A stretch of 64,000 bases of DNA, taken from Phycisphaerae bacterium (GTDB lineage: Bacteria; Planctomycetota; Phycisphaerae; UBA1845; Fen-1342). This document shows, piece after piece, positions 1 to 64,000 of the stretch. Position numbers and translations under genes: made by a program. Location: contig JAJVHV010000010.1 of the NCBI GenBank assembly GCA_022072445.1, positions 62,001 to 126,000 on the forward strand. Reading direction: 5' to 3'. The notes under the pieces were generated by a model. That model searched no databases. It worked only from the letters and a program-made list of their open reading frames with translations, and was not told where the DNA came from. Position 1 is the first letter of the stretch; each line of letters opens with the position of its first letter.

Positions 1-2350
1 CCGTCAGACCCAGCGCGCCGGCCCGCTCGCGGTCGGGCACGATCCGCAGCTCCGGCCGGCCCTGGTCGAAGTTCGCCGGGTCGGGCTGCGGAAAGCCGCC
101 GAACTGCAGCATGCACGCCATCTGCATCGCTTTCGCGGCGGCGGTCACCTTCTCCAGGTCGTCGCCGCGAATCTGAATCTCGGCGTTGTTTCCGCCGCCG
201 AAGGTGAAGAGCTGCGCCTGGAAGAAAATCGGAAACGTGCCGGGGATGCTTCCGCCCGATGTCTGGAGCAGGCGTACCAGCGGCTTGACCTTCGCCTCGT
301 CGCGGCTGGTGGCGCCCATGAAGCACCCGCCGGCCCACGACACGAAGAAGAACTGGTTGATCAGCGGCGGGGGCGTCAGCCACTCGCGCTGCGCGCGGTC
401 GCGCTCCAGCCGGCTGAGCTGGCCGTTCATCAGCTCCGGAAGCTGATTGGCCGCCAGCATGGCGTCGACCTGCCGCACCCATTGCCGGTCCAGCTCGCCC
501 TGCTCCGGCGAGCCCGGCTGAACCTCCCAATAGCGCCGGATGCCCTGCTCCACCGTGCGGCCCATGCGCTCGAACTCGGCGTTGTTGTACCCCGGGGGAG
601 TGAGCAGGAATCCGAAGACGAGGTTCTGGTTGCCGGCCGGCAGGTAGGTCGACTCGGGGATCAGGAACCGCGCCAGCACGAACGAGCCGATCGTCATACC
701 GGCAATCACGAGCGCGCGCGCCACACGATGATGATTGAGCCGATCCACAAGATCGGCGGTGAGGCCCGCCAGCCGCAGGATCGGATCGCGCGTCGCCGCC
801 TTCACACCGCCGGTCAGCGGCTTGTCCTCCACGGCGAAGCGCGGTCCGCCGCGCCGCTGCAGTAGCCGGACCGCCAGGGGTGGAATCACGGTGACGGCCA
901 CCAGCATCGACAAACCGACAGCGACAACCTCGGCGATGCTGATGTCGCGGAAGAGCTGCCCGGCCTCTTCCTGGATGAAGATGACCGGCAGGAACACCGC
1001 CATCGTCGTCAACGTGCTCGCCAGCACCGCGCCCCAGACCTCGCGCGTGCCGTCCAGCACGGCGGCGCGGATCGGCTTTCCGCTCTGCCGATGTCGGAAG
1101 ATGTTTTCGAGCACGACGTAGGCGCTGTCGACGACGTCGCCGACCGCGAATGCGATGCCCGCCAGCGAGATGACATTTAGCGTGCGGCCCAGCAGCACGA
1201 TCACGACGAACGTGCCGATGATTGAGACGGGAATGGTCAGGGCCAGCACCGCCGTCGCCCGCCAGCTCCGCAGGAACGCCAGCAGCAGCCCCAGCACCAG
1301 CGCGCTGCCGTAGACGATGTTCGACTGCACCATGTCGATGGCGTGCTGGATGTAGAGCGTCTGGTCGTAGACCTGCACCAGCTCGAGGTCCATGCCCCGC
1401 CCGCGCAGCACTTCCTCGTTGACCTTGGCGATCGCCTTCTTCAGGTCCGCCATCACGGCCACGACGTTCGAGCCCACTTCGGCCCGCACGGGCAACGCCA
1501 GCACGTACTGCCCGTTGCTGCGCACGAACCCCTCGGGGTCCTTGTACGCCTGCCGCACCTCGGCCACGTCACGTACGTACACGGGGCCGCCCGCGGTCGA
1601 CGCAATCACCGTGTTGCGGATTTCGTCGAGCGACTCGAACTGACCCACCGTCCGGACGGCATAGTCACGCTTGCCCTGCATGCGCGTGCCGGCGGAGATG
1701 TCGGCGTTCTGCTGCCGCAGCGCCGTCTCCAACTCCCGAAACGTGATGCCGCGGGCCGCGAGCTGCCCGGCGTCGACGCGAATCTGCACCTCGCGCTCGA
1801 ACCCGCCATAGACCGGAACGCCCGCCACGCCCGGCACGCGATCCAGGTAGGGCTTGATGAAGTCCTCGGCGAAGTCGCGCAGTTTGCGCACCTCGTCGTC
1901 GTCGCGGCCCTGGCCGGGGTAGAGGATCAGCCAGGCGATGATGTTGTTCATCTCCTCGTTCTGGAGTTGAACCACGGGCTCCTCGACCTCGATCGGGTAG
2001 CCCTGCACCTGGCCGAGTTTGTCGTTGATCTCGCGCTGCGCCTGGTACTTGTCCACGCCGCGGTAGAACTCGAGCGTCACGACGCCCGTGTTATCCTTCG
2101 ACGTGCTGGTCATCTTTCGCAGACCACGCACGCTGCGAAGCTGGTCTTCCTGCCGGTCGATGATCTCCCGCTCCACCTCCTGCGGATTCGCACCCGGCCA
2201 ATACGTCGAGACCGTCAGCACGGGCACGTCCACGTCGGGCGTGAGCTGCACCGGCAGTTGAAACAGCGACAGCAGGCCGAACATCACCAACAGCAGAACG
2301 CCGACGGCGACCGCGACCGGGCGATCAACGCAGATGCGGATTAGATCCAT
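1..2350 (-). CDS. RND-family efflux permease, 3' end beyond the window
   Basis: About 783 residues are visible from the ATG at 2350; the C-terminus lies outside the window. This is a resistance-nodulation-division inner-membrane pump, which exports substrates by proton antiport as a trimer docked to a periplasmic adaptor. The N-terminus has the family pattern: a first membrane helix (about residues 12-33), then a porter domain with QLPVQLTPDVDVPVLTV and PGANPQEVE. The TM4 proton-relay segment reads VGDVVDSAYVVLENI (about 403-417). It keeps one Asp where AcrB has an adjacent pair, but has another Asp three positions earlier. The adaptor gene ends 57 bp upstream in the same orientation, so the two form an operon. 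No outer-membrane TolC partner is seen. The substrate cannot be told from sequence. Confidence 0.93.
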   Translation of the reverse strand, partial: MDLIRICVDRPVAVAVGVLLLVMFGLLSLFQLPVQLTPDVDVPVLTVSTYWPGANPQEVEREIIDRQEDQLRSVRGLRKMTSTSKDNTGVVTLEFYRGVDKYQAQREINDKLGQVQGYPIEVEEPVVQLQNEEMNNIIAWLILYPGQGRDDDEVRKLRDFAEDFIKPYLDRVPGVAGVPVYGGFEREVQIRVDAGQLAARGITFRELETALRQQNADISAGTRMQGKRDYAVRTVGQFESLDEIRNTVIASTAGGPVYVRDVAEVRQAYKDPEGFVRSNGQYVLALPVRAEVGSNVVAVMADLKKAIAKVNEEVLRGRGMDLELVQVYDQTLYIQHAIDMVQSNIVYGSALVLGLLLAFLRSWRATAVLALTIPVSIIGTFVVIVLLGRTLNVISLAGIAFAVGDVVDSAYVVLENIFRHRQSGKPIRAAVLDGTREVWGAVLASTLTTMAVFLPVIFIQEEAGQLFRDISIAEVVAVGLSMLVAVTVIPPLAVRLLQRRGGPRFAVEDKPLTGGVKAATRDPILRLAGLTADLVDRLNHHRVARALVIAGMTIGSFVLARFLIPESTYLPAGNQNLVFGFLLTPPGYNNAEFERMGRTVEQGIRRYWEVQPGSPEQGELDRQWVRQVDAMLAANQLPELMNGQLSRLERDRAQREWLTPPPLINQFFFVSWAGGCFMGATSRDEAKVKPLVRLLQTSGGSIPGTFPIFFQAQLFTFGGGNNAEIQIRGDDLEKVTAAAKAMQMACMLQFGGFPQPDPANFDQGRPELRIVPDRERAGALGLT

Positions 2351-2407
2351 CGCTCAAGACTCGGGTCCAACGCACGCCATGCCCCAGTTTGCGCCACCAG
2401 TACGCAC

Positions 2408-3754
2408 TCACTCCCGTGCCGCCACACCGCCGGCCGGCTGCCCATTTGGCATGGGCATCGGAATCACCGGCGTCGGGCCGTTGATGCGCTCATTGGCCCG
2501 CACGACCACCAGGTCGCCAGCCTTCAGCCCCGCGGCCTGCACTTCGACTTCGGTTCCCACCTCGAGCCCGGTGGTCACCGCCAGGGGCATCGCCATCTTG
2601 GACGGCGGACCGGCCGCGCCAGCCCCGCCGGGCGCCAGTTCTTCCGGCGGCGCCCCGGCCGCGCCAGGCGGACCGGACGCCGGCGCGTCACGGACGACGA
2701 ATACCTGCTTGCTGGGGCCGTGCGCGACGATCGCATCTTTGCTGACCATGAGCCGCTTGCCCGCTGGACCGGCCGGCACGTTGGCCCAGACGAACATGCC
2801 GGGAAGCAGCGTGTGGTCCGCATTCGGCACGTCGATCTCGATGGGAAACGTGCGTGAGGCCGGCGTCGCGAGGGGAATGACGCGCGTGATCGTCACCGGC
2901 TGGGATCGGCTCAGCGCCTCCACCTCGATTGACGCCGGCGACCCGCTGCGCGCGAATGAGATCGCGGCTTCGGGTACGTCCACGCGAACTTTCACCGTCT
3001 CGATCGAGACAATCTCGCCGACGGCGCCGCCGGCCTGAAACCCGCCTCCGGCCTGAAGCCACTCACCCACTTCCGTGTTTTTCGAAACCAGAAAGCCATC
3101 GAACGGCGCGAGGACGTCAGTCTTGTTCCGGTCCCGCCGCAACTGGTTCACCACGGCGACCTGCGCCGCGACGTCGTAGCGTGCCCGAGCCTTCTCCTCG
3201 GCCCGCGGCCCGTTGCTCCACAGATCGAGCTCCGCCCGCGCCGCCGCCAGCCGTCGCTCCGCGGCCAGGAACTCCATCTCCGTGTCGTGCCGTTCCTTCT
3301 CGTTGCTCTCGCCTTGCGCCGTGAGTTCGGCGATGCGCTCGCGCTCATAGAGCCACTTCTTGTGCAGCGCTTCGGTCTCCTGCACCGTGGCACGCTGCCG
3401 TTCGAGCACCTCCTTACGCGTACCCGCTTCCAGCTCGTCGCGCTTGGCCTCCAGCGACGCCAGCCGGGCGGTCGCCTCGGCCAGCCGCAGGTCGGCCAGC
3501 TCGGGGTCGATCCGCGCGATCGTCGCTCCCTGCCGCACCAACTGCCCCTCGCTGAAGGACACCTCCTTCACCACCCCGCTGGTCTCCACCGCGATGACGC
3601 AACGCTTCTCGGGCAAAACGGTCCCGACCAGCCGCAGCGTCGGCGGAATGTCGCGCTCGACCACCGGCGCCACGACCACGGGCTGCGCCGCGGGCCCGTG
3701 CTGCGCCGCCAACAGCGCGATCAGCGGCACAATCTGCAACAACAACGCTGTCAT
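2408..3754 (-). CDS. RND efflux periplasmic adaptor (HlyD/MFP family)
   Basis: 448 residues from the ATG at 3754, preceded on its strand by an AGGG-type ribosome site. An in-frame extension upstream to 3895 looks non-coding (Arg/Cys-rich, no signal). The N-terminus MTALLLQIVPLIALLAAQ is a signal peptide. A barrel-sandwich half follows (TSGVVKEVSFSEGQLVRQGA), then a long alpha-helical hairpin rich in Glu, Arg and Ala (about 85-200), the second lipoyl half (VLAPFDGFLVSKNTEVGEWL), a beta-barrel and a membrane-proximal domain. This is the standard adaptor linking an RND pump to an outer-membrane channel. A Pro/Gly/Ala-rich insert (about residues 360-385) interrupts the C-terminal part. It precedes the permease gene by 57 bp. 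Confidence 0.92.
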   Translation of the reverse strand: MTALLLQIVPLIALLAAQHGPAAQPVVVAPVVERDIPPTLRLVGTVLPEKRCVIAVETSGVVKEVSFSEGQLVRQGATIARIDPELADLRLAEATARLASLEAKRDELEAGTRKEVLERQRATVQETEALHKKWLYERERIAELTAQGESNEKERHDTEMEFLAAERRLAAARAELDLWSNGPRAEEKARARYDVAAQVAVVNQLRRDRNKTDVLAPFDGFLVSKNTEVGEWLQAGGGFQAGGAVGEIVSIETVKVRVDVPEAAISFARSGSPASIEVEALSRSQPVTITRVIPLATPASRTFPIEIDVPNADHTLLPGMFVWANVPAGPAGKRLMVSKDAIVAHGPSKQVFVVRDAPASGPPGAAGAPPEELAPGGAGAAGPPSKMAMPLAVTTGLEVGTEVEVQAAGLKAGDLVVVRANERINGPTPVIPMPMPNGQPAGGVAARE

Positions 3755-4256
3755 GTTCCCTTGCACCCTTCTGTCTGGTGGGATGTCGCCGGGCGGCGTG
3801 AGCTCAACCGTGCACGATGATAGCCGACCCGCCCTGCCCCGCAAATTTCGGCACGTCCCGAAAACAACGCCTCCAGACTCGCCGCCGGTCCGCATCCCAC
3901 CGTAATCTTCAAGATTCCGATATCTTTCAATGAGTAATCGCGCTTCGCTGCCAAAAGCACTTGCAGCCGCCGCACGCCTCAGCTAACATCTGTCACAGTT
4001 TGCCAGCCGGCAAGCCGATACTCCCGGATTGAGTCTCCACGATCGAACCGATCAGGGGATTCGTCCACCCACCCGGGATCGCTACGGTGTGCTCTCGGCG
4101 GGCGTTGCGGACCGTCCCCACGAACGAAGCTGACGGCGGCTTGACAGATATCCTGCAAACGCAGGCCGGGGTCGGACTATGAAGAAAGCGCGGCAGCGTG
4201 GCCGGCGCTTGTTGCTAACTGCTGAAAAGACAGAGTCTTAACAACTTCGAACCGAC
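3755..4256. other. Divergent intergenic region between the efflux operon and fusA
   Basis: About 500 bp separate the divergent adaptor gene and EF-G gene, so promoters for both should lie here. A TTGACA at 4141-4146 points toward fusA, but I see no convincing -10 element at the usual distance. A 20-codon frame (4179-4241) beginning MKKARQRG lies just upstream of fusA; nothing supports its translation. No RNA element was recognised. Confidence 0.4.
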
Positions 4257-6362
4257 GTGACTCCCATGGACCCGATTCAGAAAATCAGAAACATCGGCAT
4301 TTCCGCCCACATCGACTCCGGTAAAACCACGCTCAGCGAGCGCATCCTCTTCTACAGCGGGCGGATTCACAAGATGGGTGAGGTTCACGACGGGACCGCC
4401 GGCGGCGGCGCGACCATGGACCACATGGAGCTTGAGAAGGAGCGGGGCATCACGATCACGTCGGCCGCCACCCACCTCGAGTGGCTCGACCACCAGATCA
4501 ACCTGATCGACACGCCCGGACACGTCGACTTCACCATCGAAGTCGAACGCTCGCTGCGCGTGCTTGACGGCGCCATCCTCGTGCTGTGCGGCGTGGGTGG
4601 CGTGCAGTCGCAGTCGCTGACGGTCGATCGGCAGATGAAGCGCTACGGCGTTCCGCGGCTGGCGTTCATCAACAAGCTCGACCGCGTCGGGGCCGACCCG
4701 GCCCGCGTCGTCGGCGAGATCGAGACCAAGCTCGGCCTCGAAGCTGTGCCGATTCAGCTACCCATTGGATCCGAGCAGGAATTCAAGGGCGTCGTCGACC
4801 TCGTCACGATGCAGGCGGTCTACTTCGACGGCCCGAAGGGCGAAGACGTGCGTTGCATCGACATCCCCGCCGAACTCCGCGACGCGGCCGACCGCGCCCG
4901 CCACGGCCTGCTCGACTCGCTGTCGCTCTACGACGACGAGCTGATGGAAATGCTACTGGAAGGCAGCGATCCCAGCATCGACCAGCTCCACACCATCATC
5001 CGCCGTCTGACCATCGGGCGCGAAATCGTGCCGGTGCTGATGGGGACGGCGTTCAAGAACAAGGGCGTGCAGCCGTTGCTCGACGCCGTCGTCCGATATC
5101 TGCCGTCGCCGACCGACCGCATGTATTTCGTCAAGGACAGCGACAACGACAACGCCGAAGTTCCGATCACCGCCGACCCCGACGCGCCGGCCGTGGCGAT
5201 GGCCTTCAAGATCGTGGACGAGACCTTCGGCCAGCTCACCTACACGCGCGTCTATCAGGGCCAGATTCGCAAGAGCGAAACGTACCTCAACCCGCGCACC
5301 CGCCGCACGCAGCGCGTCGGCCGGATGGTCCGCATGCACGCGGACGAGAAGGAAGACGTGACCGAGGCCGGCCCGGGCGACATCGTGGCGCTGATCGGCG
5401 TGGATTGTGCCAGCGGCGACACGCTCTGCGACGAGTCGGTCAGCTATTCGCTTGAGAGCATTTACGCGCCCGAGCCCGTCATCTCGCTGGCGATCGCCCC
5501 GGTGAAGACCGGCGACCGCGACAAGTTATCGAAGGCCCTGGCGCGCTTCATGCGCGAAGACCCGACGTTCCACGTCCGCAGCGACCCGGAGAGCAACGAG
5601 ACGATCATCTCGGGCATGGGCGAGCTGCACCTTGAGATTTACGTCGAGCGCATCCGGCGCGAGTACAACGTCGAAGTCGAGGTCGGCGCGCCGAAGGTCA
5701 ACTACCGCGAAGCGCCCACCGTCGAGGCCGAGTTCGACCACAAGCACAAGAAGCAGACCGGCGGCTCCGGCCAGTATGGCCACGTCGTCGGGCGGATGGT
5801 GCCGCTCCCGCCTGATTCCGAGGTGGATTACGAGTTCGAGAACAAGGTCTTCGGCGGGCGCATCCCGACCGAGTACATTCCCTCGTGCGACAAGGGCTTC
5901 CAGGCGGCCCGCATGAAGGGTCCGCAGGCGGGCTTTGAGATCGTGCGGGTCAAGATGGTGCTGGAGGACGGCTCGTCGCACGCGGTCGACTCGTCCGACA
6001 TCGCCTTTCAGATTGCGGCCCGCGACGCGTTTCAGCAGGCGTTCCTTCGCAGCAAGCCGGTCATCCTCGAGCCGATCATGAACGTCGAGGTCGAAGTGCC
6101 CAACGAATACCAGGGCGCCGTTATCGGCGATCTGTCGTCGCGCCGCGGCGTCATCCACGGCACCGACAGCAAGGGCGCCTCGACGGTCATCACGGCCACC
6201 GTTCCGCTGGCGAACATGTTCGGCTACTCGACCGACATTCGCTCGATGACGCAGGGCAAGGGCACGTTCTCGATGGAGTTCGCGCACTACGAGCGCGCCC
6301 CGCGCGAGGTTCAGGAAGAGGTCATCGCCAAGGCCAAGGAACGCGCCGCCGCCAGAAAGTAG
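4257..6362 (+). CDS. fusA: Translation elongation factor G (spdEFG1 / mitochondrial EFG1-like type)
   Basis: 701 residues from GTG 4257; an ATG nine bases later (4266) gives [13 protein letters not shown] and is an equally good start. EF-G is the ribosomal GTPase that drives translocation of tRNA and mRNA. The G motifs are intact: AHIDSGKTT (17-25), [26 protein letters not shown]. Domains II-V follow, including domain IV with the [13 protein letters not shown] segment and a C-terminal [14 protein letters not shown]. The G-domain stretch [20 protein letters not shown] matches the wording of mitochondrial EFG1 and the spirochaete/planctomycete/deltaproteobacterial spdEFG1 group, not classical EF-G (SGVEPQSETVWRQ). 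It sits alone, outside a str operon. No Shine-Dalgarno sequence is evident. Confidence 0.96.
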
Positions 6363-6365
6363 CCA

Positions 6366-6392
6366 GCCGAGCCCCGACCGTCAGGGAGGGGT
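6366..6392. repeat. 27-bp dispersed repeat downstream of fusA
   Basis: The segment GCCGAGCCCCGACCGTCAGG and its continuation to 6392 is the reverse complement, with one mismatch, of 60520-60546 inside the 237-bp tandem repeat. It lies in the short convergent gap after the fusA stop codon. Confidence 0.7.
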
Positions 6393-6482
6393 TCTCGCTG
6401 AGCGTGCCGTCAAACTCGGCGCTTGCGCCCACTCGAGCACGAAGCGCCAGCGAGTGCCTCGTCCGCAACGATCGCGACGCCG

Positions 6483-8006
6483 TCACTCCGCGGGTTGCAT
6501 TCGCGAAACTCGCAGCACAGACGCGCCAGCTTCAACCGAGTCGATGCTCCAGCGCACCTGGCACAGCGCTGAGAGGAAACGCTCGTCGTGGCTGACGAGC
6601 AGTAGCGCACCCGCCGCGCTGCGCAGCGCGGTTTCGAGGCACTCGATCGACGGCAGATCGAGGTGATTGGTCGGCTCGTCGAGCACGATCAGGTGCGGTG
6701 AGTCGAGCAGGCCGAGGGCCAGAATGAGCTTGCGCAACTCGCCGGGGCTGGGCGCCTCGGTCAGCGAGACGCGGCTCACGTCGGACCCGAGTCGGCTGAC
6801 GGTCGACAGCACCGCGCCGCGCGCCGCCCGCGACAACCCCTCGAACCGCGCGCGAGCGGCCAGCGCGTCGGCCTCGGCAATCTCCTGAGGCAGGTACACG
6901 AGGCGCGGCGCCGGCAAATCGGTCCGCGCCAGAACGTGTCTCACGAGCGTGCTCTTCCCGCCGCCGTTCGGGCCGCAAATCGCGATGCGGGCGTCGGCGG
7001 CGATCTCGAGCGTCTCGTGCCGCAGGATGCGGCCGCCGCCGAGCGCGACGGCACCCTGCGGAATGGACACCAGGCGAGCGCGGCGCGCCGTTTCGCCGCC
7101 GATCGACACGCCGAGGCGCGGCGTGCGGCGCGGCGTGATCGTCTGAAACGCGTCGGCGGCCTGGTCGATTCTGCCCTGCATCTGGCGCAGGCTCCGGCCG
7201 GCCTGGCCGTCCTTGCCGGAAACGCGCGCCCGGTCGATCCGGTCGCGCCCGTCGGTGTCGTGCCGGTCGAGGGCGCGTTTCGAGCGGAGCGCGTCGGCCC
7301 GGCTGGCTTCGGCCCGGCGCCGATTCGCCTCGCCGCGCAGTCGCCGCAGCTCGGCCGCCGCCTCGTGCCGCGCGGCGCGCAGGCCGGTCTGTTCGACGCG
7401 CTCGGCCTCCGCGGACTGCGAATAGCCGCCGGGGCGAAGGATGGCGTGCGGCGGGTGCAGCATCAGTGTCTGCGTGCAGAGCTCGTCGAGCAGGTCGCGA
7501 TCGTGACTGACCAGCAGTCCGACGCCGCGAAAGCCGCGGAGCGCGTCGATCAGCAGGCGGCGCGCGGCCCGGTCGATGTGGTTGGTCGGCTCGTCGACGG
7601 CCAGGATCTCGGGCGCGGCGCGCAGGGCAGTGGCGATCTGCGCCCGCTTTCGCTCGCCGTGGCTGAGCGACGCCCAACGTGTCGACCAGTCGGCGGCGAG
7701 TTTCAGCCGTCCGCGCAGCGCGCAGGACCGCGCGTCGGCGGCCAGCAGCAGGTCGTGCAAGTCGGGCGGCGGATCGTCGGTGCGCTGCGGGCAGTAATGG
7801 GCCGATCCGCTGCTGGAGCGAAGGCCGCGATCGGGAACCAGCAGCCCGCACGCCAGGCGCAGGAGTGTGCTTTTCCCGCTGCCGTTCGGGCCGACGATGC
7901 CGGTCCAGCCGGGCGCGAGGCGCAATGTCAGTCCGACCAGGATCGGCGCCGGAGCGGTGGGATAGCAATAGGAGACTTCAAGCAGATCGAGTCGGGGACG
8001 GCTCAT
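6483..8006 (-). CDS. ABC-F family ATP-binding protein (two ATPase domains)
   Basis: 507 residues from the ATG at 8006, with GAGGA five bases upstream; a GTG directly before it (8009) is an alternative. Two ABC cassettes and no membrane domain define the ABC-F class, soluble ATPases that act on the ribosome or in antibiotic resistance. Domain 1 has Walker A GPNGSGKST, signature LSHGE and DEPTNHID. Domain 2 has GPNGGGKST, an unusual signature SPGEL in place of LSGGE, and DEPTNHLD. The inter-domain linker is long, charged and Arg-rich. Convergent with fusA. The subfamily (Uup, EttA, antibiotic-resistance type) cannot be fixed by eye. Confidence 0.88.
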   Translation of the reverse strand: MSRPRLDLLEVSYCYPTAPAPILVGLTLRLAPGWTGIVGPNGSGKSTLLRLACGLLVPDRGLRSSSGSAHYCPQRTDDPPPDLHDLLLAADARSCALRGRLKLAADWSTRWASLSHGERKRAQIATALRAAPEILAVDEPTNHIDRAARRLLIDALRGFRGVGLLVSHDRDLLDELCTQTLMLHPPHAILRPGGYSQSAEAERVEQTGLRAARHEAAAELRRLRGEANRRRAEASRADALRSKRALDRHDTDGRDRIDRARVSGKDGQAGRSLRQMQGRIDQAADAFQTITPRRTPRLGVSIGGETARRARLVSIPQGAVALGGGRILRHETLEIAADARIAICGPNGGGKSTLVRHVLARTDLPAPRLVYLPQEIAEADALAARARFEGLSRAARGAVLSTVSRLGSDVSRVSLTEAPSPGELRKLILALGLLDSPHLIVLDEPTNHLDLPSIECLETALRSAAGALLLVSHDERFLSALCQVRWSIDSVEAGASVLRVSRMQPAE

Positions 8007-8263
8007 CACAGTCCTCGCATGTTAGAGAATGGGAGGTGGTGGAACGACCGGGGCGAAGCTGTGATTTCAGAGTCTCACGTCTGCGTCCGCTGCGAGGAGT
8101 GTTTGTCCAACGACAGTATAACCGGCGTGCCGGCAGAGGTCATCGCCAGGCCAAGGCAAAGGCCCGCCGGGTGCGTCCTCGCGCGTCTGGATTCGGCCGG
8201 GGGGCGGGGTCTTGCTGAGCCGACAACTCCCCAACGCCAAGCAAGGTTGGAGTCGAAGCGCCG

Positions 8264-9952
8264 TCAAGGCGGGCTGATGGTGACGCGCCAGAGTCTCGCG
8301 GGACCGGCGTCGCCGGCGACGGTGAAGCGCGAGGCGTGCTGGGCGGCGAAACGGGCGAAGAGGCGCGACTCGACGCCACCGTCGTCGGTCAGGAGCACGG
8401 CGCGGACGCCCGCGGCGCGGAAGTAGTCGGTTTCGCGCTGGTCGAGCACGCGCCGGTGTGCGTCGATCTGCCCGAGTGAGACGTCGCGGCCGCCGGACCA
8501 CCAGCGGCGGTCGGGCGGGTAATACAACGCGTAAGGGTCGTCGTACGGCATGAGCGGGACGAAGCGCCGGCCGGACATCAGGTGGTAATAGCCGCGGTTG
8601 AGTCCGGCGACGACGGCATCGGGCGCCGCGCGGGCGCGGAGAAGTTCGGCGGCGGCTTCGCGCTGGGCGGACAGGCGGCGGGCCGCCTCCGGATTCAGCC
8701 GCCAGGCTGTGACCATGACGCCGTGTGCGGCGAGGAGCAGCGCCAACCCGATGCAGGCATTCTGGTGCGACGTGCCGCCGCGGCCCGGGAACAACCGCCC
8801 CGCGCCGATGATGGTCAGCGGGACGGTCAGCGGCAGAGTGGGAACCACGAAACGATCCGGCCGGAACGGCCACAGCAGGACGACGCCGAAGTAGCAGGCC
8901 AGAAACAGCAGGATTGGCATCGCGGGAGTGCCACGCACGGCGCGGGCGCCGAGCACCAGACAGGCGATCACGGCCGCGACGGCGAGCGCGACGGCGGCGG
9001 CGAAGGGAACGTCGCCCAGTGCGGCGTCGCAGCGCGCCGCGCGGTCAATCCAGCGCGGGTCGGGTTCCAGGGTGTACTGCGCCAGCGACCATGCGAGTGC
9101 CGACGTGTTGTACGCGCCGACGCGCGCCAACGATGCGGCATTCCCTGGCAGCCAGGCGCCGTAGTCGAGATCGAACTTCAGCGCAGCGTGGAGCGGAAGC
9201 TCGGCGTTCTGCCGGGCGGCCCAATTCGACCAGGCCGCCCAGCCACACATCGCCAGCAAGGCCGGCAGGGCGCTGAGCGCCGCCTGGCGCCAGCGCCGCC
9301 GCAGAAGCCACGAAGTCACGACGGAGATGATGACGGCGATGCCGATGCTTCGGGTGAGGAAGGCGGCCGCGGCCATGGCGCCGCTGATGAGTGCGGCGGG
9401 CGAGCGTGCGGGCGCGCTCGAGCGAGCCGCGGGTGCGGGCGAGCGGACGAGCGGTCGTAAGGCAGCCAAGGTGAGCAGGGCGAAGAGCGGTTCGGACATC
9501 GGGAACTGAATGAGCGAAACCCAGAAAAAGCACGTGCCGGCAGCGGACACCATCGTCGCCGACGCGAGCGCGGCCCGCCCGCCGTCGCCAAGCAGTGTGC
9601 GGACGATACGGTAGGCGAGCCAGAGTGCGCCGGCGGCACAGAGCGCGTTGACGGCCTGAAAAAGCGGGATGTTGTGCGGGAATTGTGGCGCCGCGCGCCA
9701 GACGAGGCTCAGGAGCAGCGGATAGAGGATGGGGTACTTGGTCTGGAACGGCCGGCCGGGCAGGTCGTCGCGGACGTATTGTCCTGTGGTGGCCAGCGCG
9801 CGGCTGGTGACGAGGTAGACGCCGTCATCCTCGAAGACCCCAACCGGCGCGGATGTTCGCAGCACGAATGTGAATTGCAGCCCGCAGACTGCCAGCAGAA
9901 TCGCCAGTGCCGTGGCATCCCAACGATCCCAACACTTCGTGGTCGCCGCCAT
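8264..9952 (-). CDS. Multi-spanning membrane glycosyltransferase, GT-C/GT39-like
   Basis: 562 residues from the ATG at 9952; a longer frame to 10087 adds only Arg/Pro-rich sequence and is rejected. About ten hydrophobic helices are visible. The first extracytoplasmic loop carries an acidic pair (GVFEDDGVYLVTSRAL) followed by QTKYPILYPLLLSLVWR, the pattern of GT-C enzymes (ArnT/PMT/GT39) that use polyprenyl-phosphate sugars on the outer face. A soluble C-terminal part (about 440-562) follows the last helix and includes YYHLMSGRRFVPLMPYDDPY. It is a single gene, with a 254-bp gap to the ABC-F gene and divergent from the unknown gene at 10129. No SD is visible. Substrate and acceptor are unknown. 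Confidence 0.75.
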   Translation of the reverse strand: MAATTKCWDRWDATALAILLAVCGLQFTFVLRTSAPVGVFEDDGVYLVTSRALATTGQYVRDDLPGRPFQTKYPILYPLLLSLVWRAAPQFPHNIPLFQAVNALCAAGALWLAYRIVRTLLGDGGRAALASATMVSAAGTCFFWVSLIQFPMSEPLFALLTLAALRPLVRSPAPAARSSAPARSPAALISGAMAAAAFLTRSIGIAVIISVVTSWLLRRRWRQAALSALPALLAMCGWAAWSNWAARQNAELPLHAALKFDLDYGAWLPGNAASLARVGAYNTSALAWSLAQYTLEPDPRWIDRAARCDAALGDVPFAAAVALAVAAVIACLVLGARAVRGTPAMPILLFLACYFGVVLLWPFRPDRFVVPTLPLTVPLTIIGAGRLFPGRGGTSHQNACIGLALLLAAHGVMVTAWRLNPEAARRLSAQREAAAELLRARAAPDAVVAGLNRGYYHLMSGRRFVPLMPYDDPYALYYPPDRRWWSGGRDVSLGQIDAHRRVLDQRETDYFRAAGVRAVLLTDDGGVESRLFARFAAQHASRFTVAGDAGPARLWRVTISPP

Positions 9953-10128
9953 AGGACGCGAAGGATAACGCGCGTCGCGAAGGTCTGACACGACGTTGGG
10001 CGCGCCGTGCCCGGCCGTGCCGCTGCGACGGCCGGGCGGGGTGGACGCTGCCGGTGCGCGGCGTGACATGCGCGGTGCGATGTGCATAATCGGCCGGCGC
10101 GCGCGGCCGACGCGCGCTGGGATCGACC

Positions 10129-11196
10129 ATGCTTTCGACGCTGGCGGCGCGAAGTCTGCTGCGCGACATCATCGACTATGCGGGGCTCTTTCCGCCGGCC
10201 TCACTTGCGCTGCCCGAGGCCGTGGAGGAGTTTGTGCGCCAGCGGCGCCACCCGGCCGCGGGCGAACTGGTGGCGCGCTTCATCTGTCCGGCGCGAAAGC
10301 TGGCGAACCTGCTGGCGATCGACGCGTTCCGCCGCGACGCCGAACAGCGGCCCTGGCGGCTGAGCGTGCTGGGGACGGCGGCGCGCGATGCGGGCGCGTG
10401 GCAGTCGAGCGTTGGGGAGGACGTGGAACACATCGGCCGGTTCACCGGGGCGTGCAAGAGCGCGGCGATCGAGGCGTATGAGACGCGGCTGAGCGACGAC
10501 ATGGCCGGCGGTCCGGCCGCGCGGAGCGTGCATGACGTGTTGCGGCGCGTCGTCGAACGGCTCGACGCGGCTGGAAGACCGGCGGTGTATTTTGAGGTGC
10601 CGCTGGCGGGGGAGTGGCGCCGCGACGGTGGTGCGGCCATGAGTGCGATCGGTAGACTTCGCGACAGCGTTGGCGATCGTGCGAGCGCCGCGATCGGCGT
10701 CAAGCTGCGTACCGGCGGCGTGGAGGCGTCGGCGTTTCCCGACGCGGAGCGTGTGGCGTTCGTCGCGGCGGCGTGTCTGGAGTCCGGGCTGCCGCTGAAG
10801 GCGACGGCCGGGCTGCACCATCCGGTCCGGCATTTCAATGCCGGTGTTGGCGCGCGGATGCACGGGTTCCTGAATCTGTTCGGTGGGCTGGCGCTGCTGG
10901 CGAGCCGCGCAGTCGACGCCCAAGCGCGTGTGTTCGACGAGTTGGTGCTGCAACGGATGCTCGACGACGAGGATGCGGCGGCGTTTCGATTCAGCGACGC
11001 TGCGTTTGCGTGGCGCGAGTACGCGGTGAGTGTCGAAGGGATCGTCGCGGCCCGGCGGACCCTGGCGGCGTCGTTCGGCAGTTGCAGCATTCAGGAGCCT
11101 CTCGACGATCTTCGGGCGCTGGGTCTGATCGCGCCGTGGGGCGCGCCGCCGCAGCCGCGGAGAGGTTCGGCCGGCGCGCGGCCGTCGATTACGTGA
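10129..11196 (+). CDS. Conserved protein of unknown function paired with fumarylacetoacetase
   Basis: 355 residues from ATG 10129. No named domain is recognised. The N-terminus LRDIIDYAGLFPPASLALPEAVEEF and the later segments GVKLRTGGVEASAFPDAERVAF, LPLKATAGLHHPVRHFNAG and MHGFLNLFGGLALLA recall a hypothetical family I have seen in other bacteria (recollection, not a search). The alternation of predicted strands and helices, with a Lys and His-His near the C-terminal side, would fit a TIM-barrel or aldolase-like enzyme, but that is inference. It ends 10 bp before the fumarylacetoacetase gene in the same orientation, so the two are likely cotranscribed. A role in aromatic or amino-acid breakdown is possible but unproven. 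Confidence 0.8.
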   Translation: MLSTLAARSLLRDIIDYAGLFPPASLALPEAVEEFVRQRRHPAAGELVARFICPARKLANLLAIDAFRRDAEQRPWRLSVLGTAARDAGAWQSSVGEDVEHIGRFTGACKSAAIEAYETRLSDDMAGGPAARSVHDVLRRVVERLDAAGRPAVYFEVPLAGEWRRDGGAAMSAIGRLRDSVGDRASAAIGVKLRTGGVEASAFPDAERVAFVAAACLESGLPLKATAGLHHPVRHFNAGVGARMHGFLNLFGGLALLASRAVDAQARVFDELVLQRMLDDEDAAAFRFSDAAFAWREYAVSVEGIVAARRTLAASFGSCSIQEPLDDLRALGLIAPWGAPPQPRRGSAGARPSIT

Positions 11197-11206
11197 GTGA
11201 GACGAG

Positions 11207-12502
11207 ATGAAGGCCGTCAGCGACCGAGTGGCCCAGACGTGGGTGGATCTTCCGGCGGAGTCGGACTTTCCTATCCAGAATCTCCCGTATGGCGTCTTTC
11301 GCCCGCGGCGCGGGGGGATGGCGGCTGCGTCGCCACGCGTCGGCGTGGCAATCGGTGCGCACGTCCTGGATCTGGCGCTGCTGCACCAGGCGGGGTACTT
11401 TTCCGATTCGCCGCTCGCGGGCGATAACGTCTTTGCACGCGGCGAGCTGAACGCTTTTCTGGGGCTGGGTCGGCCGGCGTGGACGGCGGCGCGCGCGCGG
11501 CTCGCGGATTTGCTGAGCGATTCGTGCCTGAGCCTGCGTGATAACGCGATCCTGCGGCGTGCGGCGCTGTACAAGCAATCGGACGTTGAGATGCTCATGC
11601 CGCTCCGCGTGGGCGGGTTCGTCGATTTTTATGCCTCGCGCGAGCACGCCACCAACGTCGGCATCATGTTCCGCGGTCCGGATAACGCCCTGATGCCCAA
11701 CTGGCTGCACATGCCCATCGCGTACAACGGCCGGGCCAGCTCGATCGTCGTATCGGGCGTCGACGTCCGCCGCCCGATGGGGCAGTCGAAGGCTGACGAC
11801 GCGGCGGCGCCGGTCTTCGGCCCCAGCCGCATGCTCGACTTTGAGCTGGAGCTGGGCGTCGTGATCGGCGGTGGCAGCGACCTGGGCCGGCCGATTCCGA
11901 TCTCGCAAGCCGCGGAGCACATTTTCGGTCTCGTGCTGCTCAATGACTGGAGCGCCCGCGACATTCAGAAGTGGGAATATCAGCCGCTGGGGCCGTTCTT
12001 GGGGAAGTCGTTCGCCACGTCCATCTCGCCGTGGGTCGTGCCGCTCGACGCGCTGGCACCCTTTCGGGTGACCGGACCTGGGCAGGATCCGCAGCCGCTG
12101 CCGTACCTGCGGTGCGAAGAGCCGTGGGGGCTGGACGTCGGGCTGGAAGTGTGGCTTCAGACGGCGCGGATGGCGCGTCCGGAGCGGATCAGCGCGGTGA
12201 GTTTTCGCGGCATGTACTGGAACATCGCGCAGATGCTGGCACACCTGACCAGTAACGGGTGCAACGTCTGTCCGGGCGACGTTTACGGGACGGGCACCGT
12301 TTCCGGATCGAGCGAGGATGCGCGCGGCAGCATGCTCGAGCTGTGCTGGAAAGGCACGCGGCCGCTGACACTCCCGGGTGGCGAGACGCGCACGGCGCTA
12401 CAGGATGGCGACACGCTGACGCTGCGCGGGGCGTGCCAGGGTGAAGGTTATCGCGTCGGTTTCGGCGAAGTGCGGGCGACCATTCTGCCGGCCGCCGGCT
12501 GA
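11207..12502 (+). CDS. fahA: Fumarylacetoacetase
   Basis: 431 residues from ATG 11207. The enzyme splits 4-fumarylacetoacetate into fumarate and acetoacetate, the last step of tyrosine/homogentisate breakdown. The N-terminal SH3-like part contains the LPYGVF region. The catalytic part has FVDFYASREHATNVGIMFR with a metal-ligand Asp, LDFELELGVVIG (Glu ligands), LLNDWSARDIQKWEYQPLGPFLGKSFATSISPW (Asp ligand) and DVYGTGTVSG near the end. Length and motifs match the full eukaryote-type FAH rather than short FAH-domain hydrolases. Neither homogentisate dioxygenase nor HPPD is in the window; its partner is the unknown gene 10 bp upstream. Confidence 0.95.
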   Translation: MKAVSDRVAQTWVDLPAESDFPIQNLPYGVFRPRRGGMAAASPRVGVAIGAHVLDLALLHQAGYFSDSPLAGDNVFARGELNAFLGLGRPAWTAARARLADLLSDSCLSLRDNAILRRAALYKQSDVEMLMPLRVGGFVDFYASREHATNVGIMFRGPDNALMPNWLHMPIAYNGRASSIVVSGVDVRRPMGQSKADDAAAPVFGPSRMLDFELELGVVIGGGSDLGRPIPISQAAEHIFGLVLLNDWSARDIQKWEYQPLGPFLGKSFATSISPWVVPLDALAPFRVTGPGQDPQPLPYLRCEEPWGLDVGLEVWLQTARMARPERISAVSFRGMYWNIAQMLAHLTSNGCNVCPGDVYGTGTVSGSSEDARGSMLELCWKGTRPLTLPGGETRTALQDGDTLTLRGACQGEGYRVGFGEVRATILPAAG

Positions 12503-12535
12503 GTGGCGCGGCCGGGGTCGAGTTTCGGCGGGCTG

Positions 12536-13375
12536 TCAGAACAGGCAGCGGAGTGCGACCATCGGACCGATGGTATCGGGCCAGATTCCCAACAGCGACG
12601 TAGTGAGGCCGAACGCCAACGCCAGCGCTCCGTAGCAGAGAGCGCGCTGGCAGCGGATGCTGCGCCGTTCCGCGCCGTGGACGCGAAGCTCCATCAAGAC
12701 GGATGGCGTGGCGGCCAGCGCGGAGCAAACCAGCGGCCCGAATTCGAGGAAAGGGTCGCCCAGCGCCACGAAGGCGACGACGGCGAAGGCGTGCCAGCAG
12801 CCTTGCGCGGCGGCCCAGTGCGTCGCGAGGTGAAACATGTGAGCGGGGCGCGGTCGGCGCGAAAACAGCCCGCGATCCATACCGATGAGCACGCCGCCAG
12901 CCAAGTGCAGCGGCAGCGACCAGAGAACGGTGGCCGGCAGCCAGGCCATCGCCGCTTCCGCGAGCGCCGTAAAAGGGCTGCACGAGGCGCGCCACGCGAT
13001 GACCGCGGCGAGCGCGATGGTCTGCGCGAGCGCGATCCAGAACGTGCCGCCGAACAGCATGGCTGCGGCGGCCCACGGCGGGCGGTCCAGGTCGAGCGTC
13101 AGCGCGAGCTGGCGCGGCCGCGGGGCGAATCGCAGCATCGTCCGCAGCGTGGCGATGGCGATCGCGTGCGGTTGCCACGGATCGGTCCGATCCATAGCTG
13201 TTGAGGATGGCGCGCGGGCGTCGCCCGCGCGGGCGCGGGCCAGGTCGAATTCGCGGCCGCACTCAGGACAGCGCCCGTCGCGCAGGCCGCGCCAGTTGTA
13301 GCCACACGCCGGGCAGAAGACGTCCCGCGGAATGCTGTCAGGAGGTTGAACTGAATTCTCGGTCTGTCGTCGCAT
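12536..13375 (-). CDS. Zinc-ribbon membrane protein, planctomycete type
   Basis: 279 residues. The N-terminal zinc ribbon (CPACGYNWRGLRDGRCPECG, about residues 21-40) is followed by a charged linker and at least four hydrophobic stretches (AAAMLFGGTFWIALAQTIALAAVIA; AWLPATVLWSLPLHLAGGVLIG; further ones near the C-terminus). The CxxCGYN...CPECG cassette recurs in two other genes here (14417 and 59782) and is typical of planctomycete membrane proteins. Function unknown. It converges on fahA with a 33-bp gap. Confidence 0.75.
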   Translation of the reverse strand: MRRQTENSVQPPDSIPRDVFCPACGYNWRGLRDGRCPECGREFDLARARAGDARAPSSTAMDRTDPWQPHAIAIATLRTMLRFAPRPRQLALTLDLDRPPWAAAAMLFGGTFWIALAQTIALAAVIAWRASCSPFTALAEAAMAWLPATVLWSLPLHLAGGVLIGMDRGLFSRRPRPAHMFHLATHWAAAQGCWHAFAVVAFVALGDPFLEFGPLVCSALAATPSVLMELRVHGAERRSIRCQRALCYGALALAFGLTTSLLGIWPDTIGPMVALRCLF

Positions 13376-13587
13376 CGAGCGTCTGCCCGTGGATCGCTTC
13401 GTGCCGCAGAGCCTACCGCCGACCGCGGGATTCGGTACAGCGCCCGCGACGGATCGGCACCGGGCCGCGTGTTTCGTCCGCGGCGGGGCGCCGATATCAT
13501 CTCAAGAAGCCGGCGTTCGTTGACCGCCGCAGGGCTGTTGGAAGTCCGCAAGTCGCGCGCACCGTCGCTCGAATCGAGGGTAACGCC

Positions 13588-13902
13588 GTGATCGTCGTCA
13601 ATACTGAGACCATCCCCGGGCACGTGATCAAGGAAGTGCGCGGCCTGGTTCAGGGGAATACCGTCCGCGCCAAGCACGCCGGCCGCGACATCGCGGCCAG
13701 CTTTAAGAACCTGGTCGGCGGCGAGATCAAGGGATACACGGAGCTGCTGACCGAAGCGCGTCGTCAGGCGCTGGAGCGCATGCTGGCGCAGGCGCAGCAG
13801 CTTGGTGCCAACGCCGTCGTCAACGTCCGTTTCACCACAGGGGCCATCACGACCGGCGCCGCGGAGCTATATGCCTACGGCACGGCGGTGGTCATCGAGT
13901 AG
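13588..13902 (+). CDS. YbjQ-fold (UPF0145, heavy-metal-binding domain) protein
   Basis: 104 residues from GTG 13588, chosen because GAGGG lies seven bases upstream and the frame before it reads as non-coding. The sequence VNTETIPGHVIKEVRGLVQGNTVRA and the C-terminal GANAVVNVRFTTG with YGTAVVIE are the hallmarks of the YbjQ/UPF0145 family, small pentameric proteins of uncertain function once predicted to bind metal. No signal peptide. It is followed after 20 bp by a second YbjQ-like gene and then a PrsW-like protease gene, a likely operon. Confidence 0.85.
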   Translation: MIVVNTETIPGHVIKEVRGLVQGNTVRAKHAGRDIAASFKNLVGGEIKGYTELLTEARRQALERMLAQAQQLGANAVVNVRFTTGAITTGAAELYAYGTAVVIE

Positions 13903-13922
13903 GTCCGGACAGAGCGGCTGCC

Positions 13923-14390
13923 ATGGACATTCAGTCACTTCTCAGCGTTGCGCCGGTCGTGGTGCTGCTGGTGCTTGGCTACACGGTCGGCCGATATCGC
14001 GAGCACCGGCACATCGCCAGCATTGAGCGGCGCGAGCGCGCCATGGGCGACATCGGCGTGGCCAACCTGCGGACGATCGCCGACCCGGACTCGGTCGCGC
14101 AGACCCTGCTGGTCTGCGGGGAGGCCGTCATCGCGTCCGATTATTTCAAGACGTTCATATCGGGCCTGAAGAAGATCATCGGCGGGGGAATGCCGGCGTA
14201 CGAGTCGATGGTGATGCGCGGCCGCCGGGAGGCACTGCTTCGGCTGCTCGACGCGGCGCGCGCGGTCGGCGCGCATGAGGTTTGGAACGTGCGTTTTGAG
14301 ATGCCGAACATCGGCGGGATTCAGCAGCAGGCCGGCGCCGTGATGGTGGAAGTGCTGGCCTATGGGACGGCGGTCGTTCGCAGAAAGTAG
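13923..14390 (+). CDS. Membrane-anchored YbjQ-like protein
   Basis: 155 residues from ATG 13923. An N-terminal helix (LLSVAPVVVLLVLGYTVGRY) anchors a YbjQ-fold domain to the membrane. The domain ends ARAVGAHEVWNVRFEMPNI...VEVLAYGTAVVRRK, parallel to the soluble paralogue just upstream, with a family-typical region around DYFKTFISGLKKIIGGGMPAYESMV. The pair may form mixed rings tethered to the membrane (inference). It lies 20 bp after the first YbjQ gene and 26 bp before the PrsW-like gene. Confidence 0.8.
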   Translation: MDIQSLLSVAPVVVLLVLGYTVGRYREHRHIASIERRERAMGDIGVANLRTIADPDSVAQTLLVCGEAVIASDYFKTFISGLKKIIGGGMPAYESMVMRGRREALLRLLDAARAVGAHEVWNVRFEMPNIGGIQQQAGAVMVEVLAYGTAVVRRK

Positions 14391-14416
14391 CCGCATTGCC
14401 GGTGTGATGGTCCTCG

Positions 14417-15280
14417 ATGCCCGAGCCGAATCACGATCCGTCGGTCTGGTCCGAACCACACTTGCGGTCCAGGCAATTCCAGCAGGACCCCAGCGAGCGT
14501 CGCGCCGCGCCGACGCGGCCGGCCGACGCGTGCGAGGACGAGTCGCTGCACAGCGTTTTTGACGAGCCCGCGGTTCTGCCTGGGGCGTCGCCGCAGCCGA
14601 TCGAACAGGACTGGACCTGTTCGCAGTGTGGGTACAACCTGCGCGGTCTTGCTCCCGGGCACCCGTGCCCGGAATGCGGCAGCATCGAGCTTTATCGTCC
14701 GCCGCCGCGCGACTCGGGCAATTACGCCCGCTGGGTCGCCGAGCGTGCGGCGCGCACGCCGGCGTGGGTTTCGTGGCTGAGCGTGGCGGCGGCGAGTGTG
14801 GTCGGCGGCGTGCTGGCGGTGGCGGCGACGTTCGCGAAACAACCGCTCATGGCCGGCGCGGGCGCCGCGGTGATCCTCGCCGCCGTGGTTTTCGCGCCGG
14901 TGATCGAAGAGATGATGAAGATCGCGACGGCGGCGTTCTTCGTGGAGGTGAAGCCGTATCTGATTCGCAGCCCGCTTCAGTTGCGAATCGTCGCGGTGTG
15001 CAGCGCCGCTGGTTTCGCGGCCATCGAGAACGTGCTTTATCTGAACATCTACGTTGTCTCGCCCTCGGCGGCGATGATCATGTGGCGCTGGACGGTCTGT
15101 GTCGCGCTGCACATCGCGTGCACGTCGATCGCGGCGGGGGGCGTCATCCGCGTCTGGCAGCGCACGCTGCAGGAAGGTCGCCGGCCCGACATGAGCGCGG
15201 CAATTCCCGCGCTGATCACGGCGATGATTTTTCACGGCTGCTACAACGCGGGTGCGCTGGGACTGGAGGCGTTCTGGTAG
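14417..15280 (+). CDS. PrsW-family intramembrane metalloprotease with N-terminal zinc ribbon
   Basis: 287 residues from ATG 14417. The N-terminal zinc ribbon (Cys68, Cys71, Cys84, Cys87) is planctomycete-type. The membrane part has the PrsW/CAAX-protease active-site set: VIEEMMK (Glu164-Glu165), AAIENVLY (Glu204, Asn205), LHIACTS (His232) and FHGCYNAGAL (His273). Such enzymes cleave membrane substrates; the best known is PrsW of Bacillus, which cuts an anti-sigma factor. No sigma or anti-sigma gene is nearby, so the substrate is unknown. It follows two YbjQ-fold genes in the same direction. The zinc ribbon on a PrsW core is unusual outside this phylum. Confidence 0.85.
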   Translation: MPEPNHDPSVWSEPHLRSRQFQQDPSERRAAPTRPADACEDESLHSVFDEPAVLPGASPQPIEQDWTCSQCGYNLRGLAPGHPCPECGSIELYRPPPRDSGNYARWVAERAARTPAWVSWLSVAAASVVGGVLAVAATFAKQPLMAGAGAAVILAAVVFAPVIEEMMKIATAAFFVEVKPYLIRSPLQLRIVAVCSAAGFAAIENVLYLNIYVVSPSAAMIMWRWTVCVALHIACTSIAAGGVIRVWQRTLQEGRRPDMSAAIPALITAMIFHGCYNAGALGLEAFW

Positions 15281-15301
15281 GCCGGGGGGACGGAGAGTAT
15301 C

Positions 15302-15386
15302 GAATAGCGAGTCAAGAATAACGAGTGAGACGGCGGCCAGGAGAATGTCGAATGACGAGTTAAGAATAACGAGTGAGACGGCGGCC
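15302..15386. repeat. GAATAGCGAGT-family dispersed repeat with a 48-bp period
   Basis: AAGAATAACGAGTGAGACGG and the following bases occur at 15314-15338 and again at 15362-15386. The first part, GAATAGCGAGTCAAGAATA (15302-15320), is the reverse complement of 38933-38951 with one mismatch. It is lower in GC than the surrounding DNA. No coding role is seen. Confidence 0.7.
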
Positions 15387-15457
15387 GGCTCGATCCGAAA
15401 TTCGCTCTTCGCAATTCGAAATTCGCGATCGTTCATCGTAGCCATGCGGCCACGGAG

Positions 15458-15558
15458 ATCGTGGGCACGGAGGCCCGACGCTACGCGCTGAGTCACGACG
15501 GGCCGACGCGACGCGGCATCGTGGGCACGGAGGCCCGACGCTACGCGCTGAGTCACGA
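15458..15558. repeat. Tandem repeat, 60-bp period
   Basis: A 41-bp block starting ATCGTGGGCACGGAGGCCCG is identical at 15458-15498 and 15518-15558. Its core, GGCCCGACGCTAC, is shared with a dispersed family also seen near 38820 (inverted) and inside a glycosidase gene at 47164-47182. It lies between the convergent PrsW-like and DUF1028 genes. Confidence 0.75.
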
Positions 15559-15568
15559 AGGGCCGACG

Positions 15569-16579
15569 CTACGGCGCCTGTGAGCGGATGCGGTCGAGCA
15601 GGGCGGGATCGTCTGGAAGCAGATCGGCCGTCACCAGGCGCGGGACCAGTTCCACCCAGCGCCGCTCGCGGGCAAATACGTCGCGGAAGATCGGCAGGGC
15701 GGCGTCGACTTTTCCCAGGCGTGCGAGCGTGGCCGCCTGCCAAAAGCGAATCTCGACGATTTCTGGCGCCAGCGACGCGGCGGCGGCATACTCCCGATTG
15801 GCGGTGTCGAAGTCGTTCTTCTCGAGCGCGACGTCGCCGGCATTGGTGTGCGCATAAGCCCGGTGAATCTGGACCAGCCGCCGCAGCTCCTTGAGCGGCT
15901 CGGGATGATCCTCGACGCGGAGCTCCAGCACGCGGTCTTCCCACGGCCGCCCGCTCGACGTGCCCTTCACGATGAGCATGGCCGCGGATTGCCGCCCGCG
16001 AATGTCGCCGCCTTCGCGCTCCGCGGCTTCGAGCGCGGCGAGCATGCGCTCGGCTAGGTCGCCGGTGGACTGGCGATAGGCCTCGGCCATCGCGGGCCAG
16101 ACGCTGGGCTTTTCCATCAGATTGGCCTGCACGGAGAACTGGTGTTCGGCGTCGACGTTGTGTCCGGCGGCGGCGATGCACCTGGCTCCGGTGTGGGCGG
16201 CGACGCGGCCGGCGGCGTCGATCATGGCGACTTGGCGGACTTCGCGGCCGGCGTCAGCTTCGAGTGCGCCGCGCAGCGCATCCGGAGCCGAGCGTCCGCC
16301 GCGCATCATCTGCAGGCCGATCGGTCCGTACGCCGGGTCGGCAAACGACTGCGTCGCGACGGCGCCGACGCCGGCCTCGGCCCAGGGGACGATGGGCCCG
16401 ACGCTGAACCAGTGCGATTGGACGGCGACGCCAAGCTCGCCGGTCTTCGGATCGCGAGCGACGATGGAGTAGGTGTGCACGGGGCGGACCTGGGTGCGCG
16501 GCGCGGCGGACGGGCCGCATGCGGCGGCGTCGGCGGCGGAAATGGGCGTGACCATCATCGACGCGAGGGTGAACAGCAT
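15569..16579 (-). CDS. DUF1028 family protein with C-terminal TPR-like region
   Basis: 336 residues from the ATG at 16579, with a strong AGGAGGAG about eight bases upstream. The N-terminus MLFTLASMMVTPISAADA is a signal peptide. The DUF1028 domain (about 35-235) begins HTYSIVARDPKTGELGVAVQSHWFSVG and contains GVGAVATQSFADPAYG and MIDAAGRVAAHTGARC; the family is believed to adopt an Ntn-hydrolase-like fold, but no reaction is established. The C-terminal 100 residues look like two TPR units (NAGDVALEKNDFDTANREYAAAASLAPE; ATLARLGKVDAALPIF). The HExxH gene ends 4 bp upstream, so translation is probably coupled. Confidence 0.88.
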   Translation of the reverse strand: MLFTLASMMVTPISAADAAACGPSAAPRTQVRPVHTYSIVARDPKTGELGVAVQSHWFSVGPIVPWAEAGVGAVATQSFADPAYGPIGLQMMRGGRSAPDALRGALEADAGREVRQVAMIDAAGRVAAHTGARCIAAAGHNVDAEHQFSVQANLMEKPSVWPAMAEAYRQSTGDLAERMLAALEAAEREGGDIRGRQSAAMLIVKGTSSGRPWEDRVLELRVEDHPEPLKELRRLVQIHRAYAHTNAGDVALEKNDFDTANREYAAAASLAPEIVEIRFWQAATLARLGKVDAALPIFRDVFARERRWVELVPRLVTADLLPDDPALLDRIRSQAP

Positions 16580-16583
16580 GGGA

Positions 16584-17246
16584 CTACTCCTCCTGACGTT
16601 CGGCGAGAAAATCGAGCCAGAGCTGCGACGTGTCGTCGCCCGTGGGCGGCTTGCGGGCGGCGCTGCGCTGGCCGCCCAGGATGCGCACGGGGATGGCGCG
16701 CGGCGCGGGCGCCGGGTGCGGGCTGACGCCGCGCAGCTCCGGGGCGCGCGGGGCGGCGGCGACGAAGCGGTCGAGGTCCTGAAAGTCCCAGACGCTGCGC
16801 GGCACGAGCGCGCCATCCTCGTCGCGGACCGAGCAGCCAAGGTGATCGACCAGGGCGCGGGCGGCGTAGCGGTCGCACATGGCCTCCTTGCGGCGGGTGC
16901 AGCGGCCGGCGCGTTTGACGAGGTAGTGGAAGAGTTCGTGCAGGTAGATGAAGAGCGCCAACTGATACGCGTTGTCCAGCTCGATGACGTAGAGTTCGCG
17001 GCGCCAGTGCGTGCGATGGTTGGTGGCGCGGGCCACGTGTGTCGTCAGCGCGTACGGGTAGCGATTGTGGCGGCCGAGGTTGATGAAGATGCGCGCGTCG
17101 CGGTAGTAGCACGCGCCGGAGAAATCGGCTCCGCGGCTGTCGCGCACCACCACCCGCAGCTCCTCGTGCCGCCAGGGGTGCGTGAAACGCAGGAACGAGT
17201 CGAGTAGACGGCCGCTGTCGAGGCGAGTCCGGTTGATGAAGTGCAC
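16584..17246 (-). CDS. Putative zinc metallopeptidase-like protein (HExxH)
   Basis: 220 residues from the ATG at 17246. The segment FIYLHELFHYLVKRAGRCTRRKEAMCDRYAARAL has HELFH (103-107) and, 14 residues later, Glu121 in an ExxCD pattern, fitting a gluzincin-type zinc site (two His plus a downstream Glu). No signal peptide or membrane segment, so it is probably cytoplasmic. The C-terminal third is Pro/Arg-rich. I do not recognise a named family; a SprT-like or toxin/regulatory peptidase role is possible. It is the first gene of a two-gene operon with the DUF1028 protein. Confidence 0.7.
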   Translation of the reverse strand: MHFINRTRLDSGRLLDSFLRFTHPWRHEELRVVVRDSRGADFSGACYYRDARIFINLGRHNRYPYALTTHVARATNHRTHWRRELYVIELDNAYQLALFIYLHELFHYLVKRAGRCTRRKEAMCDRYAARALVDHLGCSVRDEDGALVPRSVWDFQDLDRFVAAAPRAPELRGVSPHPAPAPRAIPVRILGGQRSAARKPPTGDDTSQLWLDFLAERQEE

Positions 17247-17333
17247 GCGCTGGCGTCCTTGTCCGTGGCGATACCGGACATCAAACCCGAGCGATGCGGA
17301 ATTTGCAACGCCCGGCCGCCTGACCGCGGCGGG

Positions 17334-19661
17334 TCAGTCGAGCTGCGCCACGCGTTCCCGCACGTGGGCGCGCTGTGCCGGGCTGAGGCGCTTCACCTCC
17401 TGCGGCGGATACACATCGTCGAACGCCAGGGCGGCGGCGTAATGCCGCGCGGCGGTGCCGCGCTGTCCGTCGTCGCGCGACGTCTGCCAGAGCGCGAACC
17501 AGGCATCGGCGCAGCGGATGCGCGTCCGCGCGTCGCAGGGATAGAGCGCCACCGCGCGCTCCCAGGCATCGGCCGCGGCGCGCCGCGCGCGGGCCGCGCC
17601 CGCCTCGTCGCCGCGTGCCAGCGCGTCGGAGGCCGACAGATCCTCCAACATGGCCAGCCCACGCCAAGCGGACCAGCGTCTCGGCGAGCGCTTCAGCGCG
17701 AGGTCGAGCGATTGTCGCGCCCGATGCAGCCAGGTCGCGCGCTGCTCCGGATCGGGCGCGCCGGCGCCAACCTGCGCCTCAATCCGCGCCAGGCGCGCCA
17801 GACCGGCCGATTCCCACGGGTCACGCGCCAGAGCAGCGCGGGCGGCGACCGCGGCGCGATCGACAGCCGGCAGGCTCGCTTGCGCGATCGCCGTGTTGAG
17901 CCCGTCGGTCGCGGCTTCACTGCGCAGCGACGGGACGACGACCGTCACCAGGCCGGTTGCGAGCAGGAGCAGCGCCGCGGCCGCGGCCGAGACGCTGGAG
18001 AGAACGGCGCGCGGCGGCGACGGTGGCGGAGTGTCGCTGGGTGTCAGCGGCGTGGTGCGCAGGCTGGGCGGCGGCCCGAATCGCGCCAGGGCGACGGCCA
18101 TGAATACGCCGGCCAGCCCGAGACCCGCCGGCGTCAGCAGCGAGAAGTCGACCAGGTTGTGGACAAACGCGGCGACGCCGGCCGCCCAGGCCGCCGCGGC
18201 GAGCCAGAACGCGGCGGCGGGGGCGGTCGCACTGCGGATCAGTCCGCGCGCCAGCACGAACCCAACCGTCCAAGTCCCGACGATCTCAATCGCCCACCAC
18301 GCCACCGCGCCGGCGGCCAACAGCTCACTGCGGGAGAGGGCGGCGTGCGTGGCGGCGAAGGCGGCGATGCACGCCAGCGTGGATGCCACCGGGAATGGAG
18401 CGTCGCGCGGCGCGATCATGACGGTGTCGGGCCGGACCGCGGTTGGCGGCGGGCGAGGCGCGGATTTGAACAGCCAGAGCAGCGCCAATCCGGCGATCGC
18501 GAGCAATCCGAGCGGTCCGAGCTCGACCAGCGCGGTGACCCAGAGATTGTGCGGATCGCGCACCTCCTCGGGGCTCTCCGGCGGCTTGTGCAGCAGGTAC
18601 GCGGCGGCGAAATTGGCGCGACCGACTCCGGTGAGCGGTGCGTCGAGCCAGGCGCGAGCGGCGGCGGTCCAGTAGTGCCAGCGAAAAGCGAGTGAGGAGT
18701 GCGGCAGCGTGCCGCGCAGCAGCCCCCAGGCGGCGCCGAGCGAGATCAGCCCGATGTAGCAACCGGCCATCGCGGCGACGACTGTGTTCCGGCGTCGCTC
18801 GAACGCGTGGCGCACCGCAGCGCACGCACCCAGTGCGGCGCCGCCGGCAATAGTCGCGACGAACGCTCCGGTGCTGTGCGTGAACCAGAGCGCTGCACCG
18901 AAGAACAGCAGGAGGCCGATCGCCGCGAGGAGGGGCGCGTGCGGCTTCCGCGACGAAGCGCGGAGTGCCGCGAGAACGCCGAGCGCGGCGAGCAGCCACA
19001 TCGCGAGGCACCCGGCGGCGAGATTGGCGTGCGAGAGATAGCCGAAGGCCTCGCGCGAGCGCATGCGACGCTCGAAATTGATGCGCTCCGGATCGACGCC
19101 GACCTCCTGCCTGTGGGCCGCGCTCGTCTGCTGCTGCTGCTCCCAGGCCTGCTGTGTTTCGGCAAACTCGTAGCCGACCTGCGCGATGCACTTCCAGGCG
19201 AAGGCCGTGCCGGTGGCCAGCGCGATGGCCAGCGCCAGCTCGCACAAGCCGTGCCGCCGCAGCGGCCCCGGCAGGGCGACGATCGCAACGACGCTCGCGA
19301 GCAGACTGAACGCGGAGTTGGCGGCGACGCGCCGGTCGTCGGCGACCGCGGTGGAAACGGCCGCGGCCGCCGCCAGCAGCGCGACGAGTGCGGCGGTTCG
19401 TCTGGCGAATGAAGTGCGCGGGGCGGCGCGCAGCAGCAGCAGGGTGGAGACGAGCAGTGCTGCCGAGTCGGTGATGGCGGTTGACGCTGCCGTGGGACCG
19501 GCCGTGGACGCGGCCAGAAAGCTGACGTCGATCGACTCGAACGTCTCGGACGCGAGCGGGCGGATGGCGAGGATCAGCAGCAGCAGCACGCAGCCGACGC
19601 ACTCGCACGCGTCGAGCGGCGAGCGGATCGCGCGGGATGGCGATGCGGCGCGAGGCTTCAC
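17334..19661 (-). CDS. O-antigen ligase/polymerase-like membrane protein with TPR tail
   Basis: 775 residues from GTG 19661, chosen because it overlaps the TGA of the upstream WecA-like gene (GTGA overlap). About a dozen membrane helices lead to the Wzy_C/O-antigen ligase loop (LTGVGRANFAAAYLLHKPPESPEEVRDPHNLWVTALVELGPLGLL, about 425-470): long periplasmic loop, Pro-rich, with the xPHNLW motif. Such proteins join or polymerise polyprenyl-linked sugars on the periplasmic face. The last 200 residues form helical TPR-like repeats (ARLARIEAQVGAGAPDPEQ...; AADAWERAVALYPCDARTRIRCADAWFALWQ). It is the last gene of the DUF4416-wecA-ligase operon. Confidence 0.85.
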   Translation of the reverse strand: MKPRAASPSRAIRSPLDACECVGCVLLLLILAIRPLASETFESIDVSFLAASTAGPTAASTAITDSAALLVSTLLLLRAAPRTSFARRTAALVALLAAAAAVSTAVADDRRVAANSAFSLLASVVAIVALPGPLRRHGLCELALAIALATGTAFAWKCIAQVGYEFAETQQAWEQQQQTSAAHRQEVGVDPERINFERRMRSREAFGYLSHANLAAGCLAMWLLAALGVLAALRASSRKPHAPLLAAIGLLLFFGAALWFTHSTGAFVATIAGGAALGACAAVRHAFERRRNTVVAAMAGCYIGLISLGAAWGLLRGTLPHSSLAFRWHYWTAAARAWLDAPLTGVGRANFAAAYLLHKPPESPEEVRDPHNLWVTALVELGPLGLLAIAGLALLWLFKSAPRPPPTAVRPDTVMIAPRDAPFPVASTLACIAAFAATHAALSRSELLAAGAVAWWAIEIVGTWTVGFVLARGLIRSATAPAAAFWLAAAAWAAGVAAFVHNLVDFSLLTPAGLGLAGVFMAVALARFGPPPSLRTTPLTPSDTPPPSPPRAVLSSVSAAAAALLLLATGLVTVVVPSLRSEAATDGLNTAIAQASLPAVDRAAVAARAALARDPWESAGLARLARIEAQVGAGAPDPEQRATWLHRARQSLDLALKRSPRRWSAWRGLAMLEDLSASDALARGDEAGAARARRAAADAWERAVALYPCDARTRIRCADAWFALWQTSRDDGQRGTAARHYAAALAFDDVYPPQEVKRLSPAQRAHVRERVAQLD

Positions 19662-20755
19662 GGTTCGTTTCGCACCGGCGATTCGAGAATCGCGATGATG
19701 GTCAGCACCATGCCGACGATGGCGGCAATCGTAAACGTCTGGCGGGCATCCGCGTGCGGCAGCAGCGTGGCGCACAGGCCCGTCGCGGCGGTGGCGAGGT
19801 AGATGGTGAGGACGGCGCCGCGGCGGCTGAGTCCGTGCTGGACGAGGCGGTGCGAGAAATGGCGCTGGTCGCCTTTCATCGGGCTGCGGCCTTCGCTGAT
19901 GCGAATCCAGACGACGCTGACGGCGTCGTAGAGCGGCACCGCCAGCACGACGAGCGGCATCGCCAGGGCGAAGGGCGGCCGTCCCGCGCCGCTCTCGTAA
20001 TACGTCGTCAGCGTCGACGCGACGCCGAGCAGGTACCCCAGCACCAGGCTGCCGGCGTCTCCCATGAAGATTCGCGCCGGGGGAAAGTTGAACGTCAGGA
20101 AGCCCAGCGCCGCCCCCAGCAGCAGGCAGGCGAGCACCGGCACCAGCATCTGGCCGGCCAGCAATCCGCACGCCGCCAGACAAGCCGCGACGATCGCCGC
20201 CACGCCGGCGCTGAGTCCATCCATGTTGTCGAGGAAGTTGAAGGCGTGCGTGGTGACGCACAGCCACACGATCGTCAGCACGACCGATAGGGGAAAGCCG
20301 GCAAACTGTGCGATGCGCACCCCGCCCCAGAGCGAGACGAGCAGTGCCGCGGCGACGGTGACGAGGAGCTTGACGAGCGCGGAGAGCGGACGCACGTCGT
20401 CGATCAGACCGGCCAGGTGCATCAGCGCCGTACTGATCAGGATTGCCAGCGCTTCAGACTGCCGGAGCTTTAGCCCGCCGACGTGGTCGGCGATCGCGTC
20501 GCCGAAGAGTGCGGTCAGCCGCTCGTGCGAGGCGACGTTCACCAGCGCCAGGGCCGCCAGAAGCGGCAGGATCACTCCGGCGAAAATCGCCACGCCCCCG
20601 CCGTACGGCGTCGGCTCGCGGTGTGACTTGTGGCCGCCCGGGTGATCGACGAAGCCGACGCGGCGGGCGATTCGAATGATGACGGCCGTGAGTGGAGCGG
20701 AGATGAGATAGGCAGCGGCGACGGCGGCCGCCAGCAGCGTGGCGGCGGTGGTCAT
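19658..20755 (-). CDS. WecA/MraY-family polyprenyl-phosphate sugar-1-phosphate transferase (GT4)
   Basis: 365 residues from the ATG at 20755, overlapping the upstream stop by four bases (ATGA). Ten to eleven membrane helices. The family motifs are clear: PYGGGVAIF, LIDDVRPLSALVKLL (Asp pair), HAFNFLDNMDGLSAGVA (nucleophile region), NFPPARIFMGDAGSL and the cytoplasmic GDQRHFSHRLVQHGLSRR (His-rich loop). The enzyme transfers a sugar-1-phosphate, probably GlcNAc-1-P, from UDP-sugar to undecaprenyl phosphate, starting a surface glycan. The absence of other mur genes at the site and the downstream O-antigen ligase favour WecA/TagO over MraY. Confidence 0.92.
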   Translation of the reverse strand: MTTAATLLAAAVAAAYLISAPLTAVIIRIARRVGFVDHPGGHKSHREPTPYGGGVAIFAGVILPLLAALALVNVASHERLTALFGDAIADHVGGLKLRQSEALAILISTALMHLAGLIDDVRPLSALVKLLVTVAAALLVSLWGGVRIAQFAGFPLSVVLTIVWLCVTTHAFNFLDNMDGLSAGVAAIVAACLAACGLLAGQMLVPVLACLLLGAALGFLTFNFPPARIFMGDAGSLVLGYLLGVASTLTTYYESGAGRPPFALAMPLVVLAVPLYDAVSVVWIRISEGRSPMKGDQRHFSHRLVQHGLSRRGAVLTIYLATAATGLCATLLPHADARQTFTIAAIVGMVLTIIAILESPVRNEP

Positions 20756-21327
20756 GCGGGCTGCTCCGGCGTCGTTGCGGTCCCGGGTCGCTCGTCGTGC
20801 TGCTGGATGAGCCGCGCGCGGAGCGCGTCGAAGTAGGCCAGGTAGTCGCGGCTCTGATAGTCGGGATAGGTCCACGGCCAGGCGCGCCAGGCGTTGTTCA
20901 TGTAGTGCAGCGTGACTTCGGCGAAGATGCCGGCGCCCAGGTAGATGCGGTGTGAGCGGTCCTTGGTGGTGGCCAGCACGAGCTTTCCCGGGTCCATGTA
21001 GCCGGGGTCGAGGTTGACCGGGCGGTGGTCCGTGTCGGCGAGGCACTCTTCGGCGACCTGCTGCTCGAGTTGATTTGTCTGGCGCTTGATTTCAGCGAGC
21101 GTGTCGGCGGGGATGAGCGAAGCGAAGCTGATGAACTGACGGAGCAGGCCGGGGCCCATCTCGGCGGCGTAGTAGTCGGTGAAGGTGAACGGCCAGACGT
21201 CGCTGGACAGATCCAGCGGGCCGAAGCAGCGGCTGAGAAGCTGGGCACACCGTCGCATCAGGTCTCGATCGCTGCTGAGCATGCCGACGAAGAGCTTGAC
21301 GGGCCGCGGGGCGCGGATTCTTCCCAT
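20752..21327 (-). CDS. DUF4416 family protein
   Basis: 191 residues from the ATG at 21327. The opening VKLFVGMLSSDRDLMRRCAQLLSRCFGPLDLSSDVWPFTFTDYYAAEMGPGL and LNLDPGYMDPGKLVLATTKDRSHRIYLG match the DUF4416 family (recollection of family wording). Family function is unknown. No signal or membrane segment; probably cytoplasmic. It starts an operon whose next gene, the WecA-like transferase, overlaps it by 4 bp, which suggests a link to polysaccharide synthesis. Its 5' end faces the GlmU-like gene across 125 bp. Confidence 0.85.
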   Translation of the reverse strand: MGRIRAPRPVKLFVGMLSSDRDLMRRCAQLLSRCFGPLDLSSDVWPFTFTDYYAAEMGPGLLRQFISFASLIPADTLAEIKRQTNQLEQQVAEECLADTDHRPVNLDPGYMDPGKLVLATTKDRSHRIYLGAGIFAEVTLHYMNNAWRAWPWTYPDYQSRDYLAYFDALRARLIQQHDERPGTATTPEQPA

Positions 21328-21452
21328 GGCCGCAAGTGTAGCACCGGAGTACCATGCGGGCGACGACCCGCGGCCTGGGCCGCCCCAGCGCGCGGGCCGG
21401 TGCCTGGCCGCGCCGCCGCGCCGCCGCCACTCCAGGAGCACGGTCGCAGACC

Positions 21453-22691
21453 ATGCCACGGATTGCGCTTGCGATATTCGAGGACGAGGGCTTCCGGCGG
21501 CTTCAGCCGCTGACGTATCTGCGGGCATGCTGTGAGCTGCGCTGCGGGCGCGATCGGCTGCTGGACAAGATCGAGCGGCACACGGGCCGCGTCGCGTCGC
21601 GGCTGCTGGTCCGCGAGGAACTGGCCGACGTGGTTTATCAGCGCCGGCCGCCGCGCGTCGCGCCAGCGGGCGGTGCCTGGTGCCTGGTCAACGCGCGGGT
21701 GCTGCTGACCGCGGACGTGACGCCGCCCGCCGTCGGCAGCTATTGGCGCGACGCGAGCGGGGACTTGGTTGCGGCGACGCTGCCCGAAGAAACGTTCAAC
21801 GATCTTGATCCACGCACGCTTTCCGACGCTTCGCAGCGCGAGGCCCTGCTGGCCGGCCTTGCGGCGGCGCCGACGCCGGAGAGCATCCGGATGGTGCGCT
21901 ATCCGTGGGACCTGATCGCCGCCAACGGCGATGAGCTTCGGCGGCAACTGACGCGCAGCGGCATCGTCGGCACGGTTTACGATGGGGCGCACCTGGTGAA
22001 TCCGGCGGCGATCCACGTGGCGGCCGGCGCGCGGGTGAAGCCGGGGGTGGTGCTGGACGCCGAGTCGGGTCCGATCGAGATCGACGAGAGCGCGACGATC
22101 GAGCCCAACGCCGTGCTGCAAGGGCCGTGCTACGTCGGGCCGCGCTCGCTGATCTTGCCCGGGGCGTCCATCCGGCACGACGTCTCGATCGGCGCGGTGT
22201 GCAAGGTCGGCGGCGAGATCGAAGCCAGCATCATTCACGGATACAGCAACAAGCAGCACGACGGCTTTCTCGGGCACAGCTATGTGGCCGAGTGGGTCAA
22301 CCTCGGCGCCGACACCGTCACCAGCGATCTGAAGAACACCTACGGAACAATCCGCGTCGCGATCAACGGCGTCGACGTGGAGAGCGGGCAGCGCTTCGTG
22401 GGCGCCACGATCGGCGACCACGCCAAGACCGGCATCGGCACGATTCTGCCGACCGGCTGCGTCATTGGTGTGTCAGCCAACATCTTTACGGCCGGGCCGG
22501 CGCCGCGGTTCGTCCCCTCGTTCGCCTGGCTCACCAGCGACGGGCTCAAGCCCTACCGCCTTGAAAAGGCAATTGAGGTTGCGCGCACCGTCATGGGACG
22601 GCGGCGCGTCGTGATGAGCGACGCCGACGCGCGGCTTTTCGCCGACCTCTCCGTGCGCGCCCCGCGCGAGGAGCAGGCCGCGCGCTCGTAA
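21453..22691 (+). CDS. GlmU-like putative sugar nucleotidyltransferase/acyltransferase
   Basis: 412 residues from ATG 21453 (GGAG lies about 14 bases upstream). The N-terminal half (RIALAIFEDEGFRRLQPLTYLRACCELRCGRDRLLDKIERHTG) fits the putative alternative GlmU family rather than the classic Rossmann pyrophosphorylase with GxGTRM. The C-terminal half is a left-handed beta-helix with hexapeptide turns (IHVAAGARVKPGVVLDAESGPIEIDESATIEPNAVLQGPCYVG; YSNKQHDGFLGHSYVAEWVNLGADTVTSDLKNTYG). The predicted role is making an activated N-acetyl amino sugar such as UDP-GlcNAc, the substrate of the divergent WecA-like transferase. The reaction is inferred, not proven. Confidence 0.82.
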   Translation: MPRIALAIFEDEGFRRLQPLTYLRACCELRCGRDRLLDKIERHTGRVASRLLVREELADVVYQRRPPRVAPAGGAWCLVNARVLLTADVTPPAVGSYWRDASGDLVAATLPEETFNDLDPRTLSDASQREALLAGLAAAPTPESIRMVRYPWDLIAANGDELRRQLTRSGIVGTVYDGAHLVNPAAIHVAAGARVKPGVVLDAESGPIEIDESATIEPNAVLQGPCYVGPRSLILPGASIRHDVSIGAVCKVGGEIEASIIHGYSNKQHDGFLGHSYVAEWVNLGADTVTSDLKNTYGTIRVAINGVDVESGQRFVGATIGDHAKTGIGTILPTGCVIGVSANIFTAGPAPRFVPSFAWLTSDGLKPYRLEKAIEVARTVMGRRRVVMSDADARLFADLSVRAPREEQAARS

Positions 22692-22728
22692 GGTCGAACC
22701 AGCGTGGCTACGCGCAATCGCGAATATC

Positions 22729-22799
22729 GAATGGCGAGTGCCGTCGCAGCGACGAGTTCGGCCGTTAAGGCTGCATTCGTAATTCCTAGCTCGCCATTC
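22729..22799. repeat. Inverted repeat of the ATTCG-rich intergenic family
   Basis: GAATGGCGAG at 22729-22738 is mirrored by CTCGCCATTC at 22790-22799, about 50 bp apart, in the convergent gap between the GlmU-like and thioesterase genes. The segment is AT-richer than its surroundings and resembles the repeats near 15.3 and 38.9 kb. Confidence 0.6.
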
Positions 22800-22849
22800 G
22801 CCATTCACCGTGGTGTCGGCCTTTCGTGGCGACGCGCATCCATGCACCA

Positions 22850-23317
22850 TCACGCCGGTGATCCCGCCCTCATGCCTTCGGGCATCCGCACCGCGACGAC
22901 CCTCCCGCGGGCGCAAACCTCGCCGTGCGCTGACACGGTCACTTCGATCGTCACCTTCCGCGGCTTGATCTCCTGAATCTTTCCCCGTGCTTCGAGTGCC
23001 ACGCCCATCGGCGTCGGCCGCAGGAAATCCACCTGCAACGACGCGGTTACGAACCGCGGCACCTCAGCGCCGCCCTCGGTCCGCTGGGCGGCCAGCGCGG
23101 CGGACCCCGTCCCGTGGCAATCCACCAGCGAGGCGATCAGGCCACCGTAGACGTAGCCGGGAATGGCGGTGTGATAGGCGCGCGGCGTAAGCACCGCGAC
23201 CGTCTCGTCGCCATCCCAGCGGCTGCGGACGTGCAGGCCGTGCTCATTGAGACGACCGCAGCCATAGCAATGGGCCAGGTCGTCGGGGTATGCGTCCTGA
23301 ATCGCGCCGGACTCCAC
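22850..23317 (-). CDS. PaaI/THEM4-like hotdog-fold thioesterase
   Basis: 155 residues from the ATG at 23317. HCYGCGRLNEHGLHVRSRWDGDETVAVLTP and the hotdog central helix YVYGGLIASLVDCHGTGSAALAAQ (with catalytic-type Asp) are typical of the PaaI/THEM4 acyl-CoA thioesterase group, followed by VTASLQVDFLRPTPMGVALEARGKI. It likely hydrolyses an acyl-CoA, substrate unknown. Cytoplasmic, no signal. Single gene; the region upstream (23318-23626) holds degenerate repeats. Confidence 0.88.
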   Translation of the reverse strand: MESGAIQDAYPDDLAHCYGCGRLNEHGLHVRSRWDGDETVAVLTPRAYHTAIPGYVYGGLIASLVDCHGTGSAALAAQRTEGGAEVPRFVTASLQVDFLRPTPMGVALEARGKIQEIKPRKVTIEVTVSAHGEVCARGRVVAVRMPEGMRAGSPA

Positions 23318-23399
23318 GTCGGTCTCCTCGGGTGGTGCACATCGTACCGCGCACTGTCCGTAGCGACTGGTCGCGCCCGGCTGTGTTCGAGGCGAGTAT

Positions 23400-23582
23400 G
23401 CTCACGCCGGCGGCGAAACCATGCCGCACAGGTCAAGACGGGCACGCTTACGCCTGCGGCGAACGCGTGGGTGGCATGGGCTCGCGCGGCAACGGCAGCA
23501 TGTTTGCCGCGCACGTCGCCTGATGCCTCTCCTACGACGCGCACCCGCTTGCTCACGCCTGGCGGCGAGAGCATGCCACGCA
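23400..23582. repeat. GCTCACGCC-type dispersed repeats, three copies
   Basis: Within the 309-bp gap 23318-23626, related blocks occur near 23400-23430, 23443-23478 and 23551-23582. The last reads GCTCACGCCTGGCGGCGAGA then GCATGCCACGC. A near-identical copy lies at 57258-57286. No gene is seen in the gap. Confidence 0.65.
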
Positions 23583-23626
23583 AGCCGAGCATCCGCCCGC
23601 GTGTACCAAACCACGCTATTCCCCGC

Positions 23627-26104
23627 CTATCCCCCCGCGGGCGTCCGGCTCAGTTTCACCTTCTCCGCCGTCGGCAGACCCGCGTACAGCACCATGTTCC
23701 GCATGATGCGCAGGGCACTATCCGCGTCGTAGCCGCGGCAATCGTAGATCGACGTGCCCAACAGGCTGGCGCTCAGATCGAGGTTCGAGAAAATCACCGT
23801 GATTCGCTGCCCGTTGTCGTGCACCTTCAACCGCGGATACGTCCGACCCGTCCCCTCGCGACGCGCCGCCCGGCGGTAGCCGACCGGATCGAGCGGCGTC
23901 GCGTCGGCAAGCGCCGCGCCGGTCACCAGCACCGAGTCTTTCTGAACGGTCTTCAGCTCGATCTTCACCTGGTCGGTCAGAATCTTCTCCACCGACTCCG
24001 CGAACGCCGTCGAGCCCGAGGCCGCATCGACCAGCAGCGTCCCGCCGCCGGTCAGAAAACGCCGCAAGGCGGCGATCTCGGTCGCGGAGAGCTGAAGCGG
24101 TGCCGAGCCGGTCATGTGCGCCACGCGCACCTTCTTGAACTCCTCGCTGTCGAGCGCGACGCCGTCGTTGATCTCCAGCCGCGTTCCGGTCTCATTCTGC
24201 ATGTACTGCCCGAAGCGCTTCCAGCCGTACGGCTCCGGGTTCCAGTTCCCGCCGTTGTGCCGGATGCGCGCGACCTCGACCGTTCGGCGGACAGGCGTCG
24301 GCTTGACCGGCATTTCGGAAGTTGCGAGGCGCGATTTGACGCTGGTCTTGTCGGTGGCGTAGAGGTAAATGTTGCAGGCCAAATCGAAGGCGGGCTCGAA
24401 GCGTGAGGAGCGCGAGAGATTCTGATTCCACGGCGCGCAGATGTCCTTCGCCGAAAGGAGCATCAGCGTGCGAACGCCGTTGTGCACCTCCAGCAATGGC
24501 GGCGGCTCCTTGATTTCGGTCTGCAGCTCGCGGCTGAGAATGGGGTGGTCCGGCTGGACGTCGCGCAGCGGCAGCTCGGGATACATGCGCTTGGCGAGGT
24601 CCTTGAATCCCTCGGCGAACTCGGGCCGGCTGCAACAGGCCACGCCGAGGATGAAGCCGCCGCGATCGCAGTATTCGCGCAGCTTCTGAACCTGGGCGTC
24701 GTCGAAGCTCCACGCCTCGTGGCCGCTCATGTAGAGCACCGGGGCCTCCAGCAGGTCGTCGAGGCTGGCGTCGAGGCTGACGACCTGCCAGTTCAGCAGC
24801 CGCTCGAAGCGCTTTTCGGCGTAGCGCGCGATACCGGCCAGGTCGCGGACCTTGTTGTTCCAGTCCTCCCCGTGCTGAAGCTTGTTGAAGAAGAGCGGCG
24901 CGCGGCCGTGACACAGAACCATCGTCGCCAGACAGGTGTTGCGCAGTTGCGTCATCACCCACATGCCCTCGCCGCCCGTCGGCGGCCAGTTGCCCTCCTT
25001 TTCCTGCGTGGCGAGCAGATCGAGCGCCGCGCCGCGGAACCAGTCGCGCCCGCGGAAGTACTTCCGCCCGCTCGCGCGTCCGACGCGCTCCACGCCGTAC
25101 AGGTAGTAATACTGCCAGCGGGCCTCGCCGCCCGGATTCTGCGGCGCGAACTCGCGGCCGAACCAGTCGAGCCCGCGTTCGATCGCGGCCAGCGTCTCGA
25201 ACGCCTCCTTGTGCTTGCCGCAGTTGGGCGACATGGTGCCGTTGAAGGCGCCCTCGTCGCGCGCGTGCGCTTTTTCGAGCACGACAAAAAGCGTCGCCAG
25301 GCCGGCCGCCGTCATGCTGCCCGTCGCGTGGCCCTCGTTGCCCTCCCGGCGATACGACCACGCGCCGCTGCTTAGTTGGCAGCTCAGCCAGTGATCCTCG
25401 ACCAGCGACCAGTAGCTCTCCGGAACCTGAATGCCCGCGTCCGCCGCCATCCAGATGCCCAGGACGGCGTACTGGCTGTTGGAGTTGTCAAAGACTTTTC
25501 CGAAATTCTCGGCGTCGCGGCCCCAGTAGTCGTAAGACCCGGGCGGAGCGTCGGCTCCCTTGGGATTGACCGATTGCAGCAGCCACTGCACGTCGTCGGT
25601 CAGTCGCCCGCGGTACGTCTGACCGGGGACCAGCGCCAGCGTGTGGGCACGCAACGAGTAGGCATACACGCTCGTCAGCTTCTGCTCGCACAGGAATTTC
25701 AGCGCGCTGGCCATCTCGTCGCTGCGCGGGTCTTCGCCGGCGTACAGCAGCGCCAGCACGGCCAGGGCGGTGTCGCCTCCCCAGAAGTTCTTGCCGGCGG
25801 GCTGGACTTTCTCCTGTTCCCAGCCGATCTCGTGCCGCTCGGATCGAATCCAGCGCACGGCCCGTGCGATGGCGTCGTCCACCGCCTTCTCCGTCAATTC
25901 GCCCTGCGCCTGAGCCGGCGTCAGGCCCCATAACGCAACCACCAGTGCCGCGCCCGCCCTCGCAAATATCGCGAGATTCCTGCAGCGCGCGGCGGACCTC
26001 GGCTCGTCGCGGCGGTCGGCGAGGCATAAGATAGATTCAGCAGGGCGTCTGGCCGAGTCGCACGAGCGACGGGACGCAGGCGGTCGGACGCAGGCATCAT
26101 TCAT
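23627..26104 (-). CDS. Secreted DUF4159 protein with prenyltransferase-like alpha-barrel domain
   Basis: 825 residues from the ATG at 26104 (AGGA about 10 bases upstream). A hydrophobic segment (FARAGAALVVALWGLTPAQAQG, about 46-67) after an Arg-rich stretch looks like a signal peptide with a long n-region. The first domain (about 75-460) has QW-like repeats of the squalene-cyclase/prenyltransferase toroid (GDTALAVLALLYAGED; NSQYAVLGIWMA; ATGSMTAAGLATLFVV). The C-terminal DUF4159 part includes APVLYMSGHEAWSFDDAQVQKLREYCDRGGFILGVACC and NGGNWNPEPYGW. In planctomycetes such genes accompany ATPase/VWA clusters; here it stands divergent from a protein kinase gene. Function unknown. Confidence 0.85.
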   Translation of the reverse strand: MNDACVRPPASRRSCDSARRPAESILCLADRRDEPRSAARCRNLAIFARAGAALVVALWGLTPAQAQGELTEKAVDDAIARAVRWIRSERHEIGWEQEKVQPAGKNFWGGDTALAVLALLYAGEDPRSDEMASALKFLCEQKLTSVYAYSLRAHTLALVPGQTYRGRLTDDVQWLLQSVNPKGADAPPGSYDYWGRDAENFGKVFDNSNSQYAVLGIWMAADAGIQVPESYWSLVEDHWLSCQLSSGAWSYRREGNEGHATGSMTAAGLATLFVVLEKAHARDEGAFNGTMSPNCGKHKEAFETLAAIERGLDWFGREFAPQNPGGEARWQYYYLYGVERVGRASGRKYFRGRDWFRGAALDLLATQEKEGNWPPTGGEGMWVMTQLRNTCLATMVLCHGRAPLFFNKLQHGEDWNNKVRDLAGIARYAEKRFERLLNWQVVSLDASLDDLLEAPVLYMSGHEAWSFDDAQVQKLREYCDRGGFILGVACCSRPEFAEGFKDLAKRMYPELPLRDVQPDHPILSRELQTEIKEPPPLLEVHNGVRTLMLLSAKDICAPWNQNLSRSSRFEPAFDLACNIYLYATDKTSVKSRLATSEMPVKPTPVRRTVEVARIRHNGGNWNPEPYGWKRFGQYMQNETGTRLEINDGVALDSEEFKKVRVAHMTGSAPLQLSATEIAALRRFLTGGGTLLVDAASGSTAFAESVEKILTDQVKIELKTVQKDSVLVTGAALADATPLDPVGYRRAARREGTGRTYPRLKVHDNGQRITVIFSNLDLSASLLGTSIYDCRGYDADSALRIMRNMVLYAGLPTAEKVKLSRTPAGG

Positions 26105-26192
26105 GGCGCGAGGATTCCTGTTGGCGGCTGGGCCGGTAATTGACGATAGTCGCCTAACTGCATAGCATTCAAGGACTAGCGCCAAAATTCGT

Positions 26193-27455
<1,263 letters not shown>

Positions 27456-27521
27456 GCCGCGCCGCCACGACGACCTTTCCACCCTGCACCTTCCGCGCCG
27501 GCCCCACGCCGCGAACCGCGC

Positions 27522-29288
27522 TCACCCCTTCACGCCCGTCACCACCACGCCGCGGATGAACGCCCGCTGCGCCACGAAGAACAGCAGAATGCTCGGAACG
27601 ATCATCAGCACCGACGCCGCCATCAGCAGCTCCGACGTCTCACCGCCGTAGAACGCGCTTTTGAAATTCTGCAAGCCCAGCGCGACGGTCTGCTTGGCGT
27701 CGGAGTTGATGTAGAGCAGCGGGCCGAGCAGATCGTTCCAGGTTCCCATGAACGCGAAGACCGCGACCGTGACGACGATCGGCCGCGAAAGCGGCATCAT
27801 GATCAGCCACCAGGTCGCCAGCGGATTGCAGCCGTCGATGCGGGCCGAGTCTTCGAGGTCGTTGGGAATCGTCAGCATGAACTGCCGGAAGAGAAAGACG
27901 AAAAACGCCGACTGCGCCAGCAACTGCGGGACAATCAGCGGCTTGTAGGTGTCGAGCCAGCCGAGCTTCGCGAACAGCACGAAGGTCGGAATGCTGGTCA
28001 CCTGCCCGGGAATCATCATCGTCGCCAGCAGCATCAGAAACAGCGCGTCGCGCCCGCGGAACTCGAGCCGCGCGAACGCATAGCCCACCAGCCCGCAGCT
28101 CAGCACGTTCCCGATCACCACCGCCGCCGCGATGAACAGTGTGTTGGCCACGTAGCCGGCGAAATTCTGCTCCCGCCACGCAATCGCGTAGTTGTGCCAC
28201 TGCGGCCGGAGCGGAGCCTCCACGCGGATGCGATCGGCGGCCACGGCGATCATGCCCTGCGCCTCGCACTCCAGCCGCCCGTGCTCATCGGGCTGCGCCG
28301 AGCCGGCCACGCGCACCTCGACCGTCTGCCCGAGCACCCCGGCACTCACCAATTCGCGCGTCACGCGCTGCACCGCCCGGGCGTCGAGCGTCACGCTCCG
28401 CGGAGCGTCGAGCAGCTCCACGTTCGCCACGCCGCGGGACTCGTCGCGCCCGACCACGCGCAGCTCGCTGCGCCGGCCGTCGATCTCGGCGAAGCGGCGG
28501 AAGCGGCGCTCGATCCGCAGATCGCCCGCGGGTACGGTCAGCGCTTCCGCCGGCGGCCGCAGCCGGATGGTCGCAATGCCCGCGGCGCTGTTATCGGAGA
28601 GCAGCTCGACGGCCAGCGTGTGCCCGCGCCACTCGATTGTCATCGGCCCCGAAGCGTCGCCACGATTCAACCGCCGGGCGTCGACCTGCGCCGGCGGCGC
28701 ATCGGCCCAGGCGATCTTCACGTGGCCCTCGCGCGGCGGGGGGCTGGGCGTGCAGGTCACGGGCAGGTCCACGCCCAGCGCGCTCCAGAAAACAGCCAGC
28801 TCTTCCACGACGGTCACGTCAGCGGCGGGGACGTCGCGGCGCTCGAACGCGTCGACGACGCGCACTTCGACCGGGCCGCGCTCCGGCAACGCTGTTTCAC
28901 GTGAAACACGGCGGCGGGTGCGGTCGACGTCCGCGAAAAGCTCGGTTTGCGTGCTTCGGTGGAGACTCTGGGCCGGAATGCGAAGTCTGGCGCCCGCGTC
29001 GTGTGCCAGGCGGACGCGGGCCACGCCCGTGCCCGCGTTTTCGCCGTCGTCGATGATCGTCACCGGCAGTTCGGCGTCGTCGATTCGCAAGTAATAGCAG
29101 GGTGTGACCGGGAGCCAGTCGGGCGGGGCGACGCTGAGGCGGTCGTGCGTCTTGAGACTTGCCAGCAGCAGCCAGTAGAGCGGAAAGATGATCGGCAGCG
29201 CACCCGCCACGAGCACGACGAACATCGTCGCGCGGAACCAGGCCGGTTCGCGGCGGCCTTCGCTGGCGATGGGGCGGCGCGCCATCAT
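27522..29288 (-). CDS. Carbohydrate ABC transporter permease (MalG-like) with ~300-residue insertion
   Basis: 588 residues from the ATG at 29288, overlapping the upstream stop by four bases (ATGA). Normal MalG-type permeases have about 280 residues. Here TM1 (20-45) is followed by PPDWLP, then the sequence departs from the family until HNYAIAWREQNFAGYVANTLF (366-385), where the remaining five helices follow normally. The EAA loop is EDSARIDGCNPLATWWLIMMPL (479-500). The inserted segment (about 65-362) should lie outside the membrane and holds three similar units near 76-111, 227-262 and 276-311 with D.....GVA.V.L...........A. pattern. A parS-type site lies within the insertion (codons 127-132). 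Confidence 0.9.
   Translation of the reverse strand: MMARRPIASEGRREPAWFRATMFVVLVAGALPIIFPLYWLLLASLKTHDRLSVAPPDWLPVTPCYYLRIDDAELPVTIIDDGENAGTGVARVRLAHDAGARLRIPAQSLHRSTQTELFADVDRTRRRVSRETALPERGPVEVRVVDAFERRDVPAADVTVVEELAVFWSALGVDLPVTCTPSPPPREGHVKIAWADAPPAQVDARRLNRGDASGPMTIEWRGHTLAVELLSDNSAAGIATIRLRPPAEALTVPAGDLRIERRFRRFAEIDGRRSELRVVGRDESRGVANVELLDAPRSVTLDARAVQRVTRELVSAGVLGQTVEVRVAGSAQPDEHGRLECEAQGMIAVAADRIRVEAPLRPQWHNYAIAWREQNFAGYVANTLFIAAAVVIGNVLSCGLVGYAFARLEFRGRDALFLMLLATMMIPGQVTSIPTFVLFAKLGWLDTYKPLIVPQLLAQSAFFVFLFRQFMLTIPNDLEDSARIDGCNPLATWWLIMMPLSRPIVVTVAVFAFMGTWNDLLGPLLYINSDAKQTVALGLQNFKSAFYGGETSELLMAASVLMIVPSILLFFVAQRAFIRGVVVTGVKG
28893..28908. other. parS: parS-type partition site (inside a coding region)
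   Basis: TGTTTCACGTGAAACA is a perfect 16-bp palindrome identical to the consensus bound by chromosomal ParB proteins in many bacteria. It lies inside the insertion of the permease gene, where it encodes RVSRET. A second identical site is at 59582-59597. A random exact match in 64 kb is very unlikely. Confidence 0.85.
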
Positions 29289-31726
29289 GCCCGCTTACCT
29301 CGCGCCGCCTCGTAGTGCACCCACAGCGGCGAGGATTTGAAGACCAGCGCGGTGAACGCCAGGATGATCGAGAACAGAATCCACGCCAGCGCCGAAGCGT
29401 AGCCCAGCCGGTACTTGAAGAACGCCTCGCGGAAAAGGTGCAGACCGTAGAACAGGGCCGAGTCCGCCGGTCCGGTAAACCCGTCGAAGATGACGAAGGC
29501 CAGGTTGAAGACCTGGAACGAGCCGATGATGCCCATCACGAGGTTGAAGAGGATGACCGGCGAGAGCATCGGCAGCGTGACGTGCACGAATCGCGCCCAG
29601 CGCCCGGCGCCGTCGATCTCGGCGGCCTCGTACAGCTGCGTGGGGATGTTCTGGAGGCCGGCCAGGTAGATGATCATTCCGCCGCCGACCGTCCAGAGAC
29701 TGACGACCACGAAGATGTAGGGGGTAAAGACCTTGCTCTCCAGCCAGGTGATCGGGAAGGGCTGCCCGAAGTACTCGACCAGGTGCGCGATCCAGCCGCC
29801 GACGTTCAGCAGCTCGATCACGCGGTTCACCCAGCCGTGGTTGGCGTCGAAGAGGTGCCACCACAGCACGGCCGTCGCGACCGCGGGCAGCACCGCGGGA
29901 ATGTAATAGAGCGTGCGGAAGAGCGTGATGCCTGGGACGCGCTGGTTCATCATCACGGCCAGAATGACGCCGGCCACCAGCCCGGCCGGCACCGAGAGCA
30001 GCGCGTAGCGGAACGTGACCCAGAGCGATACCCAGAACTTCGGATCGCTGCCGGACAGCGCCAGGCGGTAGTTTTCCGCCCCGATGAACTCGCTGCGCGT
30101 GAACTGCGCCAGCGACTGCCACTGCGCGAATGAGAGCACAAACGAGACCAGGATCGGGCCGGCGGCAAAAACCAGAAAGCCAAGCAGCCACGGCGCCACC
30201 AGCGCGTAGCCCCAGCGCTCCTCACGCCGCGCCAGCAGCGACGGCGGCTTGCGCCGCCCCGCAAAGCGCAGCAGCAGCAAGACGGCCGGCGCCGCCGCCA
30301 ATCCAACCGCCAGCATGCCGAACGACGTGCTGCGGCGGACCGGGCGGTCGCGCTGCAGGATGCGATTGCCCTGCGTGGTCATCAGCTCGCACGCGCGGCG
30401 GGCGTCGTAGGGCGGATTGTCAAGTGCCAGCAGCCGATCGAGCTGATCGTTGATGCACTCGTAAACGTCCATGTAATACTGTCGCGTGAAGAAGGGCGGC
30501 TGGGCGTAGCCGTGCTCGATGTCGTGCGTCAGCACCCACTTGCTGGCCGGACGCGCGTCCGGGTCGCGCGCCAGCGTGCGCTCCAGCATCGAGCGCCGCG
30601 CCGGCATGAAGACCTGATACTGGCTCGTGATGTCCACCCCCGCCGGACTGACCATGAACTTGAGAAAGCGCAGTGCCGCTTCCGGATGCCGGCACTGCTT
30701 CGAGACGCCCCACGCGTTGGTGTAGACAATCGAGGCGCGCGTTCCGTCGGGGCCGCGCGGAAGAGGCGCGATGTCCCAGTCGAGGTTACGGGCTTCGGCG
30801 CGGGTGCGCGGGATGCCGAAGATGCCGTAGACGAACATGCCCAGCGTGCCGCGCGTGATGCCGATGTCCTGCTTGTGCGGCACCTGCCCGGGCGGGCAGA
30901 CGCGATCGACGTATTTCAGCCGCGAGAGGAACTCGAGCGCCTCGACCGTCCGCGGATCGTCCGCCACGACGCGCGTGCCGTCTTCGCTCACCAGCCGGCC
31001 GCCGTTCTGCCGGATGAACGTCTCCGGCCCGTGCTGCCACTTGGCGTAGTGAAAGCCGTAGCTGACGACGCGCGTCGGGTCGAATCCGGGTTGATCGGGC
31101 CGCCGGCCGGCATCGTCGCGGGTCAGCGCCAAGGCGCGCTGCCGCAGCCCCTCCCAATCCCAATCCGCGGTCGGATAGGGCACGTGATATTTGTCGAACA
31201 GGTCTTTCAGGTAGAAGACGACGAAGATGTTGTAGTTCACCGGCATGACGTACAGCCGGCCGTTGCGCATCAACGGCTGCACCGTTTGCGGGAAAAAGTC
31301 CGGCGGCGTCCCGTCCGCACCGCCGAAGAGCGCGGCTTTCAGCTCCGGGTCGGCGTCGAGGTGGGGCGTGAGATCGAGCAGAGCGTCGGCTTCGACGTAA
31401 TAGTCGAGGTTGTCGCACAACACGTAGATCAGGTCGGGCGCCACGCCGGCGGCGATCATCGTGTCGGTCTTGCGCTCCAGGCTGGTCTGAAGTAGATTGA
31501 GGTGAATGTCGGGGTTGGCAGCCTCGAAGGCCGCCTTGATGGCCCGCAGCTCGTCGCGGTCCGGCTTGTACCCGCCGCGGCAGATCGTCAGCAAGATCTT
31601 GTCTTTGGGAAGAGCGGCGGCGTCGCGCAGCGTCAGGCCGCAGACCACGGCGACGGCCAGCAGCCCCAGCAGCAGACCGAGCAGCCAGCGATCGCTGTTC
31701 GCCAGGATGTTGAAGAAGGCGCGCAT
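29285..31726 (-). CDS. Fusion of a sugar-binding protein and a MalF-like ABC permease
   Basis: 813 residues from the ATG at 31726. One TM helix (about 14-32) precedes an extracellular solute-binding domain of the ABC sugar type (44-455): ILLTICRGGYKPDRDELRAIKAAFEAANPDI, APDLIYV, YVMPVNYNIFVVFYLKDLFDKY, and GVSKQCRHPEAALRFLKFMVSP. A second helix (467-488) leads into a complete six-helix permease (503-800) with EAA loop YEAAEIDGAGRWARFVHVTLPML (699-721). Separate proteins in ordinary importers are thus one chain, tethering the receptor to the channel. The partner permease is the next gene (4-bp overlap). No ATPase gene (MsmK/UgpC type) is nearby. Substrate probably a sugar. Confidence 0.92.
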   Translation of the reverse strand: MRAFFNILANSDRWLLGLLLGLLAVAVVCGLTLRDAAALPKDKILLTICRGGYKPDRDELRAIKAAFEAANPDIHLNLLQTSLERKTDTMIAAGVAPDLIYVLCDNLDYYVEADALLDLTPHLDADPELKAALFGGADGTPPDFFPQTVQPLMRNGRLYVMPVNYNIFVVFYLKDLFDKYHVPYPTADWDWEGLRQRALALTRDDAGRRPDQPGFDPTRVVSYGFHYAKWQHGPETFIRQNGGRLVSEDGTRVVADDPRTVEALEFLSRLKYVDRVCPPGQVPHKQDIGITRGTLGMFVYGIFGIPRTRAEARNLDWDIAPLPRGPDGTRASIVYTNAWGVSKQCRHPEAALRFLKFMVSPAGVDITSQYQVFMPARRSMLERTLARDPDARPASKWVLTHDIEHGYAQPPFFTRQYYMDVYECINDQLDRLLALDNPPYDARRACELMTTQGNRILQRDRPVRRSTSFGMLAVGLAAAPAVLLLLRFAGRRKPPSLLARREERWGYALVAPWLLGFLVFAAGPILVSFVLSFAQWQSLAQFTRSEFIGAENYRLALSGSDPKFWVSLWVTFRYALLSVPAGLVAGVILAVMMNQRVPGITLFRTLYYIPAVLPAVATAVLWWHLFDANHGWVNRVIELLNVGGWIAHLVEYFGQPFPITWLESKVFTPYIFVVVSLWTVGGGMIIYLAGLQNIPTQLYEAAEIDGAGRWARFVHVTLPMLSPVILFNLVMGIIGSFQVFNLAFVIFDGFTGPADSALFYGLHLFREAFFKYRLGYASALAWILFSIILAFTALVFKSSPLWVHYEAARGKRA

Positions 31727-31889
31727 GCCTGTGACGCGCAGGATAGCGCGTCGACGGCGCGGGAACAAGCACGGGAAATGTGCGGCGGAGTGGGGTGCGG
31801 CTCGCAGCCGGAGGCGGCAGCGTCGCGCCCGGCTACGGAGATGGCGCGACGGCGTATTGGATTGACCCCGGGGTGGCGCCGGCGGTAAC

Positions 31890-33941
31890 ATGCGAGTGTT
31901 TGGCGTTGCGCCTCGGGCTGGGGACGGAGGTGCGCATGTGCGGGTCGGGGTTGGTCGAGCGAGAGCCGGCGGGCAGCGGCGTGCCGCCGGCGCGGCGTCG
32001 ATATGCGCGGGTCGCGATTCGCGCGATTGGCGCGTTCATCCTCATGAGCGGGGGGGGCAAACTGTCTTAGGGGGTGATCCGTTCTGGGGTGTGTGGCGCT
32101 CGTGGGAAAGACGTCTTGAACCGACGCTCGGCGTGAGCGCCGATCGGATCGTCCAGGTCGGAAACTTCAAGATCGCTTGTTACGACAAGAGCGGCGTCGA
32201 GCAATGGCGCGCCAAGCTGGGGCCGATCGACGAGGATTCGACGACCTGGAGCAGCGTGGACTTCTGGGACGGGTCTGCGAGCGACAGAGTCACTGACGCG
32301 CGCGTCCTGTTCGACCAGTTCAGCAACCGATTTGTCGTCACCACCATCGAGATCGACATCGTTCCCTGTTTCATCGACATTGCCATTTCGAAGACGGCGA
32401 CGCCGGCCAATTCGCGCGGCGACTACAACAACGGCGACCCGGAGGCGGCCTGGTACAAGTTCCGGGTGAACGCGACGCTCTACCCATGCCCGCCGCCTGA
32501 CGAGGCCACGCCCTACTCGATTGACTACCCGACGCTGGCCGTGACCGGCGGCGCGGGTCCTGACGACGGGCTGATCGTCATCACGTCGCGCGAGACGGGC
32601 GGGGCGGAATTGCCGCAGTGTTTCATGGGTCACGGCGTCCACTTCCTTCGAAAGCCACCGACCGGAAGCTGGACGTATGATCCAATCTTCTACGCGTCGG
32701 CCAGCAATTACCGAAACCTCGGCCTGGTAGGGCCGGCAAACGTAAATAACTTCGTGTCGCTTCCAATGCCGGCGCACTTCTTCGGAACCGTTTCACCCGA
32801 AACGGTGTACGTGGCACAGATCGCGTCATTTGGGCAACAGCCTGGAGTTTTAAGGCTGACGGCAGTAACCAACGTTTGGGCCGCGCTCACCAAAGCACAG
32901 CATGATCTATCAGTTGACCAGATCGATCAACTTGCCGGTCCAGTTCCCAAGCAACTTTGCCCGCCCCCGACTGGATCGTCCAGTTGGATTGATCCGACAC
33001 CGGGAAACATCCAGAGCGTTGCATGGCGGAATGGTCGTTTGTATTGCGCGTACGAGCATTTCAAGCCAGCTTACGCGGGTGGTCCGGTTACCCGCTTCGT
33101 AGCCCGCTGGAACGAAATCGATCTCAATGGTTGGCCGCACTCAGGTCAATCGCCAACGGTGCGACAGAAGGGAGTTCTTGACGGTGGTCGTGTGTTCTAC
33201 AACGCGGCCCAGGCTGACGATCGGCCAGTCCATTATCTTTATCCCATGCTCATGCCGATGCCGAACGGCGACATTTCCCTGTTCGTGTCTCGCGCGTACG
33301 AGAAGGGATTCATGAGCCTTCACGCTACTGCCCATCGCGCCGCGCTCGACCCGCTTGATCACATGGGCGCCGCTTTGGCTCTGCTGCGCGGACCGCAGGT
33401 TGGCGTTACGACCCTCGACGAACTCGGCCGCCCAGTCGACGATGGTGATGTCTCATGGGGTGAGTACAACGGCATCGCGCTCGACCCGGCCGACGGCTCA
33501 CGAATCTGGACTGTGGGTGTCGTCGGCCGCTGCGCTCATCCGATCTCGATCTGCACGACGTGCCCCGGCGGGGGCCAGCGTCAGGGAAAGCTCTGGGCCA
33601 GCGTAGGAAGCTACGTCGCATCCACGGCCCCGACGCATGTCCTAACGCTGCGACGGCCGAACGTGGACCTCCCTTCCGCGCGCATCAAGATCATGCCGCC
33701 GGACACCGGCGCGCAGCTCGACACGATCCTGACCTCCACGACGACTTCGGCCCAATACCGATACGCACAGGGAACTGCGGTGACACTTCGCGCACCGGAG
33801 GATGAGGACGTGCCACCGTATGAGTTTGTCCACTGGTTGCTTGACGGCGAACCAGCACCACCGCTTCCTGGCGATCCGCGACAAGTTCAGGTCACGATGT
33901 CGCAAGATCACACGGTCATTCCGCTCTTTCAGCTTCCCTGA
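31890..33941 (+). CDS. Secreted beta-propeller-like protein with InlB-type C-terminal repeat; N-terminus doubtful
   Basis: 683 residues if read from ATG 31890, but the first 60 are Arg/Gly-rich and lack a signal peptide. The believable protein starts around GDPFWGVWRSWERRLEPTLGVSADRIVQVGNFKIACYDKSG. A run of eight G at 32050-32057 lies just before it; a one-base slip there would join it to another frame that has a hydrophobic stretch (VAIRAIGAFILM). The body (about 75-560) looks like a beta-propeller (repeated WDG, DQFSNRFVVTT, VAWRNGRLYCAYE). The tail (575-683) resembles a bacterial InlB/listeria-type repeat: ARIKIMPPDTG...WLLDGEPAPP...VTMSQDHTVIPLF. It is followed after 13 bp by a PEP-CTERM gene. 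Confidence 0.75.
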   Translation: MRVFGVAPRAGDGGAHVRVGVGRARAGGQRRAAGAASICAGRDSRDWRVHPHERGGQTVLGGDPFWGVWRSWERRLEPTLGVSADRIVQVGNFKIACYDKSGVEQWRAKLGPIDEDSTTWSSVDFWDGSASDRVTDARVLFDQFSNRFVVTTIEIDIVPCFIDIAISKTATPANSRGDYNNGDPEAAWYKFRVNATLYPCPPPDEATPYSIDYPTLAVTGGAGPDDGLIVITSRETGGAELPQCFMGHGVHFLRKPPTGSWTYDPIFYASASNYRNLGLVGPANVNNFVSLPMPAHFFGTVSPETVYVAQIASFGQQPGVLRLTAVTNVWAALTKAQHDLSVDQIDQLAGPVPKQLCPPPTGSSSWIDPTPGNIQSVAWRNGRLYCAYEHFKPAYAGGPVTRFVARWNEIDLNGWPHSGQSPTVRQKGVLDGGRVFYNAAQADDRPVHYLYPMLMPMPNGDISLFVSRAYEKGFMSLHATAHRAALDPLDHMGAALALLRGPQVGVTTLDELGRPVDDGDVSWGEYNGIALDPADGSRIWTVGVVGRCAHPISICTTCPGGGQRQGKLWASVGSYVASTAPTHVLTLRRPNVDLPSARIKIMPPDTGAQLDTILTSTTTSAQYRYAQGTAVTLRAPEDEDVPPYEFVHWLLDGEPAPPLPGDPRQVQVTMSQDHTVIPLFQLP

Positions 33942-33954
33942 GGAGGACCACACC

Positions 33955-34710
33955 ATGACTACGATGAAGAGTGCGACATGGTATGTGATGCACATTGGCG
34001 CAGCCGCCGCGCTGTTTGGTGGGAGCATTGCGATAGCACAGGATCCGCCGCGCGTGCGATTTTTCTTCGACACGAATGGCGTCGGCGAGCAGGGCGACCG
34101 CGGCAGTGGTGACTTGAGCTTCGAGAATCCTGTGGCACCGGGTGCCGACCGACTCTACTTGTACGGACAGTTTCTGAGCACACGGTATGACCAGTGGATC
34201 GGCATGGGATTTGACATTCAAGTGACCGGTGGGGGCCGAATCACGTCGTGGCACATTTACAACCACACGACCGGATTGGGGTCTCGTTGGCAGGAAGGCG
34301 TGCGGATGAGTGGGCAGACGCCGACCCCGTTCGTGAACGACGCCACGGTCGTATCGACCGGCATTGGTATGTTTCTTAAAGACGCGACGGTCTTTGATTC
34401 ACGCCACTTTCGCTCGCATCAGGAGGATCAGGTAACCGCGTTCGGCAACACTCTGCTAGGGTATATCGACGTCGACTCGAACGGCAGCCCGTACTCAGAA
34501 GTCCGCCTCGGAGTGGGCTCCTTTGGCTTTGATGCGAGAAACGTGTTTCCGATCGGCGTCGCCTTCGGCTTCGGCGACGAAGGCGCCGGCATCGAGAGCA
34601 ACAGCTACGGCGTGCAGAGCCCGATCGCCGACGCGACTATCATCCCCGAGCCAACCACGCTGCTGTCGGCGCTCGCAGCCGGCGCGGTATGGGTCAGCCG
34701 GCGACGCTGA
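33955..34710 (+). CDS. PEP-CTERM sorting-signal protein
   Basis: 251 residues from ATG 33955, with AGGAGG eight bases upstream (33941-33946). N-terminal signal peptide (VMHIGAAAALFGGSIAIAQ) and a C-terminal PEP-CTERM tripartite signal: PEPTTLL, hydrophobic helix, RRR. Such proteins are exported, processed by an exosortase and held in or released from the envelope; no exosortase gene is in the window. The body starts PPRVRFFFDTNG and ends with SPIADATIIPEP, close to the neighbouring gene's STLADATIVPEP. Cotranscribed with the beta-propeller gene. Function otherwise unknown. Confidence 0.9.
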   Translation: MTTMKSATWYVMHIGAAAALFGGSIAIAQDPPRVRFFFDTNGVGEQGDRGSGDLSFENPVAPGADRLYLYGQFLSTRYDQWIGMGFDIQVTGGGRITSWHIYNHTTGLGSRWQEGVRMSGQTPTPFVNDATVVSTGIGMFLKDATVFDSRHFRSHQEDQVTAFGNTLLGYIDVDSNGSPYSEVRLGVGSFGFDARNVFPIGVAFGFGDEGAGIESNSYGVQSPIADATIIPEPTTLLSALAAGAVWVSRRR

Positions 34711-34715
34711 CCAGG

Positions 34716-34785
34716 CCGAAGATTGAGGGGCGCGAAAGCTCGCTGGCCGACGCGATCATCATCCCCGAACTGGCGACGCTGGCCA
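34716..34785 (+). pseudogene. Remnant of a third PEP-CTERM gene tail
   Basis: Read in frame from 34716 the DNA gives PKIEGRESSLADAIIIPELA, parallel to VIEIDGRESTLADATIVPEP near the end of the next gene. The PEP motif has decayed to PEL and no hydrophobic-Arg tail or upstream body follows, so this looks like the residue of a duplicated and deleted paralogue between the two intact PEP-CTERM genes. Confidence 0.65.
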
Positions 34786-34803
34786 CTGTCCGGGAGGCGT
34801 ATC

Positions 34804-35523
34804 ATGCACCGTCTTAGACTGTTGATTGTTCTTAGCGTGACGGCCGTAGGAAGTGAGGCCTGGGCGGCGCGCTTCTGGTTCTCGCTGTCTGGTGTCGACG
34901 AGTTCCAACCCATTGACGGCACCCCGAGCGAGTTCACGGATTTCTTTAACGGTGTCAACCCAGAGCTTTCCGCCGATGTGGGTCGCGCCCGGCTCTACAT
35001 CTGGGGGACGCGCGATCCGTTCACTGACGGCGAGTACTTTCTGATCAGTTGGGACATTACGGCTTACGTCAGTCAGGGCAACGTACATCTCGTAGACAGC
35101 CGTATGTACAACTATTTCACCCCCGATGGGCGCCAGCGTTGGGACCTCGTTTTTCAGGGGACGCTTCTTGCCAATAAGCTCGATAACGCGAGCATGGTCG
35201 CGCAGTCGAATGGGTATGGATTCGGCTACAAGGGCGATGACCTGCAGCGCGATCCCGCGACCGACTCCATGCTGCTGGGCTTCGTCGAGCTGGAAATGTC
35301 GCCCGACGCGCGCGCCGACATCTTCTTCGGCGTCGGACCGGGCGGCATGGACGACATCCCCCTCCAGGAATTGTACTTTGGCTGGGGCGACGACCCAGTG
35401 ATCGAGATCGACGGCCGCGAGAGCACTCTGGCCGACGCGACCATCGTCCCCGAGCCGCCGACGCTGGCCCTGTTCCTGGCGGCGGGCGCCGCGACGATGC
35501 GCCGCCCACGCCGCCGGGCGTAG
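34804..35523 (+). CDS. PEP-CTERM sorting-signal protein (paralogue)
   Basis: 239 residues from ATG 34804. The signal peptide is MHRLRLLIVLSVTAVGSEAWA; the C-terminus has PEPPTLALFLAAGAATMRRPRRR, a PEP-CTERM signal. It resembles the preceding protein in layout: an early RFWFSLSGVDEF segment like RFFFDTNGVGEQ there, ARLYIWGT against DRLYLYGQ, LLGFVELEMSP against LLGYIDVDSN, and GRESTLADATIVPEP at the end. The gene copy between them has decayed (34716-34785). Likely an envelope or surface protein; no enzymatic motif seen. Confidence 0.9.
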   Translation: MHRLRLLIVLSVTAVGSEAWAARFWFSLSGVDEFQPIDGTPSEFTDFFNGVNPELSADVGRARLYIWGTRDPFTDGEYFLISWDITAYVSQGNVHLVDSRMYNYFTPDGRQRWDLVFQGTLLANKLDNASMVAQSNGYGFGYKGDDLQRDPATDSMLLGFVELEMSPDARADIFFGVGPGGMDDIPLQELYFGWGDDPVIEIDGRESTLADATIVPEPPTLALFLAAGAATMRRPRRRA

Positions 35524-35660
35524 AATGCCGCGTCGCCGGCGCCAGAGCAAGCACGGGAACCGGCGCGCCTCGGCGTCCCACGCCTTCTGACGGACCTGCG
35601 CATTCTCCAGCCCTGACCCCGCCGCCGCAGCTTCCGCTTCAAATTGACGCACACGCCGAC

Positions 35661-37859
35661 GTGTATTCGCAGACTCGTCTGGTCCGATATGACATCCAGA
35701 TGCCGGCGAACGCCGCGCAGGAACTGCGCATGCCAACCGACAAGCACGCCTACGCCCGACCGACACGCGCCGAGGCGCTGCGCTTCCTGCGACTGCTGGA
35801 CGGAACGGGCCGCGACGACATCGCCTCCGTCTGTGACATGTGGGCCGCCGCCTTCACGCTCCGCATGGCCGCCGCGACCGACGAACAAGAGGTTCGACGC
35901 TATCGGCGGCTGGCGCAACGCCTGCGCGAGGCGCGTTTCACGCTGCTCGGCGACCACGATGAGCTGCTCGACGACGCCGAGGTCGGCGGCCGCGAAATCG
36001 CCGACAGCCTGACCGCACACTCGACGGTTGAGGACGCGCGACGCGAGGATCATTCGCTTGACGCCCATCCGTTCGACGTCGGCGCCGAATCGGCCGGCGA
36101 TGCGGGCCTTCCGAACGGCCGGGCGTTCGCCACTCCCGGTGCACCGTCACGCTGCCCGGAGTCCGAGGTACGCCTCGACCAACTCCGCAAGCCGGACGGG
36201 CGAGCCACGGGCCGCCGGCGGAACCGCGCGTCGACCGCATTCGTCGCCAGCCTGACGCTCGCGACGCCGGTGCTCCTGCTCTTGTCGGCGGCGCAGTACG
36301 TCATGCTCGGTTCGGCGGGGCCTGATTCGTTCCGCCAGCAGCCTCCGCCCGCGGTCGAACCGGCGGACGAGACCGACGTTGTCCTGCGCGACGACAAAGA
36401 GCGAACCTCCGACGACGCTCTCGCCGCGTGGGCGGTCCTGTTGACCGACTGGACGCTGCAGCGCGAGCGGGCCCGTGTTCAAGCAGCCGCGACCATGTGG
36501 CTGGCACAGGCGCGGCAGGCCGGATTGGCGGCGCTACGCGAAGTGCGGGCCGCGGCGGTCGCCGCGGCCGCTGAAATGCCGTCTGTCGTCACCGCCGATG
36601 ACGCGCCGTCGACGTCCGCGGGTGACGCACCACGCATGACTGCCGAGGAACTGGTGGCCGCGCTGAACGTCACAGGCGCTGCGGACGCCACCGACTCGTC
36701 GGGGTTTTCCCGCAGCGCGGTGGCGACTGAAACGGCCATCATTGTCAAGATCGACGAGCTGCTGGCGCGGGACGTGCTTCAGCCGCTCGCGGACGCCTGC
36801 GACGCGGCTCTTGCGGCCATGGCTCAATCTCGGAACACGCGGTCTGATCCGCCGGAGATTCAACGCTCCCGCGATTCAGCCTCCCTGCCGAAGGTCGCGC
36901 CCGCCGCCGACGCGGGTACGCGTGACACATCGCCTCCAGCTTACACCCTCGCCGCCGACGAACAGCCGGCCGCGCACGCGGACCTGGTGCTGGAGGTGCG
37001 CGAACCGGCGGAAGTAGCGGCTAGCGTCGAGGCCGGCGGCGGGTTTCCGCTCAGCGCCGACGAGGCCCGCGGGCAGCAGTCGCGCCAGGCCAGCGCCCTG
37101 GGCGTCGACGTCGTGCGCTCCATCCGCCTGGCGCGGCACGTGGCGATCAACGTCGTGCTGATTCCCGCGGGCGAGTTCGACATGGGCTCGCCCGACGCGG
37201 AGGAAGGGCGCTATGACGATGAAGGCCCGCAGCGCCGCGTCCGGATCACGCGCGCCTTTTACATCGGCGTCTGCGAGGTGACGCAGGCGCAGTGGCGGGC
37301 GGTGATGGGCTCGACGCAGCAGAGCTGGTTCAAGGGCGACGACCTGCCCGTCGAGTCGATTACCGCGCTCGATTGCCAGGAGTTCTGCCGCCGCCTGTCA
37401 CAAAGCAGCGGGATGATCGTGCGGCTGCCCAGCGAGGCCGAGTGGGAATACGCCTGCCGCGCCGGAACCGACGCGCCATTCGCTTTCGGCGCGACGATTT
37501 CGTCGCAGCGCGTGAATTTCGACGGATCGACGACGTATGGCGGTTCGGCGGCCGGGCTGAACCGCGAGCAGCCGACGCCGGTGGGCAGCCTCGAAGCGAA
37601 CGCCTGGGGTGTCTGCGACATGCACGGCAATGTGTGGGAGTGGTGCGCGGACTGGTACGCGCGCTATCCGGCGACGCCCCACGTCGTCGATCCCGAGGGA
37701 CCGCCGAACGGCGAGTATCGCGTGCTTCGCGGCGGATCGTGGGGCCGCGAGGCGGCGCTGTGCCGCAGCGCGGCGCGCGTTCGCACCAACCCGGCGGCGC
37801 GCAGCGCCGACAGCGGGTTCCGCGTCGTGGTCGAACTCGGCGCAGGCGCGACGGAATAG
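35661..37859 (+). CDS. Membrane protein with C-terminal SUMF1/formylglycine-generating-enzyme-like domain
   Basis: 732 residues from GTG 35661; ATG at 35700 is an alternative and neither has a clear SD. An N-terminal cytoplasmic part (1-190) looks helical, then one TM helix (192-216), a long Ala-rich, low-complexity extracytoplasmic linker (220-485), and a SUMF1-type domain (about 489-725): PAGEFDMGSPDAEEGRYDDEGPQ, VTQAQW, RLPSEAEWEYACRAG, GVCDMHGNVWEWCADWY, VLRGGSWGREAALCRSAARVR. The paired Cys needed for sulfatase activation are not evident, so it is probably one of the many SUMF1-fold proteins with other roles, common in planctomycetes. Confidence 0.85.
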   Translation: MYSQTRLVRYDIQMPANAAQELRMPTDKHAYARPTRAEALRFLRLLDGTGRDDIASVCDMWAAAFTLRMAAATDEQEVRRYRRLAQRLREARFTLLGDHDELLDDAEVGGREIADSLTAHSTVEDARREDHSLDAHPFDVGAESAGDAGLPNGRAFATPGAPSRCPESEVRLDQLRKPDGRATGRRRNRASTAFVASLTLATPVLLLLSAAQYVMLGSAGPDSFRQQPPPAVEPADETDVVLRDDKERTSDDALAAWAVLLTDWTLQRERARVQAAATMWLAQARQAGLAALREVRAAAVAAAAEMPSVVTADDAPSTSAGDAPRMTAEELVAALNVTGAADATDSSGFSRSAVATETAIIVKIDELLARDVLQPLADACDAALAAMAQSRNTRSDPPEIQRSRDSASLPKVAPAADAGTRDTSPPAYTLAADEQPAAHADLVLEVREPAEVAASVEAGGGFPLSADEARGQQSRQASALGVDVVRSIRLARHVAINVVLIPAGEFDMGSPDAEEGRYDDEGPQRRVRITRAFYIGVCEVTQAQWRAVMGSTQQSWFKGDDLPVESITALDCQEFCRRLSQSSGMIVRLPSEAEWEYACRAGTDAPFAFGATISSQRVNFDGSTTYGGSAAGLNREQPTPVGSLEANAWGVCDMHGNVWEWCADWYARYPATPHVVDPEGPPNGEYRVLRGGSWGREAALCRSAARVRTNPAARSADSGFRVVVELGAGATE

Positions 37860-37880
37860 CGGACCGGCACGTAGCACAAC

Positions 37881-38117
37881 CGCCCCCGGCTGCCACTCCC
37901 GATCTCACGCGTGCACGTTCTCCCGATCTCACGCGTGCACGTTCTCCCGATCTCACGCGTGCACGTTCTGCATTCTGCATTCTTCATTCTGCATTGCCGT
38001 TGGAGAGCACCCGCCCCCGGCTGCCACTCCCGATCTCACGCGTGCACGTTCTCCCGATCTCACGCGTGCACGTTCTGCATTCTGCATTCTTCATTCTGCA
38101 TTGGCGTTGTAGAGCAG
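37881..38117. repeat. Nested tandem repeat: 24-bp units inside a ~131-bp duplication
   Basis: The unit CCGATCTCACGCGTGCACGT followed by TCTC occurs three times in a row (37899-37970). The surrounding block, from CGCCCCCGGCTGCCACTCC (37881) through a TTCTGCATTC-rich end, is repeated from 38012 with only two units. Each unit contains the palindromes ACGCGT and GTGCAC. There is no spacer diversity, so it is not a CRISPR. Fills the gap between the SUMF1 gene and the AMMECR1 gene. Confidence 0.8.
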
Positions 38118-38153
38118 CCGCCCCTGAACCCCGACCCCTGAACCCCCCACTGC

Positions 38154-38702
38154 TCAGCCCTCCTCCGCCATCGCCTCGGTCGTGAACAACAGCACCTCGG
38201 TCTGCGGATCGCGCCACGCGTCCGCCGGCAGGCCGGCCTTCTCCGTACAGCACCGCGCCAGAAGCTCCACCCGGCTCAAGCCGTGATCCGTCGCCACCTG
38301 CGGCAGGAACAGTCCGCGCCGCGGGCCGCGCCGGATCAGGACCCCGTGCACGCCCGGCACGAGCGAAAGCGGATCGGACGTCCGCTGCGGCGCCGACAGA
38401 ATCGAGACCTCGATCCGCACGTCCGGCAGTTCCCCCGCGGCGAGACGCGAGAACCGCGGATCGCGCAGCGCCGCGTCTTCCGCCGCCGTCCGCAGCGCCT
38501 CGACAAATGGGCGCGACACGTCCAGGCAGCCGATGCAGCCGCGCAGCCGCCCCAGCTTGCGCAGCGTCACGAATACGCCGCCGAACGGCCGCTCGACAAT
38601 CCCCGTCGGCGCGGCCCGTGACGTATCTCCGCCGCGCACCGCCCGCTCAATGACGCCGCGGGCAAATGCAAGCATCGCGCGGCGTTCTTCGGGCTCGACC
38701 AT
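38154..38702 (-). CDS. amrA: AMMECR1 domain protein (AmmeMemoRadiSam system protein A-like)
   Basis: 182 residues from the ATG at 38702; the frame extends upstream to 38876 but that part reads as repeat DNA. The AMMECR1 signature is clear: GVFVTLRKLGRLRGCIGCLDVSRPFVEALRTAAEDAALRDPRF, followed by VRIEVSILSAPQ and HGVLIRRGPRRGLFLPQVA. In many genomes it clusters with a Memo-like dioxygenase and a radical-SAM protein (AmrB, AmrS); neither partner is in this window, so it is a solitary copy. The biochemical role of the family is not settled. Confidence 0.9.
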   Translation of the reverse strand: MVEPEERRAMLAFARGVIERAVRGGDTSRAAPTGIVERPFGGVFVTLRKLGRLRGCIGCLDVSRPFVEALRTAAEDAALRDPRFSRLAAGELPDVRIEVSILSAPQRTSDPLSLVPGVHGVLIRRGPRRGLFLPQVATDHGLSRVELLARCCTEKAGLPADAWRDPQTEVLLFTTEAMAEEG

Positions 38703-38848
38703 GACGATGGGTCCGGCGCGTCGCCGGCGCCGCGACGTGAAAGCGTCGGGACTCGACGCCGCCCGGCGCGCATCCGGCGACGGCTTACGATACGCGCGCC
38801 TCGCCTCGCCGGCAAACCCGAAGCGTCGGGCCTTCGTGCCCACGCCGA

Positions 38849-38966
38849 ATAACGAAAGTCGAATGGCGAAGGACAAATTCAGCGGTCGCGAACTCGTCCG
38901 CTTGACAAAGCCGCCGTTGCCGTTTCATTCGCTATTCCTGACTCGCTATTCGCTATTCTCCGTGTG
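38849..38966. repeat. ATTCG-rich dispersed repeat
   Basis: In the 302-bp gap 38703-39004 the segment CGAATAACGAAAGTCGAATG faces TCGCTATTCCTGACTCGCTA and CGCTATTC (38930-38958), forming an imperfect inverted repeat. The stretch 38933-38951 is the reverse complement of 15302-15320 with one mismatch. At 38820 an inverted copy of the GGCCCGACGCT family is also present. No gene is seen. Confidence 0.65.
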
Positions 38967-39004
38967 GCCGCGCGTGACGCCATGCCTTCGTGCGTTCGGT
39001 TGCG

Positions 39005-41062
39005 TCACATGTCGATTTCAAAGACCTTAGAATCGCCGCGGAACGTTACCACGACGCGTAATCGCTGCCCGATCATCTCGGGCGGGAAGGTGAACTCATA
39101 GCTCCCATGAACCGTGCAACCCATCAGCCAGGTTTCGTCGAGGTTTCCGGTTTGGGCGCCGATCCGCTCAAGACCCTCGATCGTCACGTCCAGATCGCCG
39201 GCGGGAACCGGCTCCTTGCCACGCGCATTTGCAATCGAGACCACGACCGTCAGCGTCGGCTCGTCCCATGAAACCACGCGTACCGCCGTCGTGTAACTTC
39301 CGATCCGCGACAGGATGACCGCTTGTTGGGTAGGCTGACGCACGGGCAAGGCCGTGCCGGAGCACGACACCGACCACGTCTTCTCCTCCCTTACGTCGTC
39401 CCCGTTGCAGTGGTCGACAATCTGCCCCTTGAAATCTAGCGCGAAGCTGTACGTCGTCCCGCCCGTGAGGCCGCCGATTCCCGGCGCATCGCCACCTTCA
39501 TACACGCACCCCTTTGCACGGTCGGATGCCCCAGTTCCGTCCTTGTAAGTGTCGGCCAATCCATCCGCGTACTCGTAGCCGGCGCCCGGGTTGCGATGCC
39601 CGTACTGAACGCATTCAATGGTCCCGTCACTGTCGAAGTCATCATGCGTCCCGTCTTGGTCAAGATCCTTGTCAAACGCCCCATCTTCAAGGAACGCGGA
39701 TTCGGAAAGCGCGTCCAACGTGCCATTGCCGTCATAGTCACAAAGGAAGTGGGTCGCGGCGGCTCCATTTACTGTGAACTTCCCCTTGACGAATTGCCGG
39801 TATTCGCAGCACTCACACAGGTTCTTGAATTCCGCACTCATGAAAAACGGTGCACTCTGACCGCCCGTTATCGCCGAGCACGCCGGCTGCGTGGTCGGCG
39901 TGCCAGCCACGTCCTTGATCTCGAGACTTGTCTTGATCTCGCACTTGGGCGCTCCGGCGGTGCAGGTCGTACCCCCCGTCAACCCCTGCACGAACGGTTC
40001 AACGTCAAATCCGTTGACCGAGCCATCACCATTCACGTCGCCCGCGCACGGACTGCATCCTGATCCGCTTCCCGTCAGTTGTGCGACAAGCGGATCGACG
40101 TCAAATCCGTTGACCGAACCATCACAGTTCGTGTCACAGGGGTTACAGGTTGCACTGCAACTCTCCGTGCACGGCACGCGGCCGGCGGCGCCATACAGCG
40201 TGATGCAAGCGCCGAGCGGATCCGGGCAGACGCCGAAGGTGTAGTCGTAGCACTCGCCGCCCAGCGTGCTGTCGGCGAAGTTGTGGACCGCGTCCTTCGG
40301 GTTGTCGTCGTCATACTGCTTGGGACCCTGGAAATCGACCGACTTGGTGCCCCACAGCATGGGCTGGCCGTTTTCCGACAGAACGATGAAGCCGCCGCTC
40401 GTGCCGTTGCTCAGCACGATCAGGTAGGCGCCGCTGCCGTCGGCCGGCAGCTGATGGAACAGACCGAAATCGCACAGATCGGTCACGTCGGTGAAGTAGT
40501 AGCCGGTGTTGCAGGTGATCGAGCCGAAGTTGTACAGCACGCCGCTGTACGTGCTGCCGCTGTAAGCCGGGGCGGCGCAATCGAGCCAATCCTCGGCGGT
40601 CCAGACGGCGATGAGGCAGGGGGCGATGCCGCCCTGCAGCGGGCAGGGACCCCAGAACCAGGCGTACTGAATGCGCTCGGACACGGTGCCGTCGCAATCA
40701 TCGCAACCCATGGTCATGTCGTTGGCGCAGAACGAGTTGTTGTACGCCGTGCCGAAGAACCAGCGGGCGCTGCCGAGACCGCAGTTGATGCTGGCATAGC
40801 ACTCGTTCGGGAAACCGGGGACGAGTCCATCCGGCTCGAACGCGTCGAAGCACAGCAGGCTCTGGCAGACGGTCTGGGCCACGCCACCGTCACCGAGGTT
40901 GTACCACGGCGAGGTGATCTGGCCATTCGGGGCGATACGGGCGACCGATTTCGGAGACATGAACTTGCCGTTGCCGAGGAGCTGAAGCGCGCCGCCGTCC
41001 GCCACTGCCATACTCGCCAGGCAACAGCACGCCATTGACTTGACCATGAGCTTTCCTGACAT
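39005..41062 (-). CDS. Secreted dockerin-repeat protein
   Basis: 685 residues from the ATG at 41062, with AAGGAG eight bases upstream. N-terminal signal-like MVKSMACCCLASMAVADG. The N-terminal half is Cys-rich (many paired Cys, e.g. CANDMTMGCDDCDG). In the middle are two dockerin-type calcium-binding loops: DTNCDGSVNGFDVDPLVAQLTG and DVNGDGSVNGFDVEPFVQGLTGG. Further Asp-rich calcium-type loops follow (DYDGNGTLDALSE; DKDLDQDGTHDDFDSDGT). The C-terminal part looks beta-rich. Dockerin-like repeats are common in planctomycete secreted proteins without cellulosomes. Export is supported; function unknown. Confidence 0.85.
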   Translation of the reverse strand: MSGKLMVKSMACCCLASMAVADGGALQLLGNGKFMSPKSVARIAPNGQITSPWYNLGDGGVAQTVCQSLLCFDAFEPDGLVPGFPNECYASINCGLGSARWFFGTAYNNSFCANDMTMGCDDCDGTVSERIQYAWFWGPCPLQGGIAPCLIAVWTAEDWLDCAAPAYSGSTYSGVLYNFGSITCNTGYYFTDVTDLCDFGLFHQLPADGSGAYLIVLSNGTSGGFIVLSENGQPMLWGTKSVDFQGPKQYDDDNPKDAVHNFADSTLGGECYDYTFGVCPDPLGACITLYGAAGRVPCTESCSATCNPCDTNCDGSVNGFDVDPLVAQLTGSGSGCSPCAGDVNGDGSVNGFDVEPFVQGLTGGTTCTAGAPKCEIKTSLEIKDVAGTPTTQPACSAITGGQSAPFFMSAEFKNLCECCEYRQFVKGKFTVNGAAATHFLCDYDGNGTLDALSESAFLEDGAFDKDLDQDGTHDDFDSDGTIECVQYGHRNPGAGYEYADGLADTYKDGTGASDRAKGCVYEGGDAPGIGGLTGGTTYSFALDFKGQIVDHCNGDDVREEKTWSVSCSGTALPVRQPTQQAVILSRIGSYTTAVRVVSWDEPTLTVVVSIANARGKEPVPAGDLDVTIEGLERIGAQTGNLDETWLMGCTVHGSYEFTFPPEMIGQRLRVVVTFRGDSKVFEIDM

Positions 41063-41225
41063 GACCCGTCTCCTTGGAATGAAGTGAACTTCAGGGTCCG
41101 GACCGCGGTGAAGTGCCGCACCGCGCGTGGCCCAGATCCCCAGCGCAACTGTCATGCTAATCATGTCCCCGGCGTCAGGCAAGCATTATCTCTTGAGGAC
41201 ATCCCAAGACCCGCGTTGATTCTCC

Positions 41226-41301
41226 GTCATTCCCGCATGCGGGAGTCCAGGGTACCCTGGAAGCAGACTGGACCCCCGCTTTCGCGGGCGTGACGGGTTT
41301 G
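41226..41301. repeat. MITE/REP-like inverted repeat (GTCATTCCCGC type)
   Basis: CGTCATTCCCGCATGCGGGA followed by GTCCAGG is mirrored by CTGGACCCCCGCTTTCGCGG followed by GCGTGACGGG, giving long stem arms. Elements with this wording are widespread small inverted repeats in bacteria. It lies in the 408-bp divergent region between the dockerin gene and murD; outside it I see no other element. Confidence 0.75.
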
Positions 41302-41470
41302 GGATAGCCCGTTGAAATCTCCGGCGTGTGAATCGTTTGCAACCCGCCACGACGCGCCGGCGCATGCCAGCCATTCGTTGATCGCAATTGGGCATTCGAC
41401 ACTCCCGGCCGCGGCTCACCCCCCCAGCGTCTACCCGTCGCCCTCCACCGGCGATACGATTTCCGCCGAC

Positions 41471-42946
41471 ATGACCAATTCCAATGCCATCACGAACTGG
41501 TCCGGCCGCCGCGTCACCGTCGTCGGACTCGGCCGCTTCGGCGGCGGCACGGGCGTGACGCGCTGGCTGGCCGCGCAGGGCGCGCACCTCACCGTCACCG
41601 ACCTCGCCCCGGCCGAAAAACTCGCCCGCTCGCTCGCCGAAATCGCCGGACTCGACGTCCGCCTGCGCCTCGGCGGCCACGACGAGGCCGACTTTCGCGA
41701 CACCGACCTGGTCGTCGCCAGCCCCGCCGTCCCGCAGCAGTCCCCCTTTCTGCAAATTGCTCGTAGCGCCGGCGTCCCCGTTTCCTCCGAGATGAACCTC
41801 TTCGTCGAGCGCTGCCGCGGGCGATGTATCGGCGTCACCGGCTCGGTCGGCAAGAGCACCATCACCGCCATGATCGGCCACGTGCTCGAACACACCCGGG
41901 ACGACAGCCGCCGCGTCTACGTCGGCGGCAATATCGGCCGCTCGCTGCTCGATGCTCTGCCGCAGATTCGCGACGGCGACTGGGTCGTGCTCGAACTCTC
42001 CAGCTTCCAGCTCGAAGTCCTCGCCGCCCTCCGCTGGAGCCCCTCCGTCGCCGTCATCAGCAACGTCACGCCCAACCATCTCGACCGCCACGGCAATTTC
42101 GCCGCCTACCTGGCCGCCAAGCTCAACATCATCCGCTTCCAGGATCCCGCCCGCGACCTGGCCGTCATGCAGGACGCTCCCGAACTCCGCCGCAACATCG
42201 AGCTGATGTTCGGCGACGTCTCGGGCTTGTGGCGCTATGGCCTGGTCGACGGCGTAGCGTCGGCGCGGTTGCAGAGTACCCCCGCGGTCGACTGCGACGA
42301 TCGCAAGCTGAGCTGGCCCTGCCTGTCGCTCGACGTCCCGGGCCTCCACAATCGCCTCAACGCCGCCGCCGCCCTGTGCGTCGCCCACGTTGCCGGCGTC
42401 GACGCCGACCGCGCTGTCGCCGCTATGGCCAGCTTTCAGGCCCTGCCGCACCGCCTGCAGCGCGTCGGCCGATTCGGCGGCGTCGCGTACTTCAACGACT
42501 CGAAGTCCACCACGCCTGAGTCGGCCCTGATGGCCATCGACGCTGTTCAGGAACATACGGCCGAGCGCGGACAGCCCACTGCAACCGACGCACTGACGCC
42601 CGCCCGCCCCGCAGAGCTGCTCGCATCCGTCCGCCCCGCGGCGCTGCTCATGATCCTCGGCGGCTACGACAAGGGCATCGACCTGCGGCCGCTCTGCGAA
42701 GTCATCGCCCGGCGGGCGGCCTATTCAGCCTGCATCGGCCAGACCGGCCCACGAATGGCCCAGCACATCAGCGCCGCCGGCGGAGACGCCGAGTACGTCG
42801 AGTCGCTCGCGTCGGCCGTCGCGGCCTGCCGCCGCCGCGCCCGCCCGGGCGACGTGGTGCTGCTCTCGCCCGCCTGCGCCTCGACCGACATGTTCGAGGA
42901 CTACCGCGCCCGCGGCGATGCGTTCGTGGCATTGGCATCCGCTTGA
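41471..42946 (+). CDS. murD: UDP-N-acetylmuramoylalanine--D-glutamate ligase (MurD)
   Basis: 491 residues from ATG 41471; the frame upstream to 41312 is repeat DNA. MurD adds D-Glu to UDP-MurNAc-L-Ala using ATP in the cytoplasm. Visible are the N-terminal Rossmann part (VTVVGLGRFGGGTGVTRWLAAQGA), the central ATPase with ELSSFQLE and SNVTPNHLDRHG, FNDSKSTTPESALMAI (the MurD Lys/Ser region) and LGGYDKGIDLRPL, and VVLLSPACASTDMFEDYRARGDAF at the end. The P-loop reads GVTGSVGKST (121-130), where G-T-N-G-K-T/S is usual. The presence of a cell-wall ligase supports peptidoglycan in this organism. It is not in a dcw cluster. Confidence 0.95.
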   Translation: MTNSNAITNWSGRRVTVVGLGRFGGGTGVTRWLAAQGAHLTVTDLAPAEKLARSLAEIAGLDVRLRLGGHDEADFRDTDLVVASPAVPQQSPFLQIARSAGVPVSSEMNLFVERCRGRCIGVTGSVGKSTITAMIGHVLEHTRDDSRRVYVGGNIGRSLLDALPQIRDGDWVVLELSSFQLEVLAALRWSPSVAVISNVTPNHLDRHGNFAAYLAAKLNIIRFQDPARDLAVMQDAPELRRNIELMFGDVSGLWRYGLVDGVASARLQSTPAVDCDDRKLSWPCLSLDVPGLHNRLNAAAALCVAHVAGVDADRAVAAMASFQALPHRLQRVGRFGGVAYFNDSKSTTPESALMAIDAVQEHTAERGQPTATDALTPARPAELLASVRPAALLMILGGYDKGIDLRPLCEVIARRAAYSACIGQTGPRMAQHISAAGGDAEYVESLASAVAACRRRARPGDVVLLSPACASTDMFEDYRARGDAFVALASA

Positions 42947-43007
42947 ACCGCCGCCAATCCCCCGCCCGCGTTCCGCATTCTGCATGCTTCATTCCGCCTT
43001 GCCGTTC

Positions 43008-44501
43008 TCAGCGCAGCCCCAGCCGCTCCACCGCCGCACGCGCCGCCCCATGCCGCATGAACAGCCGCCAGATCAAACCGCTCCGCGCATTCTCGATCGC
43101 CAGCAGCAGCGGCCCCTGGTCGATCCCGATGTAGTCGTCGTGCGCGTAGTTCCAATCCAGATTGAACGAATCCACGAACCCGTAGCCCCCGGCCGCCGGA
43201 TCGCGCCACACCAGCGGCCTGCCGCCCCCATCCCGCAGCCCGCGAAAGGCCCGCAGTGCCGCCAGGCTTTCTTTCGGCGTGAACATTACCGCCGACCCGG
43301 CCGCGTAGGGCGCCACCGTGCCCTCGAACACGTTGTCTTCATCGCGCAGGTTCGGCTGCACGTCGGGCACGATGTATCCGTCGCGGCTGGCACACGCGCT
43401 GAGCCCCCAGCGGTCCGCCGACAGCGTCCGATACCGCTCGCCCAGCTCGATGCAGCGCTGCCGATGCGTCAGCAGAGCGCGGCGCGAATTCTCGAACCAG
43501 TCGACCCGCGGTCCGCTTCCGCCGTGCCGCGCCGGTTGGTCCGCGCCCAGCGACCGATAGTCGATGTAGCAGTGCGAGAAAACGTAGGTAAACACGATGC
43601 CGGGATACGTGACGACGAACGGCGGTCCGTCGCCGTGACGCTTCAGCGTGCGATGGAGCCGATAATACGCGGCCGGCTCGACCGCGTGCGGCGCACTTGG
43701 CGCGCCTGCCGCGAGAAAGTAAACCAGCCGCTCCTCGTCGCTGGCGATCCACCACGAATGCTCGAGGAAGCCGCCCGGCCCGTCCGGCTGCTTCTGATCG
43801 GCCGGCTGCCACGCCATCGAGATGAAGCCGTCCTTGCCGACGGCGTAACGCTTCCAGTCCGCCTCCGCCAGCACGCGCTCCGCCAGCCGCGCGACGTCCT
43901 CGCCGAAGTATTCCGCCGCGACCATCGCACCGGCCAGCAGCAGCGCCGTGTCGATCGTGCTGTACTCGATGTGATAGTCCGTGCCGGACCTCCCGGCGGT
44001 GTGATGGTCCAGAAAATGCAGATACATGCCCCACTTGCGATTGTCGTCGCGCCCCAGCAGCGCGCTCAGCACCGTCCGCGCCCGCGCCGCCCCCTCGTCG
44101 CGCGAAATCCAGCCGCGCTCCACACCGGCCGGCAGCGACGCAAGCTGAAAGCCCACCGCCGCGATGCTCGCCACAGGGCCTTTCATGCGGTCCTTCGCCA
44201 GACAGGCCGGCGTGCCGACCTCGTTCCAGAAATACAGAAAGCAGGCATGCTCGATTTCGTCGAGCAGCTTCAAATCCGCGGCGTCGAACTCGTAGCGCGG
44301 CCGCGGCGCGCTGGCAACCACTCCATCCGACTCACCCCCGCGCGCGCCCACGCCACCCGGATGATTCGCCCGCATCGATGCGCACGCCAGGCCGCAGAAT
44401 GCTCCGCCCAGCACGACGCTCCAGCGCGCCGCCGTGCGTGTCCAACGTCGGGTCTGCGTCCGCAAACTCACTCGTAAGGCATTCCGCATTATCGCTCTCA
44501 T
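43008..44501 (-). CDS. Glycoamylase-like family protein
   Basis: 497 residues from the ATG at 44501 (a second ATG at 44489 is possible). A basic n-region and hydrophobic stretch (ARWSVVLGGAFCGLACASM) indicate export; Cys may be a lipid site but the lipobox is imperfect. The body fits the glycoamylase-like (alpha/alpha)6 toroid family: DEIEHACFLYFWNEVG, VASIAAVGFQLASLP, DYHIEYSTIDTALLLAGAMVAAEYFG, EHSWWIASDEERLVYFLAAGAPS, DGYIVPDVQPN, GYGFVDSFNLDWNYAHDDYIGIDQGPLLLAIENARSG. Predicted to act on beta- or alpha-glucan oligomers; the substrate is unknown. The large GH-like gene ends 18 bp upstream, so the two are an operon. Confidence 0.88.
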   Translation of the reverse strand: MRAIMRNALRVSLRTQTRRWTRTAARWSVVLGGAFCGLACASMRANHPGGVGARGGESDGVVASAPRPRYEFDAADLKLLDEIEHACFLYFWNEVGTPACLAKDRMKGPVASIAAVGFQLASLPAGVERGWISRDEGAARARTVLSALLGRDDNRKWGMYLHFLDHHTAGRSGTDYHIEYSTIDTALLLAGAMVAAEYFGEDVARLAERVLAEADWKRYAVGKDGFISMAWQPADQKQPDGPGGFLEHSWWIASDEERLVYFLAAGAPSAPHAVEPAAYYRLHRTLKRHGDGPPFVVTYPGIVFTYVFSHCYIDYRSLGADQPARHGGSGPRVDWFENSRRALLTHRQRCIELGERYRTLSADRWGLSACASRDGYIVPDVQPNLRDEDNVFEGTVAPYAAGSAVMFTPKESLAALRAFRGLRDGGGRPLVWRDPAAGGYGFVDSFNLDWNYAHDDYIGIDQGPLLLAIENARSGLIWRLFMRHGAARAAVERLGLR

Positions 44502-44519
44502 GGGCAGATTCTCACGGAC

Positions 44520-47500
44520 CTACCGGAACCAGACACGCACCGACTGGACAGCGCAGTCGAACACGACGACCCGGCCGCCCGGCGGCTCGACGAACACGCC
44601 GTCCATCATGAGTCTGGCAATCGGCCGGTCGCCCGGGACGCACAGCTCGAACCGCGCCGGGCGCGCCAAGGACAATTCCGGCGGCACGAAGCATATGAAG
44701 CGCTCATCGTCCCAATCCAGCGAATACGACAATGTTCCGAACGGCGTCGGGAATTGAATGACCATTGCGCCGTCGGGCTGATTCAACCAGCGCTTCGGGA
44801 CGCCCGCCGCGAGCACGAGCGTGTCGCCGCGCTCGTAGACGAACATGTTGCGGACGCTGTTGACGAAGTCGCCGCCGACCCAGGTGTGCGGCATGTCGCC
44901 GACGAAGCCGGGGTAGTTTTCGTCGCGGTAGGCGACCTCGCCCCATTGCGACCAGCCGGCCGGGCGCTGGTACTGGAAAAGCCAGTCGAGCAGCTCGTGG
45001 GCTTCGTCGGGCTTACCCATCAGCACGAACGCACCGACCAGGCGGACTTCGTAGGGCGTGAACTCGCGCCATTCGATTTTTCCGTCGCGGCGGTCGCGGA
45101 AGAACTTCAAGTAGCGCTCGAACGTGTTGGTGTGCTGCGGCTCGGGGATGCGGCCGCGCTCGCCGCAGGGGAAGACGCCGATGGCGGTCGAGGTGGCGTC
45201 GAAGTCGCCGAGTTCGGCGCAGCCGGGGATGTAGTCGATTTTGTGCAGGTCCATCGTCAGGCGCATCGAGTCATACATGCACTTTCGATAGTCGTCGGCG
45301 AGGGCTTGCCATTTTTCGGCGGGGGCTGCGGCGGCATTCTGTAGGGTGGGCTCGGCCCACCGGGGCTGGGAGGCGGTGCTGGCTGCCGGAGCGCTGTTGG
45401 GCTGAGCCCACCCTACGTCACTACGGCCGGTACGGGGCCCGGCCGCTACTTCGTTTGCCAGGTAGGCCGCGTCGGACAGGCCGCGGATGGTGAAGAAGCC
45501 GTCCCAGTAAGAGTGCATCGGCTTGGCGGAATAGCCCTCATGGCTGATCGATTCGGGCACCAGGCCGTAAAGCATACGTTTTTCGGGCGGGCCGTTCTTG
45601 AAATCGTCGGTCATGCGCTGGGCGCGCAGCGACTCGATGTAAGCGACGGCTCTTTCGACGCGCGGGAAGTGGCGCTCGAGGAACTCGCGGTCGTGCGTAA
45701 AGCGGTAGTAGGTCGCCACGCCGTAGATGTACTCGCCGTGGCTGTCGTTCTCGGGCACGGGGTCGGGGCCGCGCGAGTCGACGACGCAGGGGATCTTGCC
45801 GCTCGGGTACTGGAACGGGCCGTACCAGTCGAGGAAGTCGCGCAGTTTCGCGCCGTGGCCGGTGACGAGCAGGGCGGTGCCGGTGAGTGCCCCGTCGCGA
45901 ATCCAGCTTCGCTCGTAGGTGCGCGAGCCGGGCTGGATGCGCGGGCCGTCGGCGTTGATCAGAATGTAGTCCTGCATGGCGTGAAACGTCTCGGCGATCG
46001 CCCCCGCGCGCTGCGGCAACCACAATCGGGCCCGGCCTTTCCAACGATCATCACTGCGCTGCTGCAAGTCCATCATGCGCTCGGACAGCCGCGCTTCGGC
46101 GGCCTGCTCGCTCATCCCGCACGGGTCGTCGGCGGCGCTACGGTGAAGCGCGAGCGTGACCGGAATCGCCTGCGGCGTCGCGCGATCCGTTTCGAGGTCG
46201 AATGCGATCGCCGCGGAGCTGAAGTCGCCGCGCGCGCCTTCGGTCGGCGGCAGTTCGCCGCGCGCGAGGTGCTCGACGATCTCGCCGCCGGGCAGCGGGC
46301 TGGCCCCGAAACGAGCCAACCTCACCCAGGGCAACACCGGCCGCCCATCCGCCAGAACGAGCTGGTCGTTCCGCACGATCTCCCGCACGCGACTCGCGCC
46401 GCCGGTGAGGTTCAACTCGTGCCACGGCGGGAGTACCTGAAATGGCCGCAGCGCGAGGAAGAGCACCGGTCTGGCCCCCGCAGCGGGCCGGTCGCACAAG
46501 ACCGAGTAAGCCACGACGATGCGCGACTGCCCAGGCGGGCCATCGGCGGACGCTTCGATCCACAACGTGATGTCGCGAAACATCCAGCGCACCGACCGTC
46601 CAAGCGGGCTGTTCAACCGGTCGATCTGCGCGTCGGCCCAGGTGATCAGCCTGCCGTCGACGTAGAGGAAGGGCTCGAGCCGCGGACCGCCTTTGGCCAG
46701 CTCGATCGCGCCGGCGGCGTCCATCAGGGCTTCGTTGTCGTCGCCCTCGACGCCGATGACTGTCCAGGGCTGCTGCTCGCCGAGGAAGTAGCGCGGGTAC
46801 CAGCCGCGCGGGGCGTCGCGGGCGATGCGCGCGAACATCGCATTAGCGGATTGGCCGAACTCAGGTGGGGCGAGTTCGAGGCGCGTCAGGCCGACGCCGT
46901 TGTCGGTTGCGGCGGCGAGGATGCGGATGCGCAGGTGTGCGGCTTCGCCTTCGGGGATCTGTATGTATCGCCGGCCGCCGCGGGCGCCGCGGACGGTTGT
47001 GACCGTTTCGAAGGTCGTGCCGTCGAGCGACGCTTCGACGTCGAGGTCGCGCGGGTAGTTGGATTCATCCCAATCGATGATCAGGCCGCCGAATTCGCGA
47101 ATTCCACCGAGGTCGAGCGAGATCGTCGTTGGCGGCGGAGGGTCGCCGACGGAACGGCGCGGCCACGGAGGGCCGACGCTACGGGTGAGTTTCCAATCGG
47201 GCGGAAGTTCGACGGGGGCGTGGCTTCCGTCCTTCGAGTGTGAGAATGAGACGCGGATCGGCTGCGGCTCGCCGCGCGCCGGGATCGGCTCAAACGTGAG
47301 CTGGTCGAAGTCGATCGTGCCTTTGCCGCCGCTGCTGGCGGCGATGGCGATTTCGATCGCGCCGATCTTCGTCAGCGGCGTGTTGCCGCCGGCCGGGCCC
47401 CAGGCGAATCGAAAGCCGCGGGAGCGGAGCGTGACTTTTTTCCAGTCCGTCGGGAATTCGTACGCCCGCTGGTTGACCCACCAGACGTTCTCGCCGGACG

Positions 47501-47822
47501 GATCGAGCAGTTTGAATTCGAGGTTATTGGGCGGGCAGTCGCCGCGGATGTGGAAGCTGAAGCGGTAGTTTTCGGGCAGCTCAAGTGGCAGCGTGCGGCG
47601 GATGACGCAGAAGCCCGAACCGGCTTCGAAGTTGTAGGTGAGGCGGAGTGCGTTTCCATCGGCGCCGGCGACGGTCGCGAGCGAGGCGCTGACGCCGTCG
47701 GAGGGGTGGACGGACCACTCGGCTGGGTTGTCGCACGCGGAGACGAGCGTGGGTTGGGCTCGGGCGGCGAGAGGTGCAAGCGCGAGGCAGACGAAAGCGT
47801 GCTGAAAGCGCTTGCAAAGCAT
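44520..47822 (-). CDS. Large secreted six-hairpin glycosidase-like protein with lectin-like domains
   Basis: 1100 residues from the ATG at 47822. Signal peptide (MLCKRFQHAFVCLALAPLAARAQ). N-terminal carbohydrate-binding-like beta domain (25-180), then a discoidin/F5-8C-like domain (GLIIDWDESNYPRDLDVEASLDGTTFETV; about 230-320). The C-terminal half is an (alpha/alpha)6 toroid: SRTYERSWIRDGALTGTALLVTGHG, PCVVDSRGPDPVPENDSHGEYIYGVATYYRFTHD, MHSYWDGFFTIRGLSDAAYLA. Residues 802-827 are encoded by a 76-bp MITE-like repeat, and a short piece near residue 215 by another repeat family. It heads an operon with the glycoamylase-like gene. Substrate unknown; GH assignment needs profiles. Confidence 0.85.
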   Translation of the reverse strand: MLCKRFQHAFVCLALAPLAARAQPTLVSACDNPAEWSVHPSDGVSASLATVAGADGNALRLTYNFEAGSGFCVIRRTLPLELPENYRFSFHIRGDCPPNNLEFKLLDPSGENVWWVNQRAYEFPTDWKKVTLRSRGFRFAWGPAGGNTPLTKIGAIEIAIAASSGGKGTIDFDQLTFEPIPARGEPQPIRVSFSHSKDGSHAPVELPPDWKLTRSVGPPWPRRSVGDPPPPTTISLDLGGIREFGGLIIDWDESNYPRDLDVEASLDGTTFETVTTVRGARGGRRYIQIPEGEAAHLRIRILAAATDNGVGLTRLELAPPEFGQSANAMFARIARDAPRGWYPRYFLGEQQPWTVIGVEGDDNEALMDAAGAIELAKGGPRLEPFLYVDGRLITWADAQIDRLNSPLGRSVRWMFRDITLWIEASADGPPGQSRIVVAYSVLCDRPAAGARPVLFLALRPFQVLPPWHELNLTGGASRVREIVRNDQLVLADGRPVLPWVRLARFGASPLPGGEIVEHLARGELPPTEGARGDFSSAAIAFDLETDRATPQAIPVTLALHRSAADDPCGMSEQAAEARLSERMMDLQQRSDDRWKGRARLWLPQRAGAIAETFHAMQDYILINADGPRIQPGSRTYERSWIRDGALTGTALLVTGHGAKLRDFLDWYGPFQYPSGKIPCVVDSRGPDPVPENDSHGEYIYGVATYYRFTHDREFLERHFPRVERAVAYIESLRAQRMTDDFKNGPPEKRMLYGLVPESISHEGYSAKPMHSYWDGFFTIRGLSDAAYLANEVAAGPRTGRSDVGWAQPNSAPAASTASQPRWAEPTLQNAAAAPAEKWQALADDYRKCMYDSMRLTMDLHKIDYIPGCAELGDFDATSTAIGVFPCGERGRIPEPQHTNTFERYLKFFRDRRDGKIEWREFTPYEVRLVGAFVLMGKPDEAHELLDWLFQYQRPAGWSQWGEVAYRDENYPGFVGDMPHTWVGGDFVNSVRNMFVYERGDTLVLAAGVPKRWLNQPDGAMVIQFPTPFGTLSYSLDWDDERFICFVPPELSLARPARFELCVPGDRPIARLMMDGVFVEPPGGRVVVFDCAVQSVRVWFR
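45341..45416. mobile_element. 76-bp MITE-like palindromic element inside a coding region
   Basis: Starts GTAGGGTGGGCTC and ends GAGCCCACCCTAC, a perfect 13-bp terminal inverted repeat. The glycosidase reading frame passes through it without a stop, adding an Ala/Pro/Gln/Trp-rich stretch to the protein. No transposase gene is in the window. Confidence 0.75.
47164..47182. repeat. Copy of the GGCCGACGCTAC repeat inside the glycosidase gene
   Basis: CACGGAGGGCCGACGCTAC resembles the tandem repeat at 15458-15572 and, inverted, 38820. It is translated as part of the linker around GPPWPRRSV in the glycosidase. Confidence 0.6.
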
Positions 47823-48054
47823 GTGATTATCATCAGGGCTGGGAGGTCGTCAGGTCAATGGGGCGTGGGGTTGTGAGAAGGTGAAAACGTGTGGTCGATC
47901 GGGATCGGACGCCGGTTGCGGTATACTGCGGATTGCGGAGTTGTTTCGTCGGTAGGGCGGGGGTCCGTCGCAGTCTGATGCCCGGGGCGGGTTGAGGGCG
48001 GCTCGCGCCAACGGGCAGCGGCAAGAAGCCCGGTACGAACGCGAAAGTCGAGGC

Positions 48055-48136
48055 GCCGGCTGGAAGCCGGTGGCACCGGACCCGCTGGAAGCCGATAGCG
48101 CACGACAAACGCACCGGCTGGAAGCCGGTGGTACAG
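48055..48136. repeat. Palindromic repeats ACCGGCTGGAAGCCGGT
   Basis: In the 335-bp divergent gap 47823-48157, related palindromic blocks CCGGCTGGAAGCCGGTGG occur at 48056-48073, in degenerate form at 48081-48096, and at 48114-48131 (ACCGGCTTCCAGCCGGT on the other strand). The last ends 22 bp before the DAHP synthase start, so it lies in its promoter or leader. Confidence 0.7.
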
Positions 48137-48157
48137 TGATACACACGAGGGCAGAGC

Positions 48158-49174
48158 GTGATTGTCATCATGCAGTCCGGGGCGAGCCGCGGCGACGTCG
48201 ATCACGTCGTCGGACTGATCCGTCAATATGGGCTTCGCGACCACGTGATTGTCGGAACCGACCGCACGGTGGTGGCAGCGATCGGCGACAAGCGCAGCGT
48301 GGACATGTCGGCGATTGAGAACGCACCGCAGGTGGAGCGGGTCGTGCCGATCCTGGCGCCGTACAAGGTGGCCAGCAAGGAGGTCAAGAAAGAGCCGTCG
48401 GTGATTCCGATCGGGCGCGGGGCGAGCGTCGGCGGAGCGCGGGTCGCGATGATCGCCGGCCCGTGCAGCGTGGAATCGCGCCAGCAGGTGCTGGAGGTGG
48501 CGCAGGCCGTGAAGGAGGCGGGCGCGGTCGGTCTGCGCGGCGGGGCGTTCAAGCCGCGGACGAATCCCTATCAGTTTCAGGGACTGGGCGAGCAGGCGCT
48601 GGAGTATCTGGCGGAGGCGGGCGCTGCGACGGGGCTGGCGGTCGTAACTGAGGTGATGAGCATTGATCAGGTCGAGCTGGTGAGCCGTTACTCCGACGTG
48701 CTGCAGATCGGTACGCGCAACATGCACAACTTCAACCTGCTGGTGGCGTGCGGGCGCAGTCCGCGGCCGGTGCTGCTGAAGCGCGGCTGGAGCGCGACGC
48801 TGGAGGAGTTCCTGCTGGCGGCGGAGTACGTGATCAACGCCGGCAATCCCAACGTGATCCTGTGCGAGCGCGGCATCCGCACGCAGGAGACGTACGTGCG
48901 GAACACGCTGCCGCTGGCCGTGATTCCGGCGGTGAAGCGGGCCAGCCACCTGCCGATCGTGATCGACCCGTCGCAGGGCACGGGACACGCGTACATGGTG
49001 CCCGCGATGTGCCGGGCGTCGATTGCCGCAGGGGCCGACGGGCTGCTGATCGAGGTACACGGCGATCCGGAGCATGCGCTGACCGATGGTGCCCAGTCGA
49101 TCACGCCGGAGGTGTTCGCCGAGACGACGCGGCAATGCCGGGCGATTGCGGCGGCGGTGGGGCGGGAGATGTAG
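48158..49174 (+). CDS. aroF: 3-deoxy-7-phosphoheptulonate synthase (DAHP synthase, type I beta), copy 1
   Basis: 338 residues from GTG 48158. It condenses phosphoenolpyruvate and erythrose-4-phosphate, the first step of the shikimate pathway. The N-terminal ferredoxin-like regulatory domain (IVIMQSGASRGDVDHVVGLIRQYGL...VVPILAPYKVASKE) is that of Thermotoga-type enzymes. The barrel has IAGPCSVES, LRGGAFKPRTNPYQFQGLG, QIGTRNMHNFNLL, LLKRGWSATLEEFLLAAEYV, ILCERGIRT, VIDPSQGTGH and GLLIEVHGDPEHALTDG, which include the PEP, E4P and metal ligands. A second copy lies at 58221-59234. Single gene. Confidence 0.96.
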   Translation: MIVIMQSGASRGDVDHVVGLIRQYGLRDHVIVGTDRTVVAAIGDKRSVDMSAIENAPQVERVVPILAPYKVASKEVKKEPSVIPIGRGASVGGARVAMIAGPCSVESRQQVLEVAQAVKEAGAVGLRGGAFKPRTNPYQFQGLGEQALEYLAEAGAATGLAVVTEVMSIDQVELVSRYSDVLQIGTRNMHNFNLLVACGRSPRPVLLKRGWSATLEEFLLAAEYVINAGNPNVILCERGIRTQETYVRNTLPLAVIPAVKRASHLPIVIDPSQGTGHAYMVPAMCRASIAAGADGLLIEVHGDPEHALTDGAQSITPEVFAETTRQCRAIAAAVGREM

Positions 49175-49235
49175 CGGCGAGGCACGGAGCCACGAAGCGA
49201 CGGAGGCTTCAGGTCCGGGGTTCAGGTTTCAGGGG

Positions 49236-49287
49236 CGAAGGCGGCTGCTCACATTCCAAGGCGGAGTGCAGCCGAAGGCGGCTGCTC
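49236..49287. repeat. Short direct repeat, 37-bp period
   Basis: CGAAGGCGGCTGCTC occurs at 49236-49250 and 49273-49287 in the convergent gap between the DAHP synthase and prepilin-like genes. Confidence 0.6.
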
Positions 49288-49307
49288 TACGTTCCATTAC
49301 GCCTCCA

Positions 49308-50096
49308 TTACGGCAGGGGCGGGGTGCGGGAGGGGTCGTCGCGTTCGGCGTAGTCGGCGGCGACCATGATTTCGTTCAGGCGGCGCTCCATCGTGTCGGG
49401 GAAGCCGTAGTAATCCTGCTCGCGGATGGAGAGCACGTTCTCCCGGTTTTCGAAGCGGAGCACGTGGCCTTCGAGATACAGGATGTTCACGCGGCGGGCG
49501 TCGTGGTTGGTGCGCGTGAAATCGCCGGGGCCGAGGCTGTTGGCGTCCAGGGCCAGCGCGCGGGCGGGGAATTTCAGGTCGTTGAAGCCGAGGTGGTCGA
49601 GCCGGTCGCGCGTGGTCTGATCCCGCTGGCGATAGAGGTACGAACAGAAGGCGTCTTCGTCGGGCTGGCGGACGATCTTTTCCAGTTCTTCGCTCGGGTC
49701 ATTCGTGTCATCGGCCGGGCAATAGAGAACTTTCGGCTGCGTCAGATCATGCTGAATGAGCGCTCCGAGACCGAGCGGAGCGCGTTTTCCGCCGATCCAC
49801 ACCTGGTTGGTGGCCCACTCGTCCCAGTTCTGCGCTGCGAAGGGCATCTGCTCGGCGGGGCCGCGCGGGATGGCATCGCCGTTCTGCTGGGCGTAGAGGT
49901 GGACTCCGGTGCCGGCCTGGCGGAGGTTCGAGCCGCAGATCGTGAGCTTGGACTGGGCGCGGGCCCGGTTGAGCGAGGGCAGCAGGATCGCGATCAGCAG
50001 GGCGATGATCGCGACGACGACGAGCAGCTCGACCAGCGTGAAGGCGCTGCGGCGGCAGCCGAGAGAAAGCTCGAACCGGGCGGGGCGATGGGTCAT
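49308..50096 (-). CDS. Prepilin-like protein with N-terminal methylation motif
   Basis: 262 residues from the ATG at 50096; the frame upstream belongs to the antisense of the prolyl oligopeptidase and is rejected. The N-terminus has the class III/IV prepilin cleavage site and helix, AFTLVELLVVVAIIALLIAI, preceded by a short basic leader; the Phe becomes residue 1 after cleavage and methylation. A planctomycete type II pseudopilin-like head follows (GVHLYAQQNGDAIPRG, VLYCPADDTNDPSEELEKI, HDARRVNILYLEGHVLRF), typical of the DUF1559-like/H-X9-DG protein group (RVNILYLEGHV resembles VNVLFADGHV). No secretion genes are nearby. Confidence 0.88.
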   Translation of the reverse strand: MTHRPARFELSLGCRRSAFTLVELLVVVAIIALLIAILLPSLNRARAQSKLTICGSNLRQAGTGVHLYAQQNGDAIPRGPAEQMPFAAQNWDEWATNQVWIGGKRAPLGLGALIQHDLTQPKVLYCPADDTNDPSEELEKIVRQPDEDAFCSYLYRQRDQTTRDRLDHLGFNDLKFPARALALDANSLGPGDFTRTNHDARRVNILYLEGHVLRFENRENVLSIREQDYYGFPDTMERRLNEIMVAADYAERDDPSRTPPLP

Positions 50097-50243
50097 GGGG
50101 GCCACTCCACAACGACGCCGGCGGGATCGGGGCGCGGCGCCGCACTCGCGTGTGCGGGCATTCTGGAGCATAATGCGGATGCAAACAAGCGCCCACGACG
50201 GCCGCCCGAGAGCCCGGCGGCCGGCATCTGGAGAAACACGGCC

Positions 50244-52400
50244 ATGACGCGTTGGATGAAGCTGAGCGGTCTGCTGCTGCTGTCGTCGATTCTCGCCGCG
50301 GCCCAGGTGGCCCAGGAGCGGCGGCTGGCGTATCCGGCGACAACAAAGGGCGACGTGGTCGACGACTACCACGGCACGAAGGTGGCCGATCCGTATCGCT
50401 GGCTGGAGGATCTGGATGGGGCGGCGACGCGGACGTGGATCGAAGCGCAAAACGAAGTGACCAACCGGTATCTGGCGGGAATTCCGGCGCGCGAAAAGAT
50501 CAAGCAGCGGCTGACGAAGCTGTGGGACTATGAGCGCTACAGCGAGCCGTATCGCGAGGGGCAGCGTTACTTCTATTCGAAGAACAACGGATTGCAGAAT
50601 CAGTCGGTGATCTACGTGCTGGAAGCGCTGGAGGGCGAGCCGCGGACGCTGATCGATCCGAACGAGTGGTCGAAGGACGGCACGGTGTCGCTGGGCGGGA
50701 TGTCGGTAAGCGACGACGGCAAGCTCGCTGCCTACGCCAAGAGCGACGGCGGCTCGGACTGGCGGACGTACTACGTGCGCGACGTCGGCAGCGGCAAGGA
50801 CCTGAACGACAAGCTGGAGTGGGTGAAATTCTCGGGGGCGGCCTGGACGATCGACGGCAAGGGATTTTTCTACAGCCGCTACGACGCGCCGAAAGGCGAC
50901 AAGCTCGAGGAAGTCAACAAGTTTCAGAAACTGTACTATCACGCCGTCGGCACGCCGCAGGCGGACGACGCACTGGTGTACAAGCGTGACGACCAGGCGG
51001 AGTGGGGGTTTGGAGGGCAGGTAACCGAGGATGGCAAGTACCTGATCATCTCGATCTCGCAGGGCACCGAGCGCGGGAACCGGATTTACTATCGCGAGAT
51101 CGCGGCGGGCGGCGGCGCGTCGCCGTGGGGGCCGGTGGTCGAGCTGCTGAACGAATTTGACGCCGAGAATGACTTTGTCGGCAACGACGGGCCGGTGTTC
51201 TGGTTCAAGACCGACAACGGCGCGCCGCGCTATCGCGTGATCGCGGTCGATACGCGGCAGCCGGCGGCAGCGAACTGGAAGACGGTGATTCCTGAGTCCG
51301 CCGACACGCTTCAGAGCGTGAACGTGATCAACGACCAGTTCGTGGCGAACTACCTGAAAGACGCTCGCTCGCTGGTGAAGACGTTTGACCTGGCGGGCAA
51401 GCACATCCGCGACGTCGATCTGCCGGGGATCGGGACGGCGAGCGGTTTTTCGGGCAAGCGGCGCGACAAGGAGACGTTCTACTCGTTCAATAGCTTCACC
51501 GATCCGGGCACGATCTACCGCTACGACCTGACCAGCGGCAAGAGCAGCGTTTTCCGCAAGCTGACGGTGGACTTCAAGCCCGAGGACTATGAAACCAAGC
51601 AGGTTTTCTACGCGGGCAAGGACGGGACCAAGATCCCGATGTTCATCACGCACCGTAAGGGGCTGAAGCTGACGGGCGACAACCCGACGCTGCTGTACGG
51701 CTATGGCGGATTCAACATTTCGCTGTCGCCGCGTTTTTCGGTGACGAATCTGGTGTGGATGGAGATGGGCGGCGTGTTCGCGCAGCCGAATCTGCGTGGC
51801 GGCGGCGAGTATGGCAAGAGCTGGCACGACGCCGGACGGCTGGCGAACAAGCAGAACGTGTTTGACGATTTCTGTGCGGCGGCGGAGTGGCTGATCGCCA
51901 ACAAGTACACGTCGTCGCAGCGGCTGGCGATTTCGGGCGGGAGCAACGGCGGGCTGCTGGTCGGTGCGTGCATGACGCAGCGGCCGGAGCTGTTCGGGGC
52001 GGCGCTGCCGGCGGTGGGCGTGATGGACATGCTGCGGTTCCACAAGTTCACGATCGGCTGGGCGTGGGTGAGCGACTACGGCAGCGCTGAGAAGCCGGAG
52101 CAGTTCAAATGGCTGCACGCCTACAGCCCGCTGCACAACATCAAGCCGGGCGTGAAGTATCCGGCCACGCTGATCACCACCGGCGACCACGACGACCGCG
52201 TCGTGCCGTCGCACAGCTTCAAGTTTGCGGCGGCGCTGCAGGCGGCGCAGGCCGGCGCCGCGCCGACGCTGATTCGCATCGAGACGCGGGCCGGGCACGG
52301 CGCGGGCAAGCCGACGGCGATGCTGATCGAGGAGCAGGCGGACCGGCTGGCGTTCATGACGCGCACGCTGGGGATGGAGGCGGCGGCGGGGCAGCAGTGA
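50244..52400 (+). CDS. Prolyl oligopeptidase family serine peptidase (S9A)
   Basis: 718 residues from ATG 50244. The signal peptide (MTRWMKLSGLLLLSSILAAAQ) predicts periplasmic or secreted location. The peptidase cuts short peptides after Pro. An N-terminal segment YPATTKGDVVDDYHGTKVADPYRWLED and a seven-bladed propeller precede the alpha/beta-hydrolase: YGYGGFNISLSPRFS, GGGEYGKSWHDAGRL, ISGGSNGGLLVG (nucleophile Ser), TGDHDDRVVPSHSFKFAA (Asp) and RAGHGAGKP (His). All three catalytic residues are present, and length is as expected. Single gene, divergent from the prepilin-like gene over 147 bp. Confidence 0.95.
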   Translation: MTRWMKLSGLLLLSSILAAAQVAQERRLAYPATTKGDVVDDYHGTKVADPYRWLEDLDGAATRTWIEAQNEVTNRYLAGIPAREKIKQRLTKLWDYERYSEPYREGQRYFYSKNNGLQNQSVIYVLEALEGEPRTLIDPNEWSKDGTVSLGGMSVSDDGKLAAYAKSDGGSDWRTYYVRDVGSGKDLNDKLEWVKFSGAAWTIDGKGFFYSRYDAPKGDKLEEVNKFQKLYYHAVGTPQADDALVYKRDDQAEWGFGGQVTEDGKYLIISISQGTERGNRIYYREIAAGGGASPWGPVVELLNEFDAENDFVGNDGPVFWFKTDNGAPRYRVIAVDTRQPAAANWKTVIPESADTLQSVNVINDQFVANYLKDARSLVKTFDLAGKHIRDVDLPGIGTASGFSGKRRDKETFYSFNSFTDPGTIYRYDLTSGKSSVFRKLTVDFKPEDYETKQVFYAGKDGTKIPMFITHRKGLKLTGDNPTLLYGYGGFNISLSPRFSVTNLVWMEMGGVFAQPNLRGGGEYGKSWHDAGRLANKQNVFDDFCAAAEWLIANKYTSSQRLAISGGSNGGLLVGACMTQRPELFGAALPAVGVMDMLRFHKFTIGWAWVSDYGSAEKPEQFKWLHAYSPLHNIKPGVKYPATLITTGDHDDRVVPSHSFKFAAALQAAQAGAAPTLIRIETRAGHGAGKPTAMLIEEQADRLAFMTRTLGMEAAAGQQ

Positions 52401-52442
52401 CGAGAAACAAGGGAACAGGGAATAGGGAACAGAGGCGCGTGC

Positions 52443-52487
52443 CTGGACTTGAAGGAGCTGGAGAATGGTGGGGCGCGTCGTGAAGAC
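52443..52487 (+). pseudogene. Fragment duplicated from the downstream AlkD-like gene
   Basis: CTGGACTTGAAGGAGCTGGA and the bases up to 52487 match 53149-53195 of the AlkD-like gene (codons near LDLKELEKLVGRVVK) except for a two-base deletion that breaks the frame. It stands 260 bp before that gene. Confidence 0.75.
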
Positions 52488-52530
52488 TGGTGTACTGCCT
52501 CAGAAACATTGCGCCCTATTCGGTTTGGGG

Positions 52531-52620
52531 AGCATCGGCCTCTGGCCGGTGCGCATCGCCTCTGGCCGGTGCGCATCGCCTCTGGCCGGTGCGCATCGCC
52601 TCTGGCCGGTGCGAATGCGG
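52531..52620. repeat. Tandem 20-bp repeat
   Basis: The unit TCTGGCCGGTGCGCATCGCC is repeated at 52541, 52561, 52581 and, degenerating at its end, 52601. It sits between the duplicated fragment and the AlkD-like gene. The 304-bp gap has no other feature. Confidence 0.8.
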
Positions 52621-52704
52621 CGTTCGCACCGGCGAGCCGCCTTGGTTCCCGTCTCCCGCGCGGTTGTAAATTCGAGGCGCTACAGGCAAATCTGGAGTTG
52701 ACTC

Positions 52705-53427
52705 ATGAGTGCATCGGGATTCGTTGCCGAGCAGATCGTGGAGGAACTCGCGAAGTTGGGAAACGCGGGCTACAAGCGGACGATGCTGAACCACGGCGCG
52801 ACAGAGCCGTTTTTCGGCGTCAAGATCTCCGAACTCAAGAAGTATCAAAAGAAGATCAAGAAGGATTACCAGCTCGCGCTCGATCTGTATGCATCGGGCA
52901 TCGGCGATGCGATGTACCTGGCCGGTCTCATCGCCGATGAAACCCGCATGACGAAGAAGGACCTTCAGCGGTGGATGAAGCAGGCTTCGTGGGGGATGCT
53001 GAGCGAATACACGGTGCCGTGGATCGCGGGCGAGAGCCGGTTCGGGCGCGAGCTGGGGCTGGAGTGGATCGACTCGGACGACGAGGTGGTCGCCGCAGCC
53101 GGGTGGGCGACGCTGTCGAGCATGGTGGCGGTGAAACCGGACGATGAGCTGGACTTGAAGGAGCTGGAGAAACTGGTGGGGCGCGTCGTGAAGACGATTC
53201 ATGCCTGTCCCAATCGCGCACGCTACACGATGAACGGTTTTCTCATCGCCGTGGGCTGCTACGTCGCGCCGCTGTCGGAGAAGGCCGCGGCGGCGGCGGA
53301 GAAGATCGGGAAGGTCGAAGTCGACATGGGTAACACGTCGTGCAAGGTGCCGGACGCGTCGGCGTATATCGCGAAAGTGGCGAAGATGAAACGGATCGGG
53401 CGGAAGCGGGCGACGGCGCGGTGTTGA
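52705..53427 (+). CDS. DNA alkylation repair (AlkD-like HEAT repeat) protein
   Basis: 240 residues from ATG 52705. The family is an all-helical solenoid; AlkD of Bacillus removes alkylated bases by flipping-free DNA glycosylase chemistry, though many members have no tested activity. Recognisable parts are FFGVKISELKKYQKKIKKDYQLALDLYASGIGDAMYLAGLIADE, MTKKDLQRWMKQA, VAAAGWATLSSMVAVKP and YTMNGFLIAVGCYV. Cytoplasmic. A partial duplicate of its codons sits 260 bp upstream. It converges on the GT2 gene with 55 bp between. Confidence 0.82.
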   Translation: MSASGFVAEQIVEELAKLGNAGYKRTMLNHGATEPFFGVKISELKKYQKKIKKDYQLALDLYASGIGDAMYLAGLIADETRMTKKDLQRWMKQASWGMLSEYTVPWIAGESRFGRELGLEWIDSDDEVVAAAGWATLSSMVAVKPDDELDLKELEKLVGRVVKTIHACPNRARYTMNGFLIAVGCYVAPLSEKAAAAAEKIGKVEVDMGNTSCKVPDASAYIAKVAKMKRIGRKRATARC

Positions 53428-53482
53428 GCGGGCGACCAAGCCAGAAGAGGTGCTGCCGAGGCGCGAGACAATCACTGCGGGA

Positions 53483-55300
53483 CTAACGGGCTAACGGACA
53501 AAGGGACGCAGAGGCGGATTGCTGCGGCGGCTGTGCGCACTCCGTGTTCCGAACTGCGCTGGCGGGCAGGAGGTCGGGGCGGGCGGCGATAATGCGCGTG
53601 CGGCCCGCGCCGGTCTGGAAATCCGCGATCGCCAGGCCCGCCGCCGCACACGCCCCGGCCAATTCGCGCGGCTGCAGAATCGGGACGGCGGCGACGAAGG
53701 TCGCCGGAATCTGATAGCTCAGCACGGCGACGTCGGCGGAGGCGAGCGCTGCTTCGAGCGCGACGTTGGGCTGCGCCCAGCATTCGACGTGGGGCATGAG
53801 TACGACGGAGGAACGGAGGGACTCAGGGACGGAGGGGCGGAGCGGCGCAGGGACGAAGGGACTAAGGGACAGAGGGACGGAGGGACGGAGGGGCGGGCGC
53901 TCTTCGGCGAGTGAGACGCCGGCGAGGCAGGCGTCTGCGCGGGCCAGTCGGGCGGGGCCCAGCAGCGCGGCGAGCTCGGGCTGCAAATTCGCGTAGTCCC
54001 ACGCGGCGCGCGTCGGTGGCGCCGACAACAAGGCTCGATCTGCTTCGCTCAGTTCAAGAGGCGGCGGTGTGAACGCGGGCAACGCCGACGCGCCGTCGTG
54101 TGCCAGGCGGAGAGCCGACGTGACGAGCGCATCGGCCAGGGCTTCGCCGATCTCGCACAGCAGGGCGCCGGTCGCGTCGGCTGCGCGGCGGACGTGGGCC
54201 AGGAAGCCGCTGGTCTGGCTGAGGCCGTCGGGCGTGTGCTGAGCTTGTGCAAAACGCGAGACGGCAGCGGCGGTGGTGGTGTTCTGTGCCGGGGCGAAGC
54301 GCGATTCGAGTGCGCTGCTGGATGAGGGGGCCTGGCTCCAGGCGACGGCGAGGATGGGGGTGCGCAGGGCGGCCCACGGTCCGTGCAGCGCGGCGAGCAG
54401 TACGTCGGACAAGAGGTCGAGGCAGCGGCGGCGCTCGGTGTCGTCGATGAGCGGCCAGGCGGAGAGCGCGCGTTCCAGGTCGCGGCGGGCGTGATGAAAC
54501 CACAGCAGCAGCGAGAGAGCCGAGACGTCGGCATGCGGGCTGTGCAGCGTGGTCGAGAACGTGGAGAGCACGTACACGCGGTTGACGTCGAGCTTCGCGC
54601 TCAGGCCGTCGAGCGATTCGAGCAGCGCCCGCTGGCGGTGGGCGGAATAGTGCCAGCGCAGATCGAGCACGCTGGCCGGCGTATCGCGGCGGTCGTGCCA
54701 GGCCTCGGCGGCGGGTTCGTAGCGGAGCGTGTATCCGGCGCCGCGGAGGCGCGCGCAGAGGTCTGAATCGTCGTAATAGAACAGGTCGGGCCGATAGCCG
54801 CCGACGGCGCGGAGCGCGGCGCTGCTGGCGAGCATTTCGCTGACGAGCATGTAGGGCTGGTCGAACGGTGCCGGCCCCCAGTTGTGCGGCATGTTGACGG
54901 CCCGCCAGCGGTCGGCGGGTGTCAGCAGCCGCTCTTCGGTGCGGCCGCCGACGGCCGCGAGCGGGCCGGCACGACCAGGGCGCTGGGCGGCGTCGAGCAG
55001 GTGCGCGAGCCATTCGGGCCGTAGCGTCACGTCGGAGTCGCACGAGGCCAGCCAGCTCGTGCGGCAGGCTTCGATCGCCAGATTTCGGGCGTGGCCGAGG
55101 CGGCCGTCGCGCTGTTCGACGATGCGCACGCCCGCGGCGCGGGCGACGTCGTACGTGTCGTCGCTCGAGCGCGCATCGACCACCACGAGCAGCTCGTCGG
55201 GCTGGATGGTTTGCGCGCGGACGCTGGCGATCGCGGCGGAGAGCGTGCGTGCGGCGTCGCGGGCGGGGATGTAGAACGTCACGTCGGACAATCGCGACAC
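53483..55300 (-). CDS. Family 2 glycosyltransferase with repeat-derived C-terminal region
   Basis: 605 residues. The N-terminal GT-A domain is clear: TFYIPARDAARTLSAAIASVRAQTIQPDELLVVVDARSSDDTYDVA, DGRLGHARNLAIEACRTSWLASCDSDVTLRPEWL (DSD metal motif) and FYYDDSDLCARLRGAGYTLRYEPAAEAWHDRR (acceptor/ED region). After about residue 250 it is a poorly conserved helical region. Between about 467 and 502 the protein is Pro/Ser/Leu repeats (RPSVPLSLSPFVPAPLRPSV), encoded by GGGACGGAGG-type repeats, and the stop lies in similar DNA. It follows the HldE-like gene after 12 bp, so the pair may act in cell-envelope sugar synthesis. Confidence 0.85.
   Translation of the reverse strand: MSRLSDVTFYIPARDAARTLSAAIASVRAQTIQPDELLVVVDARSSDDTYDVARAAGVRIVEQRDGRLGHARNLAIEACRTSWLASCDSDVTLRPEWLAHLLDAAQRPGRAGPLAAVGGRTEERLLTPADRWRAVNMPHNWGPAPFDQPYMLVSEMLASSAALRAVGGYRPDLFYYDDSDLCARLRGAGYTLRYEPAAEAWHDRRDTPASVLDLRWHYSAHRQRALLESLDGLSAKLDVNRVYVLSTFSTTLHSPHADVSALSLLLWFHHARRDLERALSAWPLIDDTERRRCLDLLSDVLLAALHGPWAALRTPILAVAWSQAPSSSSALESRFAPAQNTTTAAAVSRFAQAQHTPDGLSQTSGFLAHVRRAADATGALLCEIGEALADALVTSALRLAHDGASALPAFTPPPLELSEADRALLSAPPTRAAWDYANLQPELAALLGPARLARADACLAGVSLAEERPPLRPSVPLSLSPFVPAPLRPSVPESLRSSVVLMPHVECWAQPNVALEAALASADVAVLSYQIPATFVAAVPILQPRELAGACAAAGLAIADFQTGAGRTRIIAARPDLLPASAVRNTECAQPPQQSASASLCPLAR
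53796..53900. repeat. GGGACGGAGG-type repeats within the GT2 gene
   Basis: Variants of AGGGACGGAGGGACGGAGGG, with units near 10 bp, fill this stretch. Related words (GGGACTAACGGGCTAACGGA) lie at 53480-53512 around the stop codon. Confidence 0.7.
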
Positions 55301-55312
55301 GCGCGCTCCTTC

Positions 55313-57250
55313 CTACTCCGCCGGCGAGACCCGGAAGCGTGAACCCGGCGCGGTGACCGGCGCGTCGGGGCCGGGAGTTGGCGGCGGCGGCTGGGGTGAC
55401 AGGCGGGCCGCCGGCGCACTGCGCTCGACCACCACGCCGCGGGACGGCGCTTCGCCGTCGGCGGGCGCGGCGTCGACAATGGTCGGCGCGGCGTCGCGCG
55501 GCGTCGCGTCGGTTTCAGAGGAGGCGACGAAGCGGCTGGCAGGCTGAAGCTCGGCGCGATGCGCCAGCCACGCGTTCAGCTCGCCGGCCGCCACGCCCGC
55601 GCCGCCCATCCGGCCGACGGTGAGAGCTTCGACGGCCGACGCCAGATAGAGGGCCTGCTCGAGCGGGCGCTGCGCGGCGCGGGCCAGCGCCGCGACGGCG
55701 AGCATCGACTCCTCGACGCCCAGCGAATCGAGCGCGTGTGCGGCGAGCGAGCCGACGTACTCGCTGCGCAGCCTCTCGCTCCAGTTGCTGGAGCGCGGGT
55801 CGTGCGAGCGGCGGTCGAAGGCGATCAATCCGCGCTTGCGCATCCACACGATGAGCGACTGGCTGGCCGTGCGGTGCATGACGTTCCAGGCGACGGCGGA
55901 AAGCCCCGACGACATGTCGTTGCCGGCCTCGCGCAGCCGACGCTCGGTCAGCAGCAGAAGCTCGGCGCCGCGCAACTGATCGAGCGCCGCCCGCTGGCCG
56001 GGAGTGTGCGCCGCGACGAGGCGGCGACCGCCCGCCGCGGCACTCGCGGCGGCGAGCAGCGCCGGAGTGACCATGCCGAGCCCGTGGTCGCTCCAGAGCA
56101 GCAAGTCGGCCCGAGGCCATTGCGCGTCGAGCGCGGCGGCTGCTTGACGCTCGGCGCTGGAATCGATCGGCGCTGATCCGCCGGCGCTGACCTTAAGCAG
56201 CTTGGCGTCGTCGGCGACGTAGGTTGTGCGGCGGGGCATTTCGGGCCGCTCGATGAGCAAATGGCCGGCCAGCCCGATTTCTTCGAGCGCTTCGCCGACG
56301 GCGGGCGTCTCGTCGCGGCCGGCGGCGGTGATGAGAAAGACCTCGGCCCCCAGCGCCGCGGCCTGCCGCGCCACCGCCGCCGCCCCGCCCCAGTAGCAGG
56401 CGCTGTCGAGCCGACGGAGCGACATGACCGGCGCGTCGGCCGCGACCTCGCTGGCGTCGCAGAATTCGTAGCGCTCCTCGATCAGGTCGCCGACGACCAG
56501 CACGCGCACCTTTGACATCGCGCGGAGCGCCTGCCGCAGCGACTGGGTCGCAATGCCGTTTCGACGGCAGAACGCTCGCAGCCTATCGGCTTCCAGCTCG
56601 CCGTTGGATCGCAGCGATTCGACCAGCCGCGTCGAGCTGAAGACGACCTCGCCGCTGCTGAAGACGACCCGGCCGCCATAGGACTCGACGATCGCCCGTT
56701 CCTGGGCGAAGCGTGGGTCGGCGGACTGCGCGTACTCGCGTCCCTTCACGTAGACGTCGGGGCGAATTTCGTTCAGCAGGGCGCAGGCCGTGGGGCTCGC
56801 GTCGATGACGACGTAGTCGACGAACTCGAGGGCCGCGAGGCTCTCAGCCCGCATGTCCTCGGGAATCAGCGGCCGCCCGGGCCCCTTCTCGATCTCGGCG
56901 TCGCCGGTCAACGATACAAGCAGCACGTCGCCGAGTTCGCGGGCGAACTGGAGATAGCGGATGTGTCCGGGATGCACGATGTCGAAGCAGCCGTGGCACT
57001 GCACGATCGTGCGGCCCGCGAGGCGCAATTCCTGCACGAGCGCGAAAAGCCGGTCGGACGTGATGACTTTCTGCTCCGGCTTTCGTGCCACGCCGAGCCG
57101 CTCCCGGGAGACGCGCCGCGCCGCCGGTACCTGATCCGGCGGTGAGTCGGCGGGTTTCGTGAAAGGTCTATCGGCCGCGGCACCGGCTGGGTGCGGCGTG
57201 GCGGGAGTCCGAGGCGCGGAAGCTGCAGGCGCAGGACGGCGCGTGTCCAC
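55313..57250 (-). CDS. HldE-like protein with swapped domains: cytidylyltransferase then ribokinase-like domain
   Basis: 645 residues from GTG 57250 (start uncertain; no SD). The first 60 residues and last 80 are Pro/Ala-rich. A nucleotidyltransferase domain (62-212) has CHGCFDIVHPGHIRYLQFARELGD, the HxGH-type site of RfaE2/HldE. A PfkB/ribokinase-like domain (246-565) follows: VLVVGDLIEERY, YWGGAAAVARQAAALGAEV and VGRMGGAGVAAGEL. In E. coli HldE the kinase comes first. The kinase GAGD motif reads GVEE (511-514) and DPK reads AHT, so phosphotransfer is doubtful. HldE makes ADP-heptose for LPS core. It precedes a GT2 gene by 12 bp. Confidence 0.85.
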   Translation of the reverse strand: MDTRRPAPAASAPRTPATPHPAGAAADRPFTKPADSPPDQVPAARRVSRERLGVARKPEQKVITSDRLFALVQELRLAGRTIVQCHGCFDIVHPGHIRYLQFARELGDVLLVSLTGDAEIEKGPGRPLIPEDMRAESLAALEFVDYVVIDASPTACALLNEIRPDVYVKGREYAQSADPRFAQERAIVESYGGRVVFSSGEVVFSSTRLVESLRSNGELEADRLRAFCRRNGIATQSLRQALRAMSKVRVLVVGDLIEERYEFCDASEVAADAPVMSLRRLDSACYWGGAAAVARQAAALGAEVFLITAAGRDETPAVGEALEEIGLAGHLLIERPEMPRRTTYVADDAKLLKVSAGGSAPIDSSAERQAAAALDAQWPRADLLLWSDHGLGMVTPALLAAASAAAGGRRLVAAHTPGQRAALDQLRGAELLLLTERRLREAGNDMSSGLSAVAWNVMHRTASQSLIVWMRKRGLIAFDRRSHDPRSSNWSERLRSEYVGSLAAHALDSLGVEESMLAVAALARAAQRPLEQALYLASAVEALTVGRMGGAGVAAGELNAWLAHRAELQPASRFVASSETDATPRDAAPTIVDAAPADGEAPSRGVVVERSAPAARLSPQPPPPTPGPDAPVTAPGSRFRVSPAE

Positions 57251-57257
57251 CGTGCAT

Positions 57258-57286
57258 GCTCACGCCTGGCGGCGAGAGTGTGCCAC
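57258..57286. repeat. Copy of the GCTCACGCC-type dispersed repeat
   Basis: GCTCACGCCTGGCGGCGAGA followed by GTGTGCCAC is nearly identical to 23551-23580. It lies just before the HldE-like gene start, in the divergent 226-bp region shared with a PEP-CTERM gene. Confidence 0.65.
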
Positions 57287-57476
57287 CCCAAAGAGCATGG
57301 CACGCAAATGAGCGTATGGCACCGTACCGGCATGAGCACTTTTCCTAGGACGCCGCAAAAAGCCGCCTGCGAGCCTGGAAACGCACTTTCTGTTCGCCTG
57401 GCGCCTGTCGATTCATTGACCCGCCGCGGGCTCAGTTTGTTTAGAATGAAAACCTGGGCCGAGGCGAGGAGGAGAG

Positions 57477-58169
57477 ATGAGGAGTTCGACGCCAATGCCC
57501 AAGCCCGTCACTCGTACCCCAACGCCCGATCGAATTCGGAAGTGCGCCCGCAACGGGTTGACCGCTGTCTGCCTGGCCGCGGCCTGCGGCTGCGGCGGCG
57601 TGGCCAGCGCGGCCATCGCCACCTTCGATGGACTGAGCGAAGGCGCGCTCGACAAGAGCTTCACCGAAGGTGGCATCACGTTCTTCGACCTCGACGACCG
57701 GGCCGGGGGCTTCCCGGTCACCTTCACCGTCGAACGCGCCGACGGCACGCTCTCGGGGCCCGGCTTCTCGCCGCCCAACGCGCTGGGCTTCGGCGGATGG
57801 GTGCCCGGCTCCGGCGCGGCGTTCGCGCAGTGCGGTTCGTTCAAGTTCACCACCGGCACGATCCAGGACTTTGCCTCGCTCGACGTATTCGAGTTCTTCA
57901 GCTATGCCGGAAACTTGATCTCGCTTGAGGCCTATCTCGGCGGCGCGCTGGTCAACAGCACCAGCATCGTGCTGCCGGGGAATTTCCAGATCAACCACTG
58001 GAATCTGAGCGTCTCGGGTGAGCCGTTTGACACGCTCGTGCTGATCGGCTCGGGACCGACGGATCGCGGCGTGTTTTTCGGCCTGGTGGACAACGTCGTA
58101 GTTACGCCTGAACCGGCGACGGTGGTCGGCCTGACGCTCCTGTGCGGGCTCGCTCGCCGGCGGCGCTGA
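57477..58169 (+). CDS. PEP-CTERM sorting-signal protein
   Basis: 230 residues from ATG 57477; AGGAGGAG is immediately upstream. A later ATG (57495) is possible. The signal segment is LTAVCLAAACGCGGVASAA. The C-terminus carries TPEPATVVGLTLLCGLARRRR, the PEP-CTERM signal. The mature part is beta-rich and glycine-rich: ATFDGLSEGALDKSFTEGGITFFDLDD, then SGPGFSPPNALGFGGWVPGSG and LISLEAYLGGALVNS, as in many planctomycete surface or matrix proteins. It converges on the second DAHP synthase gene. Confidence 0.9.
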   Translation: MRSSTPMPKPVTRTPTPDRIRKCARNGLTAVCLAAACGCGGVASAAIATFDGLSEGALDKSFTEGGITFFDLDDRAGGFPVTFTVERADGTLSGPGFSPPNALGFGGWVPGSGAAFAQCGSFKFTTGTIQDFASLDVFEFFSYAGNLISLEAYLGGALVNSTSIVLPGNFQINHWNLSVSGEPFDTLVLIGSGPTDRGVFFGLVDNVVVTPEPATVVGLTLLCGLARRRR

Positions 58170-58220
58170 CGCCGCGCACGAATTCGCTCGCGGTCGGTTT
58201 ACGGGTGCGAATGCACTCCC

Positions 58221-59234
58221 TCAGCGGATCGGCGTCGAAAGCGCCGCCGCCACCGGCCGCAGTGCGTCGACCAGCTTCGCAAACGCGGCGAAATCGAGCG
58301 ACTGCGCGCCGTCCGACAGCGCTTCCTTCGGGTTGGGGTGCACCTCGACCATCAGTCCGTCGGCGCCCGCCGCCAGCGCCGCCAGCGACATCGGCGGGAC
58401 GAACTGCGACTTGCCCGTGCCGTGGCTGGGGTCGACGATCACCGGCAGGTGCGAGAAGTGCTTCACCACCGGCACGATCGACAGGTCGAGCGTGTTCCGC
58501 GTGTGGTCGGCGAACGTCCGCACGCCGCGCTCGCACAAGATGACCTGGTAGTTGCCGCCGCTCATGATGTACTCGGCGGCCATGAGCCACTCTTCCAGCG
58601 TCGCCGCCATGCCGCGCTTCAGCAGCACCGGCTTGCGGGCCTGCGCCAGCCGCCGCAGCAGCGCGTAGTTCTGCATGTTGCGCGTGCCAACCTGCAGCAC
58701 GTCGGCGACTTCCTCGATCGGCGAGACGCTCTCGACGTCCATCACTTCGGTCACGATGCCCAGTCCGGTCTCCTGACGGGCCTTCGCCAGAAATTTCAAC
58801 CCCTCGGTGCCCATGCCCTGAAAGCTGTAAGGGCTGGTGCGCGGCTTGTACGCCCCGCCGCGGAGCAGCTTCACGCCGCGGGCCGCCAGAAACCGCGCCG
58901 ACTCCACGATCATCTTCTCGCTCTCAACCGAGCACGGGCCTGCGATGAGCGTGAAACCGTTCCCCACGCTTGTGCCGGCGACCGGGAAAACCGTCGGCTC
59001 GGGGTGCACCTCGCGCGAGACGAGCTTGTAGGGCGCCGTGACGCGGATGACCTCGTCGACGCCCGGCAGCAGCGCCAGCGTCTCGCGGCCCTCGGGCCCC
59101 TTGTTGCCGGTCACGCCGACCGCCGTGCGGTTCAGGCCCGGCATGACGTGCGCGACGTAGCCGAGCGTGCGGACGCGCTGCGCGACCGCGTCGATCTGCT
59201 CGGCGGTCGCGTCGACCTTCATGACAATCAACAT
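58221..59234 (-). CDS. aroF: 3-deoxy-7-phosphoheptulonate synthase (DAHP synthase, type I beta), copy 2
   Basis: 337 residues from the ATG at 59234. Same reaction as the gene at 48158. The N-terminal ferredoxin-like domain (LIVMKVDATAEQIDAVAQRVRTLGY...RVTAPYKLVSREVHPEP) and barrel motifs IAGPCSVES, LRGGAYKPRTSPYSFQGMG, QVGTRNMQNYALL, LLKRGMAATLEEWLMAAEYI, ILCERGVRTF, VIDPSHGTGK and GLMVEVHPNPKEALSDG are complete. The wording differs throughout from copy 1, so this is an old duplicate, probably with different feedback control, rather than a recent one. Confidence 0.96.
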   Translation of the reverse strand: MLIVMKVDATAEQIDAVAQRVRTLGYVAHVMPGLNRTAVGVTGNKGPEGRETLALLPGVDEVIRVTAPYKLVSREVHPEPTVFPVAGTSVGNGFTLIAGPCSVESEKMIVESARFLAARGVKLLRGGAYKPRTSPYSFQGMGTEGLKFLAKARQETGLGIVTEVMDVESVSPIEEVADVLQVGTRNMQNYALLRRLAQARKPVLLKRGMAATLEEWLMAAEYIMSGGNYQVILCERGVRTFADHTRNTLDLSIVPVVKHFSHLPVIVDPSHGTGKSQFVPPMSLAALAAGADGLMVEVHPNPKEALSDGAQSLDFAAFAKLVDALRPVAAALSTPIR

Positions 59235-59781
59235 GCTGACATCACCGCCTTTGCGTTGAAGCGCGGCACGCGGCGTGGTTCGCAGCCGGCTGCGTCGCGC
59301 GTGACGAACAGATCAGTGTACCGCGCTGCGGCGTCCTTGGGGCACCGGTTTCCGACCGGTCTGGACCGGTCTCTCGACTTTGGCCTCTTGACCGGCCTCC
59401 GGAGCGGCCTCTGGGGGACAGCCGCCGCTGGGGGACCGGCCCCCTGGGGGGACCGGCCTTCCTCGGATCAACACCCATCGGCGGCGAGCGCCGTGTGGTG
59501 CGTCGAGGGACGCGCCCTACAGCAGGTTCGAAGACCACCTTCTCCGGCCGGGATGCGGCGGATGGCGGAGCGGCGCGGGCATGTTTCACGTGAAACACGT
59601 TTGCGCGCCGAAAGTGCACTCTATCCTCGACATACTAGGTTTTATAGGAATGCGTGGCCTGGCGCACGGCAGGGGTGCACGGGTTGGCTCGTATTATTGG
59701 GCTGAAAACGCACTTCTGCGCGCGGGCAATGCGATCGGCGGGCGGGAGTGCGAGGTCGCACGCCCGGCACGGCCCCAGCGG
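59235..59781. other. 547-bp non-coding region with GGGACCGGCC-rich repeats
   Basis: No gene is supported. From about 59340 to 59460 the DNA is built of GACCGGTCT and GGGGGACCGGCC-like words. At 59493-59525 is a copy of the GTGTGGTGCGTCGAGGGACG element also found in the 237-bp tandem repeat. A parS-type site is at 59582-59597. The small frames here are Arg-rich and judged spurious. Confidence 0.6.
59582..59597. other. parS: parS-type partition site (intergenic)
   Basis: TGTTTCACGTGAAACA, perfect palindrome identical to that at 28893-28908. This copy is in the non-coding gap between the second DAHP synthase gene and a zinc-ribbon gene. Confidence 0.88.
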
Positions 59782-60306
59782 TCACGCTTGGATGCTTCCG
59801 CCGCATTCGGGGCAGCGGCCGGTGATATTGCCGGTCAGGTTGTAGCCGCAGTTTGCGCAACGGCCGGGTTCGGGTCGGCGCCGGTCCAGCCGCCAGAGAA
59901 TCGCTGTCGGGATCGCGGTCAGTACGAACAGAATCCAGAGCGGTACGAAGACCCAGCGAACCGTCCACGGGCCGGTCCTGGATGTGACGTTTCGCGGCCA
60001 AAGGCCGAACGCGCCCCAGCGCTCCGCAAGTTCCGCCCGGCTGCCATACACGCGCCCGAAGCTGAGCCAGTCGTCGGAACGCGACGGCGACGCGCGCTCG
60101 TGAATCGCGACGAGCGCACCGCTGTTGAGGCCGATTTTCCAGCCCCAGACCGCGCCGACGGAAACGGTCTGCCAGCGCAGGCACGCGACCGCGGCAGCGA
60201 GAATCAGCACGCTCTGCACGGTGCCGATCCACCTGAGCACGCGCCGCCGCCGATGACGCCGGTGCGCGGGTTGTTCCTCGCCCCAGGTCCTACTTGACTT
60301 CGTCAT
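59782..60306 (-). CDS. Small zinc-ribbon membrane protein
   Basis: 174 residues from the ATG at 60306. Basic N-terminus, TM helix (WIGTVQSVLILAAAVACLRW), a soluble extracytoplasmic middle (about 50-115), a second TM (WVFVPLWILFVLTAIPTAIL) and a C-terminal cytoplasmic zinc ribbon CANCGYNLTGNITGRCPECG. This two-helix plus C-terminal ribbon layout is common and of unknown function in planctomycetes. Single gene, preceded by the tandem repeat region. Confidence 0.75.
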   Translation of the reverse strand: MTKSSRTWGEEQPAHRRHRRRRVLRWIGTVQSVLILAAAVACLRWQTVSVGAVWGWKIGLNSGALVAIHERASPSRSDDWLSFGRVYGSRAELAERWGAFGLWPRNVTSRTGPWTVRWVFVPLWILFVLTAIPTAILWRLDRRRPEPGRCANCGYNLTGNITGRCPECGGSIQA

Positions 60307-60367
60307 CTGCGTAGCGATCCGGATGCGGCTTCATCCGCTCAAGCACATCGCGGTCCAAGTCGAGTAC

Positions 60368-60915
60368 GCTGCATCCCAGATGCACCGCACGACCTTCGGA
60401 CGCGCGTGGTGTGGTGCGTCGAGGGACGCACCCTACAGCACTCCGCCGCCCGCGAACACGTCGATGGCCTTTGGCCTGGGCGAACGATAGCGCCAAGTCC
60501 GATGGCACGTCTACCTCGGACCCCTCCCTCACGGTCGGGGCTCGGCTGGGAGCGCAACGCGCGGCCGTCGCGTGCCCGTCGGAGTGGTGCTGAGAGTCGC
60601 GTAGGCTGCATCCCAGATGCACCGCACCGCCTTCGGACGCGGGTCGTGTGGTGCGTCGAGGGACGCACCCTACAGCACTCCGCCGCCCGCGAACACGTCG
60701 ATGGCCTTTGGCCTGGGCGAACGATAGCGCCAAGTCCGATGGCACGTCTACCTCGGACCCCTCCCTCACGGTCGGGGCTCGGCTGGGAGCGCAACGCGCG
60801 GCCGTCGCGTGCCCGTCGGAGTGGTGCTGAGAGTCGCGTAGGCTGCATCCCAGATGCACCGCACCGCCTTCGGACGCGGGTCGTGTGGTGCGTCGAGGGA
60901 CGCACCCTACAGCAC
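60368..60915. repeat. 237-bp tandem repeat, two full copies and a partial third
   Basis: Copies start at 60368, 60605 and 60842 (GCTGCATCCCAGATGCACCG). The third ends about 60915. Copies two and one are nearly identical over their length. Each unit holds a GTGTGGTGCGTCGAGGGACG palindrome-like element and the 27-bp word shared with 6366-6392. Frames running through it repeat their own sequence and are considered spurious. Together with flanks it fills the 674-bp gap between the zinc-ribbon gene and ftsH. Confidence 0.9.
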
Positions 60916-60980
60916 TTGGTCGCCGCACCGACCGGTCGCCTCGGGCCTCCGTGGCTCCGTCGCTCCGTCGCTTCTCCCCC

Positions 60981-63047
60981 TCACGCCGGCTCCGGCATCG
61001 GACCCACGCCTCCCGGCGGACGTTCCACCGGCCGAGCCAGCGGCGCGGCACGCTCCGTCCGCCGCCGATCCTGCTCCGCCGCGATCAGGTCGGCCACCGT
61101 CGGCTTGTTCAACGCCTCGCCGTTCATCAGCTTGCGGACGTCGTCGCCGTCGATCGTCTCATACTTCAGCAGCGCTTGGGCGATCGCCTCGACCTTGTCG
61201 CGGTTCTCATGCACGATCCGCCGCGCGTCGGCATACGCCATGTCGATGATCCGCTTCACCTCTTCGTCGATGATCCGCGCCGTCTCGTCCGAACACTCGC
61301 GCGACGCACCCTCGAAAATGCTCGGCGTGCGCGACGGATCGTCGCCATAATTGATGAAGCCCAGCCGCTCGCTCATGCCCCACTCGGACACCATGCGGCG
61401 GACAAGCCGCGTGGCCTGCTGAATGTCGCCGGCGGCGCCGGAGTTCATGTCGTCGCCGAGCAGCTCTTCGGCGATGCGCCCGGCGCAGGCGACGCGCAGA
61501 TAGGCTTCGATGTACTTGCGGCTCATCGCCAGGCGGTCTTTTTCGGGCAGCGAGAAGGTCGTTCCCAGCGCCTGGCCGCGCGGAATGATGCTGACCTTGT
61601 GCAGCGGGTCGGCGTCTTTCAGCAAGGCCTGGACCAGCGCGTGGCCGGCCTCGTGATAGGCGGTCAGCACGCGGTCCTGCTCGTCGAGCTGGCGGCTCTT
61701 GCGCGAGCGGCCCCAGCGGACCTTGTCGCGGGCCTCCTCCAGGTCGTCCAGCTCGATCGCGTCCTTGCCCGCCATCGTCCCCAGCAGCGCCGCCTCGTTG
61801 ATGATCGCCGCCAGGTCGGCCCCGCTGAACATCGACGTGCCGCGCGCGATGCGGTTGAGCTTCGGCTCGACCGGCGGCGCGATGCGGACCTTCTTGGCGT
61901 GCACCTTGAGAATTTCGAAGCGGCCCTTCATGTCGGGCAGCGAGACGTACACCTGGCGGTCGAACCGCCCCGGGCGGATGAGCGCCGGGTCGAGCACGTC
62001 GGCCCGGTTCGTCGCCGCGATGACGATCACCTGATCGGACGTGTCGAAGCCGTCCATCTCGACCAGGATCGCGTTCAGCGTCTGCTCGCGCTCGTCGTGC
62101 CCGCCGCCGTTATAGCCCATGCCGCGGCGGCGTCCGACGGCGTCGATCTCGTCGAGGAAGATGATGCAGGGCGCGTTTTCCTTGGCCTGCTTGAAGAGGT
62201 CGCGGACGCGCGACGCGCCCACGCCGACGAACATCTCGACGAAATCGGAGCCGCTGATGCTGAAGAACGGCACGTCGGCTTCGCCGGCGATGGCCTTGGC
62301 CAGCATGGTCTTGCCGCAGCCCGGCTCGCCGATCAGCAGCACGCCGCGCGGAATGCGCCCGCCGAGCCGCTGGAAGCGCTTCGGGTTCTTGAGGAACTCG
62401 ACGATCTCGGCGACTTCCTCCTTGGCCTCGTCGACGCCGGCGACGTCGGCGAACGTGACGTGCGTGTGCTCCTTGGTGGTGATGCGGTGGCGGCTGCGGC
62501 CGAAATTGCCGAGCATGCCGGCGCCCGCGCCGGTCTGTCGCAACTGCCGGAAAACGAAGAACCAGCCGACCGCGAAGACGAGAATCCACGGGATCAGCGA
62601 GATCATCATGTTGAACAGCAGGTTGTTCTCGGGCTGATACTCGATCTTCACCGCCCCGTCGGTCTTCTCGACCCGCTTGCGCACGTCCTCGAAATTCTGG
62701 GCGGCAAACGGATAGTTGCACTCGAAAAGCTTCGACTGATTGGTCGACGTGGCCGGCGCTTCCTTCAATTCGCCGACGATCGAGTGCTCCTTCACCACGA
62801 TCTTGCGGATCGCGTGATTCGCCAGGTAGTTGTCAAAGTCCGAAATGCTGATGCGGTTCGCCGCCGTCCGCGACTGGTTCAGCAGGAACAACAGCATCAG
62901 CACCAGCCCGAAAATCACCACCCAACTGAACGCCCCGCCGCGCGGCAGGCGCACCGGCGGCTTGGGCGGGGGATTTTCCCCGTTGGGCGTGCGAGGCGGT
63001 TTGGGATCCGGGCTGTCGTCAGGCATATCCGTACTACCTTGGGTCAT
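60981..63047 (-). CDS. ftsH: ATP-dependent zinc metalloprotease FtsH
   Basis: 688 residues from the ATG at 63047 (ATG 63026 is possible). FtsH is a hexameric membrane AAA+ protease degrading misfolded membrane and regulatory proteins. TM1 (about 39-57), periplasmic domain, TM2 (147-166), AAA domain with Walker A GEPGCGKT (240-247; GPPGTGKT is usual), Walker B IIFLDE (295-300), pore loop [28 protein letters not shown], and zinc protease HEAGH (465-469) with a downstream Asp ligand region [13 protein letters not shown]. The N-terminus before TM1 is Pro-rich. It lies 30 bp after the LptE gene on the same strand. Confidence 0.96.
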
Positions 63048-63077
63048 GGGCTGCGCCGGGAGCGGTTCACGCGACGG

Positions 63078-63602
63078 CTACCACTCCTCATCGTACATTT
63101 TAGACACGATTCTGGCGGCCAACCGGTCGATAACCTTCTGCTGCGCGTACTTTTCGGTCTCGCCGGTGGGCGTGAGATAGTCCACGGCCTGGAGCAGGAC
63201 GGGCTGCTCGACCAGCAGCTTTCCGTTGCGAATGTCCTGCCAGCGCAGCCGCACGCCGAGCGTCAGTTGCTTCTCGCGCGGCAGCCGCGAGATGAAGTCG
63301 GGCGCGAACGCCGCCTGGCGCTCCTCCAGAATCTCCCCACTCAGGATGGTATCGGCCTTTTCCTTGGTCGCGAGGCGATAGGGCGTATCGGTTCCGATGC
63401 GCTTTTTGACGGCCTCGGTGAGCATGAATTCGAGGTCGCGGCGGAATTCGTGCGATTCGAACATTTCGACGTAGATCGAGCGGATGCCGCCGCGGTAGGC
63501 CCCGTTGAACTGGTAGCCGCAGCCGGAGAGCAGCACGAGCCCGGCGCAGGCCGCCAGAGCGTGGGCGAGAGTGCGGGGCGCGAATCGCGATGCGCGGGTC
63601 AT
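63078..63602 (-). CDS. lptE: LptE-like LPS-assembly lipoprotein
   Basis: 174 residues from the ATG at 63602, overlapping the upstream stop (ATGA). Lipoprotein signal with lipobox LLSGC (Cys28). The mature part GYQFNGAYRGGIRSIYVEMFESHEFRRDLEFMLTEAVKKRIGTDTPYRLATKEKADTILSGEI matches the LptE family, the plug and partner of the LptD outer-membrane translocon that inserts LPS. Its presence, with the BamD-like gene just upstream, indicates a diderm envelope with outer-membrane assembly. Identification rests on pattern only; such short lipoproteins vary widely. Confidence 0.8.
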   Translation of the reverse strand: MTRASRFAPRTLAHALAACAGLVLLSGCGYQFNGAYRGGIRSIYVEMFESHEFRRDLEFMLTEAVKKRIGTDTPYRLATKEKADTILSGEILEERQAAFAPDFISRLPREKQLTLGVRLRWQDIRNGKLLVEQPVLLQAVDYLTPTGETEKYAQQKVIDRLAARIVSKMYDEEW

Positions 63603-64000
63603 GGGGCGGCGGCCTCCTCGATCGCTTCTCCCAAGGCCCGCAGACGGCTGCGCGATTGTTCGGCGGAGAGCGTGCCGGGCCAGTCGCGCAGGATACGGTG
63701 GTAGTAAAAGCGGGCCGCGTCGGGCTGATCGGTTCGCTCGTACCAGCGCGCGATGGAGAAGTCCTTCTGCGCGCGGCGGTCGCGGATGGAATCGCGCAGC
63801 GTGCCGACGCCGTTTCGCTCGGCGTAGGCCGGAAACGCGTCCTGCAACTGGCGGTAGCGCTCGTCGGCCTCGATCAGCGGGCGATCGTCGTAGAGGATGC
63901 CGGCGGAGGCGTTCTCGGCGGCGAGCGCGCTGCGGAACATGGCGAATTGGGCGTAGCGGCCGCGGGGATACTCGCGGGCGAGCTGGGCGTATTCGAGCTG
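63599..64000 (-). CDS. BamD/TPR-type outer-membrane assembly lipoprotein, 5' end beyond the window
   Basis: The C-terminal 133 residues are visible; the start lies beyond 64000. Helical TPR-like repeats are seen: QLEYAQLAREYPRGRYAQFAMFRSALA, ADERYRQLQDAFP and IARWYERTDQPDAARFYYHRILRDWPGTLSAEQSRSRL. The pattern fits BamD/YfiO (outer-membrane protein assembly) or a related tol-pal YbgF-like TPR protein. It overlaps the LptE start by four bases, so the envelope genes are translationally coupled. Confidence 0.75.
   Translation of the reverse strand, partial: QLEYAQLAREYPRGRYAQFAMFRSALAAENASAGILYDDRPLIEADERYRQLQDAFPAYAERNGVGTLRDSIRDRRAQKDFSIARWYERTDQPDAARFYYHRILRDWPGTLSAEQSRSRLRALGEAIEEAAAP

Follow-up and report, generated by a model that had tools for sequence, protein, structure and literature searches.

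A MalG-type permease from a Phycisphaerae bacterium with a periplasmic insert of six repeated units

What does a MalG-type permease do with some 300 additional residues between its first two membrane helices? The question is raised by a gene in the 64,000-nucleotide stretch of Phycisphaerae DNA analysed here (the window), which the original prediction had read as a MalG-type permease with an extracytoplasmic insertion containing three internal repeats, perhaps in contact with a fused binding protein. In the following sections we establish the identity of the permease and of its partner, describe the insert and its relatives, and weigh the roles that such a structure may have.

The permease and its fused partner

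The assignment to the MalG type is supported by several lines of evidence. BPD_transp_1 is found at residues 400-581 of the permease (E = 4.7e-17, Pfam), and the columns of the EAA-loop motif of MalG-type permeases are mostly invariant in the ortholog alignment. Of the NCBI equivalogs, UgpE, GlcU and MalG come closest, each below its own cut-off, and the predicted transmembrane domain (TMD) superposes on AlgM of the alginate transporter (4tqv_B) and on E. coli MalG (2r6g_G), with a VIA Z of about 20. With a MalG-like TMD fold, a BPD_transp_1 domain and an EAA loop, and with an oligosaccharide-type solute-binding protein (SBP) and a MalF partner in its operon, the protein takes the MalG position in a type I ABC importer of the CUT1 (oligosaccharide) family.

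The roughly 300 extra residues are present between TM1 and TM2, ahead of the HNYAIAW segment (Table 1). The position of the long insert of MalF, between TMS3 and TMS4, corresponds to the TMS1-2 loop of MalG (PMC3654945); this correspondence, and the superposition of the TMD, agree with the expectation that the extra residues form a periplasmic domain on the channel.

The SBP-MalF fusion gene lies upstream of the permease gene, with a 4-bp ATGA overlap, and its product likely starts at Met56 (position 31726). In the product, a TM helix precedes the CUT1-type binding domain, and a second TM helix connects this domain to the MalF-type permease half. Among solved structures, the nearest relative of the binding domain is the arabino-oligosaccharide-binding protein 6rjy (E = 7.1e-26). 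By direct reading, about 40 residues separate the first two permease helices of the MalF half, and a P2-like insertion is absent there. No ATPase gene adjoins the permease locus; one match to OB_MalK was found in the genome, on another contig, and its pairing with the permease is presumed.

On the opposite strand, immediately beyond the 3' end of the permease gene, the window encodes a Ser/Thr protein kinase (26193-27455, plus strand; Pkinase, E = 2.7e-53). Also on the plus strand are two adjoining secreted-looking proteins with PEP-CTERM-like tails and no Pfam match (33802-34710 and 34723-35523), and a protein that ends in an FGE-sulfatase domain (E = 1.7e-53), preceded by a long N-terminal part that matches no Pfam family (35661-37859).

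Table 1. Features of the permease gene and of its partner gene, in window coordinates
Feature	Position	Strand	Basis
MalG-type (CUT1) permease gene with six-unit insert	27522..29288	minus	ORF and translation, 588 aa
TM1, residues 16-44	29157..29243	minus	helix in AF2 model
Whole insert, residues 62-357, six predicted small beta-barrel units	28218..29105	minus	profiles and AF2 models
U1 (62-111), block A, best conserved unit	28956..29105	minus	profile comparison; mean pairwise identity 38%
U2 (112-160), block A	28809..28955	minus	hhalign match to U5, E 2.9e-11
U3 (161-209), block A	28662..28808	minus	hhalign match to U6, E 1.1e-6
U4 (210-259), block B, after loop 208-215	28512..28661	minus	hhalign match to U1, E 5.7e-8
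U5 (260-309), block B	28362..28511	minus	profile comparison
U6 (310-357), block B	28218..28361	minus	profile comparison
Permease core, residues 366-588, TM2 to end	27525..28193	minus	65-80% identity in orthologs
EAA-loop motif LEDSARIDGC (ATPase coupling helix)	27828..27860	minus	direct reading
SBP-MalF fusion partner gene	29285..31891	minus	868 aa as listed; SBP_bac_1 115-418, BPD_transp_1 637-847 (Pfam)
Solute-binding domain of partner, residues 96-520	30332..31606	minus	nearest solved relative 6rjy

Six units in two blocks

The insert comprises six units of about 50 residues each (U1 to U6). Unit profiles were built from five orthologs and compared by hhalign, and U1 was found to pair with U4, U2 with U5 and U3 with U6 (E-values in Table 1), the remaining pairs being weaker. 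The three repeats noted earlier, at residues 76-111, 227-262 and 276-311, are therefore true repeats, but they are parts of U1, U4 and U5 in a set of six units arranged as 2 x 3. When block A (the first 150 residues) was aligned with block B by hhalign, 139 columns were matched with a score of 111 (E = 1.2e-18); the highest score reached by 200 column shuffles was 19.7. Because the block-against-block alignment lies far above the shuffles and the units pair as described, the profile comparisons show that the insert arose by tandem duplication of a three-unit block. At the DNA level, the only tandem repeat found is a 22-bp array; a large repeat is absent, and we therefore take the block duplication to be old.

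Structure prediction yielded consistent models of these units. The AlphaFold2 (AF2) model of the full-length permease (18 homologs) has a pLDDT of 83.6, with the insert blocks at 85-95, and that of the insert alone (7 homologs) has a mean pLDDT of 91.5 and a pTM of 0.76. In the models, each unit runs by DSSP through strands 1-4, a three-residue helical turn at PAxxL, and strand 5; it is predicted with good confidence to be a small barrel of five strands, the fifth of which follows the short helical turn. Within a block, strand 5 of one unit continues into strand 1 of the next; between U3 and U4, residues 208-215 form a loop that interrupts the strand in both models. Both ends of the insert have to lead back to adjacent membrane helices, and the two blocks are therefore probably arranged as an up-and-down pair.

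The units resemble SH3-like small beta-barrels in the number of strands (five), in the short helical turn ahead of strand 5 and in a length of about 50 residues, a likeness judged by strand order only. As no solved structure matched a unit well, we infer an SH3-like barrel from this order; the units differ from SH3-like barrels in matching no named family and in a tandem 2 x 3 arrangement for which the PDB fold search gave no counterpart. Foldseek searches of the insert against the PDB and viral libraries returned nothing at E <= 0.001 (best E 0.05). The best VIA match, to RND-adaptor barrels, has a Z of 3.8 over 45 residues of one unit, and both HtrA/DegS and RND-adaptor proteins were rejected as fold relatives (Z < 4, a single unit spanned). 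In Pfam, no family was found for the insert at E up to 10, stray matches apart; one of these, to Trypsin_2 (E = 0.027, one ortholog), was discarded, as was an S-layer protein whose match, the best of the PDB sequence-profile search (E = 0.044), is not credible. The original prediction had likewise known of no named domain that matches.

Distribution and divergence of the insert

We considered the possibility, raised at the outset, that the insert is misassembled or frameshifted sequence inside a permease gene. One relative is indeed broken: in L067 (G016:C189, about 5200-6434), neither TM1 nor U1-U3 could be located upstream, and U6 contains a frameshift, so this copy is either a pseudogene or an assembly fault. 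However, intact in-frame orthologs with inserts of similar length (300-323 residues) occur in G013, G014, G005 and G010, which are four further genomes of this family, a matching split gene is found in a metagenome-assembled genome (MAG) of candidate division KSB1, and the GC3 of the window gene is even (0.87 in the insert, 0.91 in the core). Given the intact orthologs and the even GC3, we regard misassembly as virtually excluded.

In the KSB1 MAG the six-unit design is split across two contig ends, with TM1 to U5 on L149, and the end of U5, U6 and the core on L068. The two ends have 14 exact bases in common, in frame, and by this overlap are likely to be pieces of one gene; their GC content is 47-49%, whereas two Phycisphaerae loci have 63-67%.

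The six-unit insert is rare. Profile searches found it in six of the 27 genomes of the family, and no further family had a match among 397 genomes of the class. Across 392 genomes of the phylum, the insert profile gave only weak matches (E 0.003-0.01) besides the window's own. Among 82 KSB1-phylum genomes, the insert was found in the MAG already identified and in no other, while a profile search of the phyla of two one-unit genomes, made without a positive control, gave no match. The six-unit architecture has thus been kept across genomes and two phyla.

Shorter inserts occur at the same loop. In a tree of the MalG core, which comes from a quick IQ-TREE run (a careful search is incomplete), the six-unit permeases of Phycisphaerae and KSB1 group in a single clade (support 95), with three one-unit permeases as its sister (support 92); these ten permeases together also form a clade (support 95). 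The tree of the SBP-MalF partners mirrors that of MalG, the two genes having been inherited together. Two-unit inserts are placed elsewhere on the MalG tree, with at least three changes; L034, L035 and L127, on other Planctomycetota branches, carry two-unit-like inserts in the TM1-TM2 loop that were apparently gained independently. When one- and two-unit inserts were compared with the six-unit profile, L074, L127a and L034a beat 200 of 200 shuffles and the others did not, so that homology of the single inserts with the six-unit profile is unevenly supported. Two further Planctomycetota MalGs, L051 (G028:C110) and L044 (G030:C138), have unrelated TM1-TM2 loops of 195 and 336 residues, respectively; that of L051 shows a weak CBM_11 hint (E = 0.08).

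Sequence identity across orthologs is 26-36% in the insert and 65-80% in the core. In the same two ortholog pairs, identities are 34-36% for the insert, 59-65% for the SBP and 76-78% for MalF; by these values the insert is the fastest-changing part of the importer. The positions that are invariant within it are mostly V, G, P and L, and many of them look structural.

The genes beside the permease vary from locus to locus: the KSB1 copy has a GH29-type fucosidase ORF after it, and behind one of the one-unit copies lies an acetyl xylan esterase-like ORF.

Possible roles of the arm

The P2 domain of MalF contacts MalE, the N-terminal lobe of which lies mainly against MalG (PMC3150292). Like P2 in E. 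coli MalFGK2 (2r6g), the insert is rich in beta-strands and extends into the periplasm from the corresponding point of a CUT1 subunit, on the side that faces the binding protein. It differs in lying on MalG rather than on MalF and in consisting of six repeated units, P2 being a domain of about 180 residues; searches of Pfam and the PDB gave no sequence match relating the two, and P2 is not among the fold matches listed.

By analogy with P2 and MalE, we suggest, at about even chances, that the insert is a stiff periplasmic arm that docks or steadies the tethered binding protein. The TM1-TM2 loop of MalG would have grown into a stiff arm made up of six small beta-barrels; the arm would stand beside the binding protein, which a TM helix on either side anchors to the membrane, and would steady or clamp it, in the role of the P2 domain that the partner lacks. 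The importer would be driven by a MalK-type ATPase whose gene lies elsewhere in the genome. An arm flanking the SBP is the most economical reading, because P2 is absent from the MalF half, the MalG subunit has the arm and the binding domain is tied at both ends. Importers of the GlnPQ and OpuA type also have the binding protein covalently tied to the permease chain; here, by contrast, a CUT1-type SBP is fused to the MalF half and the arm is on the separate MalG half.

This suggestion needs to be interpreted cautiously. The insert diverges fastest of all parts of the importer, which is odd for a specific docking face, and a tethered binding protein may need no clamp, as insertless MalGs also adjoin SBP-MalF fusions. 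Every six-unit and one-unit locus with a readable upstream gene has an SBP-MalF fusion partner, and so do 25 sampled rows of insertless MalGs; an association of the arm with the fusion itself was dropped for this reason. Because the insert diverges rapidly and many insertless MalGs have fused partners, two other readings stay alive.

The arm may act mainly as a spacer or stiffener that sets the height or crowding of the importer; the fold alone would then matter, and the sequence could drift quickly. The prevalence of V, G, P and L among the invariant positions fits such a role, as does the retention of length and unit order while identity falls to the values given above, and the predicted unbroken strands between units suggest stiffness. 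On the other hand, exactly six units are kept, each of U1 to U6 with an identity specific to its position, and U1 is better conserved than the other units. A pure spacer needs none of these, and we hold this reading to be rather unlikely.

Alternatively, the arm might bind another periplasmic target, whether a glycan, peptidoglycan, a hydrolase or an outer-membrane partner, and so recruit the importer to the source of its substrate. Fast divergence of the insert beside a well-conserved SBP is consistent with this, as are the fucosidase ORF beside the KSB1 copy and the CBM_11 hint in the unrelated domain that occupies the same loop of another Planctomycetota MalG. The units themselves, however, have no carbohydrate-binding signature and few aromatic residues (7-19 per approximately 300 residues), and the genes beside the arm differ from locus to locus; binding of another ligand thus appears unlikely. 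It is also doubtful, though conceivable, that the units represent a new small-barrel repeat family that expands on the MalG subunits of CUT1 importers through duplication of units and of blocks, and that it provides a second receptor or capture arm in the periplasm, directed at a glycan, the wall or an outer-membrane partner and working with the MalF-fused SBP.

Large insertions in the TM1-TM2 loop of MalG are already known: MalG1 and MalG2 of Thermotogales have about 500 hydrophilic residues between TM1 and TM2, with unknown function (Noll et al. 2008, PMC2246101). In Thermotogales, MalF also keeps its P2 loop and no SBP fusion is reported. We found no literature on small-barrel arms of ABC importers; within the reach of the searches made, the combination of a six-unit, block-duplicated small-barrel arm with an SBP-MalF fusion appears to be new, and it offers a concrete comparison for the unexplained insertions of Thermotogales MalG. 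The MalG loop equivalent to P2 is a place where importers gain periplasmic domains, as one-, two- and six-unit inserts and unrelated domains are found there in different branches. The series from one to six units also provides a defined set for testing the effect of the arm on docking of the tethered binding protein.

The window's own genome also encodes an insertless MalG paralog (L003:1501-3111, minus strand; G000 contig C3). In this protein, a prolipoprotein diacylglyceryl transferase domain (LGT, E = 1.5e-30 in Pfam) precedes the permease domain (BPD_transp_1, E = 5.4e-17) as an in-frame N-terminal fusion.

Follow-up and report, generated by a model that had tools for sequence, protein, structure and literature searches.

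In a Phycisphaerae bacterium, the substrate-binding protein and the MalF-type permease of a CUT1 sugar importer are fused in one chain of 813 residues, which is encoded by a single ORF on the minus strand (29285-31726) of the 64,000-nucleotide stretch of DNA analyzed here, referred to below as the window. This fusion is real, well conserved and functionally interpretable, and it is widespread in Planctomycetota and Armatimonadota. Whether the receptor has to detach in the course of the type I transport cycle has long been asked, and tethered CUT1 importers, each with one receptor, are well suited to testing this; they exist in large natural supply, and the genome studied here contains the unfused form as a control (contig C3, as against the fused pairs of contigs C6 and C7, the latter being that of the window).

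The fused chain, its partner and known relatives

The translation of the fusion gene contains no stop other than the terminal one. A start at 31726, immediately ahead of a membrane helix, appears to fit the sequence better than 31891, where the longest frame of the ORF finder begins. The N-terminal membrane helix, a signal anchor or signal peptide (residues 11-34 in the AlphaFold model, hydrophobic at 15-33; 31625-31696), is followed by a CUT1 sugar-binding domain (residues 43-462; 30341-31600), a second membrane helix that tethers this domain to the permease (residues 468-489; 30260-30325; hydrophobic at 468-486, model helix 470-489 with a pLDDT of about 57-76) and the MalF-type permease core (residues 497-802; 29321-30238), within which further hydrophobic segments are found. 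Pfam recognized SBP_bac_1 (60-363, 2.7e-25), SBP_bac_8 (63-389, 3e-25) and BPD_transp_1 (582-792, 1.6e-13) on the chain, and the model as a whole reached a mean pLDDT of 84.8 and a pTM of 0.81. A first, sequence-only reading of this DNA had proposed one chain holding an N-terminal anchor, a full binding domain and a complete permease, and the single frame, the Pfam domains and the membrane segments confirm this anatomy.

As expected of the family-1 extracellular binding domain of a CUT1 importer, for which both SBP_bac profiles scored above the cut-off, the binding domain matched 6rjy by sequence (1.7e-25) and the oligosaccharide binder 5f7v by structure (Z 40.0, rmsd 2.7, 377 residues aligned), and its top sequence matches were binders of arabino-oligosaccharides and cycloalternan. 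The permease region was matched best by SugA (7cad_A, residues 500-792, 2.8e-19), and also by MalF. The adjoining downstream gene, which overlaps the fusion gene by four bases (29285-29288), encodes a MalG-type permease of 588 residues (27522-29288, minus strand) with BPD_transp_1 at residues 400-581, so that both chains of a MalF/MalG-type permease pair carry this domain. The 50 listed structure matches of the partner model are permease chains of ABC importers, among them AlgM2, MalG and SugB (Z about 20-22.5; for MalG, 3puv_G, Z 22.3, rmsd 2.9, 261 residues aligned); the core of this model lies mostly above a pLDDT of 90 and a large insert mostly below 50. An Rfam scan of the whole window gave no matches at the gathering threshold. 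A viral origin of the fusion was considered and rejected; when viral contigs were scanned with the fusion, the one stretch returned encoded no relative.

Known importers resemble this one to different degrees. As far as the accessible text describes it, the maltose/maltodextrin importer of Licht et al. (2019; Res Microbiol 170:1-12) has one binding domain, MalE, which is joined to MalF, and a review that cites this work states that the MalE-MalF fusion is transport-competent. The window shares with that system, likened here by description, the joining of a MalE-type domain and MalF in one chain and a single binding domain per transporter, given that Pfam found none in the MalG of the window and assuming a heterodimer; it differs in the duplicated loop-1 insert of its MalG and in an ATPase gene that lies outside the operon. 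The MalE-MalF importer is reportedly that of Bdellovibrio bacteriovorus, and PDB 6ffl, the title of which names the MalE binding domain of this species, is among the structure matches of the binding domain studied here. The MalFGK2-MalE system of E. coli and the mycobacterial LpqY-SugABC system share the permease folds (Z 22.3 for MalG and about 20-22 for SugB with the partner), and LpqY-SugABC also supplies SugA, the closest sequence match of the fused permease; however, in both systems the receptor is separate, being a periplasmic protein or a lipoprotein, and MalG has no such large insert. In GlnPQ and OpuA of Gram-positive bacteria, as outlined in the accessible descriptions, the receptor is covalently joined to the membrane subunit as in the window, but these are amino acid or betaine importers with two receptor-bearing subunits per complex, whereas in the window a binding domain is present on one permease chain and absent from the other. 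In the OpuA chain, the membrane domain comes first and the receptor after it.

Because the MalE-MalF fusion and GlnPQ/OpuA have already been described, the fused-receptor architecture belongs to a known kind. The sequence-only reading had seen in the window a distinct importer architecture; its anatomy stands, but its novelty does not, since a fusion of MalE to MalF was published by Licht et al. (2019), as far as the accessible text shows, a circumstance that this reading had itself listed among those that would refute it. Two features that it took as marks of distinctness, the missing ATPase gene and the odd insert, lose that role: MalK is likewise absent from the neighborhood of many fused loci, and inserts also occur beside unfused MalF, as described below. 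Fresh here are the loop-1 inserts of MalG, for which we claim no priority, and the phylogenetic spread of the fusion, which probably arose repeatedly. The open papers searched held nothing relevant on such fusions in Planctomycetes or Armatimonadota, which is limited evidence, as subscription papers lay mostly outside that search.

Distribution and history of the fusion

In a sample of 392 planctomycete genomes, evenly drawn from a larger group, the fusion query matched 178, and in 26 of these, including that of the window, the match covered the full span within one ORF containing both domains (in G277, this ORF extends past the contig start). With a broader profile of the binding domain, fusions whose binding domains are more distant came to light in 13 additional genomes (G232, G041, G130, G093, G208, G296, G073, G061, G126, G386, G219, G336 and G318). 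The survey of planctomycetes that the sequence-only reading had suggested thus finds the fusion in at least 39 of 392 genomes, a lower bound taken from the listed matches that leaves frames of more than 700 aa without a binding-domain match (e.g., L187, L201 and L202) uncounted. In Armatimonadota, for which 201 genomes were taken from the phylum to which an armatimonad MAG belongs (G392, which contains L079), 184 genomes matched, and at least 49 gave a full-span match free of internal stops, matches with such stops being excluded. The order of the fusion and MalG genes is kept in planctomycete and armatimonad loci, and genes for acetyl xylan esterase, alpha-amylase and a weakly matched glycoside hydrolase lie near some of the armatimonad fusions.

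A scan of GTDB with an alignment of 20 fusions left 80 loci, of which six were fusions (five planctomycete and one armatimonad); the remaining loci that were examined closely contained binding protein and permease as adjacent separate genes. As a control, 23 genomes behind the GTDB loci were searched, and, among the matches listed, one of the 22 non-armatimonad genomes showed a stop-free full-span match (G603:C76:3214-5319, the Elusimicrobia genome of L100), with frames of more than 800 aa that matched the permease only lying outside this count. Since the fusion is spread over two phyla, many importers will be overlooked where annotation relies on a binding protein encoded separately.

All trees were quick ones, built without mixture models and with the root unplaced. 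When 151 permease regions, 46 of them fused and 105 unfused, were placed in one tree, six changes between the fused and the separate state were needed, compared with 39.5 when the labels were shuffled, and at least three are forced by the starred branches; these changes suggest that the fusion probably arose more than once. With 34 fused rows among its 35, the main group of this tree has a support of 80; another group, supported at 94, consists of eight rows, all of them fused. In a tree of 61 full-length fusions, the copy of the window joins four armatimonad copies (support 100, starred), and five changes between Planctomycetota and Armatimonadota are needed. Among the matches listed, armatimonad proteins likewise have the highest identity to the fusion of the window (44% over the matched span); the best planctomycete match reaches 40%, and the other fused copy encoded in this genome 36%. 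The trees and identities together fit an ancient exchange between Planctomycetota and Armatimonadota, or ancient duplication followed by losses. At one armatimonad locus (L083:1511-3905), binding protein and permease are separate genes and group with fused armatimonad copies in the permease tree (support 91), which may reflect fission of the fusion.

Inserts in loop 1 of MalG

The sequence-only reading had also pointed to an odd insertion in the operon mate, and this feature is borne out. Following a first hydrophobic segment at residues 24-42 (TM1), the next in the MalG partner begins at 384 (TM2, 384-402), and between the two, in periplasmic loop 1 (P1), lies an insert of about 300 residues (residues 62-362; 28203-29105, minus strand); in relatives, the gap between TM1 and TM2 is normally about 20 residues. 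The insert is a tandem duplication with a unit of about 140 residues, as self-alignment reveals: unit 1 covers approximately residues 84-226 (28611-29039) and unit 2 approximately residues 233-370 (28179-28592), reaching the core boundary W-x-N-Y. The self-alignment score was 92, compared with a maximum of 64 in shuffles (0 of 300), and without the core flank 86, compared with 63 (0 of 1000). In the model, the repeats of the insert are beta-rich, in a region that mostly lies below a pLDDT of 50.

Armatimonad relatives of this MalG have one loop of about 55 residues at the position of the insert. A profile built from seven single P1 loops of armatimonad and planctomycete proteins scored 12.4 bits against the insert with its core flank, a value reached by none of 609 scored shuffles (1000 made), and 10.2 bits without the flank, reached by none of 1324 (2000 made); without the flank, the best single stretch gave 5.6 bits, which two shuffles reach. 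These scores hint, far less strongly than those for the internal duplication, that the insert is related to the single loops. A BLAST-type search for the insert in the 392 planctomycete genomes returned, beyond the window, one weak match of 80 residues (G336, E 3e-4).

Inserts in loop 1 of MalG are common in Planctomycetota and rare among the other relatives sampled. A gap of at least 60 residues between TM1 and the core was found in 12 of 41 planctomycete MalG proteins encoded beside a fused MalF and in 19 of 31 beside an unfused one, and in non-planctomycete MalG in 1 of 5 and 4 of 75, respectively. A set of 20 armatimonad loci stands outside this count, which also omits L045, L145, L165, L183, L188 and L194 (duplicates, or loci whose best MalG match is the MalF gene) and all rows in which no TM1 was detected or the profile score fell below 100; TM1 of L069 was placed by hand. 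We dropped the idea that the insert is owed to tethering, as the planctomycete counts show no positive correlation between fusion and insert; because inserts also adjoin unfused MalF, they do not imply a function linked to tethering. P1 inserts range in length from 60 to about 890 residues, are unrelated in sequence and fall by eye into several kinds; they hint at an additional contact surface in a classical transporter family.

Some of these inserts are peculiar in their own right. In the planctomycete MalG proteins at L074:3604-7053 and L198:2053-4008 (both minus strand; 1150 and 652 aa), the insert contains short repeats matching part of Glyco_hydro_42 (E 1.3e-15 and 3.1e-10, respectively). 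A second kind, of 240-330 residues and with a recurrent beta-sandwich-like pattern by eye, is found in MalG of L069, L070, L072, L164, L170 and L173, and the two of these that were scanned (L072 and L173) matched no Pfam family. In the unfused CUT1 operon on contig C3, MalG (L041:7164-8777, minus strand) carries an N-terminal prolipoprotein diacylglyceryl transferase domain (PF01790, E 1.5e-30, residues 6-237); a sugar permease bearing a lipoprotein-modifying enzyme is odd.

ATPase supply and transport cycle

No ORF of the window matched the MalK of this genome at E<=1e-3, and the single ABC ATPase gene encountered there, which encodes two domains (6483-8009), lies about 20 kb from the operon; the earlier remark that no ATPase gene is near is therefore correct. 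In the whole genome, 60 ABC_tran domains are among the matches listed, but OB_MalK, the regulatory domain of MalK, occurs once (C31) and TOBE_2 three times (C19, C31 and C33). The C31 gene is an orphan MalK: no permease gene was recognized in the 16 kb around it, and its neighbors, named by eye, are of the housekeeping type. Three MalFG pairs are present, the fused ones of the window and of C6 and the C3 pair with its separate binding protein, and the 18-kb stretches of C6 and C3 contain no MalK-like ORF. SBP_bac_1 was found four times, in these three contigs and in C33, which by eye looks like a complete sulfate-type operon with its own ATPase; C19 encodes the second TOBE_2 ATPase, which has no OB_MalK domain.

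Where a fused locus is flanked on each side by 4.5 kb or more, MalK lies within 4.5 kb in 17 of 31 planctomycete cases and in none of 16 armatimonad ones, and it is missing from this range in 14 of 31 and 16 of 16. As MalK adjoins 17 of the planctomycete loci, the fusion family probably works with MalK-type ATPases. In Bacillus subtilis, the lone ATPase MsmX serves several CUT1 importers, and D77, R104, E110 and K154 have been reported as its multitask-ATPase positions (PMC7658222). The orphan MalK of C31 has the Walker lysine K43 and, at MsmX numbering, D77 and R104, these two being the positions scored from the MsmX set. By analogy with MsmX, the likeliest arrangement is that this MalK is common to the MalFG pairs of the genome; the ATPases of C19 and C33 may be alternative partners.

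We consider it probable, with good confidence, that the operon encodes a CUT1 ABC importer of the MalFGK2 type with a built-in single receptor, a canonical cycle, an insert on the receptor side and the orphan MalK as its motor. The fused chain is predicted to have about eight membrane helices: helix 1 would anchor the N-terminus, the binding domain, held between helices 1 and 2 by linkers of roughly nine and eight residues, would sit outside the membrane, and helix 2 would return to a positively charged cytoplasmic stretch that leads into the six-helix MalF core. Since this chain would pair with the co-translated MalG partner, each importer would have exactly one receptor. The tethered receptor would take an oligosaccharide and dock onto its own permease without diffusing, after which two MalK-type ATPases would close and the sugar would pass, as in the canonical type I cycle. 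The duplicated insert would lie on the receptor side and most likely contact or steady the tethered receptor, and the ATPase would be supplied by the orphan gene elsewhere in the genome, which would also serve the other MalFG pairs.

Other explanations account for parts of these data. That assembly or gene calling united two genes, or that a recent frameshift joined them, was rejected and has practically no probability left: the frame is open, and at least 39 of 392 planctomycete genomes encode homologues in a single ORF, more than chance or a sequencing slip could produce. Very unlikely, too, is a system in which the fused domain, instead of acting as a transport receptor, serves as a sugar sensor or a regulator and signals through the permease or MalK. 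The two-gene operon with its ATPase gene elsewhere would suit a sensor, as would a serine/threonine kinase gene (26193-27455) that lies downstream of the operon and faces it; however, both permease domains are complete by Pfam and fold like the transport-competent MalG and SugA/SugB, relatives have MalK within the operon, and carbohydrate genes lie near some armatimonad copies.

The insert invites its own alternatives to the docking support that we favor. Its extracellular position and beta-rich repeats, and the Glyco_hydro_42-like short stretches in other planctomycete MalG inserts, could indicate a carbohydrate-binding or pre-capture domain, but no such family matched the insert of the window (Pfam, E up to 1), and its weak likeness to single small armatimonad loops (10.2 bits; 0 of 1324 scored shuffles) also speaks against this role, which we regard as improbable though deserving some weight. 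A similar weight, and thus a similarly low probability, falls to the view that fusion and insert are neutral by-products, with tethering bringing no benefit and the P1 loop merely tolerating growth; the wide size range of unrelated P1 inserts, with or without fusion, agrees with it, whereas the retention of the fused state on long branches in two phyla (six changes versus 39.5 shuffled) does not. We offer with considerable reserve, as a speculation slightly less doubtful than these two, that the outer face of the importer was rebuilt in Planctomycetota, and partly in Armatimonadota, through repeated fusion of MalF to the receptor, a fast-evolving, receptor-facing MalG loop 1 replacing the P2 docking of E. 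coli MalF, and one orphan MalK for several importers. Loop 1 would then consist of tandem-duplicated beta modules in the window and of other domain types elsewhere.

Apart from the importer, the window contains a prolyl oligopeptidase frame (49086-52397, plus strand; PF02897, E 2.1e-132), which overlaps the end of the ORF at 48158-49174 and the real start of which is probably further inside.
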